The translations under genes and the position numbers were made by a program. A stretch of DNA of 64,000 nt. It comes from Amycolatopsis balhimycina FH 1894 (GTDB taxonomy: Bacteria > Actinomycetota > Actinomycetes > Mycobacteriales > Pseudonocardiaceae). The stretch's first letter is position 1; each line of letters opens with the position of its first letter. Below the pieces are notes generated by a model that ran no database searches, had not been told where the DNA came from, and saw only the letters and a list, made by a program, of their open reading frames with translations. The stretch covers positions 7,999,533-8,063,532 of the forward strand of contig NZ_KB913037.1 of assembly GCF_000384295.1 (NCBI RefSeq). The letters are read 5' to 3'. Positions 1 to 64,000 of the stretch are shown here, one piece after another.

Positions 1-299
1 AGGCTGGGCCCGTTCAGGTACTCCATCACCAGGCACGGATCGCCGTTGTGCTCGGCGATGTCGAACACCACGATCGCGTTCGGGTGCTGGAACCGGGCCG
101 CGTTCTTCGCCTCGCGCATGGCGCGCTGGCGCATGTTGTCGCGTTCGGGCTCGGAGACGCCCGGCTGGGGGAGGATCTGCTTGATCGCGACGGTGCGCTC
201 GAGGCGCACGTCGGTCGCGCGCCACACCACTCCCATGGCACCGCTACCAATGTGCTCGACGAGGCGGTAGTGCCCGGCGATCAGCTGACCGGTGTCGAT
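1..299 (-). CDS. Serine/threonine protein kinase, N-terminal part (cut by window edge)
   Basis: The minus strand encodes the first ~98 residues of a Hanks-type kinase. The glycine-rich loop reads HIGSGAMGVVW, the ATP-anchoring lysine lies in VAIKQIL, and the helix-C glutamate is in MREAKNAARF; the frame continues through VMEYLNG at the edge. In actinomycetes such kinases are usually membrane-anchored signalling proteins, but the part that would show this is missing. The start is odd: between the upstream in-frame TGA and the glycine loop there is no ATG, GTG or TTG. An ATC at 297-299, 8 bases after AGGAG, gives the expected N-terminus (IDTGQLIAGHYRL), so a rare ATC start, a mutation or a sequencing error are all possible. 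Kinase identity is secure; the start is not. Confidence 0.8.
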   Translation of the reverse strand, partial: MDTGQLIAGHYRLVEHIGSGAMGVVWRATDVRLERTVAIKQILPQPGVSEPERDNMRQRAMREAKNAARFQHPNAIVVFDIAEHNGDPCLVMEYLNGPS

Positions 300-402
300 G
301 GCGACTGCTCCTGACGAAATTCCCGGTGATGGTGGCCCTGCTCAGCGCGTTTCCGCTTCGCGCACCCGATCGAGTGTAGCGGTCGGCCGTGTGCTGTTCG
401 CG

Positions 403-1065
403 TCAGCCAGCCGGTCGGGCGGGCTCCGGTTCGGCCGGCGCCCGCTTCTTGAACACCTTGACCAGCCCGATCGCCCCGGCCAGCGCGAACACGCCGTAGC
501 AGGCGAGCAGCGCCGGCGGCGTGTCGCCGGTCAGGGCGTCGCCGAGGACGACCACGGCGACCGTGCCGGGCACGCTCCCGAGCAGCGTACCGGCCAGGTA
601 CGGGGTGAGCCGCACGGAGGATACCCCGCAGAGGTAGCTGAACGGTGCGAACGGCACCACCGGGATGACCCGGAGCGAGGTGATGGCGAGGACGCCGCCG
701 TCCGAAAGGCGGTCGTTGACCGTTTTCACCGCGGACCGGTGCAGGTGCCGGGTCACCAGGTCGCGGCCGAGCAGCCGGGCCAGGCCGAAGGACAGGCCCG
801 CCGCGATGGTGGTGGCGACCAGGCCGATCGCGATCCCGGCCGCGGTGCCCACGAGCAGGCCGGCGGCGAGGTTGAACACCGTCCGCGGGATCGGCGCGAC
901 GGTGAGCAGCGAATAGGCGACGAACAGCACGAGCGGGGTCGCGGGGCCGGTGGCGGCGGCCCAGGCCCGCAGGTCGGCCGGACCGGGGATCGGCAGCAGC
1001 ACCGCGGCCGCCGCGAAGGCGGCGAGCACGGCGAGCGCGACGATCAGCTTGGTGCGGCCGGACAC
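403..1065 (-). CDS. TVP38/TMEM64 (DedA-like) family membrane protein
   Basis: A 220-residue integral membrane protein starting at GTG. Hydrophobic segments lie near residues 8-25, 45-65, 70-98, 135-160 and 185-205. The family signature is visible as FNLAAGLLVGTAAGIAIG followed by a re-entrant, proline-rich stretch (SLRVIPVVPFAPFSYLCG). The tail is basic (KVFKKRAPAEPEPA) and probably cytoplasmic. Members of this family are linked to lipid scrambling or flippase-like roles in membranes; the substrate here cannot be told. It stands alone, divergent from nothing obvious, between the kinase and the IS region. Family assignment is good, function is general. Confidence 0.8.
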   Translation of the reverse strand: MSGRTKLIVALAVLAAFAAAAVLLPIPGPADLRAWAAATGPATPLVLFVAYSLLTVAPIPRTVFNLAAGLLVGTAAGIAIGLVATTIAAGLSFGLARLLGRDLVTRHLHRSAVKTVNDRLSDGGVLAITSLRVIPVVPFAPFSYLCGVSSVRLTPYLAGTLLGSVPGTVAVVVLGDALTGDTPPALLACYGVFALAGAIGLVKVFKKRAPAEPEPARPAG

Positions 1066-1130
1066 CCACTCGAGCCTACCGGCCGCGGGTGAGCGGCCCC
1101 CGGCACCTCCGGCAGCCCGTGGCCGGGTGT

Positions 1131-1149
1131 CCTGAATGACTCATTCAGG
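1131..1149. repeat. Palindromic repeat, unit 1 (TGAATGACTCATTCA core)
   Basis: CCTGAATGACTCATTCAGG is a near-perfect palindrome, followed by ACCTCCGGTGTCCT. It is the left-hand surviving unit of a tandem palindrome run that continues at 2,739 and 4,097 after two insertion sequences are removed. Confidence 0.85.
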
Positions 1150-1245
1150 ACCTCCGGTGTCCTGGCTCGTAAATCGAGGTGACCGTGGGCGCGCGGCAGC
1201 GCCCCCGGCGTAGCGCAGCGGAGCCGGGGCCCGGGGTGACACACG

Positions 1246-2511
1246 TTAGGCGGCGTGGGGTTGCAGGGTGACGTGTTGGCCGGTGAGGAGTTCGAGGTCG
1301 CGGATGAGGGTGCGGCGGCGCCGCACGGTGGTATGCCGGGACAGGTAGTGGTCCTCGCCGAGGTCCTGGTAACGGGCGTCGGGGTCCGCCAGCACATGCC
1401 AGACGATCTTGAGGACCGAGTTGCCGACCGCGACGATGGCGCGTTTCTTGCCCCGGCGGCGCGCCAGGCGCCGGTAGCGTTCACCGAGGAAGGTGTGGGT
1501 GCGCGACACCCCAGCCACGACCTCGCCGAGGGTCCCGGCCAGCCAGGGATTGCCTTTGCCGGTGGAACCGTTGCGGGTGACAGCGGCGGACTGGTGCACG
1601 ATCGGGGCGAACTTGGCCCACGACACCAGATGCCCGGGGGTGGGGAACCGGGTCATGTCCACCCCGATCTCGGCGATCAGCTCCTGGGCGGAGCGGATCC
1701 CGATCCCGGTGATCTCATCCAGCCGCCGCGCTTCAGCGCGAAAGGGGGCCATCGCCTCCTCGATCGCAGCGTTGACCTTCTCGACATCGGCACCGACCTG
1801 GTCGATGCGGTCGATCATCGTGCGGGTCAGGAACGCATGATGATCGGTGAAGTGCCCGGTCAACGCCTCCTCCAGGACACCGATCTTGGTGCGCATCCGG
1901 GTCCGGGCCAGCTGCGCCAGCACCCGCGGGTTCCGGTTGCCCGCGATCATGGCCTCCAGCATCTCCCGGCCGGAGACACCGAGGATGTCGCTGATCACGC
2001 TGGAGAGTTTGATCTGGGCGTCTTCCAGCAGTTTCTCCAGCCTCTGCCGTTCCCGGGTGCGGTCACGGATCAAGGTGCGCCGATACCGGGTCAGGTCCCG
2101 TAGCGCCCGGATCGGGGCCGGGTGGACCAGGCTGGGCCGGCACATCCCGCGTTCGGTGACTTTGGCCAGCCAGACCGCGTCGAGGGTGTCGGTCTTCGGG
2201 CGGCCGGGCAGGTGCTTGACGTGTCTGGGGTTGAGCAGCCAGCACTCGAACCCTTCGGCTTCCAGCAGGTAGAACACCGGTTTCCAGTAGGAACTGGTGG
2301 CTTCCATCGCCACCCGGGTCACTCGCTCGGCCCGCAACCAGTCCGCCAGCTCCAGCAACGACCGGGAGAACGTGTCGTAGGAGCGGACCTCTTGCTGACG
2401 CCGGCCCGGCCGGTCTGAGGGCACCCGCACACACGCGACCAGGCCGGTCTTGCCCAGATCCAGGCCGGCCACCCGGTCGACGATCTGGTCGAGTTCATCC
2501 ACCTCTTCCAT
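1246..2511 (-). CDS. IS110-family DEDD transposase (recombinase)
   Basis: A 421-residue protein. The RuvC-like N-terminal domain has GLDLGKTG with the first acidic residue, AMEATSSYW with the second, and GRPKTDTLDAVWLAKV with the last pair. A coiled, charged middle follows. The C-terminal Tnp_20 domain has the helix-hairpin-helix ITGIGIRSAQELIAEIG and the conserved serine region SAAVTRNGSTGKGNPW. I chose the ATG at 2,509-2,511 because GAGGTG sits just upstream; a GTG at 2,530-2,532 would add seven residues. IS110 recombinases work with an element-encoded bridge RNA that recognises donor and target DNA. All key motifs are present, so the enzyme is probably active. Confidence 0.92.
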   Translation of the reverse strand: MEEVDELDQIVDRVAGLDLGKTGLVACVRVPSDRPGRRQQEVRSYDTFSRSLLELADWLRAERVTRVAMEATSSYWKPVFYLLEAEGFECWLLNPRHVKHLPGRPKTDTLDAVWLAKVTERGMCRPSLVHPAPIRALRDLTRYRRTLIRDRTRERQRLEKLLEDAQIKLSSVISDILGVSGREMLEAMIAGNRNPRVLAQLARTRMRTKIGVLEEALTGHFTDHHAFLTRTMIDRIDQVGADVEKVNAAIEEAMAPFRAEARRLDEITGIGIRSAQELIAEIGVDMTRFPTPGHLVSWAKFAPIVHQSAAVTRNGSTGKGNPWLAGTLGEVVAGVSRTHTFLGERYRRLARRRGKKRAIVAVGNSVLKIVWHVLADPDARYQDLGEDHYLSRHTTVRRRRTLIRDLELLTGQHVTLQPHAA

Positions 2512-2544
2512 GATCACCTCGCTTCGGTTCACACCACCGACAGG

Positions 2545-2738
2545 TGGTCGCCTGGGGAGTCAGGGGATGCAAGCCAAGCCGGGCTCGCGTGCTCGAAGCA
2601 ACAATGCAGGACCCTCAACAACTCCCAGCGTCAGACTGAATGACGGCCTCGACCCAGCGCCAAGGACACACGACGTCACACAGGCGACCAGACACGATTT
2701 TCACCCCAGCACGGACGTCCCGCCAGGGACACCGACGA
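2545..2738 (-). ncRNA. Candidate IS110 bridge RNA in the left-end non-coding region
   Basis: IS110 elements of the IS621 type transcribe a structured guide RNA from the non-coding DNA upstream of the transposase. Here that region, read on the minus strand, contains GTCATTCAG (2,636-2,644), identical for nine bases to the left side of the occupied target, and 28 bases further GGTCCT (2,608-2,613), complementary to AGGACC on the right side of the palindrome unit. Both candidate guides end on the same dinucleotide (AG/CT), as a target-binding loop should. A weaker donor-loop candidate is CGAGCC (2,582-2,587), which also forms the element's right-end border (1,164-1,169). RNA ends and fold are not established. 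Confidence 0.55.
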
Positions 2739-2757
2739 CTGAATGACTCATTCAGGA
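2739..2757. repeat. Palindromic repeat, unit 2 (between the two IS elements)
   Basis: CTGAATGACTCATTCAGG is the unit into which the IS110 element inserted on its left side and beside which the IS3 element inserted on its right side. Its right arm continues as GGAC, which is the IS3 target duplication. Confidence 0.85.
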
Positions 2758-2816
2758 CTGGGCTTGACCCGGTTTGGCGGACACCTCTCATCAGGGACGC
2801 AAGCCCCTGAGAACGG

Positions 2817-3152
2817 ATGTCCCTCATCATGGAACCCGTGGCCAAGAAGAAACCCCGCGCCCGTCAACGACCCCGGCGGGTGTTCACACCTGAGTTCAAA
2901 GCGCAGATCGTTGAGCTGGTGCAGCGCGGCGAGCGAACCGTCCCGGAGGTGGTCCGGGACTTCGAGCTGACCGACTCAGTGGTCCGCAAGTGGATCGTCC
3001 AGGCCGAACGCGACGCCGGGACCCGCACCGACGGGCTGACCAGCGACGACAAGACCGAACTCGCCGCCCTCCGGAAAGAGAACACACGGCTGCGGGAAGA
3101 CGTGGAAATCCTCAAACGAGCGACAGCTTTCTTCGCGAAGGAGACCCGGTGA
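2817..3152 (+). CDS. IS3-family transposase OrfA (DNA-binding subunit)
   Basis: A 111-residue protein. Residues ~18-60 form the HTH_Tnp_1 helix-turn-helix (RRVFTPEFKAQIVELV ... VVRDFELTDSVVRKWI), followed by a leucine-zipper-like coiled coil (ELAALRKENTRLREDVEILKRA) ending FFAKETR. In IS3 elements this part binds the terminal repeats and oligomerises. The start at 2,817 is the first ATG; an ATG at 2,829 is an alternative. The stop overlaps the OrfB GTG by four bases (GTGA), so OrfB may be made by coupled re-initiation or by frameshifting. Confidence 0.9.
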   Translation: MSLIMEPVAKKKPRARQRPRRVFTPEFKAQIVELVQRGERTVPEVVRDFELTDSVVRKWIVQAERDAGTRTDGLTSDDKTELAALRKENTRLREDVEILKRATAFFAKETR

Positions 3153-4042
3153 ACGTTTACCCGTTCATCGAGGCGGAGAACGCCAGCGGCAAGGGCACTG
3201 TCAAGCGTGCCTGCGCGCTGCTCAAGGTCTCCCGTGCCGCCTATTACACCCACCGCGCAGGCCCGTCCGCCCGCGAACTGACCGACACCGCCCTGACCGA
3301 CCACATCGCGCAAGTGCACGAGGAGTCCCGCGGCACCTACGGTTCACCGCGGGTGCACGCCGAACTGCAGGCCCAAGGCCACCGCCATGCCCGCAAACGC
3401 GTCGCCCGGCTGATGCGCCAAGCAGGCCTGGCCGGACGGACACCGAAACGATGGCGCACCACCACCATCGCCGACCCCGCCGCCCCGGCCCGCCCGGACC
3501 TGATCACCCGCGACTTCACCTGCCACCCCGAGAACATCAACACGCGGTGGTGCGGCGACATCACCTACATCCCCACCTGGGAAGGCTGGCTCTACCTGGC
3601 CACCGTGATCGACCTCGCCTCCCGCAAGGTCATCGGCTGGGCCACCGCCGACCACCTGCGCACCGACCTCATCGACCAGGCCCTGCGTGATGCGCTCACC
3701 CAGCGCCGCCCCGCTCCCGGGGTGATCTTCCACTCCGACCGCGGCTGCCAGTACACCTCCGCCCAGTTCGCCCGCACCGCCACCGACGCCGGCGTCCGGC
3801 TCTCGGTCGGTCGCACAGGCCAGTGCTGGGACAACGCGGTGGCCGAGTCGTTCTTCGCGACCATCAAAACCGAACTGCTCGACCGGCAACCTTGGCCGAC
3901 CAGAACCCGCGCTCACCAGGCGATCTTCAGCTACATCGAAGGCTGGTACAACACCCGCCGCCGGCACTCCAGCCTCGGCTACCTCAGCCCCAGCGCCTAC
4001 GAAACAACCACTCACCCGGCTACCGAACCTCAGGTAGCCTGA
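3149..4042 (+). CDS. IS3-family transposase OrfB (DDE integrase subunit)
   Basis: The 297-residue catalytic subunit. It has the N-terminal HTH_21 region (RACALLKVSRAAYY ... GTYGSPRVHAELQ) and an rve integrase core with all three acidic residues visible: WCGDITYIPT, HSDRGCQYTS and AVAESFFATIKTEL. The C-terminus has the usual YNTRRRHSSLGYLSP box. The frame is open further upstream, to 2,990, overlapping OrfA in another frame, which would permit an OrfAB fusion by frameshifting; I see no A6G-type slippery run. The GTG at 3,149 is therefore taken as the likely start. The gene appears intact. Confidence 0.9.
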   Translation: MNVYPFIEAENASGKGTVKRACALLKVSRAAYYTHRAGPSARELTDTALTDHIAQVHEESRGTYGSPRVHAELQAQGHRHARKRVARLMRQAGLAGRTPKRWRTTTIADPAAPARPDLITRDFTCHPENINTRWCGDITYIPTWEGWLYLATVIDLASRKVIGWATADHLRTDLIDQALRDALTQRRPAPGVIFHSDRGCQYTSAQFARTATDAGVRLSVGRTGQCWDNAVAESFFATIKTELLDRQPWPTRTRAHQAIFSYIEGWYNTRRRHSSLGYLSPSAYETTTHPATEPQVA

Positions 4043-4096
4043 TCTCACTCATCGACCCTGTCTGCCCAAACGGGGCAAGCCCAGGACCTCCGGTGA

Positions 4097-4115
4097 CCTG
4101 AATGAGTCATTCAGG
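4097..4115. repeat. Palindromic repeat, unit 3
   Basis: CCTGAATGAGTCATTCAGG with flanks CCTCCGGTGA before and ACCTCCGGTGAGCGG after. It is the last unit of the run and lies about 60 bases before the start of the polymerase-domain gene. Confidence 0.85.
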
Positions 4116-4177
4116 ACCTCCGGTGAGCGGGCACTTTCGTGAGCGCCGAGGGGCGCGATCACCGCTAGCGTGGCCGC

Positions 4178-5194
4178 ATGCCCAAGCACGGTGACCCGGT
4201 CGAGTACGAGGTGGGCGGCCGCACGGTCCGCGTCTCGAGCCCGGACAAGGTGTACTTCCCCCAGCGCGGCATCACGAAGCGGCAGGTCGTGGAGCACTAC
4301 ATCGCCGTCGGCGGCCCGCTGCTGCGCGCGATCGGCGAGCGGCCGACCACGCTGAAGCGATACGTCGACGGCGTCGAGGGGGAGTGGTTCTACGCCAAGC
4401 GCGTGCCGAAGGGCGCACCTTCGTGGGTCGAGACGGCCGAGATCACCTTCCCGTCGGGCCGCAAGGCCGACGAGGTGTGCCCGACCGAGCCCGCCGTGTT
4501 CGCCTGGGCGGCCAACCTGGGCACGTTCGACTTCCACCCGTGGCCGGTGCGCCGCGCGGACGCCGACCACCCGGACGAGCTGCGCGTCGACGTCGACCCG
4601 CCGGACCGCGCCGGGTTCGCCGACGCGGTCGAGGTCGCGCGGGTGGTCCGCGAGGTCCTGGCCGACGCCGGGCTGACCGGCTACCCGAAGACGTCGGGTG
4701 GGCGCGGGGTGCACGTGCTGGTGCGGATCCGGCCGGAGTGGGACTTCGTCGCGGTCCGGCACGCGGTGATCGCGCTCGGCCGCGAGGTCGAGCGCCGCAT
4801 CCCGGCCAAGGCGACGATCTCGTGGTGGAAGGAGGAACGCGCCGGCCGGGTGTTCCTCGACTACAACCAGGCGGCCCGCGACCGGACGGTGGCCTCGGCC
4901 TGGTCGGTCCGCGGCACCCCGCGCGCGACGGTGTCGACGCCCCTGACGTGGGCCCTGCTGGACGAGGTGGACGCGGACGACTTCGACGTCCTGACGATCC
5001 CGGCCTTCCTCGCCGAGCACGGCGATCTTCACGCCCGGATGGACGAAGAGCCGTTCGGCCTGGAGACGGCGTTGGAGTGGTACGAGCGCGACGCGCGGGA
5101 CCACGGTCTGGGCGACCTGCCGTACCCGCCGGACTACCCGAAGATGCCGGGGGAGCCGAAGCGGGTTCAGCCCAGCAAGGCCCGCCCGGAGTGA
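4178..5194 (+). CDS. LigD-type polymerase/primase domain protein (non-homologous end joining)
   Basis: A 338-residue stand-alone PolDom of the archaeo-eukaryotic primase type. Two catalytic aspartates are in LRVDVDPPD, the third in VFLDYNQ, and the conserved histidine in TSGGRGVHVLV. In actinobacteria such proteins add ribonucleotides at double-strand breaks and work with Ku and an ATP-dependent ligase. Here there are no fused ligase or nuclease domains and no ku beside it, but a stand-alone ATP-dependent ligase lies at 16,596-17,675. The start ATG at 4,178 gives the usual N-terminus (VEYEVGGRTVRVSSPDKVYFP). The IS/repeat run lies directly upstream and may have separated it from its original promoter. 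Confidence 0.88.
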   Translation: MPKHGDPVEYEVGGRTVRVSSPDKVYFPQRGITKRQVVEHYIAVGGPLLRAIGERPTTLKRYVDGVEGEWFYAKRVPKGAPSWVETAEITFPSGRKADEVCPTEPAVFAWAANLGTFDFHPWPVRRADADHPDELRVDVDPPDRAGFADAVEVARVVREVLADAGLTGYPKTSGGRGVHVLVRIRPEWDFVAVRHAVIALGREVERRIPAKATISWWKEERAGRVFLDYNQAARDRTVASAWSVRGTPRATVSTPLTWALLDEVDADDFDVLTIPAFLAEHGDLHARMDEEPFGLETALEWYERDARDHGLGDLPYPPDYPKMPGEPKRVQPSKARPE

Positions 5195-5478
5195 CCCGTC
5201 CCGGCCGGCGGCAGCCGGCCGTGGTCGAGCTGTCGCCACGGCCACACCGGTGGCGGTCGTCACCGAATCCCGCCGAAGACCGGGAAATGGCTTGGGCCAA
5301 AGGAACCAATCCGAACGCGGAGTGATCGCGCAAGCGCCCGCTGTCGCCTTTCGGGTCACAAATGTTGCACGGCCGCGTTCGTTGTCACGATCATGGTCGG
5401 CGACGGCGTAACGTGCCGTTCCGAATCGGCGACTCTCCGGGGCATGCCCGGGGGCGGGTTCGAGGAGGGAGGTCCTGC

Positions 5479-5871
5479 GTGGACGACCTGATCGCATTCC
5501 TCGCCGCGCGTGTGGGTGCGCGGCAGGCGTTGATCATGCAGGCCGTCAACAAGGCGAAGGCCGGCGACACGATGAACCGCGGCGAGACGAAAGTCGCCGT
5601 GGAGCAGAAGATCCGCGGGCTGACCGACCTCGACCTCGAAGCGGTCAACCAGATGATCAACGAGATCGAGGCCACCCGGCGGATCCTGCTCGCCCACCGC
5701 ACGACGGTGTCGGAGAAGGTCCCGGGTTTTCCGCTCTACGGCAGCGAATACTGGTGTGAGACCTGCCACGTGCCCGCCGACGAGGCCGGCTCCAACTGGT
5801 GCCTCACGCTGCGCCTGCTGGCCCTGCCCTACACCGACCATCCGGACTACAGCGAGCGCTGGCGCCCGTAA
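5479..5871 (+). CDS. DUF6221 family protein
   Basis: A 130-residue protein with the DUF6221 pattern: it opens VDDLIAFLAARVG and closes LRLLALPYTDHPDYSERWRP. The middle has a helical stretch with EIEATRRILLAHR and a CETCHVP cysteine pair next to YWC. DUF6221 proteins are small cytoplasmic proteins of actinomycetes with no known function. The GTG at 5,479 is chosen because AGGAGGGAGG lies just upstream and it matches the family's usual start; the frame is open further back but codes for arginine-rich, unlikely protein. The 284 bases before it (5,195-5,478) hold no gene I can support. Confidence 0.8.
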   Translation: MDDLIAFLAARVGARQALIMQAVNKAKAGDTMNRGETKVAVEQKIRGLTDLDLEAVNQMINEIEATRRILLAHRTTVSEKVPGFPLYGSEYWCETCHVPADEAGSNWCLTLRLLALPYTDHPDYSERWRP

Positions 5872-5907
5872 CGGGAATCCCGCCGCCGGCCGCGCGTTTC
5901 ACTCTTC

Positions 5908-6903
5908 GTGACGCTGTTTTCCGTGCTCGACCGTTCGCCCGTGCGGCGGGACGGCGGGCCCGCGCGGGCCCTGCGCGACACGGTCGCCTTCGCCCGTGAC
6001 ATCGAACGGCTGGGCTACCACCGGTTCTGGGTGTCCGAGCACCACGGCGTGCCCGGTGTCGCCGGGTCCGCGCCGACCGTGCTGGCCGCCGCGGTCGCCG
6101 GGGCGACCGGCCGCATCCGCGTCGGCACCGGCGGGGTGATGCTGCCGAACCACCGGCCCCTCGTCGTCGCCGAGCAGTTCGGCGTCCTGGAAGCGCTTCA
6201 CCCCGGCCGGATCGACATGGGGCTGGGCCGGTCGGTCGGCTTCACCGCCGGGGTCCGGGAGGCGCTGGGGCACGGCAAGGACGCCGCCGGCGACTTCGGC
6301 GCGCAGATCCGGGAACTGCTCGGGTTCTTCACCGGAGAACACGCTTTCCCCGGCGTCCACGCCTACCCAGCCGAGGGGCTGCGCGTGCCGCCGTTCCTGC
6401 TGGCCACCGGGTCCGGCGCGGACCTCGCCGCGGAACTCGGCCTGCCGCTGGTGATCGCGCCGGTACGGGGTGAACGGGCCTTGGCCGAGGCCGTGACGCG
6501 CTACCGCGAAGGGTTCCGGCCGTCCGGGTGGGCGCGGGAGCCGTACGTCGTGGTGTCGACGGCGATCGCCGTGGCGGACTCGGCGGCCGACGCGCGGAAG
6601 CTGCTCGTGTCGGAGGCCTGGGCGACGGTGTATTCGCGCTCCCACGGCGTCTTCCCGCCGCTGGCGCCGCCCGCCGAGATCCTGGCCCTGCCGATGACCG
6701 GTCGCGAGCGCGCGCGGCTCGAGGAAACCCTGGACGGCCAGATCTCGGGCACCCCGGCCGAAGTGGCGGACCGGGTGGGCGCGCTCGTCGAAGCCGCGGG
6801 TGCCGACGAAGTCCTCGCGACGACGGCGGCCTACGACCAATCCGCGCGTTTCGATTCCTTCGCGGCCCTCGCCGAACTGGCCGGTCTTCGCGCTCCGGCG
6901 TGA
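5908..6903 (+). CDS. LLM class flavin-dependent oxidoreductase (MsnO8-like)
   Basis: A 331-residue bacterial-luciferase-like monooxygenase. The N-terminal motif FSVLDRSPVRRDG is typical of the MsnO8 subgroup; WVSEHHGVPGVAGSAPTVL and RIRVGTGGVMLPNHRPLVVAEQFGVLEAL form the TIM-barrel strands that hold the flavin. These enzymes use FMNH2 or F420H2; which one is used here cannot be read from sequence. It begins with GTG 36 bases after the DUF6221 stop and is read in the same direction, so co-transcription is possible. Confidence 0.85.
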   Translation: MTLFSVLDRSPVRRDGGPARALRDTVAFARDIERLGYHRFWVSEHHGVPGVAGSAPTVLAAAVAGATGRIRVGTGGVMLPNHRPLVVAEQFGVLEALHPGRIDMGLGRSVGFTAGVREALGHGKDAAGDFGAQIRELLGFFTGEHAFPGVHAYPAEGLRVPPFLLATGSGADLAAELGLPLVIAPVRGERALAEAVTRYREGFRPSGWAREPYVVVSTAIAVADSAADARKLLVSEAWATVYSRSHGVFPPLAPPAEILALPMTGRERARLEETLDGQISGTPAEVADRVGALVEAAGADEVLATTAAYDQSARFDSFAALAELAGLRAPA

Positions 6904-7029
6904 GTAGCGCGTTTCCGAACGTCGGCGGTACGCTTTTCCGGTGACTGCCGGGTCGGCCTCGAGCCGTGAGCAGACGGGGTACCCGGCTGAGCCGTGACCT
7001 CCGGGCGGCCGCGTGGGCCGCCGCCTCCT

Positions 7030-7059
7030 CGCACGTGTCCGAAGTGATCGGAACGTGCG
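7030..7059 (+). promoter_or_regulatory. Hairpin in the leader of the S1-domain gene
   Basis: CGCACGT-G-TCCGA / AGTGA / TCGGA-ACGTGCG forms a 12-pair stem with one bulge. It ends two bases before the strong Shine-Dalgarno GGAAGGAGG. The placement suggests that the RNA fold could tune translation of the RNA-binding protein that follows; that role is inferred. Confidence 0.5.
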
Positions 7060-7078
7060 CGGGAAGGAGGTGAATCGC

Positions 7079-7312
7079 ATGTCCGAGAACAGTTCCTGGC
7101 CGCAGTTCGTCGCGGCCCACGCCGAGGGCGGGGTGCTCGACGGCGTCGTGGCCCGGGTACTGCCGTTCGGCGCTTTCGTCGAAGTGGCCCCGGGGATCCA
7201 CGGCCTGCTGGTGACCGGCGCCGCCGAGGTGCCGGAAGCCGGGACGCGGCTGCCGGTCCGCATCGAGCGGATCGATGTCGAGCGTCGCCGGTTCAGCCTG
7301 GTGAAGGCGTGA
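7079..7312 (+). CDS. Small S1 RNA-binding domain protein
   Basis: A 77-residue protein that is almost entirely one S1/OB fold: GGVLDGVVARVLPFGAFVEVAPGIHGLLV, then PEAGTRLPVRIERIDVERRRFSLV. The motif G-V-V-x-R-V-L-P-F-G-A-F-V-E is the classic S1 signature for single-stranded RNA binding. The ATG at 7,079 follows GGAAGGAGG with good spacing, so the longer upstream frame is not used. A stable hairpin lies immediately before the ribosome site, which could allow self-regulation. The following palindrome (7,318-7,347) should end the transcript. Confidence 0.85.
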   Translation: MSENSSWPQFVAAHAEGGVLDGVVARVLPFGAFVEVAPGIHGLLVTGAAEVPEAGTRLPVRIERIDVERRRFSLVKA

Positions 7313-7317
7313 GCCGG

Positions 7318-7347
7318 GGGTCGAGGCAGGGCGCCCTGCCTCGACCC
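7318..7347. terminator. Bidirectional terminator palindrome
   Basis: GGGTCGAGGCAGGGC followed directly by its exact complement gives a 15-bp perfect palindrome between two convergent genes. There is no T-run, as is common for actinomycete terminators. Confidence 0.75.
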
Positions 7348-8004
7348 TCAGCCGAGCACGAAGGGCAGCCGGGCGGCGAGGGCGCCGAGTCCGGCGGCTT
7401 CGGCCTCGGTGGGGGAGCGCCGCCCGGTCCCGACCAGCAGGACGTCTTCGTCGGAGAACGACGACGGGAACGCGGCTCCCGCGATCTTCTCCAGCATCTG
7501 CCGGGTGCGTGTCAGTCCCTCGGCGGGCGGCGGAGCGGCAGACGGCAGGTGCGCCACCAGGTCCAGGTGGTGCAGCGTCCACTCCAGCACGTACGCCGAA
7601 AGGTAGTCACCCGCCGTGAGAACCATGTCCTGCGTGCTCACCCGCATTCCCGGGTCGGCCAGGTCGGCCGCCCGGCCGGCCGCGGCACCGACGTCGTCGA
7701 GGTGGAACTTCAGCAGGGCCGGGTCCTCGTACGCCGAGGCCAGGCGGACGATCAGCGCGTCCAGCGGGTCGTCGCCCGACGGCAGTTCGCCGCTGACCGC
7801 CCAGTACGTGATCGCATCGTGCGTGAGCGCGGCCGAGGACGGCGTGACCAGCGTGATCAGGACGTCCTGGGCGTCGATGACGAGGTGGCAGGCCAGGTCG
7901 CGGACCAGCCAGCCCCGGCAGCCCGACGGCTTCGCGAAGTCCTGGTCGGGAAGCGAGGCGACCGCGGCGCGCAACGCCGCCCACGTGCGCGAGAAGAGAT
8001 CCAC
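7348..8004 (-). CDS. Maleylpyruvate isomerase family / mycothiol-dependent (DinB-like) protein
   Basis: A 218-residue protein of the MDMPI N-terminal (TIGR03083-like) type: an opening helix with AALRAAVASLPDQDFAKPSGCRGW, then LACHLVIDAQDVL and, later, LEWTLHHLDLVAHL. The conserved W-x-V-R-D-L-A-C-H block and the later HHLD histidines are the expected metal-binding positions of this four-helix DinB-like fold. Members include mycothiol-dependent maleylpyruvate isomerase, but most are uncharacterised, so the substrate is unknown. It is followed on the same strand's upstream side by the PucR regulator (20 bases between them), so the two may share a transcript. Confidence 0.72.
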   Translation of the reverse strand: MDLFSRTWAALRAAVASLPDQDFAKPSGCRGWLVRDLACHLVIDAQDVLITLVTPSSAALTHDAITYWAVSGELPSGDDPLDALIVRLASAYEDPALLKFHLDDVGAAAGRAADLADPGMRVSTQDMVLTAGDYLSAYVLEWTLHHLDLVAHLPSAAPPPAEGLTRTRQMLEKIAGAAFPSSFSDEDVLLVGTGRRSPTEAEAAGLGALAARLPFVLG

Positions 8005-8023
8005 GGGCGCGACGCTAGCAGGA

Positions 8024-9646
8024 TCAGAGCCTCAGCTGCAGCTGAGTTAACAGGCGCTGCGCGGGGTCGGCGAAGTCCACATCGGACACTTCGGCGGCGC
8101 GCCGGACGCGGTAGCGCACCGTGTTCGGGTGGATGTTCAGCGCCCGCGCCGCCGCCCGGACGTCGCCGAAGGCGTCCAGCCAGGCCAGGACCGCCGGCAC
8201 CAGGATCCCGCCGTGCTCGGCGTCGTGCTCCACGAGCGACGTGAGCCGCGGGTCGCGGATGCGCGGCTGCCCGCCCAGGAACGCCAGCACCTCCGACAGC
8301 AGCACCTCGGCGCGCACGTCGGCCAGCGAGGCGACGTCGGCGGGCCAGTGCCCGCGCGCCATCGCCGCCAGGACGCGGTCGGCGTCGCCGCGGGACGCGG
8401 CCACCTCCGACAGCCGGGGCACGACGCCGCCGAGGGCCGCCCGCACCGGGACGTCCAGGTGACGGCGGGCCGTGCCGGCGATTTCGCGAGCCAGCGCCAG
8501 CACCGCCGCGTCGGAGTGCTCGGGCAGGTCCGGCAGCAGCGCGTAGACGCGGCCACCGATCACGCTCACCAGTGCGCTGCGCCGGTAGGCCGCGGTGTGG
8601 ACGGCGATCAGGTGGACCAGCTCGGCGCGCCGCAGCTGCCGGTTGTCCGAGCGCACCACCGGCTTTTGGGGGGTCCAGGGGGGCTTGTCCCCCGGCTGGG
8701 GTCTGGGGCTCGGCCCCAGATGGCTCAGCGAAAACGCCAGCACCTGCGCCGGGCGCGCCGGGTCCGCGCCGATGTCGTCCGCGACGGACTCCGCGTCGAG
8801 CCGTCCTTCCAGCAGGCTCGCCAGGAGGTCCTCCCGCAGCCGCAGCTCGGGACTCGGCAGCGTCCGGGCGCGGATCAGCTGCGGTGCCAGGGCGCGGCTC
8901 GCGCCGAGCAGCGCCGTCTCGGCCCGTTCGGTGAGCGGCTGGGCGCCCTCCTGGACCCAGATCGTGCCGAGCGGCTGCTTGCCCGCGTGGATGCCCGCCG
9001 CGATGCGGCGGCGGATGCCCAGTTCGGGCCGCTCGTCGATCCGGACGATCCCCTCGCCGGCGCGAAGCCGCTGGTAGACGCCCCATTCACGGAGCATCGC
9101 GAGGTAGCGTTCCGGGCCTTCGCGGCCGAGGATCGACAGCCGCCGCAGCTCGTCGACCTCGTCGCCCGCCCGCGAATACGCGAGCACGCGGTTGGCCGTG
9201 TCCTCGATGCTGACCAGGCCGCCGGTGAGTGTCGCGATCGTCTGGGCCAGGGCGAACAGGTCGCCGAGCACCTCGCCGCCGGCCGCCTCGCCGCCCGCGC
9301 GGGCCGCCTCGACGACACCGCGCGCCAGGGATTCCACCTGCTCCCAGCGTGCTTCGGCGCCGACCGTGAGCAGGGCGACGCCCGCGTCGGCGGCGACGTC
9401 GGAGCCCGTCGCGCCCTTGACCGCCACCGCGGCCGCGCCGCCGCGCCCGGCCGCGCGGATGGCGGGTGCCGCCGCCCGGCCACGCGCGCCGATCACCAGC
9501 ACCAAGTCGCCGGGGGACGCCTCCAAGGGGTCCTCGGGATCGAGGATCACGACGTCGGTGACTTCGACGCCGAGGCCGTACGGCGCCACGACGACCTCGA
9601 CGAGCGGCTCGCCGAGCGTTGCCAGCACGTGCCGCAGCGACGTCAT
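8024..9646 (-). CDS. pruC: PucR-family regulator of proline utilisation (PruC-like)
   Basis: A 540-residue protein with an N-terminal PucR-like ligand domain, a central GGDEF-like region and a C-terminal HTH_30: DVRAAARALNIHPNTVRYRVRR. It is divergent from the P5C dehydrogenase and proline dehydrogenase genes. The same arrangement occurs in Mycobacterium tuberculosis, where PruC (Rv1186c) activates pruA and pruB; the role is inferred from family and context. An inverted repeat TTGTCCGA/TCGGACAA lies in the shared promoter region and is a likely binding site. Oddity: residues ~309-328 (GPSPRPQPGDKPPWTPQKP) are encoded by a GC-rich hairpin repeat of the kind normally found between genes, which has been tolerated in frame. 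Confidence 0.82.
   Translation of the reverse strand: MTSLRHVLATLGEPLVEVVVAPYGLGVEVTDVVILDPEDPLEASPGDLVLVIGARGRAAAPAIRAAGRGGAAAVAVKGATGSDVAADAGVALLTVGAEARWEQVESLARGVVEAARAGGEAAGGEVLGDLFALAQTIATLTGGLVSIEDTANRVLAYSRAGDEVDELRRLSILGREGPERYLAMLREWGVYQRLRAGEGIVRIDERPELGIRRRIAAGIHAGKQPLGTIWVQEGAQPLTERAETALLGASRALAPQLIRARTLPSPELRLREDLLASLLEGRLDAESVADDIGADPARPAQVLAFSLSHLGPSPRPQPGDKPPWTPQKPVVRSDNRQLRRAELVHLIAVHTAAYRRSALVSVIGGRVYALLPDLPEHSDAAVLALAREIAGTARRHLDVPVRAALGGVVPRLSEVAASRGDADRVLAAMARGHWPADVASLADVRAEVLLSEVLAFLGGQPRIRDPRLTSLVEHDAEHGGILVPAVLAWLDAFGDVRAAARALNIHPNTVRYRVRRAAEVSDVDFADPAQRLLTQLQLRL
8662..8722. repeat. GC-rich hairpin repeat lying inside a coding sequence
   Basis: The stretch holds two adjacent hairpins, GGGGG-CTTGT-CCCCC and CTGGGG-CTCG-GCCCCAG, with GGGGGGTCCAG before them. 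It has the look of an intergenic repeat but sits in the middle of the PucR gene and is read through without a stop, adding a proline-rich loop between the ligand domain and the helical domain. Confidence 0.6.
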
Positions 9647-9653
9647 CGTAGGG

Positions 9654-9701
9654 TTGTCCGATCAGCCAAGATCATACGGGCGATTTTAGCCGTTCGGACA
9701 A
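9654..9701. promoter_or_regulatory. Candidate operator between pruC and pruA
   Basis: TTGTCCGA (9,654-9,661) and its exact complement TCGGACAA (9,694-9,701) flank 32 bases that include the AT-richer GATTTTAG. A further TGTCCGG follows at 9,714. The position, in the only non-coding gap between divergent regulator and pathway genes, suggests regulator binding with DNA looping; not proven. Confidence 0.5.
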
Positions 9702-9772
9702 GCCGCCGGAGTGTGTCCGGAGTTACCGTTCGGGGCATCAAGAGGTAGTGAGCGCGTAGCAGAGGAGCCGCC

Positions 9773-11401
9773 GTGGACGCCGTGACCCAGACCCCCGCCC
9801 CGACGAACGAGCCGGTGCTCACCTACGCGCCGGGCAGCGCGGAGCGCGCCGAACTCGAGGGTGCGCTCAAGCGGCTGGGCCAGGCGGAACCGGTCGACCT
9901 GACCGTCACCATCGGTGGCGAGCAGCGCCCCGGTGGCGGCGAGCAGATCGACGTCGTCCAGCCGCACAACCACGCGCACGTCCTGGGCACCATCCACAGC
10001 GCCACCCGGCAGGACGCCACCGACGCGATCGCGGCCGCCGCGAAGGCCGCGCCGGAGTGGCGCGCGCTGTCCTACGACGACCGTGCCGCGATCCTGCTGC
10101 GCGCCGCCGACCTGCTCACCGGCAAGTGGCGCGCCACGCTGAACGCCGCCACCATGCTCGGCCAGTCCAAGACCGCGACCCAGGCCGAGATCGACTCCGC
10201 TTGCGAGCTCGCCGACTTCTGGCGCTTCAACGTCGAGTTCGGCCGCCGCATTCTCGCCGAGCAGCCGATCAGCTCGCCCGGCGTGTGGAACCGGATGGAG
10301 CACCGGCCGCTGGAAGGCTTCGTCTACGCGATCACGCCGTTCAACTTCACCGCGATCGCCGGCAACCTGCCGACCGCGCCCGCGCTGATGGGCAACACCG
10401 TGCTGTGGAAGCCGTCGCCGACGCAGTCGTTCGCCGCGCACCTGACCATGCGGCTGCTCGAAGAAGCGGGCCTGCCGCCGGGCGTGATCAACCTGCTGCC
10501 GGGCGACGGCAAGGCCGTCTCGGAGGTCGCCCTGACCCACCGCGACCTGGCCGGCATCCACTTCACCGGCTCGACCGCGACGTTCCAGCACCTGTGGGGC
10601 ACGGTCGGCGCGAACATCGCGGGCTACCGCGGCTACCCGCGCCTGGTCGGCGAGACCGGCGGCAAGGACTTCGTGCTCGCCCACCCGTCCGCCGACGTCG
10701 ATGTCCTGCGCACCGCCCTGGTCCGCGGCGCCTTCGAGTACCAGGGCCAGAAGTGCTCCGCCGCTTCGCGCGCCTACGTCCCGCGCAGCCTGTGGGCGAA
10801 GCTGAAGGACGGTCTCGTGTCCGAGACCGAGGCGCTGTCCTACGGCGACGTCACCGACCTGTCGCACTTCGGCGGCGCGGTGATCGACCGGCGCGCCTTC
10901 ACCAAGCACTCCGACCTGTTCGACAGCGTGCGCGACGACGCTTCGGTCGAGGTCCTCACCGGGGGCACGGCCGACGACAGCGTCGGCTACTTCGTGAAGC
11001 CGACGATCCTCGTGTCGGACAACCCGAAGCACGAAATCTTCTCGACCGAGTACTTCGGCCCGATCCTGTCGGTGCACGTCTACGAAGACGGCGACTTCGA
11101 CGCCGTCCTGAAGCTCGTCGACGAGACGGCCGCGTACGCGCTGACCGGCGCGATCATCGCCAACGACCGCACGGCCGTGGCGAAGGCGTCCGAGGCGCTG
11201 CGGTTCGCCGCGGGCAACTTCTACGTCAACGACAAGCCGACCGGTGCCGTCGTCGGCCAGCAGCCGTTCGGCGGCGCGCGGGCCTCGGGCACCAACGACA
11301 AGGCGGGGTCGATCTTCAACCTGCAGCGCTGGACCAGCCCGCGCTCGGTCAAGGAGACCTTCGTGCCGCCGACGACTGTGCGTTATCCGCACCAGGGCTG
11401 A
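9773..11401 (+). CDS. pruA: L-glutamate gamma-semialdehyde (delta-1-pyrroline-5-carboxylate) dehydrogenase
   Basis: A 542-residue aldehyde dehydrogenase of the P5CDH type that oxidises glutamate semialdehyde to glutamate with NAD+. The catalytic cysteine is in QGQKCSAASRAYVP and the general-base glutamate in LVGETGGKDFVL; the NAD-binding turn is FTGSTATFQHLW. The C-terminal P-F-G-G-A-R-A-S-G-T-N-D-K-A-G loop is typical of P5CDH. It starts at GTG after a GAGGAG ribosome site. It lies 11 bases before proline dehydrogenase, with which it forms the two-step proline-to-glutamate pathway, and is divergent from the PucR regulator. Confidence 0.95.
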   Translation: MDAVTQTPAPTNEPVLTYAPGSAERAELEGALKRLGQAEPVDLTVTIGGEQRPGGGEQIDVVQPHNHAHVLGTIHSATRQDATDAIAAAAKAAPEWRALSYDDRAAILLRAADLLTGKWRATLNAATMLGQSKTATQAEIDSACELADFWRFNVEFGRRILAEQPISSPGVWNRMEHRPLEGFVYAITPFNFTAIAGNLPTAPALMGNTVLWKPSPTQSFAAHLTMRLLEEAGLPPGVINLLPGDGKAVSEVALTHRDLAGIHFTGSTATFQHLWGTVGANIAGYRGYPRLVGETGGKDFVLAHPSADVDVLRTALVRGAFEYQGQKCSAASRAYVPRSLWAKLKDGLVSETEALSYGDVTDLSHFGGAVIDRRAFTKHSDLFDSVRDDASVEVLTGGTADDSVGYFVKPTILVSDNPKHEIFSTEYFGPILSVHVYEDGDFDAVLKLVDETAAYALTGAIIANDRTAVAKASEALRFAAGNFYVNDKPTGAVVGQQPFGGARASGTNDKAGSIFNLQRWTSPRSVKETFVPPTTVRYPHQG

Positions 11402-11412
11402 GGAGGACCGTC

Positions 11413-12342
<930 letters not shown>

Positions 12343-12345
12343 AAA

Positions 12346-12398
12346 GCCGTGAATGGCACATTGAGGGACTCTACGTCCCTCAATGTGCCATTCACGGC
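12346..12398. repeat. Long inverted repeat (GAATGGCACATTGAGGGAC family), copy 1
   Basis: Arms of 24 bp (GCCGTGAATGGCACATTGAG and GGAC) pair perfectly around the 5-base loop TCTAC. It lies between convergent genes and probably acts as a two-way terminator. The same core recurs at 26,891 and 40,212. Confidence 0.85.
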
Positions 12399-12406
12399 AG
12401 CAGTCG

Positions 12407-12778
12407 TCAGGCCTGTTCGGCCTCGGCCTCGGCCGCCTTGCGCTTGACCTCGGCCATGTCGACCTCGCGAGCCTGCTTGATCAGCTCTTCGAGGGCGGGC
12501 TCGGGCAGCGCGCCGGGCTGGGCGTAGATCAGCGTCTTGTCCCGGATGATGGCCAGCGTCGGGATGGAGCGGACGTCGAAGGCGGCGGCCAGCTGCTGCT
12601 GCGCTTCGGTGTCGACGCTCGCGAAGACCAGGTCTTCGTGCTTCTCGGACGCCTTTTCGTAGACCGGCGCGAACTGGCGGCACGGTCCGCACCAGCTCGC
12701 CCAGAAGTCGATCAGGACGAACTCGTTGTCGTTTACCGTCTGGTCGAAGTTCTCGGCAGTCAGCTCAACGGTGCTCAT
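12407..12778 (-). CDS. Thioredoxin
   Basis: A 123-residue thioredoxin fold with the active site WCGPC at residues 29-33 (FWASWCGPCRQF) and the cis-proline loop VRSIPTLAII. The C-terminus extends beyond the usual ~108 residues with a charged helix (LIKQAREVDMAEVKRKAAEAEAEQA), which is rich in alanine and glutamate and likely solvent-exposed. It is probably a cytoplasmic disulfide reductase. The ATG at 12,776-12,778 gives the normal N-terminus; the frame is open further upstream but codes for arginine-rich nonsense. Confidence 0.9.
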   Translation of the reverse strand: MSTVELTAENFDQTVNDNEFVLIDFWASWCGPCRQFAPVYEKASEKHEDLVFASVDTEAQQQLAAAFDVRSIPTLAIIRDKTLIYAQPGALPEPALEELIKQAREVDMAEVKRKAAEAEAEQA

Positions 12779-12862
12779 GGCCTGGTCAACGACGTGGGCG
12801 CGGCGGGAATTCCCGGGGCGGGGGTAGCGTCTGCGGCGACCACCCGTGCAGAGGAGGAACAG

Positions 12863-13105
12863 ATGGCCGACGGCGAGATCCTGGGCCGGATCGACGAGCT
12901 GATCGCGGAGGAGCACGAGCTCCGGTCGCGCTCGGTCGGCGTGGGGCTGAGCGGCGGCGACCGCGACCGGCTCACCGCGGTCGAGCAGCAGCTCGACCAG
13001 TGCTGGGACCTGCTCCGGCAGCGGCGCGCGAAAACGGAGTTCCACGAGAACCCGGACGAGGCCGCGGCCCGCCCGGTCTCCGAGGTGGAGTCCTACCGCC
13101 AGTGA
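12863..13105 (+). CDS. DUF2630 family protein
   Basis: An 80-residue, strongly helical, acidic protein: EILGRIDELIAEEHELR, then LTAVEQQLDQCWDLLRQRRAKTEF. This is the DUF2630 pattern of a short antiparallel coiled coil found across actinobacteria, function unknown. The ATG at 12,863 is preceded by GAGGAGGAAC, a strong ribosome site. It is divergent from the thioredoxin gene with 84 bases between. Confidence 0.85.
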   Translation: MADGEILGRIDELIAEEHELRSRSVGVGLSGGDRDRLTAVEQQLDQCWDLLRQRRAKTEFHENPDEAAARPVSEVESYRQ

Positions 13106-13171
13106 GCCCGGCTTCGCGGCCGCCCGCCGGCGGGCGGCCGCGAAAAATCTCCGCGGCGATGTCGAGAACGA

Positions 13172-13198
13172 TGTCGAGAACCCGGAACCGGCTCCGTC
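13172..13198 (+). promoter_or_regulatory. Candidate ECF42 sigma promoter
   Basis: TGTCGA (13,172-13,177), a 17-base spacer and CGTC (13,195-13,198) match the reported ECF42 promoter pattern (TGTCGA at -35, CGA/TC at -10). A second TGTCGA occurs at 13,160. It lies about 50 bases before the DGPF gene that precedes the ECF42-type sigma factor, fitting autoregulation. Confidence 0.65.
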
Positions 13199-13249
13199 CC
13201 CGGTATGCGAGCGGCCAGAATGGTCGCCAGACACCGAGGGAGAACCACC

Positions 13250-13660
13250 ATGGCCAAGTACCTGCTGCTCAAGCACTACCGCGGCGCGCCGGCCCCGGCG
13301 AACTGTGACGCGCCCATGGACCAGTGGACGCCGGAGGAGATCTCCGCCCACGTCCAGTACATGCAGGACTTCGCGGCCAAGCTGGAGACGACCGGCGAGT
13401 TCGTCGACGCCCAGGCCCTGGCGCCCGAGGGGACGTTCGTCCGCTACGACGGCGAGGGCCGCCCGCCGGTCACCGACGGCCCGTTCGCCGAGACCAAGGA
13501 CCTCATCGCCGGCTGGATGGTGATCGACGTCGACACCTACGAGCGGGCGGTCGAACTGGCCGGCGAGCTGTCGGCGGCGCCGGGGCCGGGCGGGGAGCCG
13601 ATCCACGAGTGGCTCGAGCTGCGTCCGTTCCTGGCCATGCCGTCGACCGTCACGGAATGA
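13250..13660 (+). CDS. DGPF/YCII-domain protein, partner of the ECF42 sigma factor
   Basis: A 136-residue protein with the YCII-related fold; the name-giving motif is present as VTDGPFAETKDLIAGW, preceded by FVRYDGEGRPPV. It opens MAKYLLLKHYRGAP, as is usual. DGPF proteins are the conserved neighbours of ECF42 sigma factors, and their genes are the known targets of those sigma factors; the biochemical role is unknown. The sigma gene starts 32 bases downstream, and a matching promoter lies upstream. Confidence 0.9.
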   Translation: MAKYLLLKHYRGAPAPANCDAPMDQWTPEEISAHVQYMQDFAAKLETTGEFVDAQALAPEGTFVRYDGEGRPPVTDGPFAETKDLIAGWMVIDVDTYERAVELAGELSAAPGPGGEPIHEWLELRPFLAMPSTVTE

Positions 13661-13692
13661 CGGCGTTGCCCGCCGGAGGGATCGGCTGAGCC

Positions 13693-14835
13693 GTGGACGA
13701 AACCCTGCTCCGGAGCCTCACTCCGGGTGTCCTGGCGATCCTCGTCCGCCGCGGAGCCGACTTCGCGGCGGCCGAGGACGCCGTCCAGGACGCGCTGGTC
13801 GAGGCGTTGCGCGCGTGGCAAGCCGACCCGCCGCGCGACCCCAAGGGCTGGCTGGTCACGGTGGCCTGGCGCAAGTTCCTGGACGCGGCCCGGGCGGAGA
13901 CCGCGCGCCGTCGGCGTGAAGACGTCGTCGAGGCCGAAGTGCCGTCCGGGCCCGCGGCCACGGTGGACGACACGCTCCAGCTCTACTTCCTGTGCGCTCA
14001 CCCGTCGCTGACGCCGTCGTCGGCGGTCGCGCTCACGCTGCGCGCCGTCGGCGGGCTGACCACCCGCCAGATCGCCCAGGCGTACCTGGTGCCCGAGGCC
14101 ACCATGGCGCAGCGGATCAGCCGGGCCAAGCGGACCGTGTCGGGGGTGCGGTTCGACCAGCCCGGCGACGTCGCGACCGTGCTGCGCGTCCTCTACCTGG
14201 TCTTCAACGAGGGGTACTCCGGGGACGTCGACCTCGCGGCCGAGGCGATCCGGCTCACCCGGCAGCTCGCGGCGGCGATCGACCACCCCGAGGTGGCCGG
14301 GCTGCTGGCCCTGATGCTGCTGCACCACGCGCGGCGCGCCACACGGACCGAGCCCGGCGGCCGGCTCGTCCCGCTGGCCGGCCAGGACCGCTCCCGGTGG
14401 GACACCACGCTGATCGCCGAGGGCGTCGAGATCTTGCAGGCGGCGCTGGCCCGCGACCGGCTGGGCGAGTTCCAGGCCCAGGCAGCCATCGCGGCCCTGC
14501 ACGCCGACGCGCCCGACGCCGCGGAGACCGACTGGGTGCAGATCGTCGAGTGGTACGACGAGCTCGCGCGGCTCACCGGCAGCCCGGTGGTGCGGCTCAA
14601 CCGCGCGGTGGCGGTCGGCGAGGCCGACGGCCCGCGGGCCGGCCTGGCGGCACTCGCCGAACTGGACGACACCCTGCCCCGCTACGCGGCGGTGGCGGCG
14701 TACCTCCACGAGCGCGACGGCGACCTGGCGACAGCGGCGAAGCTGTACGCCGAAGCGGCGAAGAAGGCGTCCAGCCTCGCCGAGGTCGACCACCTGACCC
14801 GCCAAGCCGCCCGCCTCAACACCCGCCGCCCCTGA
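13693..14835 (+). CDS. ECF42-group RNA polymerase sigma factor with C-terminal TPR-like domain
   Basis: A 380-residue sigma factor. Region 2 is AAEDAVQDALVEALRAW with the sigma-core helix PKGWLVTVAWRKFLDAARAE; region 4 is LRAVGGLTTRQIAQAYLVPEATMAQRISRAKRTV. The large C-terminal extension (DUF6596/TPR-like, from about residue 185) has the family pattern YLVFNEGYSG, LLHHARRATR and RLNRAVAVGEADG. In ECF42 factors that extension is needed for activity in place of a classical anti-sigma factor. It begins with GTG after the DGPF gene. Conditions that activate it are unknown. Confidence 0.92.
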   Translation: MDETLLRSLTPGVLAILVRRGADFAAAEDAVQDALVEALRAWQADPPRDPKGWLVTVAWRKFLDAARAETARRRREDVVEAEVPSGPAATVDDTLQLYFLCAHPSLTPSSAVALTLRAVGGLTTRQIAQAYLVPEATMAQRISRAKRTVSGVRFDQPGDVATVLRVLYLVFNEGYSGDVDLAAEAIRLTRQLAAAIDHPEVAGLLALMLLHHARRATRTEPGGRLVPLAGQDRSRWDTTLIAEGVEILQAALARDRLGEFQAQAAIAALHADAPDAAETDWVQIVEWYDELARLTGSPVVRLNRAVAVGEADGPRAGLAALAELDDTLPRYAAVAAYLHERDGDLATAAKLYAEAAKKASSLAEVDHLTRQAARLNTRRP

Positions 14836-14840
14836 CGGCC

Positions 14841-14974
14841 GTGATTGAAGGGCCGACACGCGTGATTCAGGAGTCGACACGCGTGATTGGAGGGTCGACA
14901 CGGCACTGACTCCGTGTCGACCCTCCAATCACGAGAGATGACCCTTCAATCACGCGTGCTGACCCTTCGATCAC
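14841..14974. repeat. Three 21-bp direct repeats facing three inverted copies
   Basis: Units at 14,841, 14,862 and 14,883 follow the pattern GTGATT-(GAAGGG/CAGGAG/GGAGGG)-(C/T)CGACACGC. After an 8-base centre, three units in opposite orientation end at 14,932, 14,953 and 14,974. The whole is 6 x 21 bp plus 8 bp and can fold into one long hairpin. It lies between convergent genes and fills the gap completely. Confidence 0.85.
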
Positions 14975-14978
14975 GGGG

Positions 14979-16550
14979 TCAGGCGGGGCAGAGGGTGCCG
15001 TCGGCTGGGATCTTGCCGTCCAGCAGGAAGGCGCGGGCCGCTTCGGTGACGCAGGGGGAGATGCCGAGCGCGCCGTGGCCCGCGCCCTGCCAGGTGATCG
15101 TGACCGCCGAGGGCATCTGGTCGGCGGCGCGGGTGCTGCCCACCTGGGGCGTGACCGGGTCGGCCGCGGTCGCCGTGACCAGGATCGGCGGGGTGCCCGG
15201 CGCGCCCGACGGCGGCAGCGGTTCGGTGCGCACCGGCCACGGGCCGCACCAGGCCAGCTGCTGGGCGATGACCGTGCCGAACTGCGGGTACTTGGCGCGC
15301 ATCCCGGCCGCGACCTGGTCGAGCTGGTCGGCCGAGAGCCGCGTCTGGCTGTCGTTGCAGCGGGTCGCGATGGCCGCGTCGAGCCGCGACGGCTGGGCGC
15401 GCGTGTCGTGCAGCACCGGCGCGGCGAACGCGGCGAGCGGGCTGACGTTGCCCGTGCCGGCCGCGGCGATCGCGTCGGCCAGCTCCGGCCACCGCGACCG
15501 CTGCGAGAGTCCCGAGTAGACGGCGAACATCGCGATCCCCGGGCCGAAGCGGACGCCGTCTCCTGTCGTGGTCAGCGTGTGCCGGAGCTGGGCGGGGAGG
15601 GCGGCCAGTGCGGCTTTCGGGTCGCCGAGCGTGCAGTGGCGGGCCGCGCAGTCCGCGGCGAAAGCGTCCCAGGTGGACTGGGCGCCGGCGGCGACGGCGT
15701 CGAGGACCGCGGCCGTGTCCGCGCCCGGGTCGGGGACGCCGTCGAACACCATGCGCCCGACCTGGGCGGGGAAGCGCACCGCGTACTCCGACAGGACCTT
15801 GGAGCCGTCGCCGTGGCCGATCGCGTCGAGCCGGTCCATGCCCAGCTGCTTGCGCAGCTCGTCGAGGTCGCCGGCGCCGCGCCAGCTGTCCAGCGCGGTC
15901 TGGGCGTCGTCGAGTTCGATGGCGCATTGCTGGCCGGCCTTGCGGGCGGCGTCCAGGACGTCCTGCAGGCCGCCTTCCGCCGGGTCGGCGTCGATGAGGC
16001 GGGGCCGGGTGTCGGCGGGGACGCACTGGGCGGCGCCGGAGAGCCCGGTGCCGCGCCGGTCCAGGCCGATCAGCGAGAACTTCTCCAGGAACGCCGGCGG
16101 CAGCGTGGCGGCCAGCCGCGCGGCGTACACCGTGCCCGGGTCGCCGTCGACGTCGTTCACCACGACCAGCGGCACCGGGCCGCTGCCGACCTTCAGCGCC
16201 AGCAGCCGCATCACCGAGCGCCGCGGCTCGCCGGGGGCATCGAGCGGCGTGGTGACGCGGGCGCACGTGAAGTGCAGGCTGTCCGGGACGCCGGGGGTGC
16301 CGATCCGCTGGCGGGTGTCGTCGTCGCAGTCGGCCCACTTCAGCGTCGGCGACTGCGGTTCGGCCAGCGGCGGCAAGGGCACCCCTGGCGCCGCGGAAGG
16401 CGTGCTGCCGGTCGTCTTCCCGTCGTTCTCGACCAGCGCCGGGCGGACCGACGGCCCCGCGGCGCAGCCCGCGGCGGAGGCCAGGGCGAGCAGCGCGGCC
16501 AGGAGACGGGTACGGCGGCGGCGCACGGGCGGGGTCCTCACGTCGGTCAA
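14979..16550 (-). CDS. Secreted alpha/beta-hydrolase (TAP-like, S33 type) lacking the nucleophile serine
   Basis: A 523-residue exported protein. The N-terminus is basic then hydrophobic (RRRRTRLLAALLALASAAGC) and ends in a lipobox-like AAGC, so it is probably a lipoprotein. The fold is the tripeptidyl-aminopeptidase-like alpha/beta hydrolase: oxyanion region LIGLDRRGTGLSG, catalytic aspartate in TAADPVTPQ and histidine in GAGHGALG. However the nucleophile elbow reads G-H-G-D-G (residues 245-249), with glycine 247 where serine should be. The enzyme is therefore probably inactive as a peptidase or uses another mechanism; it could be a binding protein. Start at ATG 16,550. Confidence 0.82.
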   Translation of the reverse strand: MTDVRTPPVRRRRTRLLAALLALASAAGCAAGPSVRPALVENDGKTTGSTPSAAPGVPLPPLAEPQSPTLKWADCDDDTRQRIGTPGVPDSLHFTCARVTTPLDAPGEPRRSVMRLLALKVGSGPVPLVVVNDVDGDPGTVYAARLAATLPPAFLEKFSLIGLDRRGTGLSGAAQCVPADTRPRLIDADPAEGGLQDVLDAARKAGQQCAIELDDAQTALDSWRGAGDLDELRKQLGMDRLDAIGHGDGSKVLSEYAVRFPAQVGRMVFDGVPDPGADTAAVLDAVAAGAQSTWDAFAADCAARHCTLGDPKAALAALPAQLRHTLTTTGDGVRFGPGIAMFAVYSGLSQRSRWPELADAIAAAGTGNVSPLAAFAAPVLHDTRAQPSRLDAAIATRCNDSQTRLSADQLDQVAAGMRAKYPQFGTVIAQQLAWCGPWPVRTEPLPPSGAPGTPPILVTATAADPVTPQVGSTRAADQMPSAVTITWQGAGHGALGISPCVTEAARAFLLDGKIPADGTLCPA

Positions 16551-16595
16551 GGGCAGGGTACGGCCGAGCTTCGCACGGCCGGTGTGGGACGAGGG

Positions 16596-17675
16596 TTAGC
16601 GGGTCCGGACCACCTGGCCGCGGAAAACGGCGTCGAGGTCGTAGCGGGCGGGCTCGTCCAGCTGGCTGTAGTCGCACGACGCGGGCTCGCGGTCCGGCCG
16701 CCACCGCACGAACCGCGCGTTGTGCCGGAACCGCGACGGCATGCCGCCTTCGGTGTTCTCGTAGGCGACCTCGACGACGCGCTCGGGGCGCAGCGGCACC
16801 CACTCGTGCTCGGTGGCGCGCCAGCGGGTGATGCCACCCGGGATCCGCTGGGCCTCGCCGGTGGCCCGGCCGCCCCACGGGTGGTCCTCGCCGTCGGTGA
16901 TCAGCGGCGCGAGCTCTTCGGCCAGCTCGCGGCGGCGCTCCTTGGGGAACGACCCGACGGTGCCGACGTGGTGCAGCACGCCGTTCTCGTCGTGCAGGCC
17001 GAGCAGGAAGGACCCGACGAGGTCGCCCGGGCCGCCGTCGACGTGCCAGCGCAGCCCGGCGAGCACGCAGTCGGCGGTGCGGAGGTGCTTGTACTTGACC
17101 ATCACGCGTTTGCCGGGCGTGTAGGGCTCGTCCAGCGGCTTGCCGATGACGCCGTCGAGACCGGCCCCTTCGAACAGCTCGAACCAGTGCCGCGCGGTGT
17201 CCGGGTCGGTGGTGGCCGGGGTGAGCGGGAACCGGTCGCCGGCCAGTTCGACGAGCCGTTCGCGGCGCACGGACGTCGGTTCGTCGAGCAGGGACTCGTC
17301 GCCGAGGGCGAGGACGTCGAAGGCGACGAACTCGGCGGGCTGTTCGGTGGAGAGCAGCGTGATCCGGCTTTCGGCGGGGTGGATCCGCTCGGTGAGCGCG
17401 TCGAAGTCCAGCCGCCCGCCGCGGGCGACGACGAGTTCGCCGTCCAGCACGACTCGCGGCGGCAGGACCTCCAGCAGCCGGGCGACGGCTTCGGGGAAGT
17501 ACCGGTTGAGCGGTTTTTCGGCGCGCGACTGCAGGTACAGCTCGTCGCCGTCGCGGAAGACGATGCAGCGGAAGCCGTCCCACTTCGGTTCGAACAGCAG
17601 GCCGCCGGAGTCCGGGATGGCCTTCGCGGGCTTGGCGAGCATCGGCTTCAGCGGTGGCTGCAGCGGTAGGGGCAT
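16596..17675 (-). CDS. ligC: ATP-dependent DNA ligase (LigC-like)
   Basis: A 359-residue stand-alone ligase. The adenylated lysine is K31 in EPKWDGFRC (motif I), motif III is FVAFDVLAL, motif IV is LDGVIGKPL and motif V is KRVMVKYKHL. The C-terminal OB domain follows (GVLHHVGTVGSFPKERRREL to VVEVAYENTEGG). Size and sequence match mycobacterial LigC, a backup NHEJ or repair ligase that can act with a stand-alone polymerase domain such as the one at 4,178-5,194. The ATG at 17,673-17,675 gives the usual start MPLPLQPPLKPMLA. It is read in the same direction as the sigma factor upstream, with 62 bases between. Confidence 0.92.
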   Translation of the reverse strand: MPLPLQPPLKPMLAKPAKAIPDSGGLLFEPKWDGFRCIVFRDGDELYLQSRAEKPLNRYFPEAVARLLEVLPPRVVLDGELVVARGGRLDFDALTERIHPAESRITLLSTEQPAEFVAFDVLALGDESLLDEPTSVRRERLVELAGDRFPLTPATTDPDTARHWFELFEGAGLDGVIGKPLDEPYTPGKRVMVKYKHLRTADCVLAGLRWHVDGGPGDLVGSFLLGLHDENGVLHHVGTVGSFPKERRRELAEELAPLITDGEDHPWGGRATGEAQRIPGGITRWRATEHEWVPLRPERVVEVAYENTEGGMPSRFRHNARFVRWRPDREPASCDYSQLDEPARYDLDAVFRGQVVRTR

Positions 17676-17737
17676 GCCCGCATTCTGCGGAACATCGCCG
17701 CCCGGCGCACGTGTATCGCCGGGTTCGCGGCGAGCCG

Positions 17738-18292
17738 TCACGTACGCGACCTGGCCAGCTCGGCGACCAGCGCCACCCTGGCCCGGTGCAGCCGGGACCG
17801 CAAGGCGCCGACGTTCACGTCGAGCAGGACGGCGACCTCTTCGTAGCTCAGGCCTTCCAGCTCGCGCAGCACGAGCGGCACGCGCTGGGACACCTCGAGT
17901 TTGCCGATCGCCCGCAGCACCGCGTCGACCTCTTCGGCCCGCACCACGCGGCCCTCGGGCCCCGGCACGGCGAGCGACAGCCTGTCCGAAACGGACTCGG
18001 GATCCGGTGAGTCCAGCGAGATCGTCGGCCGCCGCCGGCGCAGCAGGGCCAGCGCGCTGTTGGTGACGACGCGGTGGAGCCAGGTCGACACGGCGGCCTC
18101 CTGCCGGAAGCCGGCGAGGGCACGCCACGCCGCGAGCCACGAGTCCTGCACGACGTCCTCGGCCTCGGCCGCGCAGCCGGTGATCCGCAGCGCGACCCGG
18201 TACATCCGGGGCGTGTGCCGCCGGACCAGCGCGCCGAACGCCGTGTCGTCGCCGCCCGCGGCCCGTTCGAGCAGGTCGGCGTCGTCGCTCAC
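17738..18292 (-). CDS. ECF-type RNA polymerase sigma factor
   Basis: A 184-residue sigma-70 family protein with only regions 2 and 4. Region 2: LVRRHTPRMYRVALRITG, then AEAEDVVQDSWLAAWRALAGFRQEAAVSTWLHRVVTNSALALL. Region 4: QRVPLVLRELEGLSYEEVAVLLDVNVGALRSRLHRAR. A very similar layout occurs in SigM/SigR-like factors. No anti-sigma gene follows; the next gene downstream is the ligase. Its GTG start overlaps the stop of the upstream reductase gene by four bases, so the two are translationally coupled, an unexplained pairing. Confidence 0.9.
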   Translation of the reverse strand: MSDDADLLERAAGGDDTAFGALVRRHTPRMYRVALRITGCAAEAEDVVQDSWLAAWRALAGFRQEAAVSTWLHRVVTNSALALLRRRRPTISLDSPDPESVSDRLSLAVPGPEGRVVRAEEVDAVLRAIGKLEVSQRVPLVLRELEGLSYEEVAVLLDVNVGALRSRLHRARVALVAELARSRT

Positions 18293-19026
18293 CCGGCGCC
18301 CCGGCGGTAGCGCAGGAGCGTGAAGCCGTCCTCGACGAGGATCGACGCCAGGGCGAGCCGGCGCGGCACAGCGCCGAACCCGGCGGCGATCCGGCCTGCC
18401 TGCCCGGCCACCAGCAGCGGCGCGACGGTGAGGCACAGCTGGTCGACGAGGTCGGCGGCGATGAGCTGCGCGAAGAGCCCGGGGCCGCCTTCGCAGTCGA
18501 TGCGGCGCAGGCCGCGGGCGGCGAGCAGGTCCAGCGTGCGGGGCAGGTCGACGTCGTCGTGGCCCGCCCGCAGGATCTCCGCCCCGGCGGCTTCGAGGGT
18601 GCGCGTGTCCGCGATGTCCGTGGTCACCACGATCGGGGGCACGGCGGTTTCGGTGAACAGCCGGGAGCCGGGGTCCAGATCCGCGGTGCGCGTCACGACG
18701 GCGATCGGCGGGACTCCTGCGAACCCGAGACGGCGTCGGCGCTCCAGCCGCTTCGCGCCCGCGACGACCCCGCGGTAGTTCTCGGCGCGGGCGGTCCCGG
18801 CGCCGACCAAGACGACGTCGGCGAGGTCGCGGCCGAGGAGGAAGACCGCCCGGTCGGCGGCGTGCGACAGCGCCGCCGACGTCGCGGCGACCTCGACGGC
18901 GCCGTCGGCGGACGCGACGAAGTTCACCTGCACCCAGGGCCGGTCCAGGTGCGCCGGATAGGCGTAGATCTCCTCGAGGTCCGCACCCGTCAGTTCGCCC
19001 GTCGCCAGGGGCCACACACTCCGCAC
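18289..19026 (-). CDS. RibD C-terminal-domain pyrimidine reductase family protein
   Basis: A 245-residue NADPH-dependent reductase with the DHFR-like RibD C-terminal fold: RPWVQVNFVASADGAVEV, VVLVGAGTARAENYRGV, then RRIDCEGGPGLFAQLIAADLVDQLCLTVAPLL. These are the family's substrate and NADPH motifs. In riboflavin synthesis the domain reduces 5-amino-6-ribosylaminouracil phosphate; stand-alone actinomycete copies are often of unproven substrate. No deaminase domain is attached and no other riboflavin gene is near. It overlaps the sigma factor gene downstream by GTGA. Confidence 0.85.
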   Translation of the reverse strand: MRSVWPLATGELTGADLEEIYAYPAHLDRPWVQVNFVASADGAVEVAATSAALSHAADRAVFLLGRDLADVVLVGAGTARAENYRGVVAGAKRLERRRRLGFAGVPPIAVVTRTADLDPGSRLFTETAVPPIVVTTDIADTRTLEAAGAEILRAGHDDVDLPRTLDLLAARGLRRIDCEGGPGLFAQLIAADLVDQLCLTVAPLLVAGQAGRIAAGFGAVPRRLALASILVEDGFTLLRYRRGAG

Positions 19027-19115
19027 GTGATCATCCCAGCACGAGCGTGAATCACGTCTCTACCGGGGGATATGCCCGCTCAGCGGCACCTGGGGCGCGG
19101 ATAGGCTCTGCGACC

Positions 19116-20129
19116 ATGCCCGCGCACCTGACCGACCGCCGTCCCGAGCTGTCCGCCGACGAGCTGATCGGTGCGCTGGTGCCGCCGCCGCGCTTCGACG
19201 CCGTGCGGTTCGAGACGTACCTCCCGAACCCGGACGAGCCGAGCCAGGCCGCCGCGGTCGGGGCCGGCTCGGCGTTCGCGGCGAAGGTCGGTGCGCGCCG
19301 GGAGAAGAAGCGCTTCAAGCTCTTCGGCGGTTCGCCCGAGCCGTCCGGGCCGATGGGGCTCTACCTCGACGGCGGGTTCGGCGTCGGCAAGACCCACCTG
19401 CTCGCCTCGGCGTGGCACGCGGCGCCGTCGCCCAAGGCGTACGGCACGTTCGTCGAGCTGACCCACCTGGTCGGCGCGCTGGGCTTCGCCGAAGCCGTGC
19501 GGCGGCTGTCGGACCACCGGATCCTGGCCATCGACGAGTTCGAGCTGGACGACCCGGGCGACACCACGCTGGTCACGCGGCTGCTGCAGGAGCTGATGGA
19601 CGCCGGGGTGTACATCGCGGCGACGTCGAACACCCTGCCGGAGAAGCTGGGCGAGGGCCGGTTCGCCGCCGAGGACTTCCTGCGCGAGATCCAGTCGCTG
19701 TCGGCCCGGTTCGGCGTCGTCCGCGTCGACGGGCCGGACTACCGCCACCGCGGCCTGCCGGACGCGCCGCCGCCGGTTTCCCCCGCGGAGCTGGAGTCGT
19801 CCGCCTCCGCGCACGACGGGTCCACAGTGGACGACTTCGACGCGTTGTGCGCGCACCTCGGCCAGTTGCACCCGTCGCGCTACGGCCGGCTCCTGGACGG
19901 CGTCACCCGGGTGCACCTGCGTGGCATCCACCCGGCCCCGGACCAGAACGTGGCCCTGCGGCTGGTCGCCTTCGCCGACCGGCTCTACGACCGGGCCATC
20001 CCGGTGGTGGTCTCGGGCGAGCCGCTGCCGTCGCTGTTCACCGAGGAGATGGTCGAGGGCGGCTACCGCAAGAAGTACCTGCGCGCGGTCAGCCGCTTGA
20101 CGGCACTGGCTCGCGACGCGGCCGCATGA
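19116..20129 (+). CDS. zapE: AFG1-like AAA ATPase (cell division protein ZapE type)
   Basis: A 337-residue ATPase. Walker A is GGFGVGKT (residues 86-93), Walker B is HRILAIDEFELDD, and sensor 1 is YIAATSNTLPEKL; FAAEDFLREIQSLSARF follows. This is the AFG1/ZapE family; in Escherichia coli ZapE binds FtsZ rings, and mitochondrial relatives help protein turnover. In actinomycetes the role is assumed to be similar but is not known. The ATG at 19,116 is chosen over an open upstream GTG because the protein then starts MPAHLTDRRPELSADEL as usual. Its stop lies five bases from the end of the convergent island gene. Confidence 0.88.
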   Translation: MPAHLTDRRPELSADELIGALVPPPRFDAVRFETYLPNPDEPSQAAAVGAGSAFAAKVGARREKKRFKLFGGSPEPSGPMGLYLDGGFGVGKTHLLASAWHAAPSPKAYGTFVELTHLVGALGFAEAVRRLSDHRILAIDEFELDDPGDTTLVTRLLQELMDAGVYIAATSNTLPEKLGEGRFAAEDFLREIQSLSARFGVVRVDGPDYRHRGLPDAPPPVSPAELESSASAHDGSTVDDFDALCAHLGQLHPSRYGRLLDGVTRVHLRGIHPAPDQNVALRLVAFADRLYDRAIPVVVSGEPLPSLFTEEMVEGGYRKKYLRAVSRLTALARDAAA

Positions 20130-20133
20130 GCGT

Positions 20134-20463
20134 TCACCGGTATTTCTCCAGATGATCGGTCGCCCAGCGCTGGGCGAATTCGCTGAGCCTGCCGGGTGAC
20201 CAGCGGCCGGTGATGGTGACTCCGGTGCGCAAGCCCATGTGTCTGCCGATGGACCCGTGTCCGATGTCGACCCGCGTTGTTCTTTCGGGCCAGCGGAACA
20301 CGTATTCGGCGAACATGTAATAAAGGACGTGTACTCCGCTTTCGTCGGTCAGCAGTGGGCCGTCGCTTCGGTAGGGCGCACGGTAGATCGTGACCTGCTG
20401 TCCGTTGGTGTAGGTGAACGTCTCCGCGTGGATGCCTGGTGGGAGAGGGGAAAGCCCGGCCAT
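20134..20463 (-). CDS. Hypothetical protein, island operon B, second gene
   Basis: A 109-residue protein I do not recognise. It starts MAGLSPLPPGIHAETFTYTNGQQVTIYRAP and contains aromatic and basic clusters (HVLYYMFAEYVFRWPERTTR, GRWSPGRLSEFAQRWATDHLEKYR). It has no signal peptide or membrane segment and looks like a compact alpha/beta cytoplasmic protein. The ATG (20,461-20,463) overlaps the TGA of the upstream small gene as TGATG, so the two are made together. The pair is controlled from the operator at 20,668-20,694, which is shared in sequence with the regulator's own operon, so the gene probably belongs to the same system. Confidence 0.75.
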   Translation of the reverse strand: MAGLSPLPPGIHAETFTYTNGQQVTIYRAPYRSDGPLLTDESGVHVLYYMFAEYVFRWPERTTRVDIGHGSIGRHMGLRTGVTITGRWSPGRLSEFAQRWATDHLEKYR

Positions 20464-20612
20464 CACTCGACGATCGTGACCGTGCCGGAGTTGTTGCATT
20501 TCCCGCAGCCGTTTCCGCCGCATTCTCCGCAGACGAGCGTGATGTCGTTCCAGCCGGAAATCGGGATGGTGCCGCGGTGGTCGATGGTGGACGCTGGTTG
20601 TAGGGTGAGCAT
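20463..20612 (-). CDS. Small zinc-ribbon-like protein, island operon B, first gene
   Basis: A 49-residue protein. Its striking feature is CGECGGNGCGKC (residues 29-40), a cysteine/glycine cluster resembling half of the DnaJ zinc finger (CxxCxGxGxC) and likely to bind one zinc ion with the four cysteines. The rest is a short beta-rich domain, MLTLQPASTIDHRGTIPI before and NNSGTVTIVE after. GGAGG lies 8 bases before the ATG. It overlaps the next gene by one base in TGATG. No homologue is recognised by eye; the gene is supported by its ribosome site, coupling and position after a promoter. Confidence 0.7.
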   Translation of the reverse strand: MLTLQPASTIDHRGTIPISGWNDITLVCGECGGNGCGKCNNSGTVTIVE

Positions 20613-20667
20613 CGCAGAGGCCTCCATTGCCATGGGTCGGTTTTCTGCTTCGGCCCCGTCCTCGGCA

Positions 20668-20694
20668 ATTATTTCAGTGTGAGACTGAAATAAT
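20668..20694 (-). promoter_or_regulatory. Operator B, palindrome over a sigma-A type promoter
   Basis: ATTATTTCAG-TGTGAGA-CTGAAATAAT is a perfect 10-bp inverted repeat with a 7-base centre. Read on the minus strand TTGATT, 18 bases, AATAAT give plausible -35 and -10 boxes that lie within it. The start codon of the small zinc-ribbon gene follows 55 bases on. The same motif precedes the regulator operon at 22,521. Confidence 0.75.
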
Positions 20695-20732
20695 CAAGAC
20701 GGCGCTGACGGCCGGTTCGATGCTTACTTCGA

Positions 20733-21554
20733 TCAGGTGAGACTGCGGTAGTCCGCGGCAATCCGCTCGATGACGGCCGCAGCTTGATCGCCGAAGGAAG
20801 CTGTCGCCTCAAGGCGTTCGAACCAAGACACGTACTCGGCGACATCCCGGCTGTCGGTCATGATCGCGGTGGCGTTGATGGTGCCGACGATCGCGGCTCG
20901 GGAATCGTAGAGGTGAAAGGCGTGCGCGCCGGGCATGCCGGTCTCGGTCGTCCACGGGATGACGCCGAGACGGACGTTGTCCCGGTGGAGAAGCGTGGTC
21001 AGCCGAGCGAGCTGGCCGGCCATGACGCCGGCGCCGCCGACATTCCACCGTAGTGTGCCCTCGGTCATGATCAGCCGGAACTCGCGGCTGGAGTCGAGGA
21101 CCGCTTGCCGGTCCAAGCGCGCCTGCACCGTGCTCTCCAGATCGTCTCCGGTCAAGAAGCCGCTGAGGATGGCCCGGATGTACGGTTCGGACTGAACGAG
21201 CCCGATGACGGTGTCCGGCGAAAAGCTTCTGAGCAGCGTAGACACGGCCTCGATCCGGCCGATGCGCTGCTGCATCTGCCATCCGCCGCGTTGAAGCGTC
21301 ACGCGCGCGGAGTAGGTCGCCTCGCGGAGGTCCTCGATCAGCTCGACCAGCTGCCGCCGAACCTCATCCGGTGCCTTGTAGACCCGGCAGAGCTTGTCGA
21401 CCTGCTGTGGGGTGGGCATGAACGTTCCGGTCTCGACCCGGCTGATCTTGGCCGGGGAAAGACCCGCACGCCTGGCCGCTTCCGCTCCCGACAGGTTCGC
21501 CTGCTTCCGCAGCAGGCGAAGCTGTTCCGAGAGTGGGTTCGTAGGCGGCTTCAT
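20733..21554 (-). CDS. XRE-family regulator with DUF5753 domain
   Basis: A 273-residue regulator. Residues 7-60 form the lambda-repressor-type HTH (LSEQLRLLRKQANLSGAEAARRAGLSPAKISRVETG). A DUF5753 sensor/effector domain follows (residues ~80-270), with VIGLVQSEPYIRAILSG, VQARLDRQAVL and TLLHRDNVRLGVIPW. In streptomycetes such regulators act in WhiJ-like systems, normally paired with DUF397 proteins. Here the partners are instead DUF6879 and unrecognised small proteins. The gene lies 24 bases after the DUF6879 stop, so it is the third gene of the operon starting at 22,470 and probably represses or activates itself through the operator at 22,521-22,545. Confidence 0.9.
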   Translation of the reverse strand: MKPPTNPLSEQLRLLRKQANLSGAEAARRAGLSPAKISRVETGTFMPTPQQVDKLCRVYKAPDEVRRQLVELIEDLREATYSARVTLQRGGWQMQQRIGRIEAVSTLLRSFSPDTVIGLVQSEPYIRAILSGFLTGDDLESTVQARLDRQAVLDSSREFRLIMTEGTLRWNVGGAGVMAGQLARLTTLLHRDNVRLGVIPWTTETGMPGAHAFHLYDSRAAIVGTINATAIMTDSRDVAEYVSWFERLEATASFGDQAAAVIERIAADYRSLT

Positions 21555-21578
21555 CGTGCCCTTTCGCCGGGCGGAGGA

Positions 21579-22133
21579 TCACATAGCGTGGGTACTCCGC
21601 CAGTACTCGCGGTGCCGGTTCCAGTAGTCGACGAACGGTACCGCTGCAGCCCAGGCCGCGTCCCGCGCAGCCCGGTACTGCTGGATCTCCGGAGGCTCGG
21701 CGATCGTGCTGCCGAGAAACCTGCCGTCGGGGTCGTAGTGCATTTTCGCCACATGGGTGTCGTTGATGAGCCAGAAGTCCTCATCGATGACGGCGGCGGG
21801 CTTGGTCTGCTCGGCAGTGTCGATCACGCGGATTTCTTCGCCCGCCTCGGCGTTGTAGGCGTAACCCCACTCGCATTCGTACCGCAGATAATCCGTCAAC
21901 GGGCTGCGCCAGACGTGCACGCGATGCTGGTAAAGCCCCCGATCGCGTTCGGCCCGCAGTGTGTCGAGCCACGGTTGCTTGCGGGACATGGTGGGACCGG
22001 GAAGGCCGGTGACGTAGCGTCGGTAGTCTTCGCCGTCGGAGTCGACTAGATACTGCGGCAACGTCTCCAATCGGAACAATGTCCGGGTGTAGTGCTCGTC
22101 GATGTAGTTCCCGAGCTGCTGGATATCAAGCAT
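21579..22133 (-). CDS. DUF6879 family protein
   Basis: A 184-residue protein fitting DUF6879: YTRTLFRLETLPQYLV near the start, HVWRSPLTDYLRYECEWGY and WLINDTHVAKMHYDPDGRFLGS in the middle, and a terminal helical stretch with aromatic residues. Proteins of this family are common beside XRE/DUF5753 regulators in actinomycetes and have no proven role. The ATG (22,131-22,133) lies inside the end of the upstream gene, which overlaps by eight bases, so they are translationally coupled. No catalytic motif is evident. Confidence 0.8.
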   Translation of the reverse strand: MLDIQQLGNYIDEHYTRTLFRLETLPQYLVDSDGEDYRRYVTGLPGPTMSRKQPWLDTLRAERDRGLYQHRVHVWRSPLTDYLRYECEWGYAYNAEAGEEIRVIDTAEQTKPAAVIDEDFWLINDTHVAKMHYDPDGRFLGSTIAEPPEIQQYRAARDAAWAAAVPFVDYWNRHREYWRSTHAM

Positions 22134-22470
22134 CAGTGCGGGCCTCCAGTGCCGGCAAGACGTTTCCGGCGAGTTCCACGACACTCTCGTCGGCGGGGAC
22201 CCGAATGGCGGCCAGGGCTTCGGTGTCGGTGACCCGCACGCCGCGGATCAGTGCGGTGCCGCGGCCGGTGGGACGGAGATCGTGATGGCTGTGGGCGCCG
22301 ATCTCCGGGATCAGCGTCAGCGGGATTTCCACTGTTGCCTGACCGGGGCCGCACTCGAGGTCGTTGCTGGCTCGCCCCTGGACAACGTGCGTTCCTCGAT
22401 CAGTTGCGAAGAGATGTGGGCAGGAAAGCCGGTCTGGGCAGGGATCCCCTCGCAACAGAAAGACCTTCAT
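22126..22470 (-). CDS. Hypothetical protein, island operon A, first gene
   Basis: A 114-residue protein I cannot place. It begins MKVFLLRGDPCPDRLSCPHLF with a C-x5-C pair, then ATDRGTHVVQGRASNDLECG and VEIPLTLIPEIG. The composition is soluble and beta-rich, and it resembles DUF397 in size and position but not in motifs. The ATG at 22,468-22,470 is preferred because the longer open frame begins before the operator. It overlaps the DUF6879 gene by eight bases and heads the operon with the XRE regulator. Confidence 0.72.
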   Translation of the reverse strand: MKVFLLRGDPCPDRLSCPHLFATDRGTHVVQGRASNDLECGPGQATVEIPLTLIPEIGAHSHHDLRPTGRGTALIRGVRVTDTEALAAIRVPADESVVELAGNVLPALEARTDA

Positions 22471-22520
22471 GTGTCTGACGCCTCTCGGTAGGGCTCCGAC
22501 CGGATGGGAGGAGGCCGGGG

Positions 22521-22545
22521 TTCTTTCAGTGTGAAGGTGAAAGAA
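22521..22545 (-). promoter_or_regulatory. Operator A, palindrome before the regulator operon
   Basis: TTCTTTCA-GTGTGAAGG-TGAAAGAA is an 8-bp inverted repeat and shares TTTCAGTGTGA and TGAAA, in the same spacing, with operator B at 20,668. The start codon of the first gene is 50 bases further. TTGACG (22,551-22,556, minus strand) overlaps the end of the PAP2 gene and could be a -35 element. Confidence 0.72.
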
Positions 22546-22552
22546 TGACGCG

Positions 22553-23149
22553 TCAACTCCCCGGTGTGGTGAAGCTGTGTTCACCCTGCGCGGGATCAGC
22601 CGGCTCGCGACGCGGTGACGGCCACGTGAGCAGGACGACGGCGGCCGCGAAGAGCGTTCCGCCCGCGACGTCGGTCAGGTAGTGGTAGCCCATCCCGACC
22701 AGCCCGGCCGTGGCAGCGAGCAGAGCCACCGCCGACAGCACCGCCACGAGCACCCGGCGCGTGACCAGGACGAGCACCGTCAGGACCGCCACCAGGCTCA
22801 CCGTGTGGCCGCTGGGGTAGACCAGCGTGCCGTTCTTCCACCGGTCGTAGAGCGGTTTGAGCAGCCAGCTCGTCAGCAGGATCGCCAGGACCGGCACGAC
22901 CAGCGCGAGGACGGCCTCCTTCCGCCGTCCGGCGCGCAGGCACAGGGCGACGGCCAGCAGGCCCAGCGCCAGCACCACGTACGGCTCGGTCGGGAACACC
23001 AGCGCCCGCAGCACGCCGGGGCTCAGGTGCGCCACCGCCGCCGCGGCGGCGGTGTCGACCGCGCCGGGCGTCGTCCCGCCGGCGAACGGCAGGCCCAGCA
23101 GCAGCGCGAGCAGGCCGCAGATCACGGCCGGCACCCGGATCGTCCTCAC
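22553..23149 (-). CDS. PAP2-family membrane phosphatase
   Basis: A 198-residue membrane protein with about six hydrophobic segments. The three phosphatase motifs are present: K-x5-R-P-like KPLYDRWKNG, PSGHT (YPSGHTVSLV) and the last, YHYLTDVAGG, with the catalytic histidines. Such enzymes dephosphorylate lipid phosphates (phosphatidic acid, undecaprenyl or decaprenyl phosphates) outside the membrane. GTG at 23,147-23,149 is chosen; the frame stays open far upstream but reads as non-protein and overlaps the divergent oxidase. Substrate not determined. Confidence 0.85.
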   Translation of the reverse strand: MRTIRVPAVICGLLALLLGLPFAGGTTPGAVDTAAAAAVAHLSPGVLRALVFPTEPYVVLALGLLAVALCLRAGRRKEAVLALVVPVLAILLTSWLLKPLYDRWKNGTLVYPSGHTVSLVAVLTVLVLVTRRVLVAVLSAVALLAATAGLVGMGYHYLTDVAGGTLFAAAVVLLTWPSPRREPADPAQGEHSFTTPGS

Positions 23150-23233
23150 CCCCGCGAGGGTAATCGCGCCCCCGGGGCGCGGTGGGCACCGCGGGTGCGC
23201 CACGATGCGGGGGAAGCGACTTGGGAGGAGCCG

Positions 23234-24118
23234 ATGCGGGTCACAGTCGTCGGGGCCGGGATCGTCGGGCTGAGCAGCGCGTACCGGCTGGCCGAAGCGG
23301 GGCACGACGTCACGGTCGTGGCGGCCGCCCCGCCGGAGGAGTCGACGTCGGCGATCGCCGGCGGGGTGGTGTACCCGCCCATTCGCCGGCCGGACGAACG
23401 GATCGTGCGGTGGACCGCGGCCAGTCTCACCGTGCTGCGCGGGCAGGACGCGCCCGGCGTGCGGTTCCGCCGCGGCCGGGTTCTGCTCGCCGCGGGGGAC
23501 CCGGATCCGCAGTGGCTCACGGCGGTGGACGACGCGACCCGCGACGGCGACCGCGTCGAGTTCACGACGGCCGTGGTCGACACGCCGGTGTACCTGGCCT
23601 GGCTCCTCGAGCGGGTCGGCGCGCTCGGCGTGCGGGCCGAGTACCGGCCCGTGACGTCGCTGTCCGCGTTCGACGCCGACGTCGTGGTCAACGCGGCGGG
23701 CCTCGGCGCGGGTCTCCTGGCGGGCGACGACGCGATGGTCCCGGTCGGCGGCCAGGTCGTGCACCTCGCCGACCCGGGCCTGACGGAGTTCGCGGTCGAC
23801 CAAGCGGGCCCCGGCGTGACGTACGTCATCCCGCACGGCACCCACGTCGTGTGCGGCGGCACGGAGGAGCCGGGCCGCGGCGACACCGACCCGAACCCGG
23901 CGGTGACGGCGGACATCCTGCGCCGCTGCCGCGAGCTGGAGCCGCGGCTGGCCCGGGCGGCCGTGCTGCGGTCGCTCGTGGGCCTGCGCCCGCACCGGCG
24001 CGAGGTGCGGCTGGAGCGGGTGGGCGACGTGGTGCACTGCTACGGCCACGGCGGCGCGGGGATCACCCTGGCCTGGGGCTGCGCGGCGGACGTCGCCGCC
24101 TTGGTCACAGCTGGATGA
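23234..24118 (+). CDS. FAD-dependent D-amino-acid oxidase-type oxidoreductase
   Basis: A 294-residue DAO-fold flavoenzyme. The Rossmann motif VTVVGAGIVGLSSAYRLAEAGH opens the protein, SAIAGGVVYPP is the flavin-binding loop, and the C-terminal VGLRPHRREVRLE with HCYGHGGAGITLAWGCA is typical of D-amino-acid oxidases. It would oxidise a D-amino acid to the keto acid with release of peroxide. The protein is shorter than usual (about 310-340), with a compact substrate domain, so the specificity is uncertain. It follows GGGAGGAG and ends 14 bases inside the convergent GH5 gene. Confidence 0.85.
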   Translation: MRVTVVGAGIVGLSSAYRLAEAGHDVTVVAAAPPEESTSAIAGGVVYPPIRRPDERIVRWTAASLTVLRGQDAPGVRFRRGRVLLAAGDPDPQWLTAVDDATRDGDRVEFTTAVVDTPVYLAWLLERVGALGVRAEYRPVTSLSAFDADVVVNAAGLGAGLLAGDDAMVPVGGQVVHLADPGLTEFAVDQAGPGVTYVIPHGTHVVCGGTEEPGRGDTDPNPAVTADILRRCRELEPRLARAAVLRSLVGLRPHRREVRLERVGDVVHCYGHGGAGITLAWGCAADVAALVTAG

Positions 24119-25412
24119 GTTCGGTGATGCCTCGCTGCTTGAGGTAGTTCGTGTCCGAAGCGCGGCTCCACAGCACGAACGCCGCCCGCTTCCCCTCGGC
24201 CGCCAGCTTGAAGAACCGGTCGTTGCCCCACGTCGGGAAGAGGTCCGGCACCACGATCGCCGTCGTACGCGGCTCGGGTTCCGGCGGGGTCCGGTCGAAC
24301 TCCGCCACCAGGGCCTTCAGCGCCTGACCGGCGGGCTTCAGCTTGCGGTCGTTCGTGTACAGCCCCAGGTCGTACTCCAGCGGGTTGAGGTTCGGGACCA
24401 GCGCGGGATTCACGTCGTGGGAGCACCACCAGGTGAAGCCGAGCGTGTGGGCGCAGGAAGCGGCGTTGCGGATCGAGCGGGTCAGCCATTCGCCGTACTG
24501 CGGGCGGGTCGCGTCGCTGAAGTGGATCGTCGGCGCCGCGCCGTCCTCCTGGATCCAGACCCGGCGCGCCGGGTCCGTCGCGTACGCCTGCGCCACCTGG
24601 ATCAGCCGTTCCGCGTTGTGCGTGGCGAACGCGCCGAGCGGGTCCGTCTTCAGCGTGCCGGAGAACGACGTCCACGGGTGGATCGCCACCACGTTCCCCG
24701 CGTCCGCCAGCCCGTGGCGGGTGAAGTAGCTGCCGTCGTCCCACGGCGCGCGGTCGCAGCCGACCGTGTGCGCCTTGCCGGGAGCGACGCTTTCGGCTGT
24801 CTCGCACAGGGTGTGCGCCCACGCGTCGGCCTGCGCCTGGGTGACGAACAGCCCGGCGTAGTTGTCCCAGTAGTAGTACGGCTCGTTCGACAGGTCGAAG
24901 CCGAGGAACCGCGGATGGTTCCCGATCCGCGCCGCCAGGGCCGTCAGCAGCGTGCGCTGCGCGTCCAGGGCCGCCGGGTCGGTGAACCAGTTGACCGGCT
25001 TCGGCGTGGTCTGCAGCCAGTTCGGTGTCCAGTAGCGGGCCGAGATGTGGCCGTTGAACACGGTGACCTCGACGTCCAGCCCGGCCGCGCCGGCCAGGTC
25101 CAGGAAGCGGCTCAGCCGGTCGAGCTTTTCCCCGCTCACCAACGCGGGTTCCGGCTGGAAGGCCGGCCAGAGCAGCATGATCCGGATGTGGTCGAGCCCG
25201 AGCGCGGCGATGTCGTCGAGGTCGCGGCGCAGGTCGTCCTCGCGCCAGTCCTCCCACATGTGGAACCAGCGTGTCGACGGCGTGTAGTCGACGCCCAGCC
25301 GGAACGCCCGCCGCCGCACCGGACCCGCGGCCGCCGCCGGGGGAGCCGCTGACACCGCCAGTGCCGCGCCCGCGACCCCCGTGAGCACCGACCGCCGGTT
25401 GGGATCCGCCAC
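24105..25412 (-). CDS. Secreted glycoside hydrolase, GH5-like (mannanase/cellulase type)
   Basis: A 435-residue enzyme with a Tat-type signal: NRRSVLTGVAGAALAVSAAPPAAAA. The clan GH-A barrel is visible: FRLGVDYTPSTRWFHMW, LDHIRIMLLWPAFQPEP, then the acid/base glutamate in GFDLSNEPYYYW and the nucleophile candidate in VWIQEDGAAP. The pattern resembles endo-beta-mannosidases of GH5, but the specificity cannot be read. The tail overlaps the convergent oxidase gene by 14 bases. It stands alone; no sugar transporter or regulator is beside it. Confidence 0.8.
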   Translation of the reverse strand: MADPNRRSVLTGVAGAALAVSAAPPAAAAGPVRRRAFRLGVDYTPSTRWFHMWEDWREDDLRRDLDDIAALGLDHIRIMLLWPAFQPEPALVSGEKLDRLSRFLDLAGAAGLDVEVTVFNGHISARYWTPNWLQTTPKPVNWFTDPAALDAQRTLLTALAARIGNHPRFLGFDLSNEPYYYWDNYAGLFVTQAQADAWAHTLCETAESVAPGKAHTVGCDRAPWDDGSYFTRHGLADAGNVVAIHPWTSFSGTLKTDPLGAFATHNAERLIQVAQAYATDPARRVWIQEDGAAPTIHFSDATRPQYGEWLTRSIRNAASCAHTLGFTWWCSHDVNPALVPNLNPLEYDLGLYTNDRKLKPAGQALKALVAEFDRTPPEPEPRTTAIVVPDLFPTWGNDRFFKLAAEGKRAAFVLWSRASDTNYLKQRGITELIQL

Positions 25413-25494
25413 GCTGCCTCCTTGCCGTCACCTGGTCGCGCACATTTAGCACGGCGGGAAGTCGATCTCCAGGGTTGACCGGCGACCTGTCCGG

Positions 25495-26853
25495 TCAGCT
25501 ACGGGAGAAGGCGGCGTGGTCGGCCTCCGTCCGGTCGGCATAGCGCACGGCATATGCGCCCATCGCCTCGTCGAGCTCGGAATCTTCGGCGAAGTAGCCG
25601 GAGAGGAGCTTCGGGTGCAGCGACCGCGTGTGGGCGCGGGCGAGCAGCGCCCCGGCCAGCCTGCCGTAGTCGTCGAGGTGGTCCTTCTCCAGGTCCGCGG
25701 GGTTGATGTCGCCCTTGAGGTTCCGGAACTGCCGCACGATGAACGGCACGCCGTCGATCGTGGTCCAGCCGAGCAGGATGTCCGTCTCGGCCTGCACCAG
25801 CCGGGCGCCGTCGACGATCCGGCGGCCTTCGTGCTCCGCCGCGGGGAGGTCCAGGTAGGGCGCCAGCGCGGGCTTCTGCGCCTGCTTCACCTGCAGCACC
25901 AGGTCTTCGTCGTCGTTGCCGTGCAACAGGACGACGTAGCTGCGCAGCCCGACACTCCCCGTGCCGACCACGCGGAAGGCGACGTCGGCGATCCGGTACC
26001 GGGCGATCAGCGTGCGCCGCGACTCGCGCAGAGTGTCCACATAGGACGCCAGCCCGGCGGCGACGGCTTCCGCGGTCGCCTCGTCGACGTGGGTGAGCAC
26101 CGGCGGGTCTTCGACGAACCGGTGCCGGGCCAGGCCGGTCACGTGGTCGTCGACGCGTTCGGTCCACTTCGCCGTGACCTTCGCGCTGTCGTTCTTGCGC
26201 GCTTTCTCCGCCGCGTCGGCGAAGTCGTCGATCAGCTCGTCCGCGCGGGCCTTCGACAGCACCGACGAGTCCGGCAGGGCGTTCCAGCTGCGCAGGAACG
26301 GCAGCTCGGCCAGCGCGCGGATGGTGCGGCGGTAGGACTTCACGGCGTCTTCGGCGGCCTCGCGGCAGCCGGACTCGCCGATGCCGCCTTCGCGGCCGGC
26401 GAGCACGAGGCTGGCGGCGAGCCGCTTGAGGTCCCACTCCCACGGACCCGGCACGGTCTCGTCGAAGTCGTTGATGTCCATCACGATCTTGCCCTCGGGC
26501 GTGCCGTAGAGCCCGAAGTTCGCCGCGTGCGCGTCACCGCAGAGCTGCGCGGTGACCCCGGACGACGGCGTGCCGGCGAGGTCGGCGCCCATCAGCCCGG
26601 CGGCGCCGCGGAAGAACGTGAACGGCGAGGTCCGCATGCGTTCCCGCCGCAGCTCGGCCAGCTCCGGCAGCCGTCCGGCGTTGGTGGCCTCGAAGTACTG
26701 GCGCGGGGCCGGGCGGTCCTTCGCGGCGACCTCGTGGTCGTGCGCCGCGGCCGGCGTCTTCTCCCGCAGCCGCTTGCCCTGCTCGTACAGCTCGGCCGGC
26801 GTCACGCTGTCCGTGCCGGCCAGCGGCCGTTCCACCCATTCCCCTGATCCCAT
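25495..26853 (-). CDS. DUF2252 family protein (kinase-like fold)
   Basis: A 452-residue DUF2252 protein. Characteristic blocks are RTSPFTFFRGAAGLM, AQLCGDAHAANFGLYG, IVMDINDFDETVPGPWEWDLKRLAASL, RVVGTGSVGLRSYVVLLHG and LLARAHTRS. The GDxHxxN and DxNDFDE motifs are the equivalents of the catalytic loop and metal site of aminoglycoside-phosphotransferase-like kinases, so a small-molecule kinase is plausible, though no member has an assigned substrate that I know. The ATG at 26,853 is taken as start; a GTG slightly upstream is possible. Confidence 0.87.
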   Translation of the reverse strand: MGSGEWVERPLAGTDSVTPAELYEQGKRLREKTPAAAHDHEVAAKDRPAPRQYFEATNAGRLPELAELRRERMRTSPFTFFRGAAGLMGADLAGTPSSGVTAQLCGDAHAANFGLYGTPEGKIVMDINDFDETVPGPWEWDLKRLAASLVLAGREGGIGESGCREAAEDAVKSYRRTIRALAELPFLRSWNALPDSSVLSKARADELIDDFADAAEKARKNDSAKVTAKWTERVDDHVTGLARHRFVEDPPVLTHVDEATAEAVAAGLASYVDTLRESRRTLIARYRIADVAFRVVGTGSVGLRSYVVLLHGNDDEDLVLQVKQAQKPALAPYLDLPAAEHEGRRIVDGARLVQAETDILLGWTTIDGVPFIVRQFRNLKGDINPADLEKDHLDDYGRLAGALLARAHTRSLHPKLLSGYFAEDSELDEAMGAYAVRYADRTEADHAAFSRS

Positions 26854-26890
26854 ACCGGGCACAACGTCCGAAGGGGACGATCTTCTCCCG

Positions 26891-26947
26891 AAGCCGTGAA
26901 TGGCACATTGAGGGACTTCAAGTCCCTCAATGTGCCATTCACGGCTT
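26891..26947. repeat. Long inverted repeat (GAATGGCACATTGAGGGAC family), copy 2
   Basis: Arms of 28 bp starting AAGCCGTGAATGGCACATTG pair perfectly around one base. It lies between the rocD stop and the DUF2252 start, both read leftwards, so here it would terminate rocD transcription. Confidence 0.85.
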
Positions 26948-27019
26948 TGAACCGGGTGGTGCGGAAGTGCTCCCGGATGCCGCCGGGGCAAGAGGCTCAC
27001 CCGGCGGCATCCGGTGGTT

Positions 27020-28252
27020 TCAGGGGCGGATGACCTCGGCGATCGCGTCGATACCGCGGTCCAGCTCCGCGCGGGTGATGACCAGGGGCGGGGCGACGCG
27101 CAGGGTGCGCTCGTGGGTCTCCTTGCACAGTACGCCGCGGGTGGCGAGCGCCTCCGACGCCGCACGCCCCTCGGGGCCGCCGGGGGCGATGTCGATGCCC
27201 GCCCACAGCCCGCGGCCGCGGACCTCGGACAGCCCGTTGCCGATCAGCGCGGTCAGCCGGTCGTGGAGGTGGGCGCCCAGCTCGGCCGAGCGCTGCTGGA
27301 ACTCGCCGGTCTTCAGCAGCTTGACGACGGCGCGGCCGACCGCGCAGGCCAGGGGGTTGCCGCCGAAGGTCGAGCCGTGCTCGCCCGGCTTCAGCACGCC
27401 GAGCACGTCGCGCCGCCCGACGACCGCGGACACCGGCAGGATGCCGCCGCCGAGGGCCTTGCCGAGGGTGTACACGTCGGCGCGGACGCCTTCGTGGTCC
27501 AGCGCCAGCACGGTGCCGGTGCGGGCCAGCCCGGACTGGATCTCGTCGGCGATCAGCAGCACGCCGTGCTCGTCGCAGGCCGCGCGGACGTCGGCGAAGT
27601 AGCCCTCCGGCGGCACGATGACGCCGGCCTCGCCCTGGACCGGCTCCAGGAGCACCGCGGCCGTGCGCGGGGTGATGGCGTCGCGCAGCGCTGCGGCGTC
27701 GCCGTACTTGACGGTGACGAAGCCCGGCGTGAACGGGCCGAAGTCCGCGCGGGCCGTCTCGTCGGTCGAGAAGGACACGATCGTGGTGGTCCGGCCGTGG
27801 AAGTTCGAACCGGCGACGATGATCTCGGCGGTGCCGTCGGGCACGCCCTTGACGCGGTGCGCCCACTTGCGGGCGATCTTGACCGCGGACTCGACCGCCT
27901 CGGCGCCGGAGTTCATCGGCAGCACCAGCTCGGTGCCGGTCAGCTCGGCCAGCTCGCGGCAGAACAGGCCGAGCTGGTCGTGGTGGAACGCCCGCGACGT
28001 CAGCGTGACGCGGCCGAGCTGCGAAACGGCGGCGGCGATCAGGTCCGGGTGGCGGTGGCCGAAGTTCAGCGCCGAGTAGCCGGACAGGAAGTCGAGGTAG
28101 TCCTTGCCCTCGACGTCGGTCACCGTCGCGCCGGAGGCCTCGGCGATCACGACCGGCAGCGGGTGGTAGTTGTGCGTGCTCCACTGCTCGTCGAGCTCGA
28201 TGAAGCTCGCGGTGGTGGGGGCGGCGGTCTCCCGGCCGGCGAACGTCGTCAT
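27020..28252 (-). CDS. rocD: Ornithine--oxo-acid aminotransferase
   Basis: A 410-residue class III PLP aminotransferase. The Schiff-base lysine is in VYTLGKALGGGILPVSAV; other landmarks are STHNYHPLPVVIAEA, FLSGYSALNFGHRHPD, NSGAEAVESAVKIARKW, IVAGSNFHGRTTTIVSFS and LLIADEIQSGLARTG. These match ornithine aminotransferase, which converts ornithine to glutamate semialdehyde/P5C. That product is the substrate of the P5C dehydrogenase at 9,773-11,401, so arginine or ornithine catabolism would join the proline route. No arginase gene is adjacent. Start at ATG 28,252. Confidence 0.95.
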   Translation of the reverse strand: MTTFAGRETAAPTTASFIELDEQWSTHNYHPLPVVIAEASGATVTDVEGKDYLDFLSGYSALNFGHRHPDLIAAAVSQLGRVTLTSRAFHHDQLGLFCRELAELTGTELVLPMNSGAEAVESAVKIARKWAHRVKGVPDGTAEIIVAGSNFHGRTTTIVSFSTDETARADFGPFTPGFVTVKYGDAAALRDAITPRTAAVLLEPVQGEAGVIVPPEGYFADVRAACDEHGVLLIADEIQSGLARTGTVLALDHEGVRADVYTLGKALGGGILPVSAVVGRRDVLGVLKPGEHGSTFGGNPLACAVGRAVVKLLKTGEFQQRSAELGAHLHDRLTALIGNGLSEVRGRGLWAGIDIAPGGPEGRAASEALATRGVLCKETHERTLRVAPPLVITRAELDRGIDAIAEVIRP

Positions 28253-28374
28253 GCGTTCAGATTAGAGGCCGGACACGCAGAGTTCAGCCGGGAATCGTTG
28301 CTTTCACCCGTTGTTCGTTGCGCAATACGCGCGTCACGCCACCGAAACATTGCGGAACCGTTGACGGGCGCCTC

Positions 28375-28392
28375 GGTAAGTCGTAACTTACC
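28375..28392. promoter_or_regulatory. Candidate ArsR-type operator
   Basis: GGTAAGT-CGTA-ACTTACC is a perfect 7-bp inverted repeat ending four bases before the GTG of the ArsR-type gene; GACTTACGG recurs just inside the gene. It lies where a repressor would block the promoter. Confidence 0.6.
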
Positions 28393-28396
28393 GTTC

Positions 28397-28729
28397 GTGG
28401 CGACTTACGGAAGCGACCAGCTGGCCGCGCTGGCCGACCCGTCGCGGCGCGCGATCGTCGAAGCGCTCCGCGACGGGCCCCGCGCGGTCGGCGAGCTGGC
28501 CGCGGACCTGCCGATCAGCCGCCCGGCCGTCTCCCAGCACCTCAAGGTGCTCAAGGAGGCCGGTCTGGTCGCGGACCGGGCCGAGGGCACGAAGCGGCTC
28601 TACCGCCTCGAACCCGACGGCATCGCCGCCGTGCGCGCCTACCTCGACCGGATGTGGTCGGACGCGCTGCGCGCCTTCGCCGACCTGGCGGAATCCACCG
28701 AAGAATCCCCTGAAGAGGAGCAGTCATGA
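28397..28729 (+). CDS. ArsR-family winged-helix regulator
   Basis: A 110-residue regulator: LAALADPSRRAIVEALRDGPRAVGELAADLPISRPAVSQHLKVLKEAGLVADRAEGTKRLYRL is the classic ArsR/SmtB-type winged helix. The metal-binding cysteines of the arsenic sensors are absent, as in the branch that is paired with SRPBCC proteins. It opens with GTG and its stop overlaps the next gene by ATGA. A palindrome just before the start is the likely operator. The ligand is unknown. Confidence 0.9.
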   Translation: MATYGSDQLAALADPSRRAIVEALRDGPRAVGELAADLPISRPAVSQHLKVLKEAGLVADRAEGTKRLYRLEPDGIAAVRAYLDRMWSDALRAFADLAESTEESPEEEQS

Positions 28730-29193
28730 CCCTGGAGCCGGTTCGCAAGACGATCACCGTCGCGTGTTCGCGCGAGCACGCGTTCAAGACCTACACCGAG
28801 GCCTTCGACAGCTGGTGGCCGCGGCAGCACCACATCGGGGCGGGCGACCTCGCCGAGGCCGTCCTGGAACCGAAGCCGGGTGGCCGCTGGTACGAGCGGA
28901 CGGTCGACGGCGCCGAGTGCGACTGGGGCGAGGTGCTCGTCTGGGAGCCGCCCGTCCGGGTGGTCCTTTCGTGGCGCATCGACGGCGACTGGAAGATCGA
29001 CCCGGACCCGGCCCGCGCCAGCGAGATCGAGGTCAGATTCCTCGAGGAGGGGCCGCGCAGCACCCGGGTCGAGGTGGAGCACCGCGACTTCGAGCGGCAC
29101 GGCGAAACCGGCGTCAAGGTGCGCGAAGGCGTCTCGGGTGAAGGGGGGCACGGCACCCTGCTGAAACTCTTCGCCGAGAAAGCCGCCGCGTGA
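28726..29193 (+). CDS. SRPBCC (AHSA1/START-like) domain protein
   Basis: A 155-residue single-domain protein of the SRPBCC fold: VRKTITVACSREHAFKTYTEAFDSWWP, PGGRWYERTVDGAECDWGEVLVWEPPVRVVLSWRID and TRVEVEHRDFERHG. These form the helix-grip hydrophobic pocket that binds small lipophilic ligands. It overlaps the ArsR regulator by four bases, a very common pairing in actinomycetes, so the two respond to one signal. Function remains general. Confidence 0.88.
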   Translation: MTLEPVRKTITVACSREHAFKTYTEAFDSWWPRQHHIGAGDLAEAVLEPKPGGRWYERTVDGAECDWGEVLVWEPPVRVVLSWRIDGDWKIDPDPARASEIEVRFLEEGPRSTRVEVEHRDFERHGETGVKVREGVSGEGGHGTLLKLFAEKAAA

Positions 29194-29210
29194 ACGGGTA
29201 GTTTCGCGGG

Positions 29211-30050
29211 ATGGCCAAGAACGACGACGGAAGCCGGGTCCGGGACGCGCTGCGCGTCGGCGCGGAGCTGCCGGACCCGGGGGCGACCCCGGTCGGGCCC
29301 GGCAAGAAAGCCAAGGCTCTCGCCGGGCTCGAGAGCGCCGGCGAGCGGCTGTCCGCGCTGCAGGAGGCGCTCTACGCCGAGGGCGTCGGCGGTGGACGGC
29401 GCAGCGTCCTGCTGGTGCTGCAGGGCATGGACACCTCCGGCAAGGGCGGCACGGTTTCGCACGTGCTCGGCCTGGTGAACCCGATGGGCGTCCGGTACGC
29501 CGCGTTCAAGAAGCCCACCGCGGCCGAGCGGCGCCACCACTACCTGTGGCGGATCCGCAAGCAGCTGCCCGCGCCCGGGGAGATCGGCGTCTTCGACCGT
29601 TCGCACTACGAGGACATCCTGGTCCCGCGCGTGTCCGGGCTGCTCACCGCGGCCGAGCGGCGCCGCCGGTACGCCGAGATCACCGCGTTCGAAGCGGAGC
29701 TGGCCGAGGCGGGCACGACCGTGCTCAAGGTGTTCCTGCACATCTCGCCGGAGGAGCAGCTCGCGCGGCTCAAAGCCCGGCTCGTCACGCCGGCGAAGCG
29801 CTGGAAGTACAACCCGGGCGACCTCGACGCCCGCGCGCACTGGCCCGCTTACCAGGAGGCCTACGCCGACATCTTCAAGAAGACACCGACCTGGTACGCG
29901 GTGCCCGCCGACCACAAGTGGTACCGCAACTGGGCCGTCGCCGAGCTGCTCATCGAGACCCTCGCCGACCTGCGGCCGGAGTTCCCCGAGCCGGACTACG
30001 ACGTCGACGCGGAGCTGGCGAAGCTGAAGGGTGTTGGCGTCCCGGCGTGA
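29211..30050 (+). CDS. ppk2: Polyphosphate kinase 2 family protein
   Basis: A 279-residue PPK2-fold kinase that transfers phosphate between polyphosphate and nucleotides. The P-loop is LQGMDTSGKGGTVSHV, Walker B region FDRSHYEDILVPRV, and the lid with basic residues is TPAKRWKYNPGDLDAR. Sequences with GMDTSGKGG followed by DRSHYED belong to the AMP/ADP phosphorylating type. An N-terminal extension of about 40 residues precedes the fold. It lies 17 bases after the SRPBCC gene and may share its transcript. Confidence 0.9.
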   Translation: MAKNDDGSRVRDALRVGAELPDPGATPVGPGKKAKALAGLESAGERLSALQEALYAEGVGGGRRSVLLVLQGMDTSGKGGTVSHVLGLVNPMGVRYAAFKKPTAAERRHHYLWRIRKQLPAPGEIGVFDRSHYEDILVPRVSGLLTAAERRRRYAEITAFEAELAEAGTTVLKVFLHISPEEQLARLKARLVTPAKRWKYNPGDLDARAHWPAYQEAYADIFKKTPTWYAVPADHKWYRNWAVAELLIETLADLRPEFPEPDYDVDAELAKLKGVGVPA

Positions 30051-30070
30051 GCGTCTGAAAGAGTGCGGAC

Positions 30071-32170
30071 GTGACCGATGCCGACGACCTCCCGTTCCTC
30101 CGCAAGCAGGCCCGGACCCAGCGCTTCACCCTCGGCGCGCCGAAGGAGTTCCGGGTCGCCCCGGACGGCTCCCGCGTGCTGTTCCTGCGCGCGGAGTCGG
30201 GCACCGACCCCCGGCACAGCCTCTGGTCGGCCGACCTGGCGACCGGCGCCGAGAAGAAGCTCGTCGACGCCGCCGAGCTGCTGCCCGGCGAGGAGGAGCT
30301 GCCCGCCGAGGAGCGCGCGCGGCGCGAACGGGCCCGCGAAACCGGCGGCGGCGTCGTCCACTACGGCGTGGACGCGGGCTTCTCGGTCGCCGCGTTCTCG
30401 CTCTCGGGCAAGCTCTACACGCTGGACCTCGCGTCGGGTGAGGTGACGCTGCGCGTCGACGGCGCGGTGATCGACCCGCGGCCGGACCCGACCGGCACGC
30501 ACGTCGCCTACGTGCAGAACCGGCGGCTGCACGTGATGGAGCTGGCGACCGGCGACGACCGCGTGCTCGTCGAGGAGGAGGGCGAGGACATCGCCTGGGG
30601 CCTCGCCGAGTTCATCGCCGCCGAGGAGATGGACCGCACCCGCGGCTACTGGTGGGCCCCCGACGGCCGCAGCGTCCTGGCCGAGCGGTCCGACCGCGGC
30701 CCGGTCCCGCGCTGGACCATCGCCGACCCCGCCAACCCGCAGAACCCGGCCAACGTCGTCGCCTACCCGGCCGCGGGCACCACGAACGCGCTCGTTTCCC
30801 TGGCGGTGCTCGGCCTGGACGGCTCCCGCGTGGACGTCTCGCCCGGCGAGTGGGAGTACCTGGCGTCGGTGCACTGGTCCGCCGGGGGTCCGCCGCTGCT
30901 GGCCGTGCAGCCGCGGGACCAGAAGCGGATGGACGTCCTTTCTTTGGATGTCACCGACGGCTCGACGTCGGTCGTGCACACCGCCTCCGACCAGCACTGG
31001 ATCGACATCGTCGGCGGCGTCCCGGCGTGGACGCCCGACGGCAGGCTGGTCACCGAGGGCATGGTCGACGGCGACCACCGGCTGTTCGTCGGCGGCGAAG
31101 CCGTCACCCCGGCCGGGCTGCAGCTGCGGGCCGTGCTCGACGTCGGCGCCGAGATCCTCTTCAGCGCCTCCGAGGACGACCCGACGCAGATCCACGTCTT
31201 CCGGACCGAAGGTGCGTCGATCCGTCGCCTGTCCACTGTGGACGGCGTGCACGTCGGCGCCGGGTCCGCCGCGGTCACCGTGCTTTCTTCGTGGAGCCTC
31301 GAGTACAGCGGCCCGCGCGTAGCGGTGCTGCGGGACGGCTCGCCGGTGGCGTCGATCGAGGCGTCCACTGTGGACCCGGACGTCGTGCCGAACGTGACCT
31401 GGCTGACGCTGGGGGAGCGGGGCCTGCGCGCGGCGCTGCTGCTGCCGCGGGGGTACGAGCCGAGCGAAGGCAAGCTGCCGGTGCTGCTCGACCCGTACGG
31501 CGGGCCGCACGCCCAGCGCGTGCTGCAGAGCCGCAACGCGTACCTGACGTCGCAGTGGCTGGCCGACCAGGGCTTCGCGGTGCTCGTCGCGGACGGCCGC
31601 GGCACGCCCGGCCGCGGCGCGGCGTGGGAGCGCGAGATCGCCGGGCGCCTCGCCGACGTCACGCTGCAGGACCAGGTGGACGCACTGCAGGCGGCGGCAG
31701 TTTCCTTCCCCGAGCTGGACACCGAGCGCGTCGCGATCCGCGGCTGGTCGTACGGCGGTTACCTGTCGGCGCTGGCGGTGCTGCGGCGTCCGGACGTCTT
31801 CCACGCGGCGGTCGCGGGCGCGCCGGTCACCGACTGGTCGTTGTACGACACGCACTACACCGAGCGGTACCTCGGCAAACCGCAGGACGAACCGGAGAGC
31901 TACGCGCACAACTCGCTGATCGAGAGCGCGGGCGAGCTGAGCCGCGCCCTGCTGATCGTGCACGGGCTGGCGGACGACAACGTGTTCGTCGCGCACGCGC
32001 TGCGGCTGTCGTCGGCGTTGCTGGCGAAGGGCCGTGCGCACGTCTTCCTGCCGCTGGCCGGCGCCACCCACATGACGCCGCAGGCCGAAGAGGTCGCGGA
32101 GAACCTGATGCGCACGCAGGTGGACTGGCTGCTGCGCGAGCTTTCCGCTGTCGACAAGGAGAATGCATGA
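30071..32170 (+). CDS. S9-family prolyl oligopeptidase / dipeptidyl-peptidase IV-like
   Basis: A 699-residue cytoplasmic serine peptidase. The N-terminal half is a beta-propeller with WD-like repeats (DIAWGLAEFIAAEEMDRTRGYWW is the double-glutamate motif that holds the substrate amino end in DPP4-type enzymes). The C-terminal alpha/beta domain has the catalytic serine in RGWSYGGYLSAL, aspartate in HGLADDNVF and histidine in GATHMT. It likely releases X-Pro dipeptides. GTG at 30,071 follows the PPK2 gene by 20 bases. The stop overlaps the next gene as ATGA. Confidence 0.9.
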   Translation: MTDADDLPFLRKQARTQRFTLGAPKEFRVAPDGSRVLFLRAESGTDPRHSLWSADLATGAEKKLVDAAELLPGEEELPAEERARRERARETGGGVVHYGVDAGFSVAAFSLSGKLYTLDLASGEVTLRVDGAVIDPRPDPTGTHVAYVQNRRLHVMELATGDDRVLVEEEGEDIAWGLAEFIAAEEMDRTRGYWWAPDGRSVLAERSDRGPVPRWTIADPANPQNPANVVAYPAAGTTNALVSLAVLGLDGSRVDVSPGEWEYLASVHWSAGGPPLLAVQPRDQKRMDVLSLDVTDGSTSVVHTASDQHWIDIVGGVPAWTPDGRLVTEGMVDGDHRLFVGGEAVTPAGLQLRAVLDVGAEILFSASEDDPTQIHVFRTEGASIRRLSTVDGVHVGAGSAAVTVLSSWSLEYSGPRVAVLRDGSPVASIEASTVDPDVVPNVTWLTLGERGLRAALLLPRGYEPSEGKLPVLLDPYGGPHAQRVLQSRNAYLTSQWLADQGFAVLVADGRGTPGRGAAWEREIAGRLADVTLQDQVDALQAAAVSFPELDTERVAIRGWSYGGYLSALAVLRRPDVFHAAVAGAPVTDWSLYDTHYTERYLGKPQDEPESYAHNSLIESAGELSRALLIVHGLADDNVFVAHALRLSSALLAKGRAHVFLPLAGATHMTPQAEEVAENLMRTQVDWLLRELSAVDKENA

Positions 32171-33117
32171 GCCGCTGGGGCCTCACGATCCCGCTGACCG
32201 GGGTGCCGCTGGTGGCGCACCGCGAGCTGGTCGAACAGCTGCCGGACCTGGGCTATACGGACGCGTGGACGGCGGAGACGGCGGGCACGGACGCGTTCAC
32301 GCCGCTGGTGCTGGCGTCGCAGTGGGCACCGCAGCTGCGGCTGGGCACGGCGATCGTCCCGGTGTACACGCGCGGACCGGGCCTGCTGGCGATGCAGGCG
32401 GCGACGGTGGCCGAGCTGGCGCCCGGCCGGTTCGTCCTCGGCATCGGCGCGTCGTCCCCGGTGATCGTCTCCAGCTGGAACGCGGCTCCGTTTGAAGAGC
32501 CTTTCGCGCGTTCTCGCGACACGCTGCGCTTCCTGCGGTCGGCGCTGGCGGGGGAGAAGGTCAGCGAGAAGTACGAGACGTTCGCGGTCTCGAAGTTCCG
32601 GCTGGAGCGCCCGGCCGACCCACCGCCGTCGATCATGCTGGCGGCTCTGCGCCCGGGGATGCTTCGCCTGGCCGCGCGGGAAGCGGACGGCGCGATCACG
32701 AACTGGCTGGCGGCTTCGGACGTGCCTCGCGTGCGTGCTGTCGTCGGTCCCGACGTCGAGCTGGCGGCGCGGATCTTCGTGTGCCCGACCGAAGACGCGG
32801 AGGCGGCGCGAGGTCTGGGCCGGATGCTGATCTCGAGCTACCTGACGGTTCCGGTGTACGCGGCGTTCCACGAATGGCTTGGTCGCGGGGAGGCACTGGC
32901 GCCGATGCACGAGGCGTGGGCGGCGGGTGACCGGCAGAAGGCGAACCAGGTGATCCCGGACTCCGTCGTGGACGAACTGGTGATCCACGGCAGCGTCGAG
33001 TCGTGCCGGGAGCAAGTGCAGTCCTATGTGGACAACGGCTTGACGACACCGATCATCGCTCTGCTGCCGACCGGCGACGACCCGTTCGAGCAGGTCCGCG
33101 GCCTGGCGCCGCGCTGA
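32167..33117 (+). CDS. LLM class F420-dependent oxidoreductase
   Basis: A 316-residue luciferase-like protein: RWGLTIPLTGVPL, TDAWTAETAGTDAFTPLVLASQ, LRLGTAIVPVYTRGPGLLAMQAATVAELAPGRFVLGIGASSPV. This is the pattern of F420-dependent TIM-barrel oxidoreductases of actinobacteria. Its start codon overlaps the peptidase stop (ATGA), so the two are made together, though their jobs have no evident link. Substrate unknown. Confidence 0.88.
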   Translation: MSRWGLTIPLTGVPLVAHRELVEQLPDLGYTDAWTAETAGTDAFTPLVLASQWAPQLRLGTAIVPVYTRGPGLLAMQAATVAELAPGRFVLGIGASSPVIVSSWNAAPFEEPFARSRDTLRFLRSALAGEKVSEKYETFAVSKFRLERPADPPPSIMLAALRPGMLRLAAREADGAITNWLAASDVPRVRAVVGPDVELAARIFVCPTEDAEAARGLGRMLISSYLTVPVYAAFHEWLGRGEALAPMHEAWAAGDRQKANQVIPDSVVDELVIHGSVESCREQVQSYVDNGLTTPIIALLPTGDDPFEQVRGLAPR

Positions 33118-33126
33118 CCGGGGTTC

Positions 33127-33501
33127 TCACGTGAAGGTGACGGTGGCCAGCGCGAGCCCGATGGCGCCCGCGGCCAGGCCCGCGGCCACCGTCACCACCA
33201 CGTTCAGCACCGCGTACAGCCGCGTCTTCTCCAGGAACAGCCGCACGGTTTCGTAGCCGAACGTCGAGAACGTCGTCAGGCCGCCGCAGAAGCCCACCGC
33301 CACCAGCGCGCGCACCGACGACGGCTCCGCGCCGTGCAGGAGCCGGCCGCTCAGGAAGCCCAAGATGAACGAGCCCGCGATGTTCACCGTCAGGGTCCCG
33401 AACGGGAACGGCGAGTCACGCCACCGCTGCACCCGCCGGTCGGTCAGGTAGCGCAGGATCGACCCCACCGCCCCGCCGAGGGCCACGAGGACCGGCGTCA
33501 C
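33127..33501 (-). CDS. crcB: Fluoride exporter FluC (CrcB), copy 1
   Basis: A 124-residue four-helix membrane protein. The GGxxGSxLRY start motif ([13 protein letters not shown]), the asparagine in [17 protein letters not shown] [13 protein letters not shown], and the phenylalanine-box motif [15 protein letters not shown] are those of Fluc channels, which form dual-topology dimers with two fluoride pores. It lies in one operon with DUF190 and a second FluC. Two different subunits next to each other suggest a heterodimer of fixed, opposite topologies. Confidence 0.93.
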
Positions 33502-33830
33502 TCCGCCCGCCCCCCGTGCCGGACCACCTCGACCTGGTCGAGCGTCACCAGGCCCTCGCCGATCAGCTCGTCCAGCCGGGGCAGGAACGCCCGCAGCTTC
33601 GCCTCTTCGTCGATGATCACGATCACCAGCGGCAGGTCCTCCGACAGCGACAGGATCCGCGTCGTGTGGATCAGCGAGGACGCGCCGTAGCCTTCGACGC
33701 CGCGAAGCACCGAAGCGCCCGCGAGCCCGGCGTCGCGCGCCCGGCGGACGATCTCGTGGTAAAGCGGCTTGTGGTGCCAGTGGTCGTCTTCGCCGATGTA
33801 GATCGTCAGGCGAGTTTGCAGTCCTTCCAT
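33498..33830 (-). CDS. DUF190 domain protein between two fluoride exporter genes
   Basis: A 110-residue DUF190 protein: [43 protein letters not shown] then [29 protein letters not shown]190 has a PII-like fold of trimers with a nucleotide-binding loop, and is often encoded with crcB. A regulatory role for fluoride export is likely but unproven. It overlaps the first crcB by four bases (ATGA) and abuts the second by one base. Confidence 0.88.
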
Positions 33831-34231
33831 CAGCGTCCCTTCCGCACCGCGCGGGTCGCCGTCAGGCCGGCCGTCACCGCGGTCAGGCACAGCACCACCG
33901 ACGCCAGCGTGTAGGCCAGCGAAACCAGTATCCGCCCGGTCGTCGCCGCGTCGAGGGTGTCGGTCACGAACGTGGAGAACGTCGTGAAGCCGCCGAGGAT
34001 CCCGACGCCGAGGAACGGCCGGAGGAGGTGGTGCGGCCGGGCCGTCGTCGTCAGGATCGCCATCAGGACGCCGATGAGGAGGCAGCCGATGACGTTGGTG
34101 AGCAGCGTCGCGACGGCGAACTCCCCGCGCGCGTGCGGGATCGCCACCGAAAGGCCGTACCGGGCGAGGCTGCCCAGCGCGCCGCCCGCGCCGACCGCGA
34201 GCAGGACGTCCCACCTGGGCACGCTGATCAC
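33830..34231 (-). CDS. crcB: Fluoride exporter FluC (CrcB), copy 2
   Basis: A 133-residue four-helix membrane protein with [30 protein letters not shown] and [15 protein letters not shown], which are the FluC signatures. It is the first gene of the crcB-DUF190-crcB operon. The arginine/lysine distribution (basic C-terminus RAVRKGR) differs from copy 1, as expected if the two insert in opposite directions. GAGGAGGTGATC precedes the start. No crcB-type fluoride riboswitch is recognisable in the 138 bases upstream. Confidence 0.92.
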
Positions 34232-34337
34232 CTCCTCGCGGTGAACCTACTCCCGATGGCCGACGCGTTCCCGCCACCCGGTCGAGCATGCTGGACCAGG
34301 CCGGATGACAGGCAGCCGCCGGTCGCCGTACTGTTGC

Positions 34338-34356
34338 GCAGGGTAGGCAACCCTAA
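34338..34356 (+). promoter_or_regulatory. Iron box (DtxR/IdeR/DmdR type) before the siderophore operon
   Basis: On the minus strand TTAGGGTTGCCTACCCTGC matches the consensus TTAGGTTAGGCTAACCTAA at 13 of 19 positions and keeps both half-sites. It ends 13 bases before the ATG of the decarboxylase, so the iron-loaded repressor would block transcription. Confidence 0.75.
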
Positions 34357-34369
34357 GGAAGGCGGGTAC

Positions 34370-35902
34370 ATGCGGGGAGACGGGCTGGCCGGCGGCGAGG
34401 GCGGCGCGGACAGGCTCGGCGAGCTGATCCCGGCGGCCCTGCGCGGGATGGCGGCCGGAATCGCCGAGCGACGCGGCCCGGTTCCGGCGGGCGGACCGGC
34501 GGCGGTGGCCGCGGCACTGGTGGCGGAGCGTGGCGACCCGGTCCCGGCGGCCGTGGCCGTCGAGCGCGGCGGGTTCCACGCGGCCGCCGCTGCGATGCGG
34601 GGCACCGAATCCACGCCGGTTTCGGCCGCCCGCCGCACTCAGCTGCCCCGCCGCGGGATCGGCGCCGAAGCCGCCCTGGAAGGGCTGAGCCGGCTCCTGG
34701 CCGCGGGCTCAGCCGACCCCGCCGACCCGGCCTGCGCCGCCCACCTGCACTGCCCGCCGCTCGCGGTGGCCGTCGCCGCGGATGTCGTCGCGAGTGCGCT
34801 CAACCCCTCGATGGACTCCTGGGACCAGGCCCCCGTCGCCAGCGAGCTCGAGCGCGAGTTCACCGCCGGAATCGCCCGATTGTGTTACCCCGAGGCGGAA
34901 ACCCCCGACGCCGTGGTGACCACCGGCGGGACCGAGTCCAACCTCCTCGGCCTGCTCCTGGCCCGCGAACGCGACCCCGGGGTCCAGCCCGTCTGCGGCG
35001 CCAACGCCCACCACAGCGTCGCCCGCGCCGCCTGGCTGCTCGGCCTGCCCGCGCCCGTCGTCGTCCCCTGCGAGGGCGACCGACTGCTCCCGGGCGCCCT
35101 CGCCGAAGTCGTCACCGCGCGGAGTGTCGTCGTCGCGACCGCGGGGACCACCAACACCGGCACCCTCGACCCGCTGCCCGAAATCGCCGGGATCTGCCGC
35201 CAAAACGGGGCCCGGCTGCACGTCGACGCCGCCTACGGCGGGATGGCGCTGTGCAGTGACGCCCTGAAAAGCAAGCTCGCCGGGCTCGAACTCGCCGATT
35301 CCGTCGCCCTCGACCTGCACAAGTTCGGCTGGCAGCCGGTCGCGGCCGGGCTCTTCGCCGCCCGCGAGGCCGCCGACCTCGGCGCGCTGACCGTCCGCGC
35401 CGAGTACCTCAACGCCGACGACGACACCGAAGCCGGCCTGCCGGACCTGCTCGGCCGCTCGATCCGGACGTCGCGGCGGCCGGACGCCTTCCGGATGGCC
35501 GTCACCGTGCACGCGCTGGGCACCGACGGCCTCGGCGCGCTCGTCGAGCGCTGCTGCACCACCGCGACGGAGGTCGCGAAGCGCGTCGAGGAGCATCCCG
35601 GCCTCCGGCTCTGGGGCGCGCCGGAGCTGTCCACTGTGGTGCTGCGCCCGGTCGTGGCCGACGAAACCGGCGACGACGAGCTCGTCGCCCGCGTGCGCCG
35701 CGCGCTGCTCGAGGCGGGCACCGCGGTGATCGGCCGCGCCGCGCTCCCGACCGGCCCCGGTGGCGCGAACCAGCTGTGGCTCAAGCTGACCCTGCTGCAC
35801 CCGGAAACCACCGGCGACGACTACGGCCCGCTGCTCGACCGGATCGCCGCCACGGCCGGCGCCGAGCTCGTCGCCGGCCGGGAAAGCCCGGTCGCTTCGT
35901 GA
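34370..35902 (+). CDS. PLP-dependent diamine-forming decarboxylase of siderophore synthesis (DesA-like)
   Basis: A 510-residue group II decarboxylase. TTGGTESNLLGLLLARERD and LHVDAAYGGMALCS hold the cofactor; the Schiff-base lysine is in ALDLHKFGWQPVAAGLFA. It resembles DesA (lysine to cadaverine) and the 2,4-diaminobutyrate decarboxylases of siderophore operons; which amine is made is not readable. An N-terminal region of about 90 residues is alanine-rich. The ATG at 34,370 follows GGAAGG and an iron box. Its stop overlaps the next gene by GTGA, and the remaining three genes of the operon overlap in the same way. Confidence 0.88.
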   Translation: MRGDGLAGGEGGADRLGELIPAALRGMAAGIAERRGPVPAGGPAAVAAALVAERGDPVPAAVAVERGGFHAAAAAMRGTESTPVSAARRTQLPRRGIGAEAALEGLSRLLAAGSADPADPACAAHLHCPPLAVAVAADVVASALNPSMDSWDQAPVASELEREFTAGIARLCYPEAETPDAVVTTGGTESNLLGLLLARERDPGVQPVCGANAHHSVARAAWLLGLPAPVVVPCEGDRLLPGALAEVVTARSVVVATAGTTNTGTLDPLPEIAGICRQNGARLHVDAAYGGMALCSDALKSKLAGLELADSVALDLHKFGWQPVAAGLFAAREAADLGALTVRAEYLNADDDTEAGLPDLLGRSIRTSRRPDAFRMAVTVHALGTDGLGALVERCCTTATEVAKRVEEHPGLRLWGAPELSTVVLRPVVADETGDDELVARVRRALLEAGTAVIGRAALPTGPGGANQLWLKLTLLHPETTGDDYGPLLDRIAATAGAELVAGRESPVAS

Positions 35903-37176
35903 GGCGCCACCACCTGGCCGGTGTCGGGATCGGGCCGTTCAACCTCTCGCTCGCGGCGCTCGCCGCCCCGGTCGACGGGCTCGACGCGGTGTTCTTCGAC
36001 GCCCGCCCGGAGTTCCGGTGGCACCCCGGCCTGCTGGTCGAGGGCGCGACGCTGCAGGTGCCGTTCCTGGCCGACCTGGTGACGCTCGCCGACCCGACGA
36101 ACCCGTTCTCCTTCCTCAACTACCTGCGCGACCGCGGCCGCCTGCTGCCGTTCTACTTCGCCGAGCGGTTCCACCCGCTGCGCGCCGAATACGACGACTA
36201 CGGCCGGTGGGCCGCGGCCCGGCTGCCGTCGTGTCACTTCGGGCACGAAGTGACCGGCCTCCGCTGGGCCGGCGACGCCTTCGAACTGACGATCGCCGGG
36301 CAGGAACCGGTGCTCGCAGACAACGTCGTGCTCGGCGTCGGTTCGGTGCCGTCGGTGCCGGAACCCCTGCGCGACCTGGTCGCGGATCCCGGCGTCCTGG
36401 CCCTGCACTCGGCCGATTACCTGGCGCATCGGGAGGAACTCCTCGCCGCCGAGAGCGTCACGGTCGTCGGGTCCGGTCAGTCCGGGGCCGAAGTCGTGCT
36501 CGACCTGCTGCGCTCACGGTCCACTATGGACGGATTGCGCTGGCTGGCGCGGACGCCGGCGTTCGCGCCGATGGAGTACTCGAAGCTCGGGCTGGAGCAG
36601 TTCACCCCGGACTACACGGCGTACTTCCACGGCCTGCCCGAAGCCGTCCGCGACCGGCTGCTGCCCGCGCAATGGCAGCTGTACAAGGGAATCGACGCCG
36701 AGACGATCGGCGCGATCCACGACGAACTCTACCGCCGCAGCATCATCGGCCCGCCGGGTGCGGTGCTGACCCCCGGCGTCGAAGTCGTCTCGGCGTCTAC
36801 GGTGGACGGACAGATCGAACTCGGCGTCCGGCACGCGCAGCAGGGCCGCGGCGGCACCCTGCGCACGGCCGCCGTCGTCGCGGCCACCGGCTACACCGAG
36901 ACGCCGACCCGGTCGCTGCTGGCCGGGCTCGGCGACGCCGTCCACCGCGACCGGCAGGGCCGGCTCGAAGTCGGCGCCGGCTACCGCGTCGCGCTCGACG
37001 TGCCGGGGCCGCTGTTCGTGCAGAACGCCGAACGGCACACCCACGGGCCCGGCGCCCCGGACCTCGGCCTCGGCGCCTGGCGCGCGGCCGTCATCCTCAA
37101 CGCGGTGTGCGGCAAGACCGTGCACGAGCTGCCCGACCGCACCGCCTTCACGACGTTCGGCCTGGAGGAGAAGTGA
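35899..37176 (+). CDS. L-lysine/L-ornithine (or diamine) N-hydroxylase of siderophore synthesis
   Basis: A 425-residue class B flavin monooxygenase. The FAD motif is LAGVGIGPFNLSLAAL, the substrate-side motif is PFLADLVTLADPTNPFSFLNYL, the NADPH motif is VTVVGSGQSGAEVVLDLL, and ATGYTET closes the fold. It hydroxylates a primary amine to make the hydroxamate precursor, as DesB does with cadaverine. GTG at 35,899 overlaps the decarboxylase stop, so the decarboxylase product is its likely substrate. No acyltransferase (DesC-type) gene follows, which is unusual for hydroxamate pathways. Confidence 0.93.
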   Translation: MRRHHLAGVGIGPFNLSLAALAAPVDGLDAVFFDARPEFRWHPGLLVEGATLQVPFLADLVTLADPTNPFSFLNYLRDRGRLLPFYFAERFHPLRAEYDDYGRWAAARLPSCHFGHEVTGLRWAGDAFELTIAGQEPVLADNVVLGVGSVPSVPEPLRDLVADPGVLALHSADYLAHREELLAAESVTVVGSGQSGAEVVLDLLRSRSTMDGLRWLARTPAFAPMEYSKLGLEQFTPDYTAYFHGLPEAVRDRLLPAQWQLYKGIDAETIGAIHDELYRRSIIGPPGAVLTPGVEVVSASTVDGQIELGVRHAQQGRGGTLRTAAVVAATGYTETPTRSLLAGLGDAVHRDRQGRLEVGAGYRVALDVPGPLFVQNAERHTHGPGAPDLGLGAWRAAVILNAVCGKTVHELPDRTAFTTFGLEEK

Positions 37177-38903
37177 CCCTCGACGACGCGGCCGCCTGGC
37201 GCGCGGCCGGTGCCCTGATCACGCACAAGATGCTCGGCGAACTGTCCTATGAGCACATGCTGGAGCCGGTCGACGGCGACGACGCGTACCGGCTGGAGCT
37301 ACCCGGCGCCACCTACACGTTCCGGGCCCGGCGCGGCGCGTTCGACGCCTGGACGGTCGAGCCGGGCAGCGCGCGCCGGTCCGGCGAACCGGTCACCGAC
37401 CCACGCACCCTCGTCGTGGACGCCCGCGAAGTCCTGGGGCTGAGCGGGCTGCGGCTGGCCGACGTGCTCGCCGAGCTGACCTCGACGGTCGCCAACGAGG
37501 CCGCCCGGCTGCGGCGCGCGCCGACCGCCACGGAACTGTCCACGATGGACTACAACGTGGCCGACGGGCACCTGACCGGTCATCCGCGGCTGGTGCTCAA
37601 CAAGGGCCGCGTCGGGTTTTCCGCGGCCGACCGGGCCCGGTACGCGCCCGAGGCAGGCGAGGACATCCGGCTGCGCTGGTTCGCCGTCCACCCGGACCAC
37701 GCCGAGTTCCGCTGCGTCGACGAGCTGAGCCGGGACGCGCTGCTGGCCGCCGAACTCGGCGAACTGCGGGAAGAGTTCGCCGCGAAGGCACCCGAGGACT
37801 ACGTGTGGGTGCCCGTGCACCCGTGGCAGGCCGACGAAGTCCTCGGCACGCTCTACGCCGCCGAACTCGCCACCGGTGTCGTGATCGACCTCGGGGAGAG
37901 CGCCGACGGCTACCGGCCGCACCAGACGGTCCGGACCCTGGCGAACGTGAGCACGCCCGGCCGCCACGACGTCAAGACCGCCGTGTCGGTGCGGAACACG
38001 CTCGTCTACCGCGGGCTCAACTCCGCGGCCACGCTCGCCGGGCCGTCGGTGACGACCTGGCTGCGCCGGATCGGCGCGGCCGACCCGCTGCTGACCGAGA
38101 AGTACCGGTTCGGGCTGCTCGGCGAAGTCGCGAGCGTGTCGGTGAAGCACCCGCTGTTCGGGCACCTCGAGGAACTGCCGTACCGGTTCCACGAAACCCT
38201 GGGCGCGCTGTGGCGGGAGCCCATTCAGCTCGCGGAGGAGGAGCGCGCGATTTCGTTCGCCGCGCTGCCCTACCGCGGGCCGGACGGCGTCTCGATGCTG
38301 TCGCACCTGATCGGCGGCGGGGACGCGACAGCGTGGCTGACGCGCCTTTTCGACCTGGTGCTGACGCCGTTGCTGCAGTGGCTCCTGCGCCACGGCGTCG
38401 GGTTCTGCCCGCACGGCCAGAACCTGGTCCTCGTCGTCGACGCCGCCGGGTTCCCGCGGCGGGTGCTGATCAAGGACTTCGCCCAGGGCGTCGACCTGCT
38501 CGACGAGCAGGTCGAAAGCTACGAGAGCCTCCCGCCCGAAGCCGCGGCGGACATGCTGCGCTGGCCGGCGCACCTGCTGGCCCAGTCGCTGTTCAGCTCG
38601 GTGTTCTCCGGCCAGTTCCGGTTCTGGGCCGAAGTCCTGCTCGACGAGCTCGGCCTGCCGCGGGCGGCGTTCTGGGCGCCGGTCCGGGAGATCGTCGGCC
38701 GCTACCGCGACGAGAACCCGGACGTGGCCGCGCGCTTCGACGCGTGCCGCCTGTTCGCCCCCGACGTCGAGCGCGTGACGCTCAACCGGGAGCACTTCGC
38801 CGGCCAGGGCTTCGACAAGGTGGAGCGCGACGACGAGTTCGACGTCCGCTGGGGCCGGGTGCCGAACCCGCTGCACGCCCCGGACCCGGATGGCGCCTGG
38901 TGA
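37173..38903 (+). CDS. IucA/IucC-family (NIS) siderophore synthetase
   Basis: A 576-residue ATP-dependent synthetase. The N-terminal IucA/C domain has ATELSTMDYNVADGHLTGHPRLVLNKGR and VPVHPWQADEVL, and the ATP-binding region VSTPGRHDVKTAVSVRN; the C-terminal FhuF-like part has HGVGFCPHGQNLVLVVD and RVLIKDFAQGVDLL, with ARFDACRLFAPD near the end. NIS enzymes join carboxylates to amines or hydroxylamines. It is nearest in layout to DesD, which condenses and cyclises N-hydroxy-N-acyl diamines. GTG start overlaps the hydroxylase stop. Confidence 0.92.
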   Translation: MTLDDAAAWRAAGALITHKMLGELSYEHMLEPVDGDDAYRLELPGATYTFRARRGAFDAWTVEPGSARRSGEPVTDPRTLVVDAREVLGLSGLRLADVLAELTSTVANEAARLRRAPTATELSTMDYNVADGHLTGHPRLVLNKGRVGFSAADRARYAPEAGEDIRLRWFAVHPDHAEFRCVDELSRDALLAAELGELREEFAAKAPEDYVWVPVHPWQADEVLGTLYAAELATGVVIDLGESADGYRPHQTVRTLANVSTPGRHDVKTAVSVRNTLVYRGLNSAATLAGPSVTTWLRRIGAADPLLTEKYRFGLLGEVASVSVKHPLFGHLEELPYRFHETLGALWREPIQLAEEERAISFAALPYRGPDGVSMLSHLIGGGDATAWLTRLFDLVLTPLLQWLLRHGVGFCPHGQNLVLVVDAAGFPRRVLIKDFAQGVDLLDEQVESYESLPPEAAADMLRWPAHLLAQSLFSSVFSGQFRFWAEVLLDELGLPRAAFWAPVREIVGRYRDENPDVAARFDACRLFAPDVERVTLNREHFAGQGFDKVERDDEFDVRWGRVPNPLHAPDPDGAW

Positions 38904-40207
38904 CGGCGTTCGCGCGGCCGGCCGGGCCGCGCTCGCTGTCCGCCCGGCGCGCGGCGGCTTCCGCGGGATCGGCCGTGCTGCGCGGAATCCTGGACGAAGA
39001 CGGTACCCGGCTGCTCCTGCTGGTGCCCGACCCGCACGCCCGGTTCGCCGGTGTCGAACTGGCCGCGCCGTTCGCCGCTTCGGTGCTCGACGACGGCTAC
39101 GGCGTCTGCAGCTACGTCTTCGCGTGGACGCCTTCGCGTGACCCGCTCAAGGCGTCCGGCGTGCTCGGCGGCTACCTCGAAGGCTTCGGCGACCTGCGGA
39201 TGCGGCCCGACGCGGCGAGCGCGATCCCGCTGGGGGAGCGGACGTGGGCGGTGGTGTGCGACGCCGAATGGCCGTCCGGGACCGTCGCGGAGCTCGCGCC
39301 GCGCGAGGTGCTGCGCGGGCAGCTGGCGGCGCTGGAAGGCCTCGGGCTGGTGCCGTCGGTGGGCATCGAGCACGAGGTCGTGTTCCGCGACCCCGGCGGC
39401 GCGCCGCTCACCGCGCACGGCGTCGACTACGCGGTGGGCGGAACCGAACGCCTGGCGCCGCTGCTGCGCGAGCTGCGGACGGCGCTGGACGACGCGGGGC
39501 TGGGCGTCGAGTCGGCGCGCGCCGAATGCCACCCGGGGCAGTACGAGATCGTGCTGCGCCACCGGGACGCACTGGCCGCGTGCGATGACGTCCTGCTGCA
39601 GCAGCTGATCGTGCGGCGGGTCGCCGCGCGCCACGGCGTCACCGCCGACTACCTGGCCGCGCCGGAGCCGGGGCAGGGCAACTCCGGGCATGTGCACCTG
39701 TCACTGTCCGCAATGGACGGTTCGGAACCCGATCTGCTGGGCGGGTTCCTGGCCGGAGTGCTGCGGGACGCGCGGGCGCTGACGGCGATCTGGGCCCCGA
39801 CGTGGAACGGCTACGTCCGGCTGCGGACCGCGCCGTTCTCGCCCCGCGAGGTCCGCTGGGGCCACGACGACCGGACGGCGTCGGTGCGGGTGGCCGGGCC
39901 GTCGTCGAGCCCCCGCCTGGAGTTCCGCTTCGCGGGCGCCGACGCCCAGCCCCACCTGGTCGTCGCCGCCCTGCTGGCGGCCGGGCGGTTCGGCCTGGAG
40001 GAGGCGCTCGCCCCGCCGGACGCGGGGGTCACGGTGGGTTCGCTGGCGACGTCGCCGTGGGAGGCGCTGCCGCTGCTGGACCGGGCGGGCGAGCTGCTGG
40101 GCAGCGCTGTTGCGGCGCAGCTGGCGGCACTGCTGACCGAAGAGATCGAGTCCGGCCTGGACACGGTCACGGACTGGCAGCGCCACCGCGGCGCCCTCCG
40201 CTCCTGA
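38900..40207 (+). CDS. Glutamine-synthetase-like ligase at the end of the siderophore operon
   Basis: A 435-residue type I glutamine-synthetase-like protein. The N-terminal beta-grasp region covers roughly residues 20-115; the catalytic domain has GIEHEVVFRD, ECHPGQYEIVLRH, GNSGHVHLSLSAMD, and the RLEFRFAGADAQPHLVVAALLAAG block. Relatives include gamma-glutamyl-polyamine synthetases (PuuA, GlnA3) and gamma-glutamylanilide enzymes, which use ATP and glutamate on an amine. Its overlap of four bases with the NIS gene places it in the iron-controlled operon, so a glutamylation (or other carboxylate-amine joining) step of the siderophore is inferred. It is not a housekeeping GS: the usual adenylylation region is absent. 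Confidence 0.87.
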   Translation: MTAFARPAGPRSLSARRAAASAGSAVLRGILDEDGTRLLLLVPDPHARFAGVELAAPFAASVLDDGYGVCSYVFAWTPSRDPLKASGVLGGYLEGFGDLRMRPDAASAIPLGERTWAVVCDAEWPSGTVAELAPREVLRGQLAALEGLGLVPSVGIEHEVVFRDPGGAPLTAHGVDYAVGGTERLAPLLRELRTALDDAGLGVESARAECHPGQYEIVLRHRDALAACDDVLLQQLIVRRVAARHGVTADYLAAPEPGQGNSGHVHLSLSAMDGSEPDLLGGFLAGVLRDARALTAIWAPTWNGYVRLRTAPFSPREVRWGHDDRTASVRVAGPSSSPRLEFRFAGADAQPHLVVAALLAAGRFGLEEALAPPDAGVTVGSLATSPWEALPLLDRAGELLGSAVAAQLAALLTEEIESGLDTVTDWQRHRGALRS

Positions 40208-40211
40208 ACCG

Positions 40212-40272
40212 CAAGTCCGTGAATGGCACATTGAGGGACGTAGAGTCCCTCAATGTGCCATTCACGGACTTG
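40212..40272. repeat. Long inverted repeat (GAATGGCACATTGAGGGAC family), copy 3
   Basis: Arms of 28 bp (CAAGTCCGTGAATGGCACAT onwards) pair perfectly around GTAGA. It separates the convergent siderophore operon and oxidase gene and probably ends both transcripts. Confidence 0.85.
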
Positions 40273-40274
40273 GG

Positions 40275-41663
40275 CTAGGCCGGGCGGATGTTCTGGTTGA
40301 CGTGGAAGATGTTCTCCGGGTCGTACCGGCGTTTGACGGCTGCCAGGCGCTCGTAGTTGCCTCGGTAGGAAGCCCGGACGCGGTCCTGGCCCTCCTCCAT
40401 CATGAAGTTGACGTACGCTCCGCCCGCCGACGTCGGGTGCAGTTCCTCCCAGTAGTCCCGTGTCCACTGTGAGATGGCGTCCGCGTTCTCCGGCGAAGGA
40501 TCGACTCCGACGATCACGCCCGACCAGCCGCCCGAGCGGTGCGGGAACGCCGTCGCGTCCGGTGCCACCCGGCTCGCGGCGCCGTCGATCGGGTACAGGT
40601 GCATCGACGAATGCATCGTCGGCAACGCCTCGCCGTGCTTGAGGTGGATGTCGATCGCCGCGTCGGAGATCTCGTGGAACACGTCCGCGCGCCAGTACCA
40701 CTGCAGCCCGGCGGGGTACAGCGCGTCGAACGCGCCCTGCAGTGCCGTGTACGGCATCTCTTGCAGCCCCACCAGCAGTGGTGAGCCGAAGCCGCGGACC
40801 GGCGCCAGGACCTCGTCCGCCTTGGCGTGCGCGCCGGTGTAGCACCAGACGATGCCGCACGCCTTGCGGCCCCACAGCTCTTCCGGGAACGGCGGCGCGG
40901 GTGGCACGGTCAGCAGGCCGAACCAGCCGTTCAGCTCCTCCGGCAGCGACGGCAGCAGCTCCCGGTACCAGCGCAGCACGTCCGGCGTGCCGGCCAGGTC
41001 GTAGAGCACCGGTCCGGCGATCACCGAGCCGTGCTCGCCGACGTCGTGGCAGCGGAACGTGAACGACGTGACGACGCCGAAGTTGCCGCCGCCGCCGCGC
41101 AGCGCCCAGAACAGGTCGGGGTGCGAAGACTCCGAAGCCTGCACGAACGAGCCGTCCGCGAGGACGACGTCCGCGCCGAGCAGGTTGTCGACGGTCAGGC
41201 CGAAGCGGCGGGCCAGGTAGCCGATGCCGCCGCCGAGGGTCAGGCCCGCGACGCCCGTCGAAGCGACGATGCCCGACGGCGTCGCCATGCCGAACGCGAC
41301 CGTCGCGTGGTCGACGTCGCCCCAGGTGCAGCCGGCGTCGGCGCGGACGGTGTGGTGCACCGGGTCGACCGTCGTGCTGCGCAGCCCGGACAGGTCGATG
41401 ACCAGCGCGCCGTCGGCGACGCCGAGGCCGCCCGCGTTGTGGCCGCCGCCGCGCACGGCGAGGTCGAGGCCCTGTTCGCGGCCGTAGCGGACGCAGGCGA
41501 CGACGTCGGCGGCGTCGCGGCAGTAGGCGATCGCCGCCGGCCGCTTGTCGATCATGGCGTTGTAGACGGCGCGGGCTTCGTCGTAGCCCGGGTCCGCCGG
41601 CGTGACGAGGGTGCCGCGCAGGGTGGCGGCCAAAGGTTCGTGCGGCAACGCGGTGGTGGTCAT
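40275..41663 (-). CDS. FAD-linked oxidase of the berberine-bridge (BBE) family
   Basis: A 462-residue flavoenzyme of the FAD_binding_4/BBE type. The two cofactor-attachment residues are visible: histidine in VRGGGHNAGGLG and cysteine in RADAGCTWGDVDHAT, so the FAD may be bicovalently held. The C-terminal BBE domain has RRYDPENIFHVNQNIRP. Such enzymes oxidise sugars or secondary-metabolite alcohols and amines. Start at ATG 41,663. It is followed by a large SARP regulator in the same direction (73 bases away), which may control it. Confidence 0.9.
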   Translation of the reverse strand: MTTTALPHEPLAATLRGTLVTPADPGYDEARAVYNAMIDKRPAAIAYCRDAADVVACVRYGREQGLDLAVRGGGHNAGGLGVADGALVIDLSGLRSTTVDPVHHTVRADAGCTWGDVDHATVAFGMATPSGIVASTGVAGLTLGGGIGYLARRFGLTVDNLLGADVVLADGSFVQASESSHPDLFWALRGGGGNFGVVTSFTFRCHDVGEHGSVIAGPVLYDLAGTPDVLRWYRELLPSLPEELNGWFGLLTVPPAPPFPEELWGRKACGIVWCYTGAHAKADEVLAPVRGFGSPLLVGLQEMPYTALQGAFDALYPAGLQWYWRADVFHEISDAAIDIHLKHGEALPTMHSSMHLYPIDGAASRVAPDATAFPHRSGGWSGVIVGVDPSPENADAISQWTRDYWEELHPTSAGGAYVNFMMEEGQDRVRASYRGNYERLAAVKRRYDPENIFHVNQNIRPA

Positions 41664-41736
41664 GGGTGGGCCCCTCTCGGATTTTCCGGTTCGAGGCGAA
41701 CGTAGGCACCGGGCGTTCGCGAAGCGTTCGGTCCGT

Positions 41737-44721
41737 TCAGGACGGTTCGGAGACGGCCAGATCCGCCTCGCAGCGCCGCAGCAGGGCGACGCTGCCCTGG
41801 GCGCGGGCCAGCTCCGCGGCGGCCAGCAGGCGGGGGCCCGGGTCGGCGTCGTGCGCGGCCCGCAGCCGCAGCACCTCCGGCAGCCACCAGCGGTCGTCGC
41901 GGGCCTCCCCGGCGGCGAGCGCCGCGTCGAGCGTCGCGCGGGCCGCGCCGGGTGCCGACAGCTCGGCCACCAGCGTCAGCCAGTACGGCATCCGGGCGAA
42001 CGCTCCCTCGGCCTTGAGGTGCGCGACGCCCGCCTGGGTGGCGGCCAGTCCCGCCGCGCCGCCGCGTGCCCAGCCGCCCAGCACCAGCGCCCACTCCCGG
42101 TAGTAGGCGAACCCGTACCGGTCGCACAGGCCGCGCAGCTCCGCCACGGTCGCCGACAGCGCCGCCCGGTCGCGGCGCAGCTGGTGGGTGATCCCGGCGT
42201 AGGCCAGCGCGATGGTCAGGCTGTACGGGTGCCCGGCCGCGCGAGCCCGCTCGACGGCTTCGGCGCTGCTCGCCACGGCCGCGTCGTCGTGGCCGAGCAG
42301 CCAGTGCGCGTGGGCCGCCCAGGCCGGCCCGTGGATGTCGGGCCGGGTGCCGATCGGCCAGGTCGACGCGCCCCGCGTGCGCTCGGCCCCCAGCTCGAAG
42401 TGCCGCAGCCCCTCGGCCGGGCGGCCCAGGCTCACCGACGAGCCCGCGACGATGAAGTGCGCCGAGCCGCTCAGCGCCGGGCTCGTCCCGGGGGCGAGCA
42501 GCGAGAGCGCGCGTTCGGCCGACTCGTGCGCCTGCGCGGTCCGGCCCCGGACGAACTGGGACGACCACAGCTCCAGCAGCGCGGTCAGCGCGGAATCCTG
42601 GCTGTCCAGCGATTCCGCGAGTGCGAGCGACTGCTCCAGGGTGCGGTGCAGCTCGGGGGAGGCGTAGCCCTGGTGGGCGTTGAGCGGCCCGGCGAGCGCT
42701 TCGAGGACGGCGAGCTCGGCGCGGTCGCGGTTGCCGCTCGGCGGCCGGGTGCGCACGAGCGCGAGCGCTTCCTTCAGCAGCCGGATCGCTTCGGCGTGGG
42801 CGAACGTCCGCGTGGCGACGGCTGCGGCCCGCCGGTAGTGCTCGACCGCGCGGTCCGGGCGGCCGCCGCGGGCGTACTGCTCGGCCAGCTGCGCGGCCAC
42901 GGCGTCGGGGTCGCCGGCGTGCAGCAGCTCGATGCCCTGCGCCAGCCGCCGGTGCAGCAGCCACCGGCGCGGCGGGCTGACCTGCTGGTAGGCGGCGTCG
43001 CGCAGCAGGTCGTGGGTGAAGTCGTAGCCGCCGCCGACCTCGCGCAGGATCCGGCGCCGCCACAGCTCGTCGACCGCGTCGACGACGGTGTCCGCGTCGA
43101 GGTCGCTGGCTTCGGCGAGCAGTTCCAGGGTGAAGTCCCGGCCGGCCGCGGCGGCGAGCCCGGCGACCTCGCGGGCCGCCGGGCCGGGCTGTTCGAGCCG
43201 GGCCCGCAGCACTCCGGTCAGCCGGCCGGCCGGTGGGGAAGCGCTGGTGCGCAGGGCTTCCACGACGTACAGCGGGAACCCGCCGGTGGCCGCGTGCAGC
43301 AGCGTCCGGTCCGGTTCGGACAGCGGGCGGCCGGCGACCGCTTCGCCGAGCTGAGCCGTGCCGTCGGCGTCGAAGGGACGCAGGGGGAGTTCGGTCAGCT
43401 TGCCGTCCTCGCGCAGCTGGGTGATCCAGGCGCCGGCGCCGGCCTCGCCTTCGCGGAGGGTCACGGCGACCAGCAGGGGCGCGTCCGGCGCGAGACCGAG
43501 GCAGAAAGTGACGAACGCGCTCGTTTCTTCGTCACACCACTGCGCGTTGTCGAGGACGAGCAGGACAGGGCGTTCGCCGGCGGTGAGTGCGCGGGCCAGC
43601 CCTTCGAAGAACCGCAGGCGCTGCCACGCGTCGACCATCGGGTGCCCGCCCGCGACCGGCCGCGCGGCCGGCAGCAGCCGGTCGACTTCGGCGCGCCACA
43701 CCGGGTCCAGGGCGGCCGCGGCCCGCTGGACGGCCGGGGTGCGCAGCCACTCGGCCACCGGCGCCAGCGGGAGCTGCCCGGCCGAGCCGAAGCAGCGGCC
43801 GGTGGCCACCACGGCGCCTTCCGCGCGAGCCAGCCCGGCGAACTCGGTGACCAGCCGCGTCTTGCCGACCCCGGCGTCCCCGCGGACGAGGACGACGCCG
43901 GCGTGGCCCGCCGCGGCCGCGCGCCACGCTTCGCCGAGCCGCGCCAGTTCGGCGGCCCGGCCGACGAGCCCGGGCGCCGCCGCCCGCCCGACCTCGGGGC
44001 CGGGCCGGGCGAGCAGCCGCTGCAGTGCCGCGCGCGTCGGCTCCGCGGGCACGACCCCGAGCTCGCGTTCGAGGACCGACGCGCACCGGTGGTACGTGCT
44101 CATCGCGCCCGCCCGGTCCCCGGCGTCGGCCTGCAGCCGCATCAGCGTCCGGTAGCCGGTTTCCTCCAGCGGGCGCAGCCGGATCCGGCGGCGCGCGGCG
44201 GCGAGCGCGGCGGCGCTGTCGCCCGACGGCGTCCGGCAGATCAGGTCGCACAGTTCGACGCACTGGCGGTCGAGCTCGGCGCGGGCCGCCAGGACCCAGT
44301 CGTCGGCCAGGCCCGGCAGCAGCTCGCCGCGGTAGGCGGCCAGCGCGGCGTGGGCGTGGGTGAGCACGCCCCGCGCGTCCCCGGTGGCCAGCGCGGCCCG
44401 GCGGGCGGCGTCGAACTCCCGCACGTCCACCCGGCTCGACGGCGTGTCGCGCCAGCACAGGTCGCGCCCGGTGACGGCCAGCGACGGCTGCTCGCCCAGC
44501 ACGTGGCGCAGCTGGTGGAGTTCGCGGCGCAGGTTGGTCAGCGCCTGCGCGTCGGTGGAATCGGGCCAGAACAGCCCGGCGATGAGGCGGCGGGGCTGCG
44601 CCAGGCCGGCGTGCACGACGAGGTAGGCCACCAGCGCGACCGACCGCGGCGACCGCGTCAGCACGGCGCCGGTCGCGTCGTCGGCGATCACCTGCTCGCC
44701 CAGCAGCGAAACCCGCAGCAC
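41737..44721 (-). CDS. Large SARP-type regulator (BTAD, NB-ARC-like ATPase, TPR)
   Basis: A 994-residue regulator. Residues 1-95 are the OmpR-like DNA-binding domain (MLRVSLLGEQVI ... LVAYLVVHAGLAQPRRLIAGLFWPD), 100-240 the bacterial transcriptional activation domain, 250-540 an AAA/NB-ARC-like ATPase with Walker A GDAGVGKT (281-288) and Walker B LLVLDNAQWCD, and the rest helical TPR-like repeats. AfsR/DnrI-type large SARPs switch on nearby biosynthetic genes. The obvious target, the BBE oxidase gene, lies downstream on the same strand. No cluster of synthases is present here. GTG/ATG start at 44,721. Confidence 0.9.
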   Translation of the reverse strand: MLRVSLLGEQVIADDATGAVLTRSPRSVALVAYLVVHAGLAQPRRLIAGLFWPDSTDAQALTNLRRELHQLRHVLGEQPSLAVTGRDLCWRDTPSSRVDVREFDAARRAALATGDARGVLTHAHAALAAYRGELLPGLADDWVLAARAELDRQCVELCDLICRTPSGDSAAALAAARRRIRLRPLEETGYRTLMRLQADAGDRAGAMSTYHRCASVLERELGVVPAEPTRAALQRLLARPGPEVGRAAAPGLVGRAAELARLGEAWRAAAAGHAGVVLVRGDAGVGKTRLVTEFAGLARAEGAVVATGRCFGSAGQLPLAPVAEWLRTPAVQRAAAALDPVWRAEVDRLLPAARPVAGGHPMVDAWQRLRFFEGLARALTAGERPVLLVLDNAQWCDEETSAFVTFCLGLAPDAPLLVAVTLREGEAGAGAWITQLREDGKLTELPLRPFDADGTAQLGEAVAGRPLSEPDRTLLHAATGGFPLYVVEALRTSASPPAGRLTGVLRARLEQPGPAAREVAGLAAAAGRDFTLELLAEASDLDADTVVDAVDELWRRRILREVGGGYDFTHDLLRDAAYQQVSPPRRWLLHRRLAQGIELLHAGDPDAVAAQLAEQYARGGRPDRAVEHYRRAAAVATRTFAHAEAIRLLKEALALVRTRPPSGNRDRAELAVLEALAGPLNAHQGYASPELHRTLEQSLALAESLDSQDSALTALLELWSSQFVRGRTAQAHESAERALSLLAPGTSPALSGSAHFIVAGSSVSLGRPAEGLRHFELGAERTRGASTWPIGTRPDIHGPAWAAHAHWLLGHDDAAVASSAEAVERARAAGHPYSLTIALAYAGITHQLRRDRAALSATVAELRGLCDRYGFAYYREWALVLGGWARGGAAGLAATQAGVAHLKAEGAFARMPYWLTLVAELSAPGAARATLDAALAAGEARDDRWWLPEVLRLRAAHDADPGPRLLAAAELARAQGSVALLRRCEADLAVSEPS

Positions 44722-44811
44722 CCGGTCACGCTAGCCCCGTGACGGGTTCGCGCGCGGATCTTCACCGGTGAGGGGTTGCGCCGGGGCCGCCGGGTGCGCA
44801 GGCTCGACGTC

Positions 44812-46221
44812 GTGAGCGAGCACGAGTACGACCTCATCGTCATCGGTTCGGGCCCCGGCGGACAGAAGGCCGCGATCGCCGCGGCGAAGCTCGGCAAGCG
44901 GGTGGCGGTCGTCGACCGGCACGACATGGTCGGCGGGGTGTGCGTCAACACCGGCACGATCCCGTCCAAGACACTGCGCGAAGCAGTGCTTTACCTGACC
45001 GGCATGAACCAGCGCGAGCTGTACGGCGCGAGCTACCGCGTCAAGCAGGACATCACCATCGCCGACCTGCTGGCGCGCACCCAGCACGTGGTCGGGCGCG
45101 AGGTCCAGGTCGTGCGCGCGCAGCTGCTGCGCAACCACGTCGACCTGATCGCCGGCACCGGCTCGTTCGCCGACCCGCACACCGTCGTCATCGAGGGCCG
45201 CCACCGCGGCGACCGGCGGACGCTGTCCGCGGACTTCGTCGTGATCGCCACCGGGACCCGGCCCGCGCGGCCGAAGCAGGTCGACTTCGACGCCGCGCGC
45301 GTGCTCGACTCCGACGAGATCCTGCGGCTCGAGCAGATCCCGTCGACGCTGGTCGTGGTCGGCGCCGGGGTGATCGGGATCGAGTACGCGTCGATGTTCG
45401 CCGCGCTCGGCTCGCGGGTCACCGTCGTCGAGCAGCGCGACAACATGCTGGACTTCTGCGACCCCGAGATCGTCGAGTCGCTCAAGTTCCAGCTGCGCGA
45501 CCTCGGCGTCACGTTCCGCTTCGGGGAGAAGGTCGCCGACGTCGCGGTGTCCGACGACGCGACCATCACGACCCTGGTCAGCGGCAAGCGCATCCCGGCC
45601 GACGGCGTCATGTACTCGGCGGGCCGCCAGGGCATGACCGGCGACCTCGCCCTGGAGCTGGCGGGCCTGGCGGCGGACGAGCGCGGCAGGCTCGTCGTCG
45701 ACGAGCACTACCGCACCGAGGTGCCGCACATCTACGCGGTCGGCGACGTGATCGGCTTCCCGGCCCTGGCGGCGACGTCGATGGACCAGGGCAGGCTCGC
45801 GGCGTACCACGCGTTCGGCGAGCCGGCGAACGGGCTGGGCGCGCTGCAGCCGATCGGCATCTACACGATCCCGGAGATCTCCTACGTCGGCGCGACGGAG
45901 GCCCAGCTGACGTCGTCGTCGGTGCCGTACGAGGTCGGCATCGCCCGCTACCGGGAGCTGGCGCGCGGCCAGATCACCGGCGACAGCTACGGCATGCTCA
46001 AGCTGCTGGTGTCCACGGCGGACCGGAAACTGCTGGGCGTGCACGTGTTCGGCACGGGCGCGACCGACCTGGTCCACATCGGACAGGCGGTGATGGGCTG
46101 CGGCGGCACGGTCGACTACCTCGTCGACGCGGTGTTCAACTACCCGACCCTGTCGGAGGCGTACAAGGTCGCGGCCCTGGACGCGACCAACAAGATCCGC
46201 GCACTGGACCGCTTCTCCTGA
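44812..46221 (+). CDS. sthA: Soluble pyridine nucleotide transhydrogenase
   Basis: A 469-residue flavoprotein of the dihydrolipoamide-dehydrogenase fold. FAD motif [17 protein letters not shown]; the disulfide motif is replaced by [17 protein letters not shown], with a single cysteine, as in SthA, which therefore has no redox disulfide. The NAD motif is [20 protein letters not shown] and the second FAD motif [15 protein letters not shown]. It moves electrons between NADH and NADPH. The GTG at 44,812 is chosen; the open frame upstream reads as low-complexity arginine. Divergent from the SARP regulator. Confidence 0.93.
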
Positions 46222-46285
46222 GCCGCCTCAGGAGTCACACCGGCACCACGTGATCCGCTTGCCCCGAACCGGTTTGACACTCGCT

Positions 46286-46301
46286 TAGAACATATGTTCG
46301 A
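46286..46301. promoter_or_regulatory. LexA (SOS) box
   Basis: TAGAACATATGTTCGA fits the actinobacterial LexA operator TCGAACRNRTGTTCGA apart from two end bases and holds a perfect GAAC-N4-GTTC palindrome. It lies nine bases before the GTG of the radical SAM gene, after a TTGACA (46,274-46,279). Confidence 0.8.
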
Positions 46302-46309
46302 CTGGCGCC

Positions 46310-48199
46310 GTGCGATGGGATCGGCAGCGAGCAGGGGAGGGTGAGCCGGCACTGCCCGGGCTGGAGGGCCTGGTGCGGTCGGTGCGGTCACCGGAATTCG
46401 ACGGCGTCACCTTTCACGAGGTGCACGCCCGGTCGGTGCTGAACAAGGTGCCCGCGGGGTCCGGGGTGCCGTTCGGCTGGACCGTCAACCCCTACCGCGG
46501 CTGCTCCCACGCCTGCACGTACTGCCTCGAAGGCGGCACCCGGATCCTGCTCGCGGACGGCCGCACGAAGGCGCTGGCCGAGCTGAAGGTCGGCGAAGAG
46601 ATCTACGGTACCCGCGGCCACGGCGCGTCCCGGCGGCTGGTGCCCACCCGGGTCCTCGCCCACTGGACGACCCTGCGCGACGCCTACCGCGTCACCCTGG
46701 AAGACGGCACCCGGCTCGTCGCCGGCGGCGACCACCGGTTCCTCACGGCCAAGGGCTGGAAGCACGTCACCGGCAGCAAGTTCGGCGCCGCGCAGCGGCC
46801 GCACCTGGAACCCGGCACCGAGCTGATCGGCGTCGGCCGGTTCGAGCCGACACCGGACGAGACGCTCGGGTACCGGGCGGGCTACCTGTGCGGGATGCTG
46901 CGCTCCGGCGGGTTCGCGGCCGAGACCGACGCCGCGGCACGCGCGCTCGGGTACCTGCCGGACTTCGGCGCGTCGGTCGCGTTCCTCCAGGTCCCCGCCG
47001 AACCGGACGCGCACTGGCAGCGCGGGTTCCTGGCCGGCGTCTTCGACCTCGCGGGCGGCTACGGCCGCGGGCAGCTCGCCGTGGCGCACGACGAGCCCGA
47101 GATCGCCGACGCGTTCGTCGCCGCGCTCGCCCGCTTCGGCTTCGCCCACCAGCTCGACGAGGTCCCGAAGTTCCCGACCCGCCAGGAGATCCGGCTGCTC
47201 GGCGGCGTCGGCGAGGTGCTGCGGTTCCTGCACGTGAGCAACCCCGCGGTGGGCTGGAAGCGGTCCCTCGACGGCGCGGTGATCGGCGCGAGCCGCCGTC
47301 GCGTGGCGGCGATCGAGCCGCTCGGCCTGCAGCTGCCGCTGTACGACATCACCACCGGCACCGGCGACTTCGTGGCCGACGGCATGGTGTCCCACAACTG
47401 CTTCGCCCGGAACACCCACACCTACCTCGACTTCGACGCCGGCCGCGACTTCGACACCCAGGTGGTCGTGAAGATCAACGCCCCGCAGGTGCTGGCGGCG
47501 CAGCTGAAGAAGCCGTCGTGGCGGCGCGAGCACGTCGCGATGGGCACCAACACCGATCCGTACCAGCGCGCCGAGGGACGCTACCGGCTGATGCCGGGGA
47601 TCATCACGGCGCTGGCCCGCTCGGGGACGCCGTTGTCGGTGCTGACGAAGGGCACGGTGCTGGCGCGGGACCTGCCGCTGCTCCAGGACGTCGCCCGCGA
47701 CGTGCCGGTGAGTCTCGCGGTGTCGATCGCGCTCCTCGACGACGAGCTGCAGCACCGTCTCGAACCCGGGACGCCGAGCCCGCGGGCGCGGCTGGAGCTG
47801 GTGCGCAAGGCCCGCGAGGCCGGGTTGCCCTGCTCGGTGCTCGTGGCGCCGGTGCTGCCGTACCTGACCGATTCGCCCGAGGCCCTCGACGCGCTGTTCG
47901 CGCGGCTCGCCGACGCCGGCGCGTCGAGCGTCACGGCGTTCGCGCTGCACCTGCGGCCCGGCGCCCGCGAGTGGTTCGGCCGCTGGCTGGCCGGTGCCTA
48001 CCCGGCGCTCGTCCCGCGGTACCGGGAGCTGTACGCGCGCGGAAGTTACGTCCGGAAGGAGTACCGGGAGCAGCTGGCGGAACGGGTCGGGCCGTTGCTG
48101 CGGCGGCACGGCCTGGCACCCCAGGCCGGTTTCGCATCGCGCGGTCCCCAGCTGCCCGCGGCCGAGGCCGCTCCCGTGGAGCAGCTGCGCCTGCTCTGA
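46310..48199 (+). CDS. Rv2578c-family radical SAM protein interrupted by an intein
   Basis: A 629-residue precursor; without the intein the mature enzyme is 337 residues. The Fe-S motif is C65-x3-C69-x2-C, read GCSHACTYC, and the extein resumes CFARNTHTYLDFDAGRDF. Later blocks (VAMGTNTDPYQRAEGRYRLM, LSVLTKGTVLARDLPLL, FALHLRPGAREWF) match the SplB-like Rv2578c family. Members are induced by DNA damage in mycobacteria; a role in repair is suspected, not shown. A LexA box lies nine bases before the GTG, supporting SOS control here. Until the intein splices, the third cluster cysteine is missing, so the enzyme cannot form its iron-sulfur centre. Confidence 0.92.
   Translation: MRWDRQRAGEGEPALPGLEGLVRSVRSPEFDGVTFHEVHARSVLNKVPAGSGVPFGWTVNPYRGCSHACTYCLEGGTRILLADGRTKALAELKVGEEIYGTRGHGASRRLVPTRVLAHWTTLRDAYRVTLEDGTRLVAGGDHRFLTAKGWKHVTGSKFGAAQRPHLEPGTELIGVGRFEPTPDETLGYRAGYLCGMLRSGGFAAETDAAARALGYLPDFGASVAFLQVPAEPDAHWQRGFLAGVFDLAGGYGRGQLAVAHDEPEIADAFVAALARFGFAHQLDEVPKFPTRQEIRLLGGVGEVLRFLHVSNPAVGWKRSLDGAVIGASRRRVAAIEPLGLQLPLYDITTGTGDFVADGMVSHNCFARNTHTYLDFDAGRDFDTQVVVKINAPQVLAAQLKKPSWRREHVAMGTNTDPYQRAEGRYRLMPGIITALARSGTPLSVLTKGTVLARDLPLLQDVARDVPVSLAVSIALLDDELQHRLEPGTPSPRARLELVRKAREAGLPCSVLVAPVLPYLTDSPEALDALFARLADAGASSVTAFALHLRPGAREWFGRWLAGAYPALVPRYRELYARGSYVRKEYREQLAERVGPLLRRHGLAPQAGFASRGPQLPAAEAAPVEQLRLL
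46523..47398 (+). other. Intein (292 residues) in the radical SAM protein
   Basis: The intein begins with C (CLEGGTRILLADGRTKALAELKVG, Hint block A) and ends GMVSHN followed by extein Cys. Block B is GTRLVAGGDHRFLTAKG; block F is LYDITTGTGDFVADGMVSHN, with the penultimate His and last Asn. Between them is a shrunken DOD homing-endonuclease region: LGYRAGYLCGMLRSGG and WQRGFLAGVFDLAGGY are its two helices, but the acidic residues expected after the glycines (GDG, DADG) are not there. Splicing should work; cutting probably does not. Confidence 0.88.
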
Positions 48200-48355
48200 T
48201 GGTCCTTTGTGGATCTACCGGGTGACGTACTGGGCCGTTCGGGGCGTTTGGGGCCCGGTGTCTTCGGTTTGCGGCAAAATGTCCGGTCGTGTCGTTGTCG
48301 TCTCGCCTCACCGGCGCCTAACGTCGAAGGGATCGATCCCGAAGGGAGCTGGACG

Positions 48356-48958
48356 TTGACGACCTCGCAGACCGACCGGGTCGCGGCCGCCCGGCTCGCC
48401 TGGGCCGCCCTGAAACTGACCCGGGCCGGCCGGCACCCGGTCGGCGTCGACCGGCTCGCCGCGACCGTGGGCGTCGCCCCGGCCGAGGCGCGGCGGCTGG
48501 TCGAGCTGATCGGGTTCACCCTGCACCGAGACCTCGTGTCGACCGGCCCGGCGCCCCGCGGCGCCCACCACCGCCTCGAGCCGGCCGAAGGCACCCTCGG
48601 CGCGGGCCCGGACGGCACGGTCGACATGTTCCTCCTGGCCATCGCGACCGGCGAGCGCGTCCACGCGGCGGCGATCTGCCCGGTCACCGGGACGCACATC
48701 CGCATCGAACTGACGCCGCACGCGATCCTGCTGGCCGACCCGCCGTCGGCGGTGGTCGCGGCGGTCGATCTCGGGTTCGGGCTCGACGGGGCCGACGCGG
48801 TGGCCTGCGCGGGCCAGCCGTTCTTCGGCTCCGCCACCGCGGCGGCGAGCTGGCTGGTGGCGCACCCGGGCGGGCGCATCTACCGGATGGCGGCCTACCT
48901 GGCCCAGGCCCACCGCCTGGTCGCGGCGCTGGAGATCCGGCCCAAGTACGTCCTCTGA
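48356..48958 (+). CDS. Organomercurial lyase (MerB)-like protein without catalytic Cys/Asp
   Basis: A 200-residue protein starting at TTG after GAAGGGAGC. The N-terminal winged helix (RHPVGVDRLAATVGVAPAEARRLVEL) and a C-terminal domain with CPVTGTHIRIELTP and ACAGQPFFGSATAAASWLVAHPGG align with MerB. But where MerB has WCALDTL (Cys96 and Asp99) this protein reads MFLLAIA; only the cysteine equivalent to Cys159 is kept. So it is unlikely to cleave carbon-mercury bonds. A sensor or unrelated enzyme on the same scaffold is possible. No mer operon genes are near. Confidence 0.62.
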   Translation: MTTSQTDRVAAARLAWAALKLTRAGRHPVGVDRLAATVGVAPAEARRLVELIGFTLHRDLVSTGPAPRGAHHRLEPAEGTLGAGPDGTVDMFLLAIATGERVHAAAICPVTGTHIRIELTPHAILLADPPSAVVAAVDLGFGLDGADAVACAGQPFFGSATAAASWLVAHPGGRIYRMAAYLAQAHRLVAALEIRPKYVL

Positions 48959-49053
48959 CCACCGTGCGGGACGAGCCTGCCGACGTCGTAGGCTGGGTGG
49001 TTCGTTAGCCTTCAAGCGGCGAGAACCATCCATGTCGAAGGAGAGCAGTCGCA

Positions 49054-50829
49054 GTGCTCCGCACTCACCAAGCCGGCACCCTGCGTGCCGGACAGGCCGG
49101 ACAGACCGTCACCCTCACCGGATGGGTGGCCCGGCGGCGCGATCACGGCGGCGTCATCTTCATCGACCTCCGCGACGCGAGCGGCGTCGCCCAGGTCGTC
49201 TTCCGCGAGGGCGAGATGGCCGAGCGCGCGCACGCGCTCCGCTCCGAATTCTGCGTCAAGATCGTCGGCGAGGTCGCGAAGCGCCCCGAGGGCAACGCGA
49301 ACGCCGAGATCCCCACGGGCGAGATCGAGGTCCTCGCGACCGGGCTCGAAGTGCTGTCCGAGTCCGCGCCGCTGCCGTTCCCGATCGACGACCGGGTCGA
49401 CGTCGGCGAAGAGGTCCGGCTCAAGCACCGCTACCTCGACCTGCGCCGCAGCGGCCCGGCCGCGGCCATGCGGCTGCGCAGCGAGGTCAGCCGCGCCGCG
49501 CGCGAGGTGCTCCACGCGCAGGACTTCGTCGAGATCGAGACCCCGACGATGACCCGTTCGACGCCCGAAGGCGCGCGCGACTTCCTGGTGCCCGCCCGGC
49601 TCAAGCCCGGCTCCTGGTACGCGCTGCCGCAGTCGCCGCAGCTGTTCAAGCAGCTGCTCATGGTCGGCGGCATGGAACGGTACTACCAGATCGCCCGCTG
49701 CTACCGCGACGAAGACTTCCGCGCCGACCGGCAGCCCGAGTTCACCCAGCTCGACATCGAGATGAGCTTCGTCGAGCAGGACGACGTCATCGCGCTCGGC
49801 GAGGACATCGTCTCGGCGCTGTGGAAGCTGATCGGGCACGAGATCCCGCGGCCCATCCCGCGCATCACCTACCACGAGGCGATGGCCAAGTACGGCTCGG
49901 ACAAGCCGGACCTGCGCTTCGACCTCGAGATCACCGACATGACGGAGTTCTTCGCCGACACGCCGTTCCGCGTGTTCCAGGCGCCGTACGTCGGCGCGGT
50001 CGTGATGGCCGGCGGCGCCGACCAGCCGCGCCGCCAGCTCGACGCGTGGCAGGAGTGGGCGAAGCAGCGCGGCGCGCGCGGCCTCGCGTACATCCTCGTC
50101 AACCCCGACGGCACCCTCGGCGGCCCGGTCGCCAAGAACCTGTCCGAGACCGAGCGCGAGAACGTCGCCGCCGCGGCGGGCGCCAAGCCGGGCGACTGCA
50201 TCTTCTTCTCCGCGGGCAAGGCCGCTTCGACGCAGCCGCTGCTCGGCGCCGCGCGCGACGAGATCGGCAAGCGGCTCGGCCTGATCGACGAGAACGCCTG
50301 GTCGTTCGTGTGGGTCGTCGACGCGCCGCTGTTCGCGCCGGTCGAGGACATCGGCGACGACGTCGCCGTCGGCTCCGGCAAGTGGACCGCGGTGCACCAC
50401 GCGTTCACCTCGCCCACCCCGGAGTGGATCGACAAGTTCGAGCAGGACCCGGGCAACGCGCTCGCCTACGCCTACGACATCGTCTGCAACGGCAACGAGA
50501 TCGGCGGCGGCTCGATCCGTATCCACCGCGGCGACGTCCAGAAGCGCGTCTTCAGCCTGATGGGCCTCGGCGAGGAGGAAGCGCAGGAGAAGTTCGGCTT
50601 CCTGCTCGACGCCTTCGCCTTCGGCCCCCCGCCGCACGGCGGCATCGCCTTCGGCTGGGACCGCATCGTCATGCTGCTGGCCAAGGCCGACTCGCTGCGT
50701 GACGTGATCGCGTTCCCGAAGACCGGCGGCGGGTACGACCCGCTGACCGCGGCGCCGGCGCCGATCACCGCGCAGCAGCGCAAGGAGGCCGGGATCGACG
50801 CGAAACCGGCCGCCTCCCCGCCGAACTAG
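49054..50829 (+). CDS. aspS: Aspartyl-tRNA synthetase
   Basis: A 591-residue bacterial-type class II synthetase. The N-terminal anticodon OB domain is [22 protein letters not shown]; motif 2 is [29 protein letters not shown]; motif 3 is [14 protein letters not shown]. The GAD insertion domain (residues ~290-420) marks the bacterial type. GTG at 49,054 after GAAGGAG. The stop TAG overlaps the next gene by one base. Whether it is discriminating or also loads Asn-tRNA cannot be judged without a gatCAB check. Confidence 0.96.
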
Positions 50830-51776
50830 TGCTGCACCTCAGGGCCGTGTGCCCGCCGGACAAGACCGCCGAGGCGCTCGAAATCCTGCGGGCCCACGCC
50901 GGGACGGCGCACCTCATCGTGCACCGCGGCGCCGCCGTGGAGCCCGAAGGCGACCTGGTCGAGGCCGATATCGCGCGCGAGGCGGCGGACGAGATCGTCG
51001 ACGCGCTGTGCGGGCTCGACCTCGACCACACCGGCGGCATCACGCTCGAAGCGCTCGACACCGCGCTGTCCGACGCCGCCGACAACGCGGAGGAGGCGGC
51101 GCCGGGCGAAGCGGCCGACGCCGTCGTCTGGCAGGAGCTCCTCGGCCGGACGGGTGAGGAGTCGCGGCTGAACGTGACGTTCCTGGCGTTCCTCACCATC
51201 GCGTGCCTGCTCGCCGCCGTCGGCGTGCTCACCGATTCCTCGGTGACGATCGTCGGCGCTATGGTCGTCGGACCGGAGTTCGGGCCACTGGCCGCGCTCG
51301 CCGTCGGCCTGGTGCTGCGGCACCGGCAGCTGATCCGGCAGGCGGCGGCCGCGCTCGCCGTCGGCTTCCCGCTGGCCATGGTGGTCACGCTCGGCGGCAC
51401 GCTGCTCGTCCACGCGACGGACGTCTTCGGCGAGAAGGCGTTCCAGCTTCAGCAGCACAACGAAGTCGACTTCGTGTTTTCCGTCGGGGCGCCGTCGCTG
51501 GTCGTGGCGATGCTCGCCGGCGCCGCCGGGATGCTCGCCATGACGTCGGCGAAGTCGGCCGCGCTGGTGGGCGTGTTCATCTCCGTGACCACGGTGCCGG
51601 CCGCGGGCTACGCGGTCGTCGCGGCCGTGGCGGGGGAGTGGAGCCGGTGCCTCCAGTCCGTCGGGCAGCTGCTCGTCAACCTTCTCGGAATCGTTGCAGC
51701 AGCGGCCATTGTGTTGATGGTGCGCTGGAATGGGCAACGTTCTCCCGCGGGAATGCGTCCGCTTTCACGCGGGTGA
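50829..51776 (+). CDS. DUF389 membrane protein
   Basis: A 315-residue membrane protein with the DUF389 pattern: an N-terminal alpha/beta domain (about 90 residues, LRAVCPPDKTAEALEIL), then six or so membrane segments starting VTFLAFLTIACLLAAVGVLTDSSVTIVGAMVVGPEFGPL, FSVGAPSLVVAMLAGAAGMLA and AAAAIVLM. The family has no assigned function; transport or signalling is presumed. It starts at GTG overlapping the aspS stop, so it is co-translated with aspS, an arrangement with no evident reason. Confidence 0.85.
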   Translation: MLHLRAVCPPDKTAEALEILRAHAGTAHLIVHRGAAVEPEGDLVEADIAREAADEIVDALCGLDLDHTGGITLEALDTALSDAADNAEEAAPGEAADAVVWQELLGRTGEESRLNVTFLAFLTIACLLAAVGVLTDSSVTIVGAMVVGPEFGPLAALAVGLVLRHRQLIRQAAAALAVGFPLAMVVTLGGTLLVHATDVFGEKAFQLQQHNEVDFVFSVGAPSLVVAMLAGAAGMLAMTSAKSAALVGVFISVTTVPAAGYAVVAAVAGEWSRCLQSVGQLLVNLLGIVAAAAIVLMVRWNGQRSPAGMRPLSRG

Positions 51777-51855
51777 CCCGTGTCCGGGCGGGATGCGTCT
51801 TCTTGTCCGGATGTCAGTAGTCATGGTTGCTCAGTCACGAGTAGGGTCGGTGACA

Positions 51856-53043
51856 ATGACAGTCGACACCTCCTCCGCCGGCGACGCTGGGGTCGGGGCA
51901 GGAGCCGAGCACCTCGCCGTCGCGGCGGCGGTCACGGCGGGCGAGTCGGTTCTTTCGCGCCGGTTCGGGAGCGCGATCACCCTGGTCGCGCCCGAGGACC
52001 TCGCGGGGAGCGGGCCCGCCACGGTGGTCCGCGCGAGGGTGGTGTCGTCGTCGTTCGCGCTGCCGCGCACGCTGGTGATCAAGCACTACCCGGATCCGCC
52101 GGAGCCGGGCGCCGCCGACCCGTTCGCGCAGGAGGCGGTCAGCTACCAGCTGTTCACCGCGCTCTCGCCGGAGGAGCGGATGTGCCCGGAGCTGCTGGCC
52201 CACGACGGCCGCGACCGCGTGCTCGTGCTGGACGACCTCGGCCCCACGCCGACGCTGGAGGACAAGCTCTACGCGCGCGACTCCCGTGCGGCCGAGCGCG
52301 CCCTGCTGTCGTGGGCCCGGTCGCTGGGCAGGCTGCACGCGAGCACGGCCGGGCGCGAACCGGACTTCAACGCGCTGCTGCGGCGGCTCGGCGGCCCGGC
52401 GAAGAGCGACTCCGGCGGCGTCGACGAGCTCTGCGCGGAAGTGCCGCCGCTGCTCCAGGAGCGGCTGGGCATCACGGTGCCGGACGCGGTGCGCGCGCAG
52501 GTGACGGCGGCGGTGGAGCAGTCGCGCGCAGCGGGCTTCCGGGCGTTCAGCCCGGTCGAGCTGAGCCCGGACAACAACCTGGTCACCGGCGAAGGCGTCC
52601 GGTTCCTCGACTTCGAGTACGGCTGCGTCCGCTCGGCCCTGGTCGACGCCGCCCACCTGCGGCTGCCGTTCGCGAGCTGGCCGGACGCGCTCGCCCTGCC
52701 GGCCGGGATGAGCGAGGCGATGATCGCGGCGTGGCGCGCGGAGGTGGTGGGAGTGTGGCCGGCCTTCACCGACGACGACGTCCTCGCCACCCACCTGACC
52801 GCCAGCGAGCTGCTGCGGGTCTGGCTGATCACGGGGGAGGAGCTGGGCTCCCTCGACCTGTCCCGGCAGTCCTCCCCGGTGAGCCGTGAGGCGGCGTTCG
52901 TGACGTGGTGGCGGGACCTGGCCAAGCACGCGGGGTACGTCCGGATGCCGGCGGTCCCGGAGTTCGCGGCCAAGGTGGCCGCGGCACTGGCGGCCCGCCT
53001 CGGACCGCACGCCGACCTGGCGTTCTACCCCGCGTTCCGCTGA
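51856..53043 (+). CDS. Phosphotransferase-fold (APH-like) protein with altered catalytic motif
   Basis: A 395-residue protein resembling aminoglycoside/choline kinases: nucleotide-side LPRTLVIKHYPDPPEPG with the lysine, VLVLDDLGPTPTLEDKLY, then the catalytic block FSPVELSPDNNLV and metal site VRFLDFEYGCVRSALVDAAHL. In usual members the block reads HGDLHPGN; here the histidine is missing and the aspartate is replaced by glutamate. It may be a weak kinase or a binding protein. ATG at 51,856 is chosen; upstream GTG/ATG codons are possible. It stands alone after DUF389. Confidence 0.72.
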   Translation: MTVDTSSAGDAGVGAGAEHLAVAAAVTAGESVLSRRFGSAITLVAPEDLAGSGPATVVRARVVSSSFALPRTLVIKHYPDPPEPGAADPFAQEAVSYQLFTALSPEERMCPELLAHDGRDRVLVLDDLGPTPTLEDKLYARDSRAAERALLSWARSLGRLHASTAGREPDFNALLRRLGGPAKSDSGGVDELCAEVPPLLQERLGITVPDAVRAQVTAAVEQSRAAGFRAFSPVELSPDNNLVTGEGVRFLDFEYGCVRSALVDAAHLRLPFASWPDALALPAGMSEAMIAAWRAEVVGVWPAFTDDDVLATHLTASELLRVWLITGEELGSLDLSRQSSPVSREAAFVTWWRDLAKHAGYVRMPAVPEFAAKVAAALAARLGPHADLAFYPAFR

Positions 53044-53093
53044 AGTTGCCCACAGCCTCGCCGGGGGTGCGTGGCAGCCGCTGTCGCGGTGTC

Positions 53094-53149
53094 TTGAATG
53101 ACTCATTCAGGTCTCCGGAGGTCTTGAATGAGTCATTCAAGACCTCCGG
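53094..53149. repeat. Two palindromic repeat units (TGAATGA-TCATTCA family)
   Basis: TTGAATGACTCATTCAG is followed by a perfect 35-bp palindrome (53,115-53,149): CCGGAGGTCTTGAATGA, centre G, and its complement. These are the same family as the units at 1,131-4,115, here without any insertion sequence. Confidence 0.85.
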
Positions 53150-53280
53150 CGAGCCGGCGAACAGGACGAATCCGGCGTCCGTGAGGTGAGCGTCAAGAAT
53201 TAGGCCCGGTGTCGAGGGCGCGTTACCTCGTCCTCACCGCATGTGAGCTTCCGTGGCCGATGGTCGTGGGCGTGACCGTG

Positions 53281-54108
53281 ATGAGCGTCGATGTCACTCC
53301 CTTTCCCGAACCTTCCCGGCCCCCGCTGGCGGCAGTCCCGCCGCTGCGGCGAGCGCGGCGGCTGGTCGTGCTCGGCGATTCCACCGCCGTCGGGCTCGGT
53401 GATCCGCTGCCGCGGCGGGGTGGCTGGCGGGGTGTCGGTCCCCTCGCCGCCGCCGCGCTCGGCATCGAAACCAGCGGCTACCTCAACCCCTCCTTCGCCG
53501 GGGCCCGGATGCGGTGCGTGCTCACCGAACAGGTCCCCGCCGCCGTCGCCCACCGGCCTGACGTGGCCCTGCTCGTCGCCGGCATGAACGACACCCTCCG
53601 GCCGGACTTCGACGCCGCGCGGATCGCCGCCGATCTCACCGAAGTGATCCGGCGCCTCCGCGAGACCGGGACCACCGTGCTGCCCGTCCGCTTCCACGAC
53701 CACAGCAAGATCTTCCGCCTCCCGCCGTCGCTCAAGCGCGCCCTCAGCGCCCGCGTCGCCGAACTCAACGCCGCCATCGACGACGTCGCCGCCCGTGAAG
53801 ACGTGTCCTGCCTCGATCTCGCCCGGCTGCCCGGCGCCTACGACCTGGCCTCCTGGAGCGTCGACCGGCTGCACCCCTCCGAACTGGGTCACCGCATGCT
53901 CGCGAGCGGGTTCACCGGGCTGCTCGCCGACGCCGGGTTCGCCGTGCCGGAACCGGTGAGCCTCACCTGCAGCGGCGGCGTCGAGCCGAGCACCACGGGA
54001 CACGTGGGGTGGCTGGTGCTCAAGGGGATCCCGTGGCTCTGGCGCCGCGGCCGCGAGTTCCTGCCCTACGCCGCCGTCATCATGTGGAACTCGTTCCGCG
54101 CCCGCTGA
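53281..54108 (+). CDS. SGNH/GDSL hydrolase
   Basis: A 275-residue SGNH hydrolase. Block I is VVLGDSTAVGLGD with the catalytic serine, the block III asparagine is in LLVAGMNDTLRP, and the block V aspartate/histidine pair is in VDRLHPSELGH. It is likely a lipase or esterase acting on small esters; no signal peptide is visible, so it is cytoplasmic. Possible starts are GTG 53,209 or 53,272 and ATG 53,281; I prefer the ATG. It ends 29 bases inside the convergent phosphoesterase gene. Confidence 0.87.
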   Translation: MSVDVTPFPEPSRPPLAAVPPLRRARRLVVLGDSTAVGLGDPLPRRGGWRGVGPLAAAALGIETSGYLNPSFAGARMRCVLTEQVPAAVAHRPDVALLVAGMNDTLRPDFDAARIAADLTEVIRRLRETGTTVLPVRFHDHSKIFRLPPSLKRALSARVAELNAAIDDVAAREDVSCLDLARLPGAYDLASWSVDRLHPSELGHRMLASGFTGLLADAGFAVPEPVSLTCSGGVEPSTTGHVGWLVLKGIPWLWRRGREFLPYAAVIMWNSFRAR

Positions 54109-54808
54109 ACACCCGCAGCGCTTCCACGTCCGAAGCCGGGTTGCGGACGAAGAAGTCCGCCCACTCCTCGATGCCGGGGTAAGCCGACCGCGAAGCGAGG
54201 TACCGGCACGCCGCCTCGGTGTCGTACTCCGTGCGCCGCAACTGGACGCCGTCGCCGAGCAACGCCCAGTGCGCACCCCTTGTCCCGTAAGGCATCCCGA
54301 CGCTGCCGGGGTTCACGATCAGCCGCCGGTCCGCGAGCCGCACGAACGGCATGTGCGTGTGCCCGCAGACGACCGTCGACGCGGAAACGCCGTCCAGCAC
54401 CTCCGCCCAGCGCTCCGGAGAAGAGTCCACCAGCACGATCTCCGTGTCGTCCCGCGGTGTCGCGTGGCAGAACAGCACGCCGTCCACCGTCACCGTCAGC
54501 GGCAGCGCGTCCAGCACCGGCAGGTCGGCCGGACGCAGCTGCTTCGCCGCCCACGGGAAGATCGGGTCCGGGACGAAAGTCCCCGAGCCGCGGGCCGATT
54601 CGGCCAGCTCGCGGTCGGCGTTGCCCCGCACCCAGATCGCCCGGTCGCCCAGCCCCTGCAGCCGCTCCAGGGTCTCCACGGGCATCGGGCCGGCCAGCAT
54701 GTCGCCGAGGAGCACGATCTTCTCCGCCGCCTCGACGTCCGGTTCCGCCAGGACCGCCTCCAGCGCCGGGAGCACCCCGTGGATGTCCGGCAGCACCGCC
54801 ACGTTCAT
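54080..54808 (-). CDS. Metallophosphoesterase (YfcE/calcineurin-like)
   Basis: A 242-residue phosphoesterase. Motifs in order: AVLPDIHGVLPALEAV (D-x-H), IVLLGDMLAGP (GD), VRGNADRE (GNxD), FCHATPRDD and VVCGHTHMPF (GH-x-H). It carries the dinuclear metal site of small calcineurin-like phosphodiesterases. The ATG at 54,806-54,808 gives MNVAVLPDIHG; the open frame upstream is not needed. Overlaps the SGNH gene tail by 29 bases. Substrate unknown. Confidence 0.9.
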   Translation of the reverse strand: MNVAVLPDIHGVLPALEAVLAEPDVEAAEKIVLLGDMLAGPMPVETLERLQGLGDRAIWVRGNADRELAESARGSGTFVPDPIFPWAAKQLRPADLPVLDALPLTVTVDGVLFCHATPRDDTEIVLVDSSPERWAEVLDGVSASTVVCGHTHMPFVRLADRRLIVNPGSVGMPYGTRGAHWALLGDGVQLRRTEYDTEAACRYLASRSAYPGIEEWADFFVRNPASDVEALRVFSGRGTSST

Positions 54809-54870
54809 CGCCCCACCATCGGGCACGCCGGGCGCCCCGGGCGAGGGTGTTCGCCCAGGGCGCAACCGGC

Positions 54871-56082
54871 CTACGCCGTGGTCAGCGGCAGTTCCCGCAC
54901 GCCCGTCATGTTCGGGTTCACCTGGAACTTCGGCGGCTCACCCGGGATCGTGCGCAACGCGGGGTAGCGGTCGAACAGGATGTTCAGCGCCACCCGGCCC
55001 TCCAGCCGCGCGAGCGGCGCGCCGATGCAGAAGTGGATCCCGCGGCCGAACGCCAGGTGCGGGTTCGGATCGCGCAGCGGGTCGAAGGCGTCCGGGTCGG
55101 TGAACACCCGCTCGTCCCGGTTGGCCGCCGCCACCCAGGTCATCAGCAGCTGGTCGGCGGGCACGGTGACGCCGCCCAGCTCCACCTCCCGCATGGTCGT
55201 GCGGGCCACCGCCGCGAACGGTGTGAGGAATCGCAGCGACTCCTCGATCGCCGGCGGCACGAGCGACCGGTCCGCGCGGATCCGCTCGTCCCACTCCCGG
55301 TGCGTGTCCAGGCACAGCACCGAGTTGCCGAGCAGCATCGTGGTGGTGATGTGCCCGGCCAGCAGCAGGATGTTGGCGAAGTTGACGACCTCGTTGCGGG
55401 ACAGCCGTTCGCCGTCCAGCTCGGCCTCGACCAGCTTCGTCAGCAGGTCTTCGCGCGGCTGCTTCCGCCGCTCGTCGACGTGCACGCCGAGGTAGTCCGT
55501 GAGCGACTTCTGGCCTTCGAGGGACTTCTTGATCGCCTCGTCCTGCTTCTCGTCCTTCTTGACCAGCGAAAGCTGCTCGGAGGACTCGAACATCTTGTCC
55601 ACCCAGCCCTTGAACAGGTGCCGGTCGCTCGCCGGGACGCCCAGCAGCTCGGCGATCACGATCACCGGCAGCGGGTAGGCGAGGTCCTCCACCAGCTCCA
55701 GCCGTCCGGGTGTGGTGACGGCGTCGAGCATCTCGTGGGTGATCGCGGCGATCCGCGGCTCGAGGTCCGCCACCACCTTCGGCGTGAAGGCGCGGCTGAC
55801 GAGCTTGCGCATCTTGTTGTGCAGCGGCGGGTCCAGCTGCAGGAGGTTGCCCGCCGTCATCGCTTCGAGGTCGGCGTCCGGCATCATCTCCTTCGGCACC
55901 AGCCGGGTCGTGTCGGACGAGAACGTCGCCGGGTCGCGGAGGATCTCCTCGATCTCCGGGTGCCCGTAGACGTTCCACATCCCCAGCTCCGCGGCGAACT
56001 CGACGCGGCTTTCCGGTTGCTTCCCCCGCAGCCAGAACTGGGAGGCGTGGAGTCCCCAGGTGTCCGCCGGTGTGGTGGTCAT
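54871..56082 (-). CDS. Cytochrome P450
   Basis: A 403-residue soluble P450. The heme-ligand cysteine is in FGRGIHFCIGAPLARLEG; ExxR is EESLRFL; the I-helix reads NILLLAGHITTTMLLGN, where the acidic residue that normally precedes the threonine is isoleucine. PDAFDPLRDPNPHLAFG precedes the heme loop. It is of the CYP107-like type used in secondary metabolism and detoxification. A TetR gene lies upstream on the same strand (34 bases between), probably its regulator. Electron-transfer partners are not encoded here. Confidence 0.92.
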   Translation of the reverse strand: MTTTPADTWGLHASQFWLRGKQPESRVEFAAELGMWNVYGHPEIEEILRDPATFSSDTTRLVPKEMMPDADLEAMTAGNLLQLDPPLHNKMRKLVSRAFTPKVVADLEPRIAAITHEMLDAVTTPGRLELVEDLAYPLPVIVIAELLGVPASDRHLFKGWVDKMFESSEQLSLVKKDEKQDEAIKKSLEGQKSLTDYLGVHVDERRKQPREDLLTKLVEAELDGERLSRNEVVNFANILLLAGHITTTMLLGNSVLCLDTHREWDERIRADRSLVPPAIEESLRFLTPFAAVARTTMREVELGGVTVPADQLLMTWVAAANRDERVFTDPDAFDPLRDPNPHLAFGRGIHFCIGAPLARLEGRVALNILFDRYPALRTIPGEPPKFQVNPNMTGVRELPLTTA

Positions 56083-56116
56083 TTCCGCCCCTTCTTTCCC
56101 CTGTGTGGCCCCGGGA

Positions 56117-56812
56117 TCAGCCGGGTGCCCTGGTGGGATCGTGTGCGTAGATCCCGTTCCGGTAGCCCGAGACGAGCTCCTCGAGCGCCGAGCCCAGTTC
56201 CGCCGCCACCTCCGCCACCGCCGTGGGATCGGGCTCGCCGGACGGCTCGAACGCGGTGCGGATGACGTGCGCGAGGGCTTCCGCCCGCGCTTCCGGGGGG
56301 ATGCCGTCGAACTCGTCGGTGAGCGTCCCGCCGAAGTAGAAGCCGACCGTCGTGGCGTTGATCGCGAAGGACAGGTTCGGCACGTCCGTCCGGACCAGGC
56401 CGTGCCGCAGCATCGTGTCCTCGAACTGCGCGCGCAGTTCGTCCTGCTGCTTGCGCAGGGCGAGGTCGCCCATCGAGCCGAACATCTCGGCGTTGCCGCG
56501 CAGCATCGCCATCACCAGCGGACGGCGATGGGTGGTGAGGAACGACGCCGAGATCATCCGGTGCGGGAGGATCATCGCCGGGTCGGCCTTGATCGCGCTC
56601 AGGATCTCGTCGGTGAGGTCGGCCGATTCGCGCATCATCAGCGCCTGGAACAGCAGCTCCTTGTTGCGCCAGTGCAGGTAGACGGTGCCCTTGCCGATGC
56701 CGACCGCGCGCGCGATGTCGTCGATCGCCACCTTCCGGTAGCCCATGCGCAGCAGTAGTTCGCCCGCCGCGTCCAGGATGCGGTCGGCGCGTTCGCGGTT
56801 GGGATGACTCAT
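56117..56812 (-). CDS. TetR-family regulator paired with the P450 gene
   Basis: A 231-residue TetR-type protein. The helix-turn-helix is RERADRILDAAGELLLRMGYRKVAIDDIARAVGIGKGTVYLHWRNKELLFQAL. The C-terminal ligand domain includes MISASFLTTHRRPLVMAMLRGNAEMF. ATG at 56,810-56,812 gives MSHPNRERADR; the frame is open further upstream but unlikely. An inverted repeat TTGACCG/CGGTCAA-type lies just upstream and may be its operator, controlling itself and the P450 downstream. Confidence 0.9.
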   Translation of the reverse strand: MSHPNRERADRILDAAGELLLRMGYRKVAIDDIARAVGIGKGTVYLHWRNKELLFQALMMRESADLTDEILSAIKADPAMILPHRMISASFLTTHRRPLVMAMLRGNAEMFGSMGDLALRKQQDELRAQFEDTMLRHGLVRTDVPNLSFAINATTVGFYFGGTLTDEFDGIPPEARAEALAHVIRTAFEPSGEPDPTAVAEVAAELGSALEELVSGYRNGIYAHDPTRAPG

Positions 56813-56848
56813 GCGGTTCCACCTGCTGGTTCGTTGAGCGTTTGACCT

Positions 56849-56876
56849 GTTGACCGGAATCGCACTTTCGGTCAAC
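56849..56876. promoter_or_regulatory. Candidate TetR operator
   Basis: GTTGACCG (56,849-56,856) and CGGTCAAC (56,869-56,876) form an 8-bp inverted repeat with a 12-base centre, placed 37 bases before the TetR start. TTTGACC nearby could be part of a promoter. Confidence 0.55.
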
Positions 56877-56953
56877 CAGTCATCACGACGGTAGCGCGGT
56901 TCCGGGCACCTCGGCAAGCGGTCTTGTCGGTGGTGTCGGTTAACGTCATCGGT

Positions 56954-58369
56954 GTGGCACAGGACGAGCTCTTCCCCGGCGACGCACTCTTCTCCGCGGA
57001 GCCGGCATCCCACTCGGTGAATACCGACGTGGCCCCGCCGCCGGAGCGGACGACGTCGAACGCGGCGGAACCGCAGGCGGACCCGGCCAGCTCGCCGCTG
57101 GCCGTGCGGATGCGCCCGCGCTCGCTCGGCGAGGTCGTCGGCCAGCAGCACCTGCTGCGCGAAGGCGCGCCGCTGCGGCGGCTGGTCGAAGGCGCCGCGC
57201 CGGCGTCGGTGCTGCTCTACGGCCCGCCCGGCACGGGCAAGACGACGCTGGCCAACCTGGTCTCGATCGCCACCGGCCGCCGGTTCGTCGCGATGTCCGC
57301 GCTTTCGGCCGGCGTCAAGGAAGTGCGCGGGGTCATCGAGGAGGCGCGGCGGCGCCGTCAGTACAACGCCGAGAACACCGTGCTGTTCATCGACGAGGTG
57401 CACCGGTTCTCCAAGACCCAGCAGGACGCGCTGCTCGGCGCGGTCGAGGACCGCACGGTGCTGCTCGTCGCGGCGACGACCGAGAACCCGTCGTTCTCCG
57501 TCGTGTCCCCGCTGCTGTCGCGGTCGCTCGTGCTGCAGCTGCGCCCGCTGACCGACGCCGACATCACGGAGCTGATCGAGCGCGCCCTGGCCGACGAGCG
57601 CGGCCTCGGCGGCGAGCTGACGCTGACCGAGGACGCGCGCGCCCACCTCGTCCGGCTCGCGGGCGGGGACGCGCGCCGCGCGCTCACCGCACTGGAAGCG
57701 GCGGCCGACGCGGCTTCGGCCACCGAGGCGAAGACGATCGGCCTGGCCATCGTCGAGTCCACTGTGGACAAGGCGGCGGTGCGCTACGACCGCGACGGCG
57801 ACCAGCACTACGACGTGATCAGCGCGTTCATCAAGTCGATCCGCGGGTCCGATGTGGACGCCGCGCTGCACTACCTGGCCCGGATGATCGAGGCCGGGGA
57901 GGACCCGCGGTTCCTCGCCCGGCGGCTGGTCGTGCACGCCAGCGAGGACGTCGGCCTGGCCGATCCGACGGCTCTGCAGGCGGCGGTCGCGGCCGTGCAC
58001 GCGGTGCAGTTCATCGGCATGCCGGAGGGGCGGCTGGCACTGGCCCAGGCCACGATCCACCTGGCGACCGCGCCGAAGTCCAACGCGGTGGTCACCGGCA
58101 TCGACGCCGCGCTGGCCGACGTCCGCGCCGGCCTGGCCGGCACCGTCCCGCCGCACCTGCGCGACGGCCACTACGCGGGAGCCAAGAAACTGGGCAACGC
58201 GCAGGGCTACCGGTACCCGCACAACGTGCCGGAAGGCGTGCTGGCGCAGCAGTACCCGCCGGACGACCTGGTCGGCCGGGACTACTACGAGCCCACTCAG
58301 CGCGGCGCCGAGCGCACGCTCGCCGAGCGCGTCCCGAAGCTGCGCCGGACGATCCGCGGCGATCGGTGA
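56954..58369 (+). CDS. rarA: Replication-associated recombination protein RarA (MgsA)
   Basis: A 471-residue AAA+ ATPase. Walker A is [14 protein letters not shown] (residues ~89-102), Walker B is [19 protein letters not shown], sensor 1 is [23 protein letters not shown], and the C-terminal MgsA_C domain has [56 protein letters not shown]. It acts at stalled replication forks. I chose the GTG at 56,954 ([10 protein letters not shown]); an in-frame GTG 30 bases earlier is possible. Read divergently from the TetR gene. Confidence 0.93.
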
Positions 58370-58376
58370 CCCCGGC

Positions 58377-58390
58377 GGACGAACGTCCGG
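58377..58390. terminator. Small hairpin after rarA
   Basis: CGGACG-AA-CGTCCG lies eight bases after the rarA stop. It is short and has no T-run, so termination is tentative. The rest of the gap to 58,603 shows no further gene. Confidence 0.4.
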
Positions 58391-58603
58391 GTTCCTGATG
58401 CTGTGCCGATCGTACCGATCCGGCCACAGTCACGGCCGAACGGCTTTGTAGCAACGGTTGCGTGCCGCGCGGGGGCGGCCTGCTTTTGGCCGGATCAGTA
58501 CTTCCCGGGCCGGGAACGAACGAGATCTCCGGGTTTCGTAAGCTCGCGCCTCGAGGCGGCCCCGAACGCCGGAAGGGCCCCGTGACGGCTAGGAGGCCGA
58601 CCC

Positions 58604-58981
58604 GTGCCCGCGAGGCTGCAGTGCGTCGTCCTGGACTGCCCGGAACCGGCCGGGCTCGCCGGTTTCTACCAGGCCCTGCTCGGTGGCGAGGTGAACCGGC
58701 CCGACCCGCGCTGGCGGGTCGACGAGGACTGGGCCACCCTGCACGTGGACGGCCTGGTCCTGGGGTTCCAGCGGGCGCCGGACCACCGGCCGCCCCGCTG
58801 GCCCGACCCGGCCTTCCCCCAGCAGTTCCACCTCGACTTCGAGGTCGACGACTTCCGGGAGTCGCACCACGTGGTCCTGGCGAACGGCGGCCGGCTGCTC
58901 GACCCCGACCTCGGCGGCCGCGGCTGGCGCGTCTACGCCGACCCGGCGGGCCACCCGTTCTGCCTCCTCGGCGACTACTGA
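58604..58981 (+). CDS. VOC-family (glyoxalase-like) protein
   Basis: A 125-residue protein of the vicinal oxygen chelate fold: LQCVVLDCPEPAGLAGFYQALLGGEV, ATLHVDGLVLGFQRA, PQQFHLDFEVDDF and RVYADPAGHPFCLLGD. This is the single-domain glyoxalase-like type, often a drug-binding or dioxygenase-like protein; no function can be assigned. The metal ligands of true glyoxalases are only partly present (histidine in FHLDFEV, and the last GHPFCL). GTG start after GCTAGGAGG. Confidence 0.85.
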   Translation: MPARLQCVVLDCPEPAGLAGFYQALLGGEVNRPDPRWRVDEDWATLHVDGLVLGFQRAPDHRPPRWPDPAFPQQFHLDFEVDDFRESHHVVLANGGRLLDPDLGGRGWRVYADPAGHPFCLLGDY

Positions 58982-59018
58982 GCGCGCGGTCGTGGCGCGC
59001 GTTCGGCACGATGGCGCT

Positions 59019-59864
59019 ATGACTGTCGCGTTTCTCGGAACCGGAATCATGGGCGCCCCGATGGCGGCCAACCTCGCGAAGGCTGGCCTCGACGTCCGGG
59101 TCTGGAACCGGACCCGGGAGAAGGCCGAGCCCCTCGCCGAGGTCGCGACGGTCGCCGGTTCGGCGGCGTCGGCGGCCGAAGGCGCGGACATCCTCGTGAC
59201 GATGCTGGCCGACGGATCCGCGGTTGCCGAAACGTTCGAAGCCGCTTCGCCCGCTTCGGGCACGTTGTGGCTACAGATGAGCACGGTCGGCCTGGACTGG
59301 ACGGACCGCCTGGCCGAGATGGCCGAGAAGGCGGGCGTGGTGTTCGTCGACGCGCCGGTGCTCGGCACCCGGCAGCCTGCCGAGCAGGCGCAGCTGCAGG
59401 TCCTGGCGTCCGGTCCGGAAGAGGCGCGCCCGAAGGCGACGCCGGTGTTCGACGCGGTCGGCGTCAAGACGCAGTGGCTCGGCCCGGCCGGGCAGGGCAG
59501 CCGCCTGAAGCTGGTGATGAACGCGTGGGTGCTGGCGCTGACCAACGGCACGGCCGAAAGCCTCGGCCTGGCCCGGGCGCTGGACGTCGACCCCGCGCTG
59601 TTCCTGGAGACGATCAAGGGCGGCGGCCTGGACGTCGGCTACGCGCACGTCAAGGGCGCCGCGATGCTGTCCGGCGAGTACCCGGCGGCGTTCCCGGCCG
59701 GGCTGGCGGCGAAGGACGCCCGCCTGGTGGTCGAAGCCGCGGCCGACGACGTCGACGTCGCGGGGGCGAAAGCGGTCCTCGCGCACCTGGACGCCGTGGT
59801 GGAAGCCGGCCACGGCGACGAGGACATGGCCGCCCTTTACCGCGCGGTCGTCAAGGACTCCTGA
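59019..59864 (+). CDS. NAD(P)-dependent beta-hydroxyacid dehydrogenase family protein
   Basis: A 281-residue enzyme of the 3-hydroxyisobutyrate dehydrogenase family. The cofactor motif is VAFLGTGIMGAPMAANLAKAGLDVRVWNRT, where the arginine after the asparagine suggests NADP+; FVDAPVLGTRQPAEQAQL and the active-site lysine region SRLKLVMNAWVLALTNGTAESLGLA follow. The substrate is unknown. ATG at 59,019 as in the family. The tail lies 77 bases from the convergent synthetase-like gene, separated by a palindrome. Confidence 0.87.
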   Translation: MTVAFLGTGIMGAPMAANLAKAGLDVRVWNRTREKAEPLAEVATVAGSAASAAEGADILVTMLADGSAVAETFEAASPASGTLWLQMSTVGLDWTDRLAEMAEKAGVVFVDAPVLGTRQPAEQAQLQVLASGPEEARPKATPVFDAVGVKTQWLGPAGQGSRLKLVMNAWVLALTNGTAESLGLARALDVDPALFLETIKGGGLDVGYAHVKGAAMLSGEYPAAFPAGLAAKDARLVVEAAADDVDVAGAKAVLAHLDAVVEAGHGDEDMAALYRAVVKDS

Positions 59865-59892
59865 CGCGATGTCGTGAACGACCCTTTCCTGT

Positions 59893-59931
59893 CACCGGAC
59901 GTCATGAACGAGTCGTTCACGACGTCCGGTG
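59893..59931. repeat. Divergent palindromic repeat unit (TGAACGA-TCGTTCA)
   Basis: CACCGGACGTC-A-TGAACGA, centre G, TCGTTCA-C-GACGTCCGGTG makes a 39-bp hairpin with one A/C mismatch. It resembles the TGAATGA-TCATTCA family with changed flanks, and sits between convergent genes. A partial copy (GTCGTGAACGACC) precedes it at 59,872. Confidence 0.75.
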
Positions 59932-59940
59932 AGGCGCTGC

Positions 59941-60828
59941 TCAGTCCGGGAGGAGCGTCGCGAGCCGGTCGACGCCGAGGCCGCTCGTCATGAGGCGTTC
60001 CTTCGCGTTGCCCAGGAGCTTGCGCGTCCACGGCGTGAAGCCGCCGTCGCCGACTTCGGCCAGTTCGCCGCCGAAGGACGCGTACACCTTGAAGCAGAGG
60101 CCTTCGTAATACCCGCCGCGGCCGCCTTCGCGCTCCGGGAACGGGCGGACCGGCACCTCCGTCGCGTCGAGCAGGCCCTCGAACCGCGGGTCCAGCACGG
60201 TCACCCCGAGCGAGACCGCGGTGGCGCCCAGCGCCCGGCACCCCGCCACCATCAGCCGGGCGTGCTCGTCGACGTGCTGCCGCTCGAACTCCAGGTTGCC
60301 GGTGTCCCGGCCCGCCGTCACCGCGCCGAACAGCGAGAAGTGCGCGTACATCCCGGACCGGTCGACGCGCTGGGCGCGGACCACCCGCTGGACCGTCGCC
60401 AGCCGGACCGGATCCGGACCCGTGCGCCGGACCGCCGCTTCCAGCGCCAGCCCGGTCGTCGGATCCGCGGCGACCTCGGTGCCGCGGCCGGTCGGCACCA
60501 CCCGGTGCTGCGCCAGCCCGGCCACCGCCGAATGCGTGCCCAGCGGCACCAGCGGCGCGAGCGTGACCAGGTCGAACGAAGCAGCCGCGGCCAGGAGCGC
60601 GTCCTCGACCCGCCGCAGCACGGCGAACGGCAGCGGGCTCGGCGCGACGAACCGGTCGTCCCGGTGCCGGCGCAGCACGCCGGGCCCGGACAGCCGGTCC
60701 GCGCGGCGGCGCGCGACCTCCAGCTGGACCGTCGTCAGGTCCGCGCCGGACAACGCGGCGAAGACGTCGGCCGCCGCTCCGGCCGGCCCCGCGAGGACCC
60801 GGCGGCCCGGTCCGTCGTCGTGTCCCAT
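59941..60828 (-). CDS. Class II aminoacyl-tRNA-synthetase-like (HisS/HisZ-like) protein of unknown function
   Basis: A 295-residue protein with the look of a class II synthetase core. RAQRVDRSGMYAHFSLFGAVTAGRDTG and the HisRS-like RGGYYEGLCFKVYASFGG, where HisRS has RGLDYYTG, lead to a motif-3-like end TSGLGVDRLATLLPD. No anticodon domain is present and the length is close to HisZ minus its dimer part, so it is a paralogue rather than HisRS. It could be a HisZ-like regulator or an amino-acid ligase. The ATG at 60,828 is used; longer open frames read as low-complexity. It stands next to alaS, but in the opposite direction. Confidence 0.6.
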   Translation of the reverse strand: MGHDDGPGRRVLAGPAGAAADVFAALSGADLTTVQLEVARRRADRLSGPGVLRRHRDDRFVAPSPLPFAVLRRVEDALLAAAASFDLVTLAPLVPLGTHSAVAGLAQHRVVPTGRGTEVAADPTTGLALEAAVRRTGPDPVRLATVQRVVRAQRVDRSGMYAHFSLFGAVTAGRDTGNLEFERQHVDEHARLMVAGCRALGATAVSLGVTVLDPRFEGLLDATEVPVRPFPEREGGRGGYYEGLCFKVYASFGGELAEVGDGGFTPWTRKLLGNAKERLMTSGLGVDRLATLLPD

Positions 60829-60956
60829 CGCCCAGGTGTACCGCCCCGCGACGGCCGGGGCGAGGCGTTTTCGGGGCCGGGCGGGGTGACACGGTCGGGG
60901 ACCCGGCCAGGCGGTAACCTCAGGCGTCATCCCGACCCCCGAACCGAGGAGGGCCC

Positions 60957-61343
60957 GTGTCGGCAGGGCAGATCGCCGCGTTGATCGCCGCAGGAGCATT
61001 CGTGGTGCTGGTCGTCCTGCTGGCGATCCCGCTGATCAAGCTCGGCAAGACGCTGGACGCGGCCACCGAGGCGATCGAGCGCACCAACAGCAACACCGAC
61101 CCGCTGCTGATCGGCGCGAACCAGACGATCACCCACGTGAACACCCAGCTGGAGCGGGTGGACGGGATCACCGCGAACGCGCAGGCGGTCACGGGCAACG
61201 TCTCCGCGCTGACGTCGGTGTTCACCGCGACGCTGGGCGGCCCGCTGGTCAAGACCGCGGCGCTGTCCTACGGGCTCAGCAAGGCGATCAGGGCGCGCAA
61301 GAAGAAGAGCGCCCTGAAGGCCGCGAGGAAGGCCGGCAAATGA
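60957..61343 (+). CDS. DUF948 family membrane-anchored protein
   Basis: A 128-residue protein with one N-terminal membrane helix (IAALIAAGAFVVLVVLLAIPLIKLG) and a helical, coiled tail (DAATEAIERTNSNTDPLLIGANQTITHVNTQLERVDGITANAQ) ending in a basic stretch (RARKKKSALKAARKAGK). This is the DUF948 layout; in actinobacteria it is regularly found directly before alaS. The function is unknown. GTG at 60,957; stop overlaps the next gene by ATGA. Confidence 0.88.
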   Translation: MSAGQIAALIAAGAFVVLVVLLAIPLIKLGKTLDAATEAIERTNSNTDPLLIGANQTITHVNTQLERVDGITANAQAVTGNVSALTSVFTATLGGPLVKTAALSYGLSKAIRARKKKSALKAARKAGK

Positions 61344-61642
61344 GGCGGCTGTTCTGGCTCGGCGTCGGCGTGGTCGCCGGCGTCGCGCTGTCCCGCAAGG
61401 CCGCCGAAACCGCTCGTCAGGCCACCCCGGCCGGGTTAGCATCGAACCTCGGGGACGCCGTGCGCGAGCTGGCCGGCGCCGTCGGTTCGTTCGGCGCCGA
61501 AGTGCGCGCGGGCATGAACGAGCGGGAACAGGAGCTGCACGACATGGTCGAGGAGCGGACGGGCGTCACGGCGCCCCGCGCCGAGGGACGGCACGCGGCC
61601 GCCCGGCGCCCGGTCCGGCGAGCTCGCCGGGCGGAGGCCTGA
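61340..61642 (+). CDS. DUF6167 family protein
   Basis: A 100-residue protein with an N-terminal hydrophobic helix (RRLFWLGVGVVAGVALS) followed by helical and arginine-rich sequence (RRPVRRARRAEA). It fits DUF6167, which accompanies DUF948 upstream of alaS. Overlap of four bases with DUF948 and 70 bases before alaS indicates one operon. Role unknown. Confidence 0.83.
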   Translation: MRRLFWLGVGVVAGVALSRKAAETARQATPAGLASNLGDAVRELAGAVGSFGAEVRAGMNEREQELHDMVEERTGVTAPRAEGRHAAARRPVRRARRAEA

Positions 61643-61712
61643 TCCGGGCCCGCCCGGACCCCTCCGCCGTCGACGTCGACCCCTTCTCCGCCACCAGCAC
61701 GAGGACTGACCC

Positions 61713-64000
61713 GTGGACACACACGAAATCACCGATCGTTTCCTGCGCCATTTCGAGGGCAAGGGGCACACGCGCGTGCCCAGCGCGCCGCTGATCCTCG
61801 ACGACCCGAACCTGCTGTTCGTCAACGCCGGCATGGTGCAGTTCAAGCCGTACTTCCTCGGTGAGGCGCCGCCGCCGTACCCGCGCGCGACCTCCGTGCA
61901 GAAGTGCGTGCGCACGCCGGACATCGACGAGGTCGGCAAGACGACCCGGCACAACACGTTCTTCCAGATGGCCGGCAACTTCTCCTTCGGCGACTACTTC
62001 AAGGAAGGCGCCATCGAGGCGGCCTGGGAGCTGATCACCAAGCCCCAGAGCGACGGCGGCTTCGGCCTCGACCCGGACCGCATCTGGGCGACCGTCTACG
62101 AGGACGACTCCGAGGCGGCCGGCCTGTGGCGCAAGCTCACCGGCTTGCCCGGCGAGCGCATCCAGGCGCGCGACATGGTCGACAACTTCTGGTCGATGGG
62201 CATCCCCGGCCCCTGCGGCCCGTGCTCGGAGATCTACTACGACCGCGGCCCGGAGTACGGCCGCGAGGGCGGCCCGGTCGTCGACGAGGACCGCTACATC
62301 GAGATCTGGAACCTGGTGTTCATGCAGAACATCCGGGGCGAGGGCAGCGGCAAGAAGGACTTCCCGATCCTCGGCGAGCTGCCCGCGAAGAACATCGACA
62401 CCGGCATGGGCGTCGAGCGCGTGGCGACGATCCTGCAGGGCGTCGAGAACGTCTACGAGACCGACCTGGTGCGCCCGGTCATCGGCCGCGCGGAGGAGTT
62501 CTCCGGCCGCCGCTACGGCAGCAACCACGCCGACGACGTCCGCTTCCGGGTCATCGCCGACCACGCCCGCACCGGTGTCCTGCTGATCGGCGACGGCGTC
62601 ACCCCGGGCAACGACGGCCGCGGCTACGTGCTGCGCCGGCTGCTGCGCCGCATCGTCCGGTCCACGCGCCTGCTGGGCGTGCAGGAGCCGGTGCTGCAGG
62701 AGTTCGCGAAGGTCGTGCGCGACACCATGGGCCCGACCTACCCCGAGCTGGTCGAGGGCTTCGACCGGATCAACGAGGTCGTCCGGATCGAAGAGGAGGC
62801 CTTCCTCTCGACCCTGACCTCCGGTTCGCGCATCTTCGACCTCGCGGCCGAGGAGACCAAGCGCGGTGGCGGGGACGTCCTGGCCGGTGACAAGGCTTTC
62901 CAGCTCCACGACACCTACGGCTTCCCGATCGACCTGACGCTGGAGATGGCGTCGGAGCAGGGCCTGACCGTCGACGAGGACGGCTTCCGCACGCTCATGA
63001 ACGAGCAGCGCACCCGCGCGAAGGCGGACGCGGCGTCGCGCAAGACCGGCCACGGCGACCTCTCGGAGTACCGGAAGGTCCTGGAGCAGCACGGCGAGAC
63101 CGAGTTTCTCGGCTACACCGACCTGCAGGCCGAGGCCAAGGTCGTCGCGCTGCTCGAAGCCGGGCAGCCGGTCCGCAGCGTCGCCGCGGGCAAGAAGGCG
63201 GAGCTGGTCCTCGACCGGACGCCGTTCTACGCCGAGAGCGGTGGCCAGGTCGCCGACACCGGCGTGCTGCTCGGCGACGGCGTCGAGCTGAAGGTCCTGG
63301 ACGTCCAGAAGATCGTGCCGGGGCTGTTCGTGCACCGCGTCGAGGTCACCGAGGGCGAGGTCGGCCTGGACACCAAGCTGACCGGCTCGGTCGACGCGCA
63401 CCGACGGCTGTCCGTCGAGCGCTCGCACTCCGCGACGCACCTGGTGCACGCGGCCGTCCGCGGCGCGTACGGCAAGCGCGCGGCGCAGGCGGGCTCGCTG
63501 AACTCGCCGGGCCGCATGCGGTTCGACTTCACCACGCCCGGCTCGGTCTCGGCGGACGTGCTGACCGAGGTCGAGCAGGAGGTCAACGACTACCTGCAGA
63601 CCAACGTCGAGGTGCAGAGCTTCACCACGACCAAGGACAAGGCCCTCGAGCTGGGCGCGGTGGCGCTCTTCGGCGAGAAGTACGGCAACGACGTCCGCGT
63701 GGTCGACATGGGCGAGTACTCCCGTGAGCTCTGCGGTGGCACGCACGTCGACCGGATCGGCCAGCTCGGCCTGGTCAAGCTGGTCTCGGACGCCTCCATC
63801 GGCTCGGGCGTGCACCGCGTCGAGGCGCTGGTCGGCACGGACGCGCTGAAGTACGTCCGCAAGGAGCAGCTGCTGGTTTCGCAGCTGGCGAACACCTTCA
63901 AGGTGCCGTCCGACCAGCTGCCCGCCCGCATCGAAGATGTCCTGACCCGGCTGAAGAACGCCGAGAAGGAGATCGCGCAGCTGAAGACCCAGCAGGTGCT
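61713..64000 (+). CDS. alaS: Alanyl-tRNA synthetase (N-terminal part, cut by window edge)
   Basis: The first 762 residues of AlaRS. The class II core begins [26 protein letters not shown] with motif 1, [26 protein letters not shown] and NLVFMQNI follow, and the [13 protein letters not shown] motif 3 is present. The editing domain has [16 protein letters not shown] and the zinc-binding [10 protein letters not shown]. The C-Ala domain is just starting ([18 protein letters not shown]) at the window edge. GTG at 61,713 gives [10 protein letters not shown]. It is the last gene seen of the DUF948-DUF6167-alaS operon. Confidence 0.96.

Follow-up and report, generated by a model that had tools for sequence, protein, structure and literature searches.

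Why does an IS110-family element lie inside one unit of a palindromic repeat, and does the element itself specify that address? The question is raised by the window analysed here (the whole stretch of 64,000 nucleotides from Amycolatopsis balhimycina FH 1894), which carries such an element on its minus strand. From the letters alone, a first-pass annotation had proposed that the non-coding left end encodes the guides of a bridge RNA and that these match the palindrome occupied.

The element, its recombinase and its boundaries

1162–2740, minus strand: IS110 element, counted with the core dinucleotide at either end (junction sequences)
1246–2532, minus strand: DEDD/RuvC plus Tnp recombinase, 428 aa from the first listed start (PF01548, PF02371, transpos_IS110)

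The open reading frame at 1246–2532 had been taken for the recombinase of an IS110 element, and domain searches bear this out: it matches PF01548 (1.7e-28) and PF02371 (7.9e-13), i.e., a RuvC-like DEDD domain and a C-terminal domain, as well as the NCBIfam equivalog transpos_IS110 with 247.8 bits against a cut-off of 140. Sequence matches to solved structures were obtained only with IS621 (8wt6, E = 1.3e-8) and ISCro4. The DEDD residues are present (D in VAGLDLGK, E in VAMEATSSY, two D in KTDTLDAVW), as is a candidate catalytic serine (S in PIVHQSA), their roles being assigned after passages of PMC11208158. The alignment with IS621 takes in the E, both D of KTDTLDAVW and the region of the serine; the first D lies outside it. 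Parts of PMC11187229 describe a G--P----S(T)G motif in the C-terminal domain of the IS110 family. Here, and in the recombinases of the group, P....SA stands in place of the SG reported to be highly conserved: in 50 rows, repeated copies included, we count SA in 43, SG in 3, ST in 1 and no match in 3.

The non-coding left end, upstream of the gene, spans 208 nt (2533–2740) and the right end, downstream, 84 nt (1162–1245). The element thus shows the trait of the IS110 group, a longer non-coding region upstream of the gene, and not that of the IS1111 group, in which this region lies downstream. Subterminal inverted repeats, 7–17 bp long in the IS1111 group according to passages of PMC11208160, were not seen by eye in the element ends.

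CTG is common to both junctions (plus strand, 1162–1164 and 2739–2741), as first noted. Excision of 1162–2740 had also been said to restore the palindrome; this deletion takes out both core copies and yields GTGTCGAATGAC, whereas the palindrome, GTGTCCTGAATGACTCATTCAGGACT, is restored by deleting 1162–2738 (or 1164–2740). One core copy of 1162–2740 belongs to the target, and the mobile unit is 1162–2738 or 1164–2740. The core reads AG on the gene strand and CT on the other. At locus L131 the base before the core is T at the left junction vs C at the right, so that only AG is common; comparison of the junctions supports the AG/CT core dinucleotide proposed earlier.

A conserved RNA structure in the left end

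2545–2690, minus strand: predicted bridge RNA core with closing stem 2681–2690/2545–2554 (covariation)
2629–2675, minus strand: target-binding loop arm, lower stem 2672–2675/2629–2632, apical stem 2659–2662/2644–2647 (pairing in the alignment)
2555–2626, minus strand: donor-binding loop arm, lower stem 2619–2626/2555–2562, apical stem 2598–2603/2588–2592 (pairing in the alignment)

A profile built from 7 left ends finds matches at E ≤ 0.01 in 69 of 97 loci, some of which are copies of one element; these are 54 of the 80 loci of a contig search (the best 80 of 193 relatives) and 15 of 17 genome stretches. RNAalifold, applied to 27 aligned left ends, returns the closing stem and parts of two arms, and a structure of 31 pairs built by hand adds to this result the lower stem of the donor arm. 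The long stem encloses both loop arms. Over the 27 left ends, 88.5% of cells are paired in the 31-pair structure and 31–49% when it is slid, and 16 of the 31 pairs are changed on both sides vs 7.5 in shuffles (0/500).

The stems contribute unequally. Eight of the ten pairs of the closing stem are changed on both sides, with 96.7% of cells paired (27 left ends); the target arm reaches 98.1% in its lower and 95.4% in its apical stem, and the apical stem of the donor arm 100%. The lower stem of the donor arm, which falls in a gapped part of the alignment, is weak (63.0%). Folded singly, the left end of the window shows no excess stability over shuffles (z −0.02), so it is covariation alone that argues for the structure. 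An Rfam scan of 1000–3000 returned no family at E ≤ 1. The conserved, covarying fold agrees with the bridge-type RNA that the first-pass annotation had placed in the left end.

Most of the left ends displayed also contain, after a GC-rich stretch, a nearly invariant TGAAAAT box (2695–2707 in the window), which could be a promoter element, or else form the RNA's 5′ part.

Covariation of the target guides with the flanks

2636–2643, minus strand: left target guide TCATTCAG, 3′ strand of the target loop, identical to left target plus core (covariation)
2663–2669, minus strand: right target guide GTGTCCT, 5′ strand of the target loop (covariation)
Target sequence for the guides of the window element: AGTCATTCAGGACAC

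From 65 left ends at E ≤ 1e-8, 8 duplicates were taken out, leaving 57, and four rows were dropped, namely L058b (internal duplicate), L067 (partial), and L127 and L134 (near-identical copies). The resulting 53 distinct left ends include that of the window and 47 from the contig search; a right end was available for 30 and a readable right flank for 29. Left junctions were set by alignment column, without adjusting to the guide: the junction column is the second core base, and the fixed frame of six bases takes in five of the target and the first of the core. For distant relatives the left boundary is uncertain. The sequences are related, so that the permutation counts below are not true probabilities.

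The left guide follows the flank closely. Six RNA columns equal the left-target frame with z of 4.8–9.8 per column, and left ends agree with their own flanks at 5.11 of 6 bases vs 2.27 in permuted pairs (n = 53); the match is 6/6 in 34 of them, 5 in 9, 4 in 1, 3 in 3, 2 in 3 and 1 in 3. Restricting the comparison to the 44 distinct guides gives 5.07 for own and 2.19 for swapped pairs. In the window element, 2644 extends the match, and GTCATTCAG at 2636–2644 is the left half of the occupied site, which upholds the left guide of the first-pass annotation.

The right guide, GTGTCCT, is complementary at 7/7 positions to AGGACAC at the window site. Counted with the core, the agreement of right guides with their own flanks is 5.24/7 vs 4.09 permuted (0/20000, n = 29), with 7 matches in 4, 6 in 7, 5 in 12, 4 in 4 and 3 in 2 of the 29; thus 18 of the 29 do not exceed 5 of 7, and swapped pairs, which mostly give 4, come up to this level as well. 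The two target guides overlap on the core AG and lie on opposite strands of one internal loop.

A different right guide had originally been read, GGTCCT at 2608–2613, which together with the left guide at 2636–2644 implies the guide order of IS621 and a single mispair with the window site. GGTCCT pairs fully with AGGACC, which forms the right half of the site in three of the five near copies of the element described below (L127, L128 and L130), and both guide candidates of that reading end on the core. However, 2608–2613 is located in the other loop, on the 5′ strand of the donor loop, and this strand scores 3.69/6 against its own right targets vs 3.90 permuted, 9827 of 10000 permutations being at least as high (n = 29), whereas the strand holding 2663–2669 tracks the right target (4.79 vs 3.65, 0/10000). 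With GTGTCCT pairing at 7/7, the mispair at the window site disappears and, the other right guide being wrong, so is the IS621 order that it implied; the direct contrast of targets reported below finds the opposite order. We therefore regard GGTCCT as a most improbable right guide. The expectation that both guides fall in one internal loop is borne out with 2663–2669 and fails for 2608–2613.

Donor guide and handshake positions

2634–2635, minus strand: target-loop handshake guide TC, matching the first two left-end bases past the core
2582–2587, minus strand: donor guide CGAGCC, with the same letters as the element's right end beside the core (covariation)

The two bases 3′ of the left guide are identical to the left-end bases in 48 and 46 of the 53 left ends, respectively. 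For these target-loop handshake positions, own pairs agree at 1.89/2 vs 1.08 permuted (0/10000; n = 47, that is, the 53 less six rows with uncertain left boundaries, poor matches among them).

CGAGCC, initially rated the weaker candidate, proved well supported as a donor guide. It is repeated at the right end (plus strand, 1164–1169), positions −4 to −1 of LD are identical in 30, 29, 30 and 30 of 30 elements, and own pairs reach 5.63/7 vs 4.64 permuted (0/10000). In the window element this guide reads CG where the core AG is expected. Past the core, the first base of the donor-loop handshake agrees with the first right-target base at 0.59 vs 0.32 (0/10000), and the second at 0.38 vs 0.22 (186/10000).

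The donor loop thus covaries with the LD half, and the RD half went undetected in the same tests: no 5′ guide complementary to the left end was found, own agreement being below permuted at widths 6–9, with or without rG:dT pairs. Since the 5′ strand of the donor loop does not track the left end, one of the four expected guides is missing. The strand itself (2604–2618) is conserved, yet its agreement with the left end is slightly below shuffled.

The palindrome family and the copies of the element

2739–2754, plus strand: right part of the occupied palindrome (pattern match 2740–2754)
1133–1147, either strand: intact neighbouring palindrome unit (pattern match)
4099–4113, either strand: third unit of the array before insertion, with an IS3-type element now in between (pattern match)
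53095–53139: further palindrome units in the window

The palindrome TGAATGANTCATTCA has 154 exact copies in the genome, against 0 for a reversed control pattern, and occurs in 18 of 80 genomes, with up to 558 copies; five exact matches lie in the window vs 0.00 expected in shuffles. The 11-mer specified by the guides, TCATTCAGGAC, occurs 110 times in the genome (50 + 60), 108 of them (49 + 59) within the palindrome, and the palindrome followed by GACAC, as the full right guide specifies, is found at 4 intact sites. On the far side of the element, the occupied palindrome continues from GTGTC ending at 1161.

Palindromes are often paired at 30-bp spacing. Before both insertions, the array of the window would have had three units at this spacing. 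Just beyond the IS110 element, in the same array, we observe by eye an IS3-type element (2759–4083) with overlapping reading frames at 2817–3152 and 2990–4042, ends TGGGCTTG and CAAGCCCA, and GGAC on either side (2755–2758 and 4084–4087).

Gene context was assessed with a home-made GC-frame gene caller in the window and in 20 loci chosen around listed palindromes. Of 25 palindrome clusters, 24 lie outside predicted genes (13 between convergent, 8 between tandem and 3 between divergent genes) and one overlaps a gene by 3 bases; three of the 25 border IS elements of the window itself. The orthologous locus was compared in 8 genomes. Empty palindrome pairs stand there in G024 and G047, the latter also having a diverged pair; in G028 one unit is exact and another diverged, the flanks being different ones, diverged units occur in G029 and G069, and the palindrome is absent at this locus from G078, G064 and G039. 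On this comparison, the palindromes themselves come and go between species. Spread of the palindrome by a REP-associated Y1 transposase found no support, PF01797 having no match in the genome. A search of the open-access literature by title and start of abstract found no report of such a palindrome in Amycolatopsis.

The genome holds two copies of the element, which agree at 99.6% over 1580 bases. In a comparison with 80 genomes of the genus, three copies at 90% identity and with equal match scores turned up in G024, and the next long match is at 69%. All five near copies (two in the own genome, three in G024) lie at the same base of the palindrome, TCATTC-AG-GAC, as would be expected if the element homed to it; the four other than the window's pair with the right guide over GTCCT only. 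Given palindromes that are abundant and arrayed at 30-bp spacing, one could imagine that the copies were moved passively by recombination between palindromes, the element being a relic and its guide match a fossil. The junctions, however, are base-precise and of the same kind at five sites, the three G024 copies have equal match scores, the catalytic motifs of the recombinase are present, and guides agree with flanks in relatives from other genomes. Such passive movement seems to us hardly credible.

The 69%-identical element, in G068, has four copies and other guides. All four copies lie at the centre of another palindrome, CTCGTGAGTGTTCATG(A/C)CGGTT-AG-AACCG(G/T)CATGAACACTCACGAG, with variations (L136 most), and the guides match the palindrome occupied. 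The intact pattern occurs 38 times in G068 and is present in 4 of the 80 genomes. Strong palindromes as targets in two lineages could mean that recognition of the palindrome, or of a cruciform, is a property of the recombinase protein, with an incidental similarity to the RNA. When 30 sites were rejoined, 6 beat all of 60 shuffles. Three of these belong to G000/G024 and two to G068; the sixth, L024, looks incidental. For the remaining 24 sites, at least one of the 60 shuffles was as palindromic or more so, yet the elements match their own guides, which makes recognition by the protein very unlikely compared with recognition through the guides. Palindromes as a general target rule of the group are not supported by the same data, being confined among the 30 sites to the G000/G024 and G068 lineages. 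The earlier proposal of homing to an intergenic palindrome family is supported for the window element, given 154 palindrome copies in the genome and 24 of 25 sampled clusters outside predicted genes, and is too broad for the group.

Proposed mechanism and implications

The left end of this IS110-family element very probably encodes a bridge RNA (seekRNA) whose right guide, 5′, and left guide, 3′, share one loop and steer the recombinase to one arm of a repeated palindrome. This reading draws on the junctions, the copies, the conservation of the RNA, the covariation of its structure and of guides with flanks, and the empty palindrome pair at the orthologous locus; we infer from these sequences transcription, protein binding, a circular intermediate, catalysis and strand exchange. 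The RNA would direct the recombinase to one arm of a mostly intergenic palindrome, and a circular element would insert next to the core without target duplication. After strand exchange, the two bases 3′ of the left guide would match the partner DNA, comparable to the handshake guides of IS621, and so would the first base of the donor guide past the core position. The frame of core and guides relative to the gene would mirror that of IS621, the opposite strand reading core CT and the IS621 order.

Bridge recombinases are under development as programmable editors, and those of IS621 and ISCro4 are both short (328 and 341 aa, respectively). A natural group whose frame is mirrored and whose guides can be read, with dozens of matched guide/target pairs, would supply new enzymes and allow a clean test of which strand rules the protein fixes. 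It would also lend comparative support to handshake pairing in a group distant from IS621. A dispersed intergenic palindrome used as an address would be a way for a transposon to find harmless sites; insertion of IS110 elements into extragenic palindromes is already known, as passages of PMC11208160 report.

Comparison with known bridge-RNA systems

The order of the guides in the RNA, right guide 5′ and left guide 3′, was examined by a direct contrast run within the group of the window element. Identity of the 3′ strand to the left target (LT) is 5.12/7 in own pairs vs 3.84 (0/10000, n = 51), and complementarity of the 5′ strand to the right target (RT) without the core is 3.93/6 vs 3.48 (4/10000, n = 29). 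The IS621 order was not supported in the same contrast (5′ strand identical to LT, 3.82 vs 3.81; 3′ strand complementary to RT, 3.45 vs 3.41). A Bacillus relative (four copies, 38% identity) has, by eye, the guide order of the window element: its 5′ stretch GTCTTT would pair with AAAGAC, which two of the four copies have in their right flank, and its 3′ stretch ATAAAAAACT equals the left junction of all four.

In IS621 of E. coli, passages of PMC11208160 and PMC11208158 put the left target guide first and the right one second, with the handshake bases (81–82 and 166–167) directly after the right guides. IS621 and the window element are alike in several ways. Each has a DEDD plus Tnp recombinase and is inserted into repetitive extragenic palindromes; in each, the RNA lies upstream and has two internal loops, its guides overlap on a dinucleotide core (CT when read on one of the strands), and the handshake guides follow the 3′ guides on their 3′ side. 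In contrast, the guide order relative to the gene is reversed in the window element, the recombinase has 428 rather than 328 aa and P....SA rather than SG, and one donor guide is undetected in its group. Because the frame, once flipped to the strand opposite the gene, agrees with IS621 in core, guide order and handshake positions, we read these differences of frame as one mirrored block.

For the other systems we rely on text passages of PMC11187229. ISEc21, of the IS110 type, likewise yields its guide RNA from the upstream non-coding region, but its bottom-strand match lies 5′ of the top-strand match, opposite to the window element. RNAs of the IS1111 type (ISEc11, ISPa11, ISKpn4) carry the top-strand complement 5′ of the bottom-strand match, as here, this order being described as reversed in IS110 and tested there on ISEc21; unlike the window element, however, the IS1111 type has its RNA downstream of the gene, longer subterminal inverted repeats and transposases of 330–350 aa. 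The founding IS110 subgroup (395–455 aa) shares with the window element both the length class and the upstream non-coding region, and these passages state no guide order for it.

No guide order for the long-recombinase subgroup was found in the open-access literature by title and start of abstract, and text passages of PMC12045711, PMC12859917 and PMC13264000 mention no mirrored order in a group with upstream RNA. The element appears to be a further IS110 bridge-RNA system whose mirrored guide order combined with an upstream RNA seems unpublished in the titles, abstracts and text passages covered. Taken as a whole, the long-recombinase IS110 subgroup around it (53 distinct left ends sampled, mostly actinobacterial) probably represents a third bridge-RNA architecture, in which the RNA lies upstream as in IS110 and the guides are ordered as in IS1111. 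With respect to the gene, the core, the guides and both donor halves would then form a single inverted block that keeps both handshake positions. If so, guide order would not separate IS110 from IS1111, the frame would have flipped during evolution, and guides would have been re-aimed at two different palindrome families within one genus.
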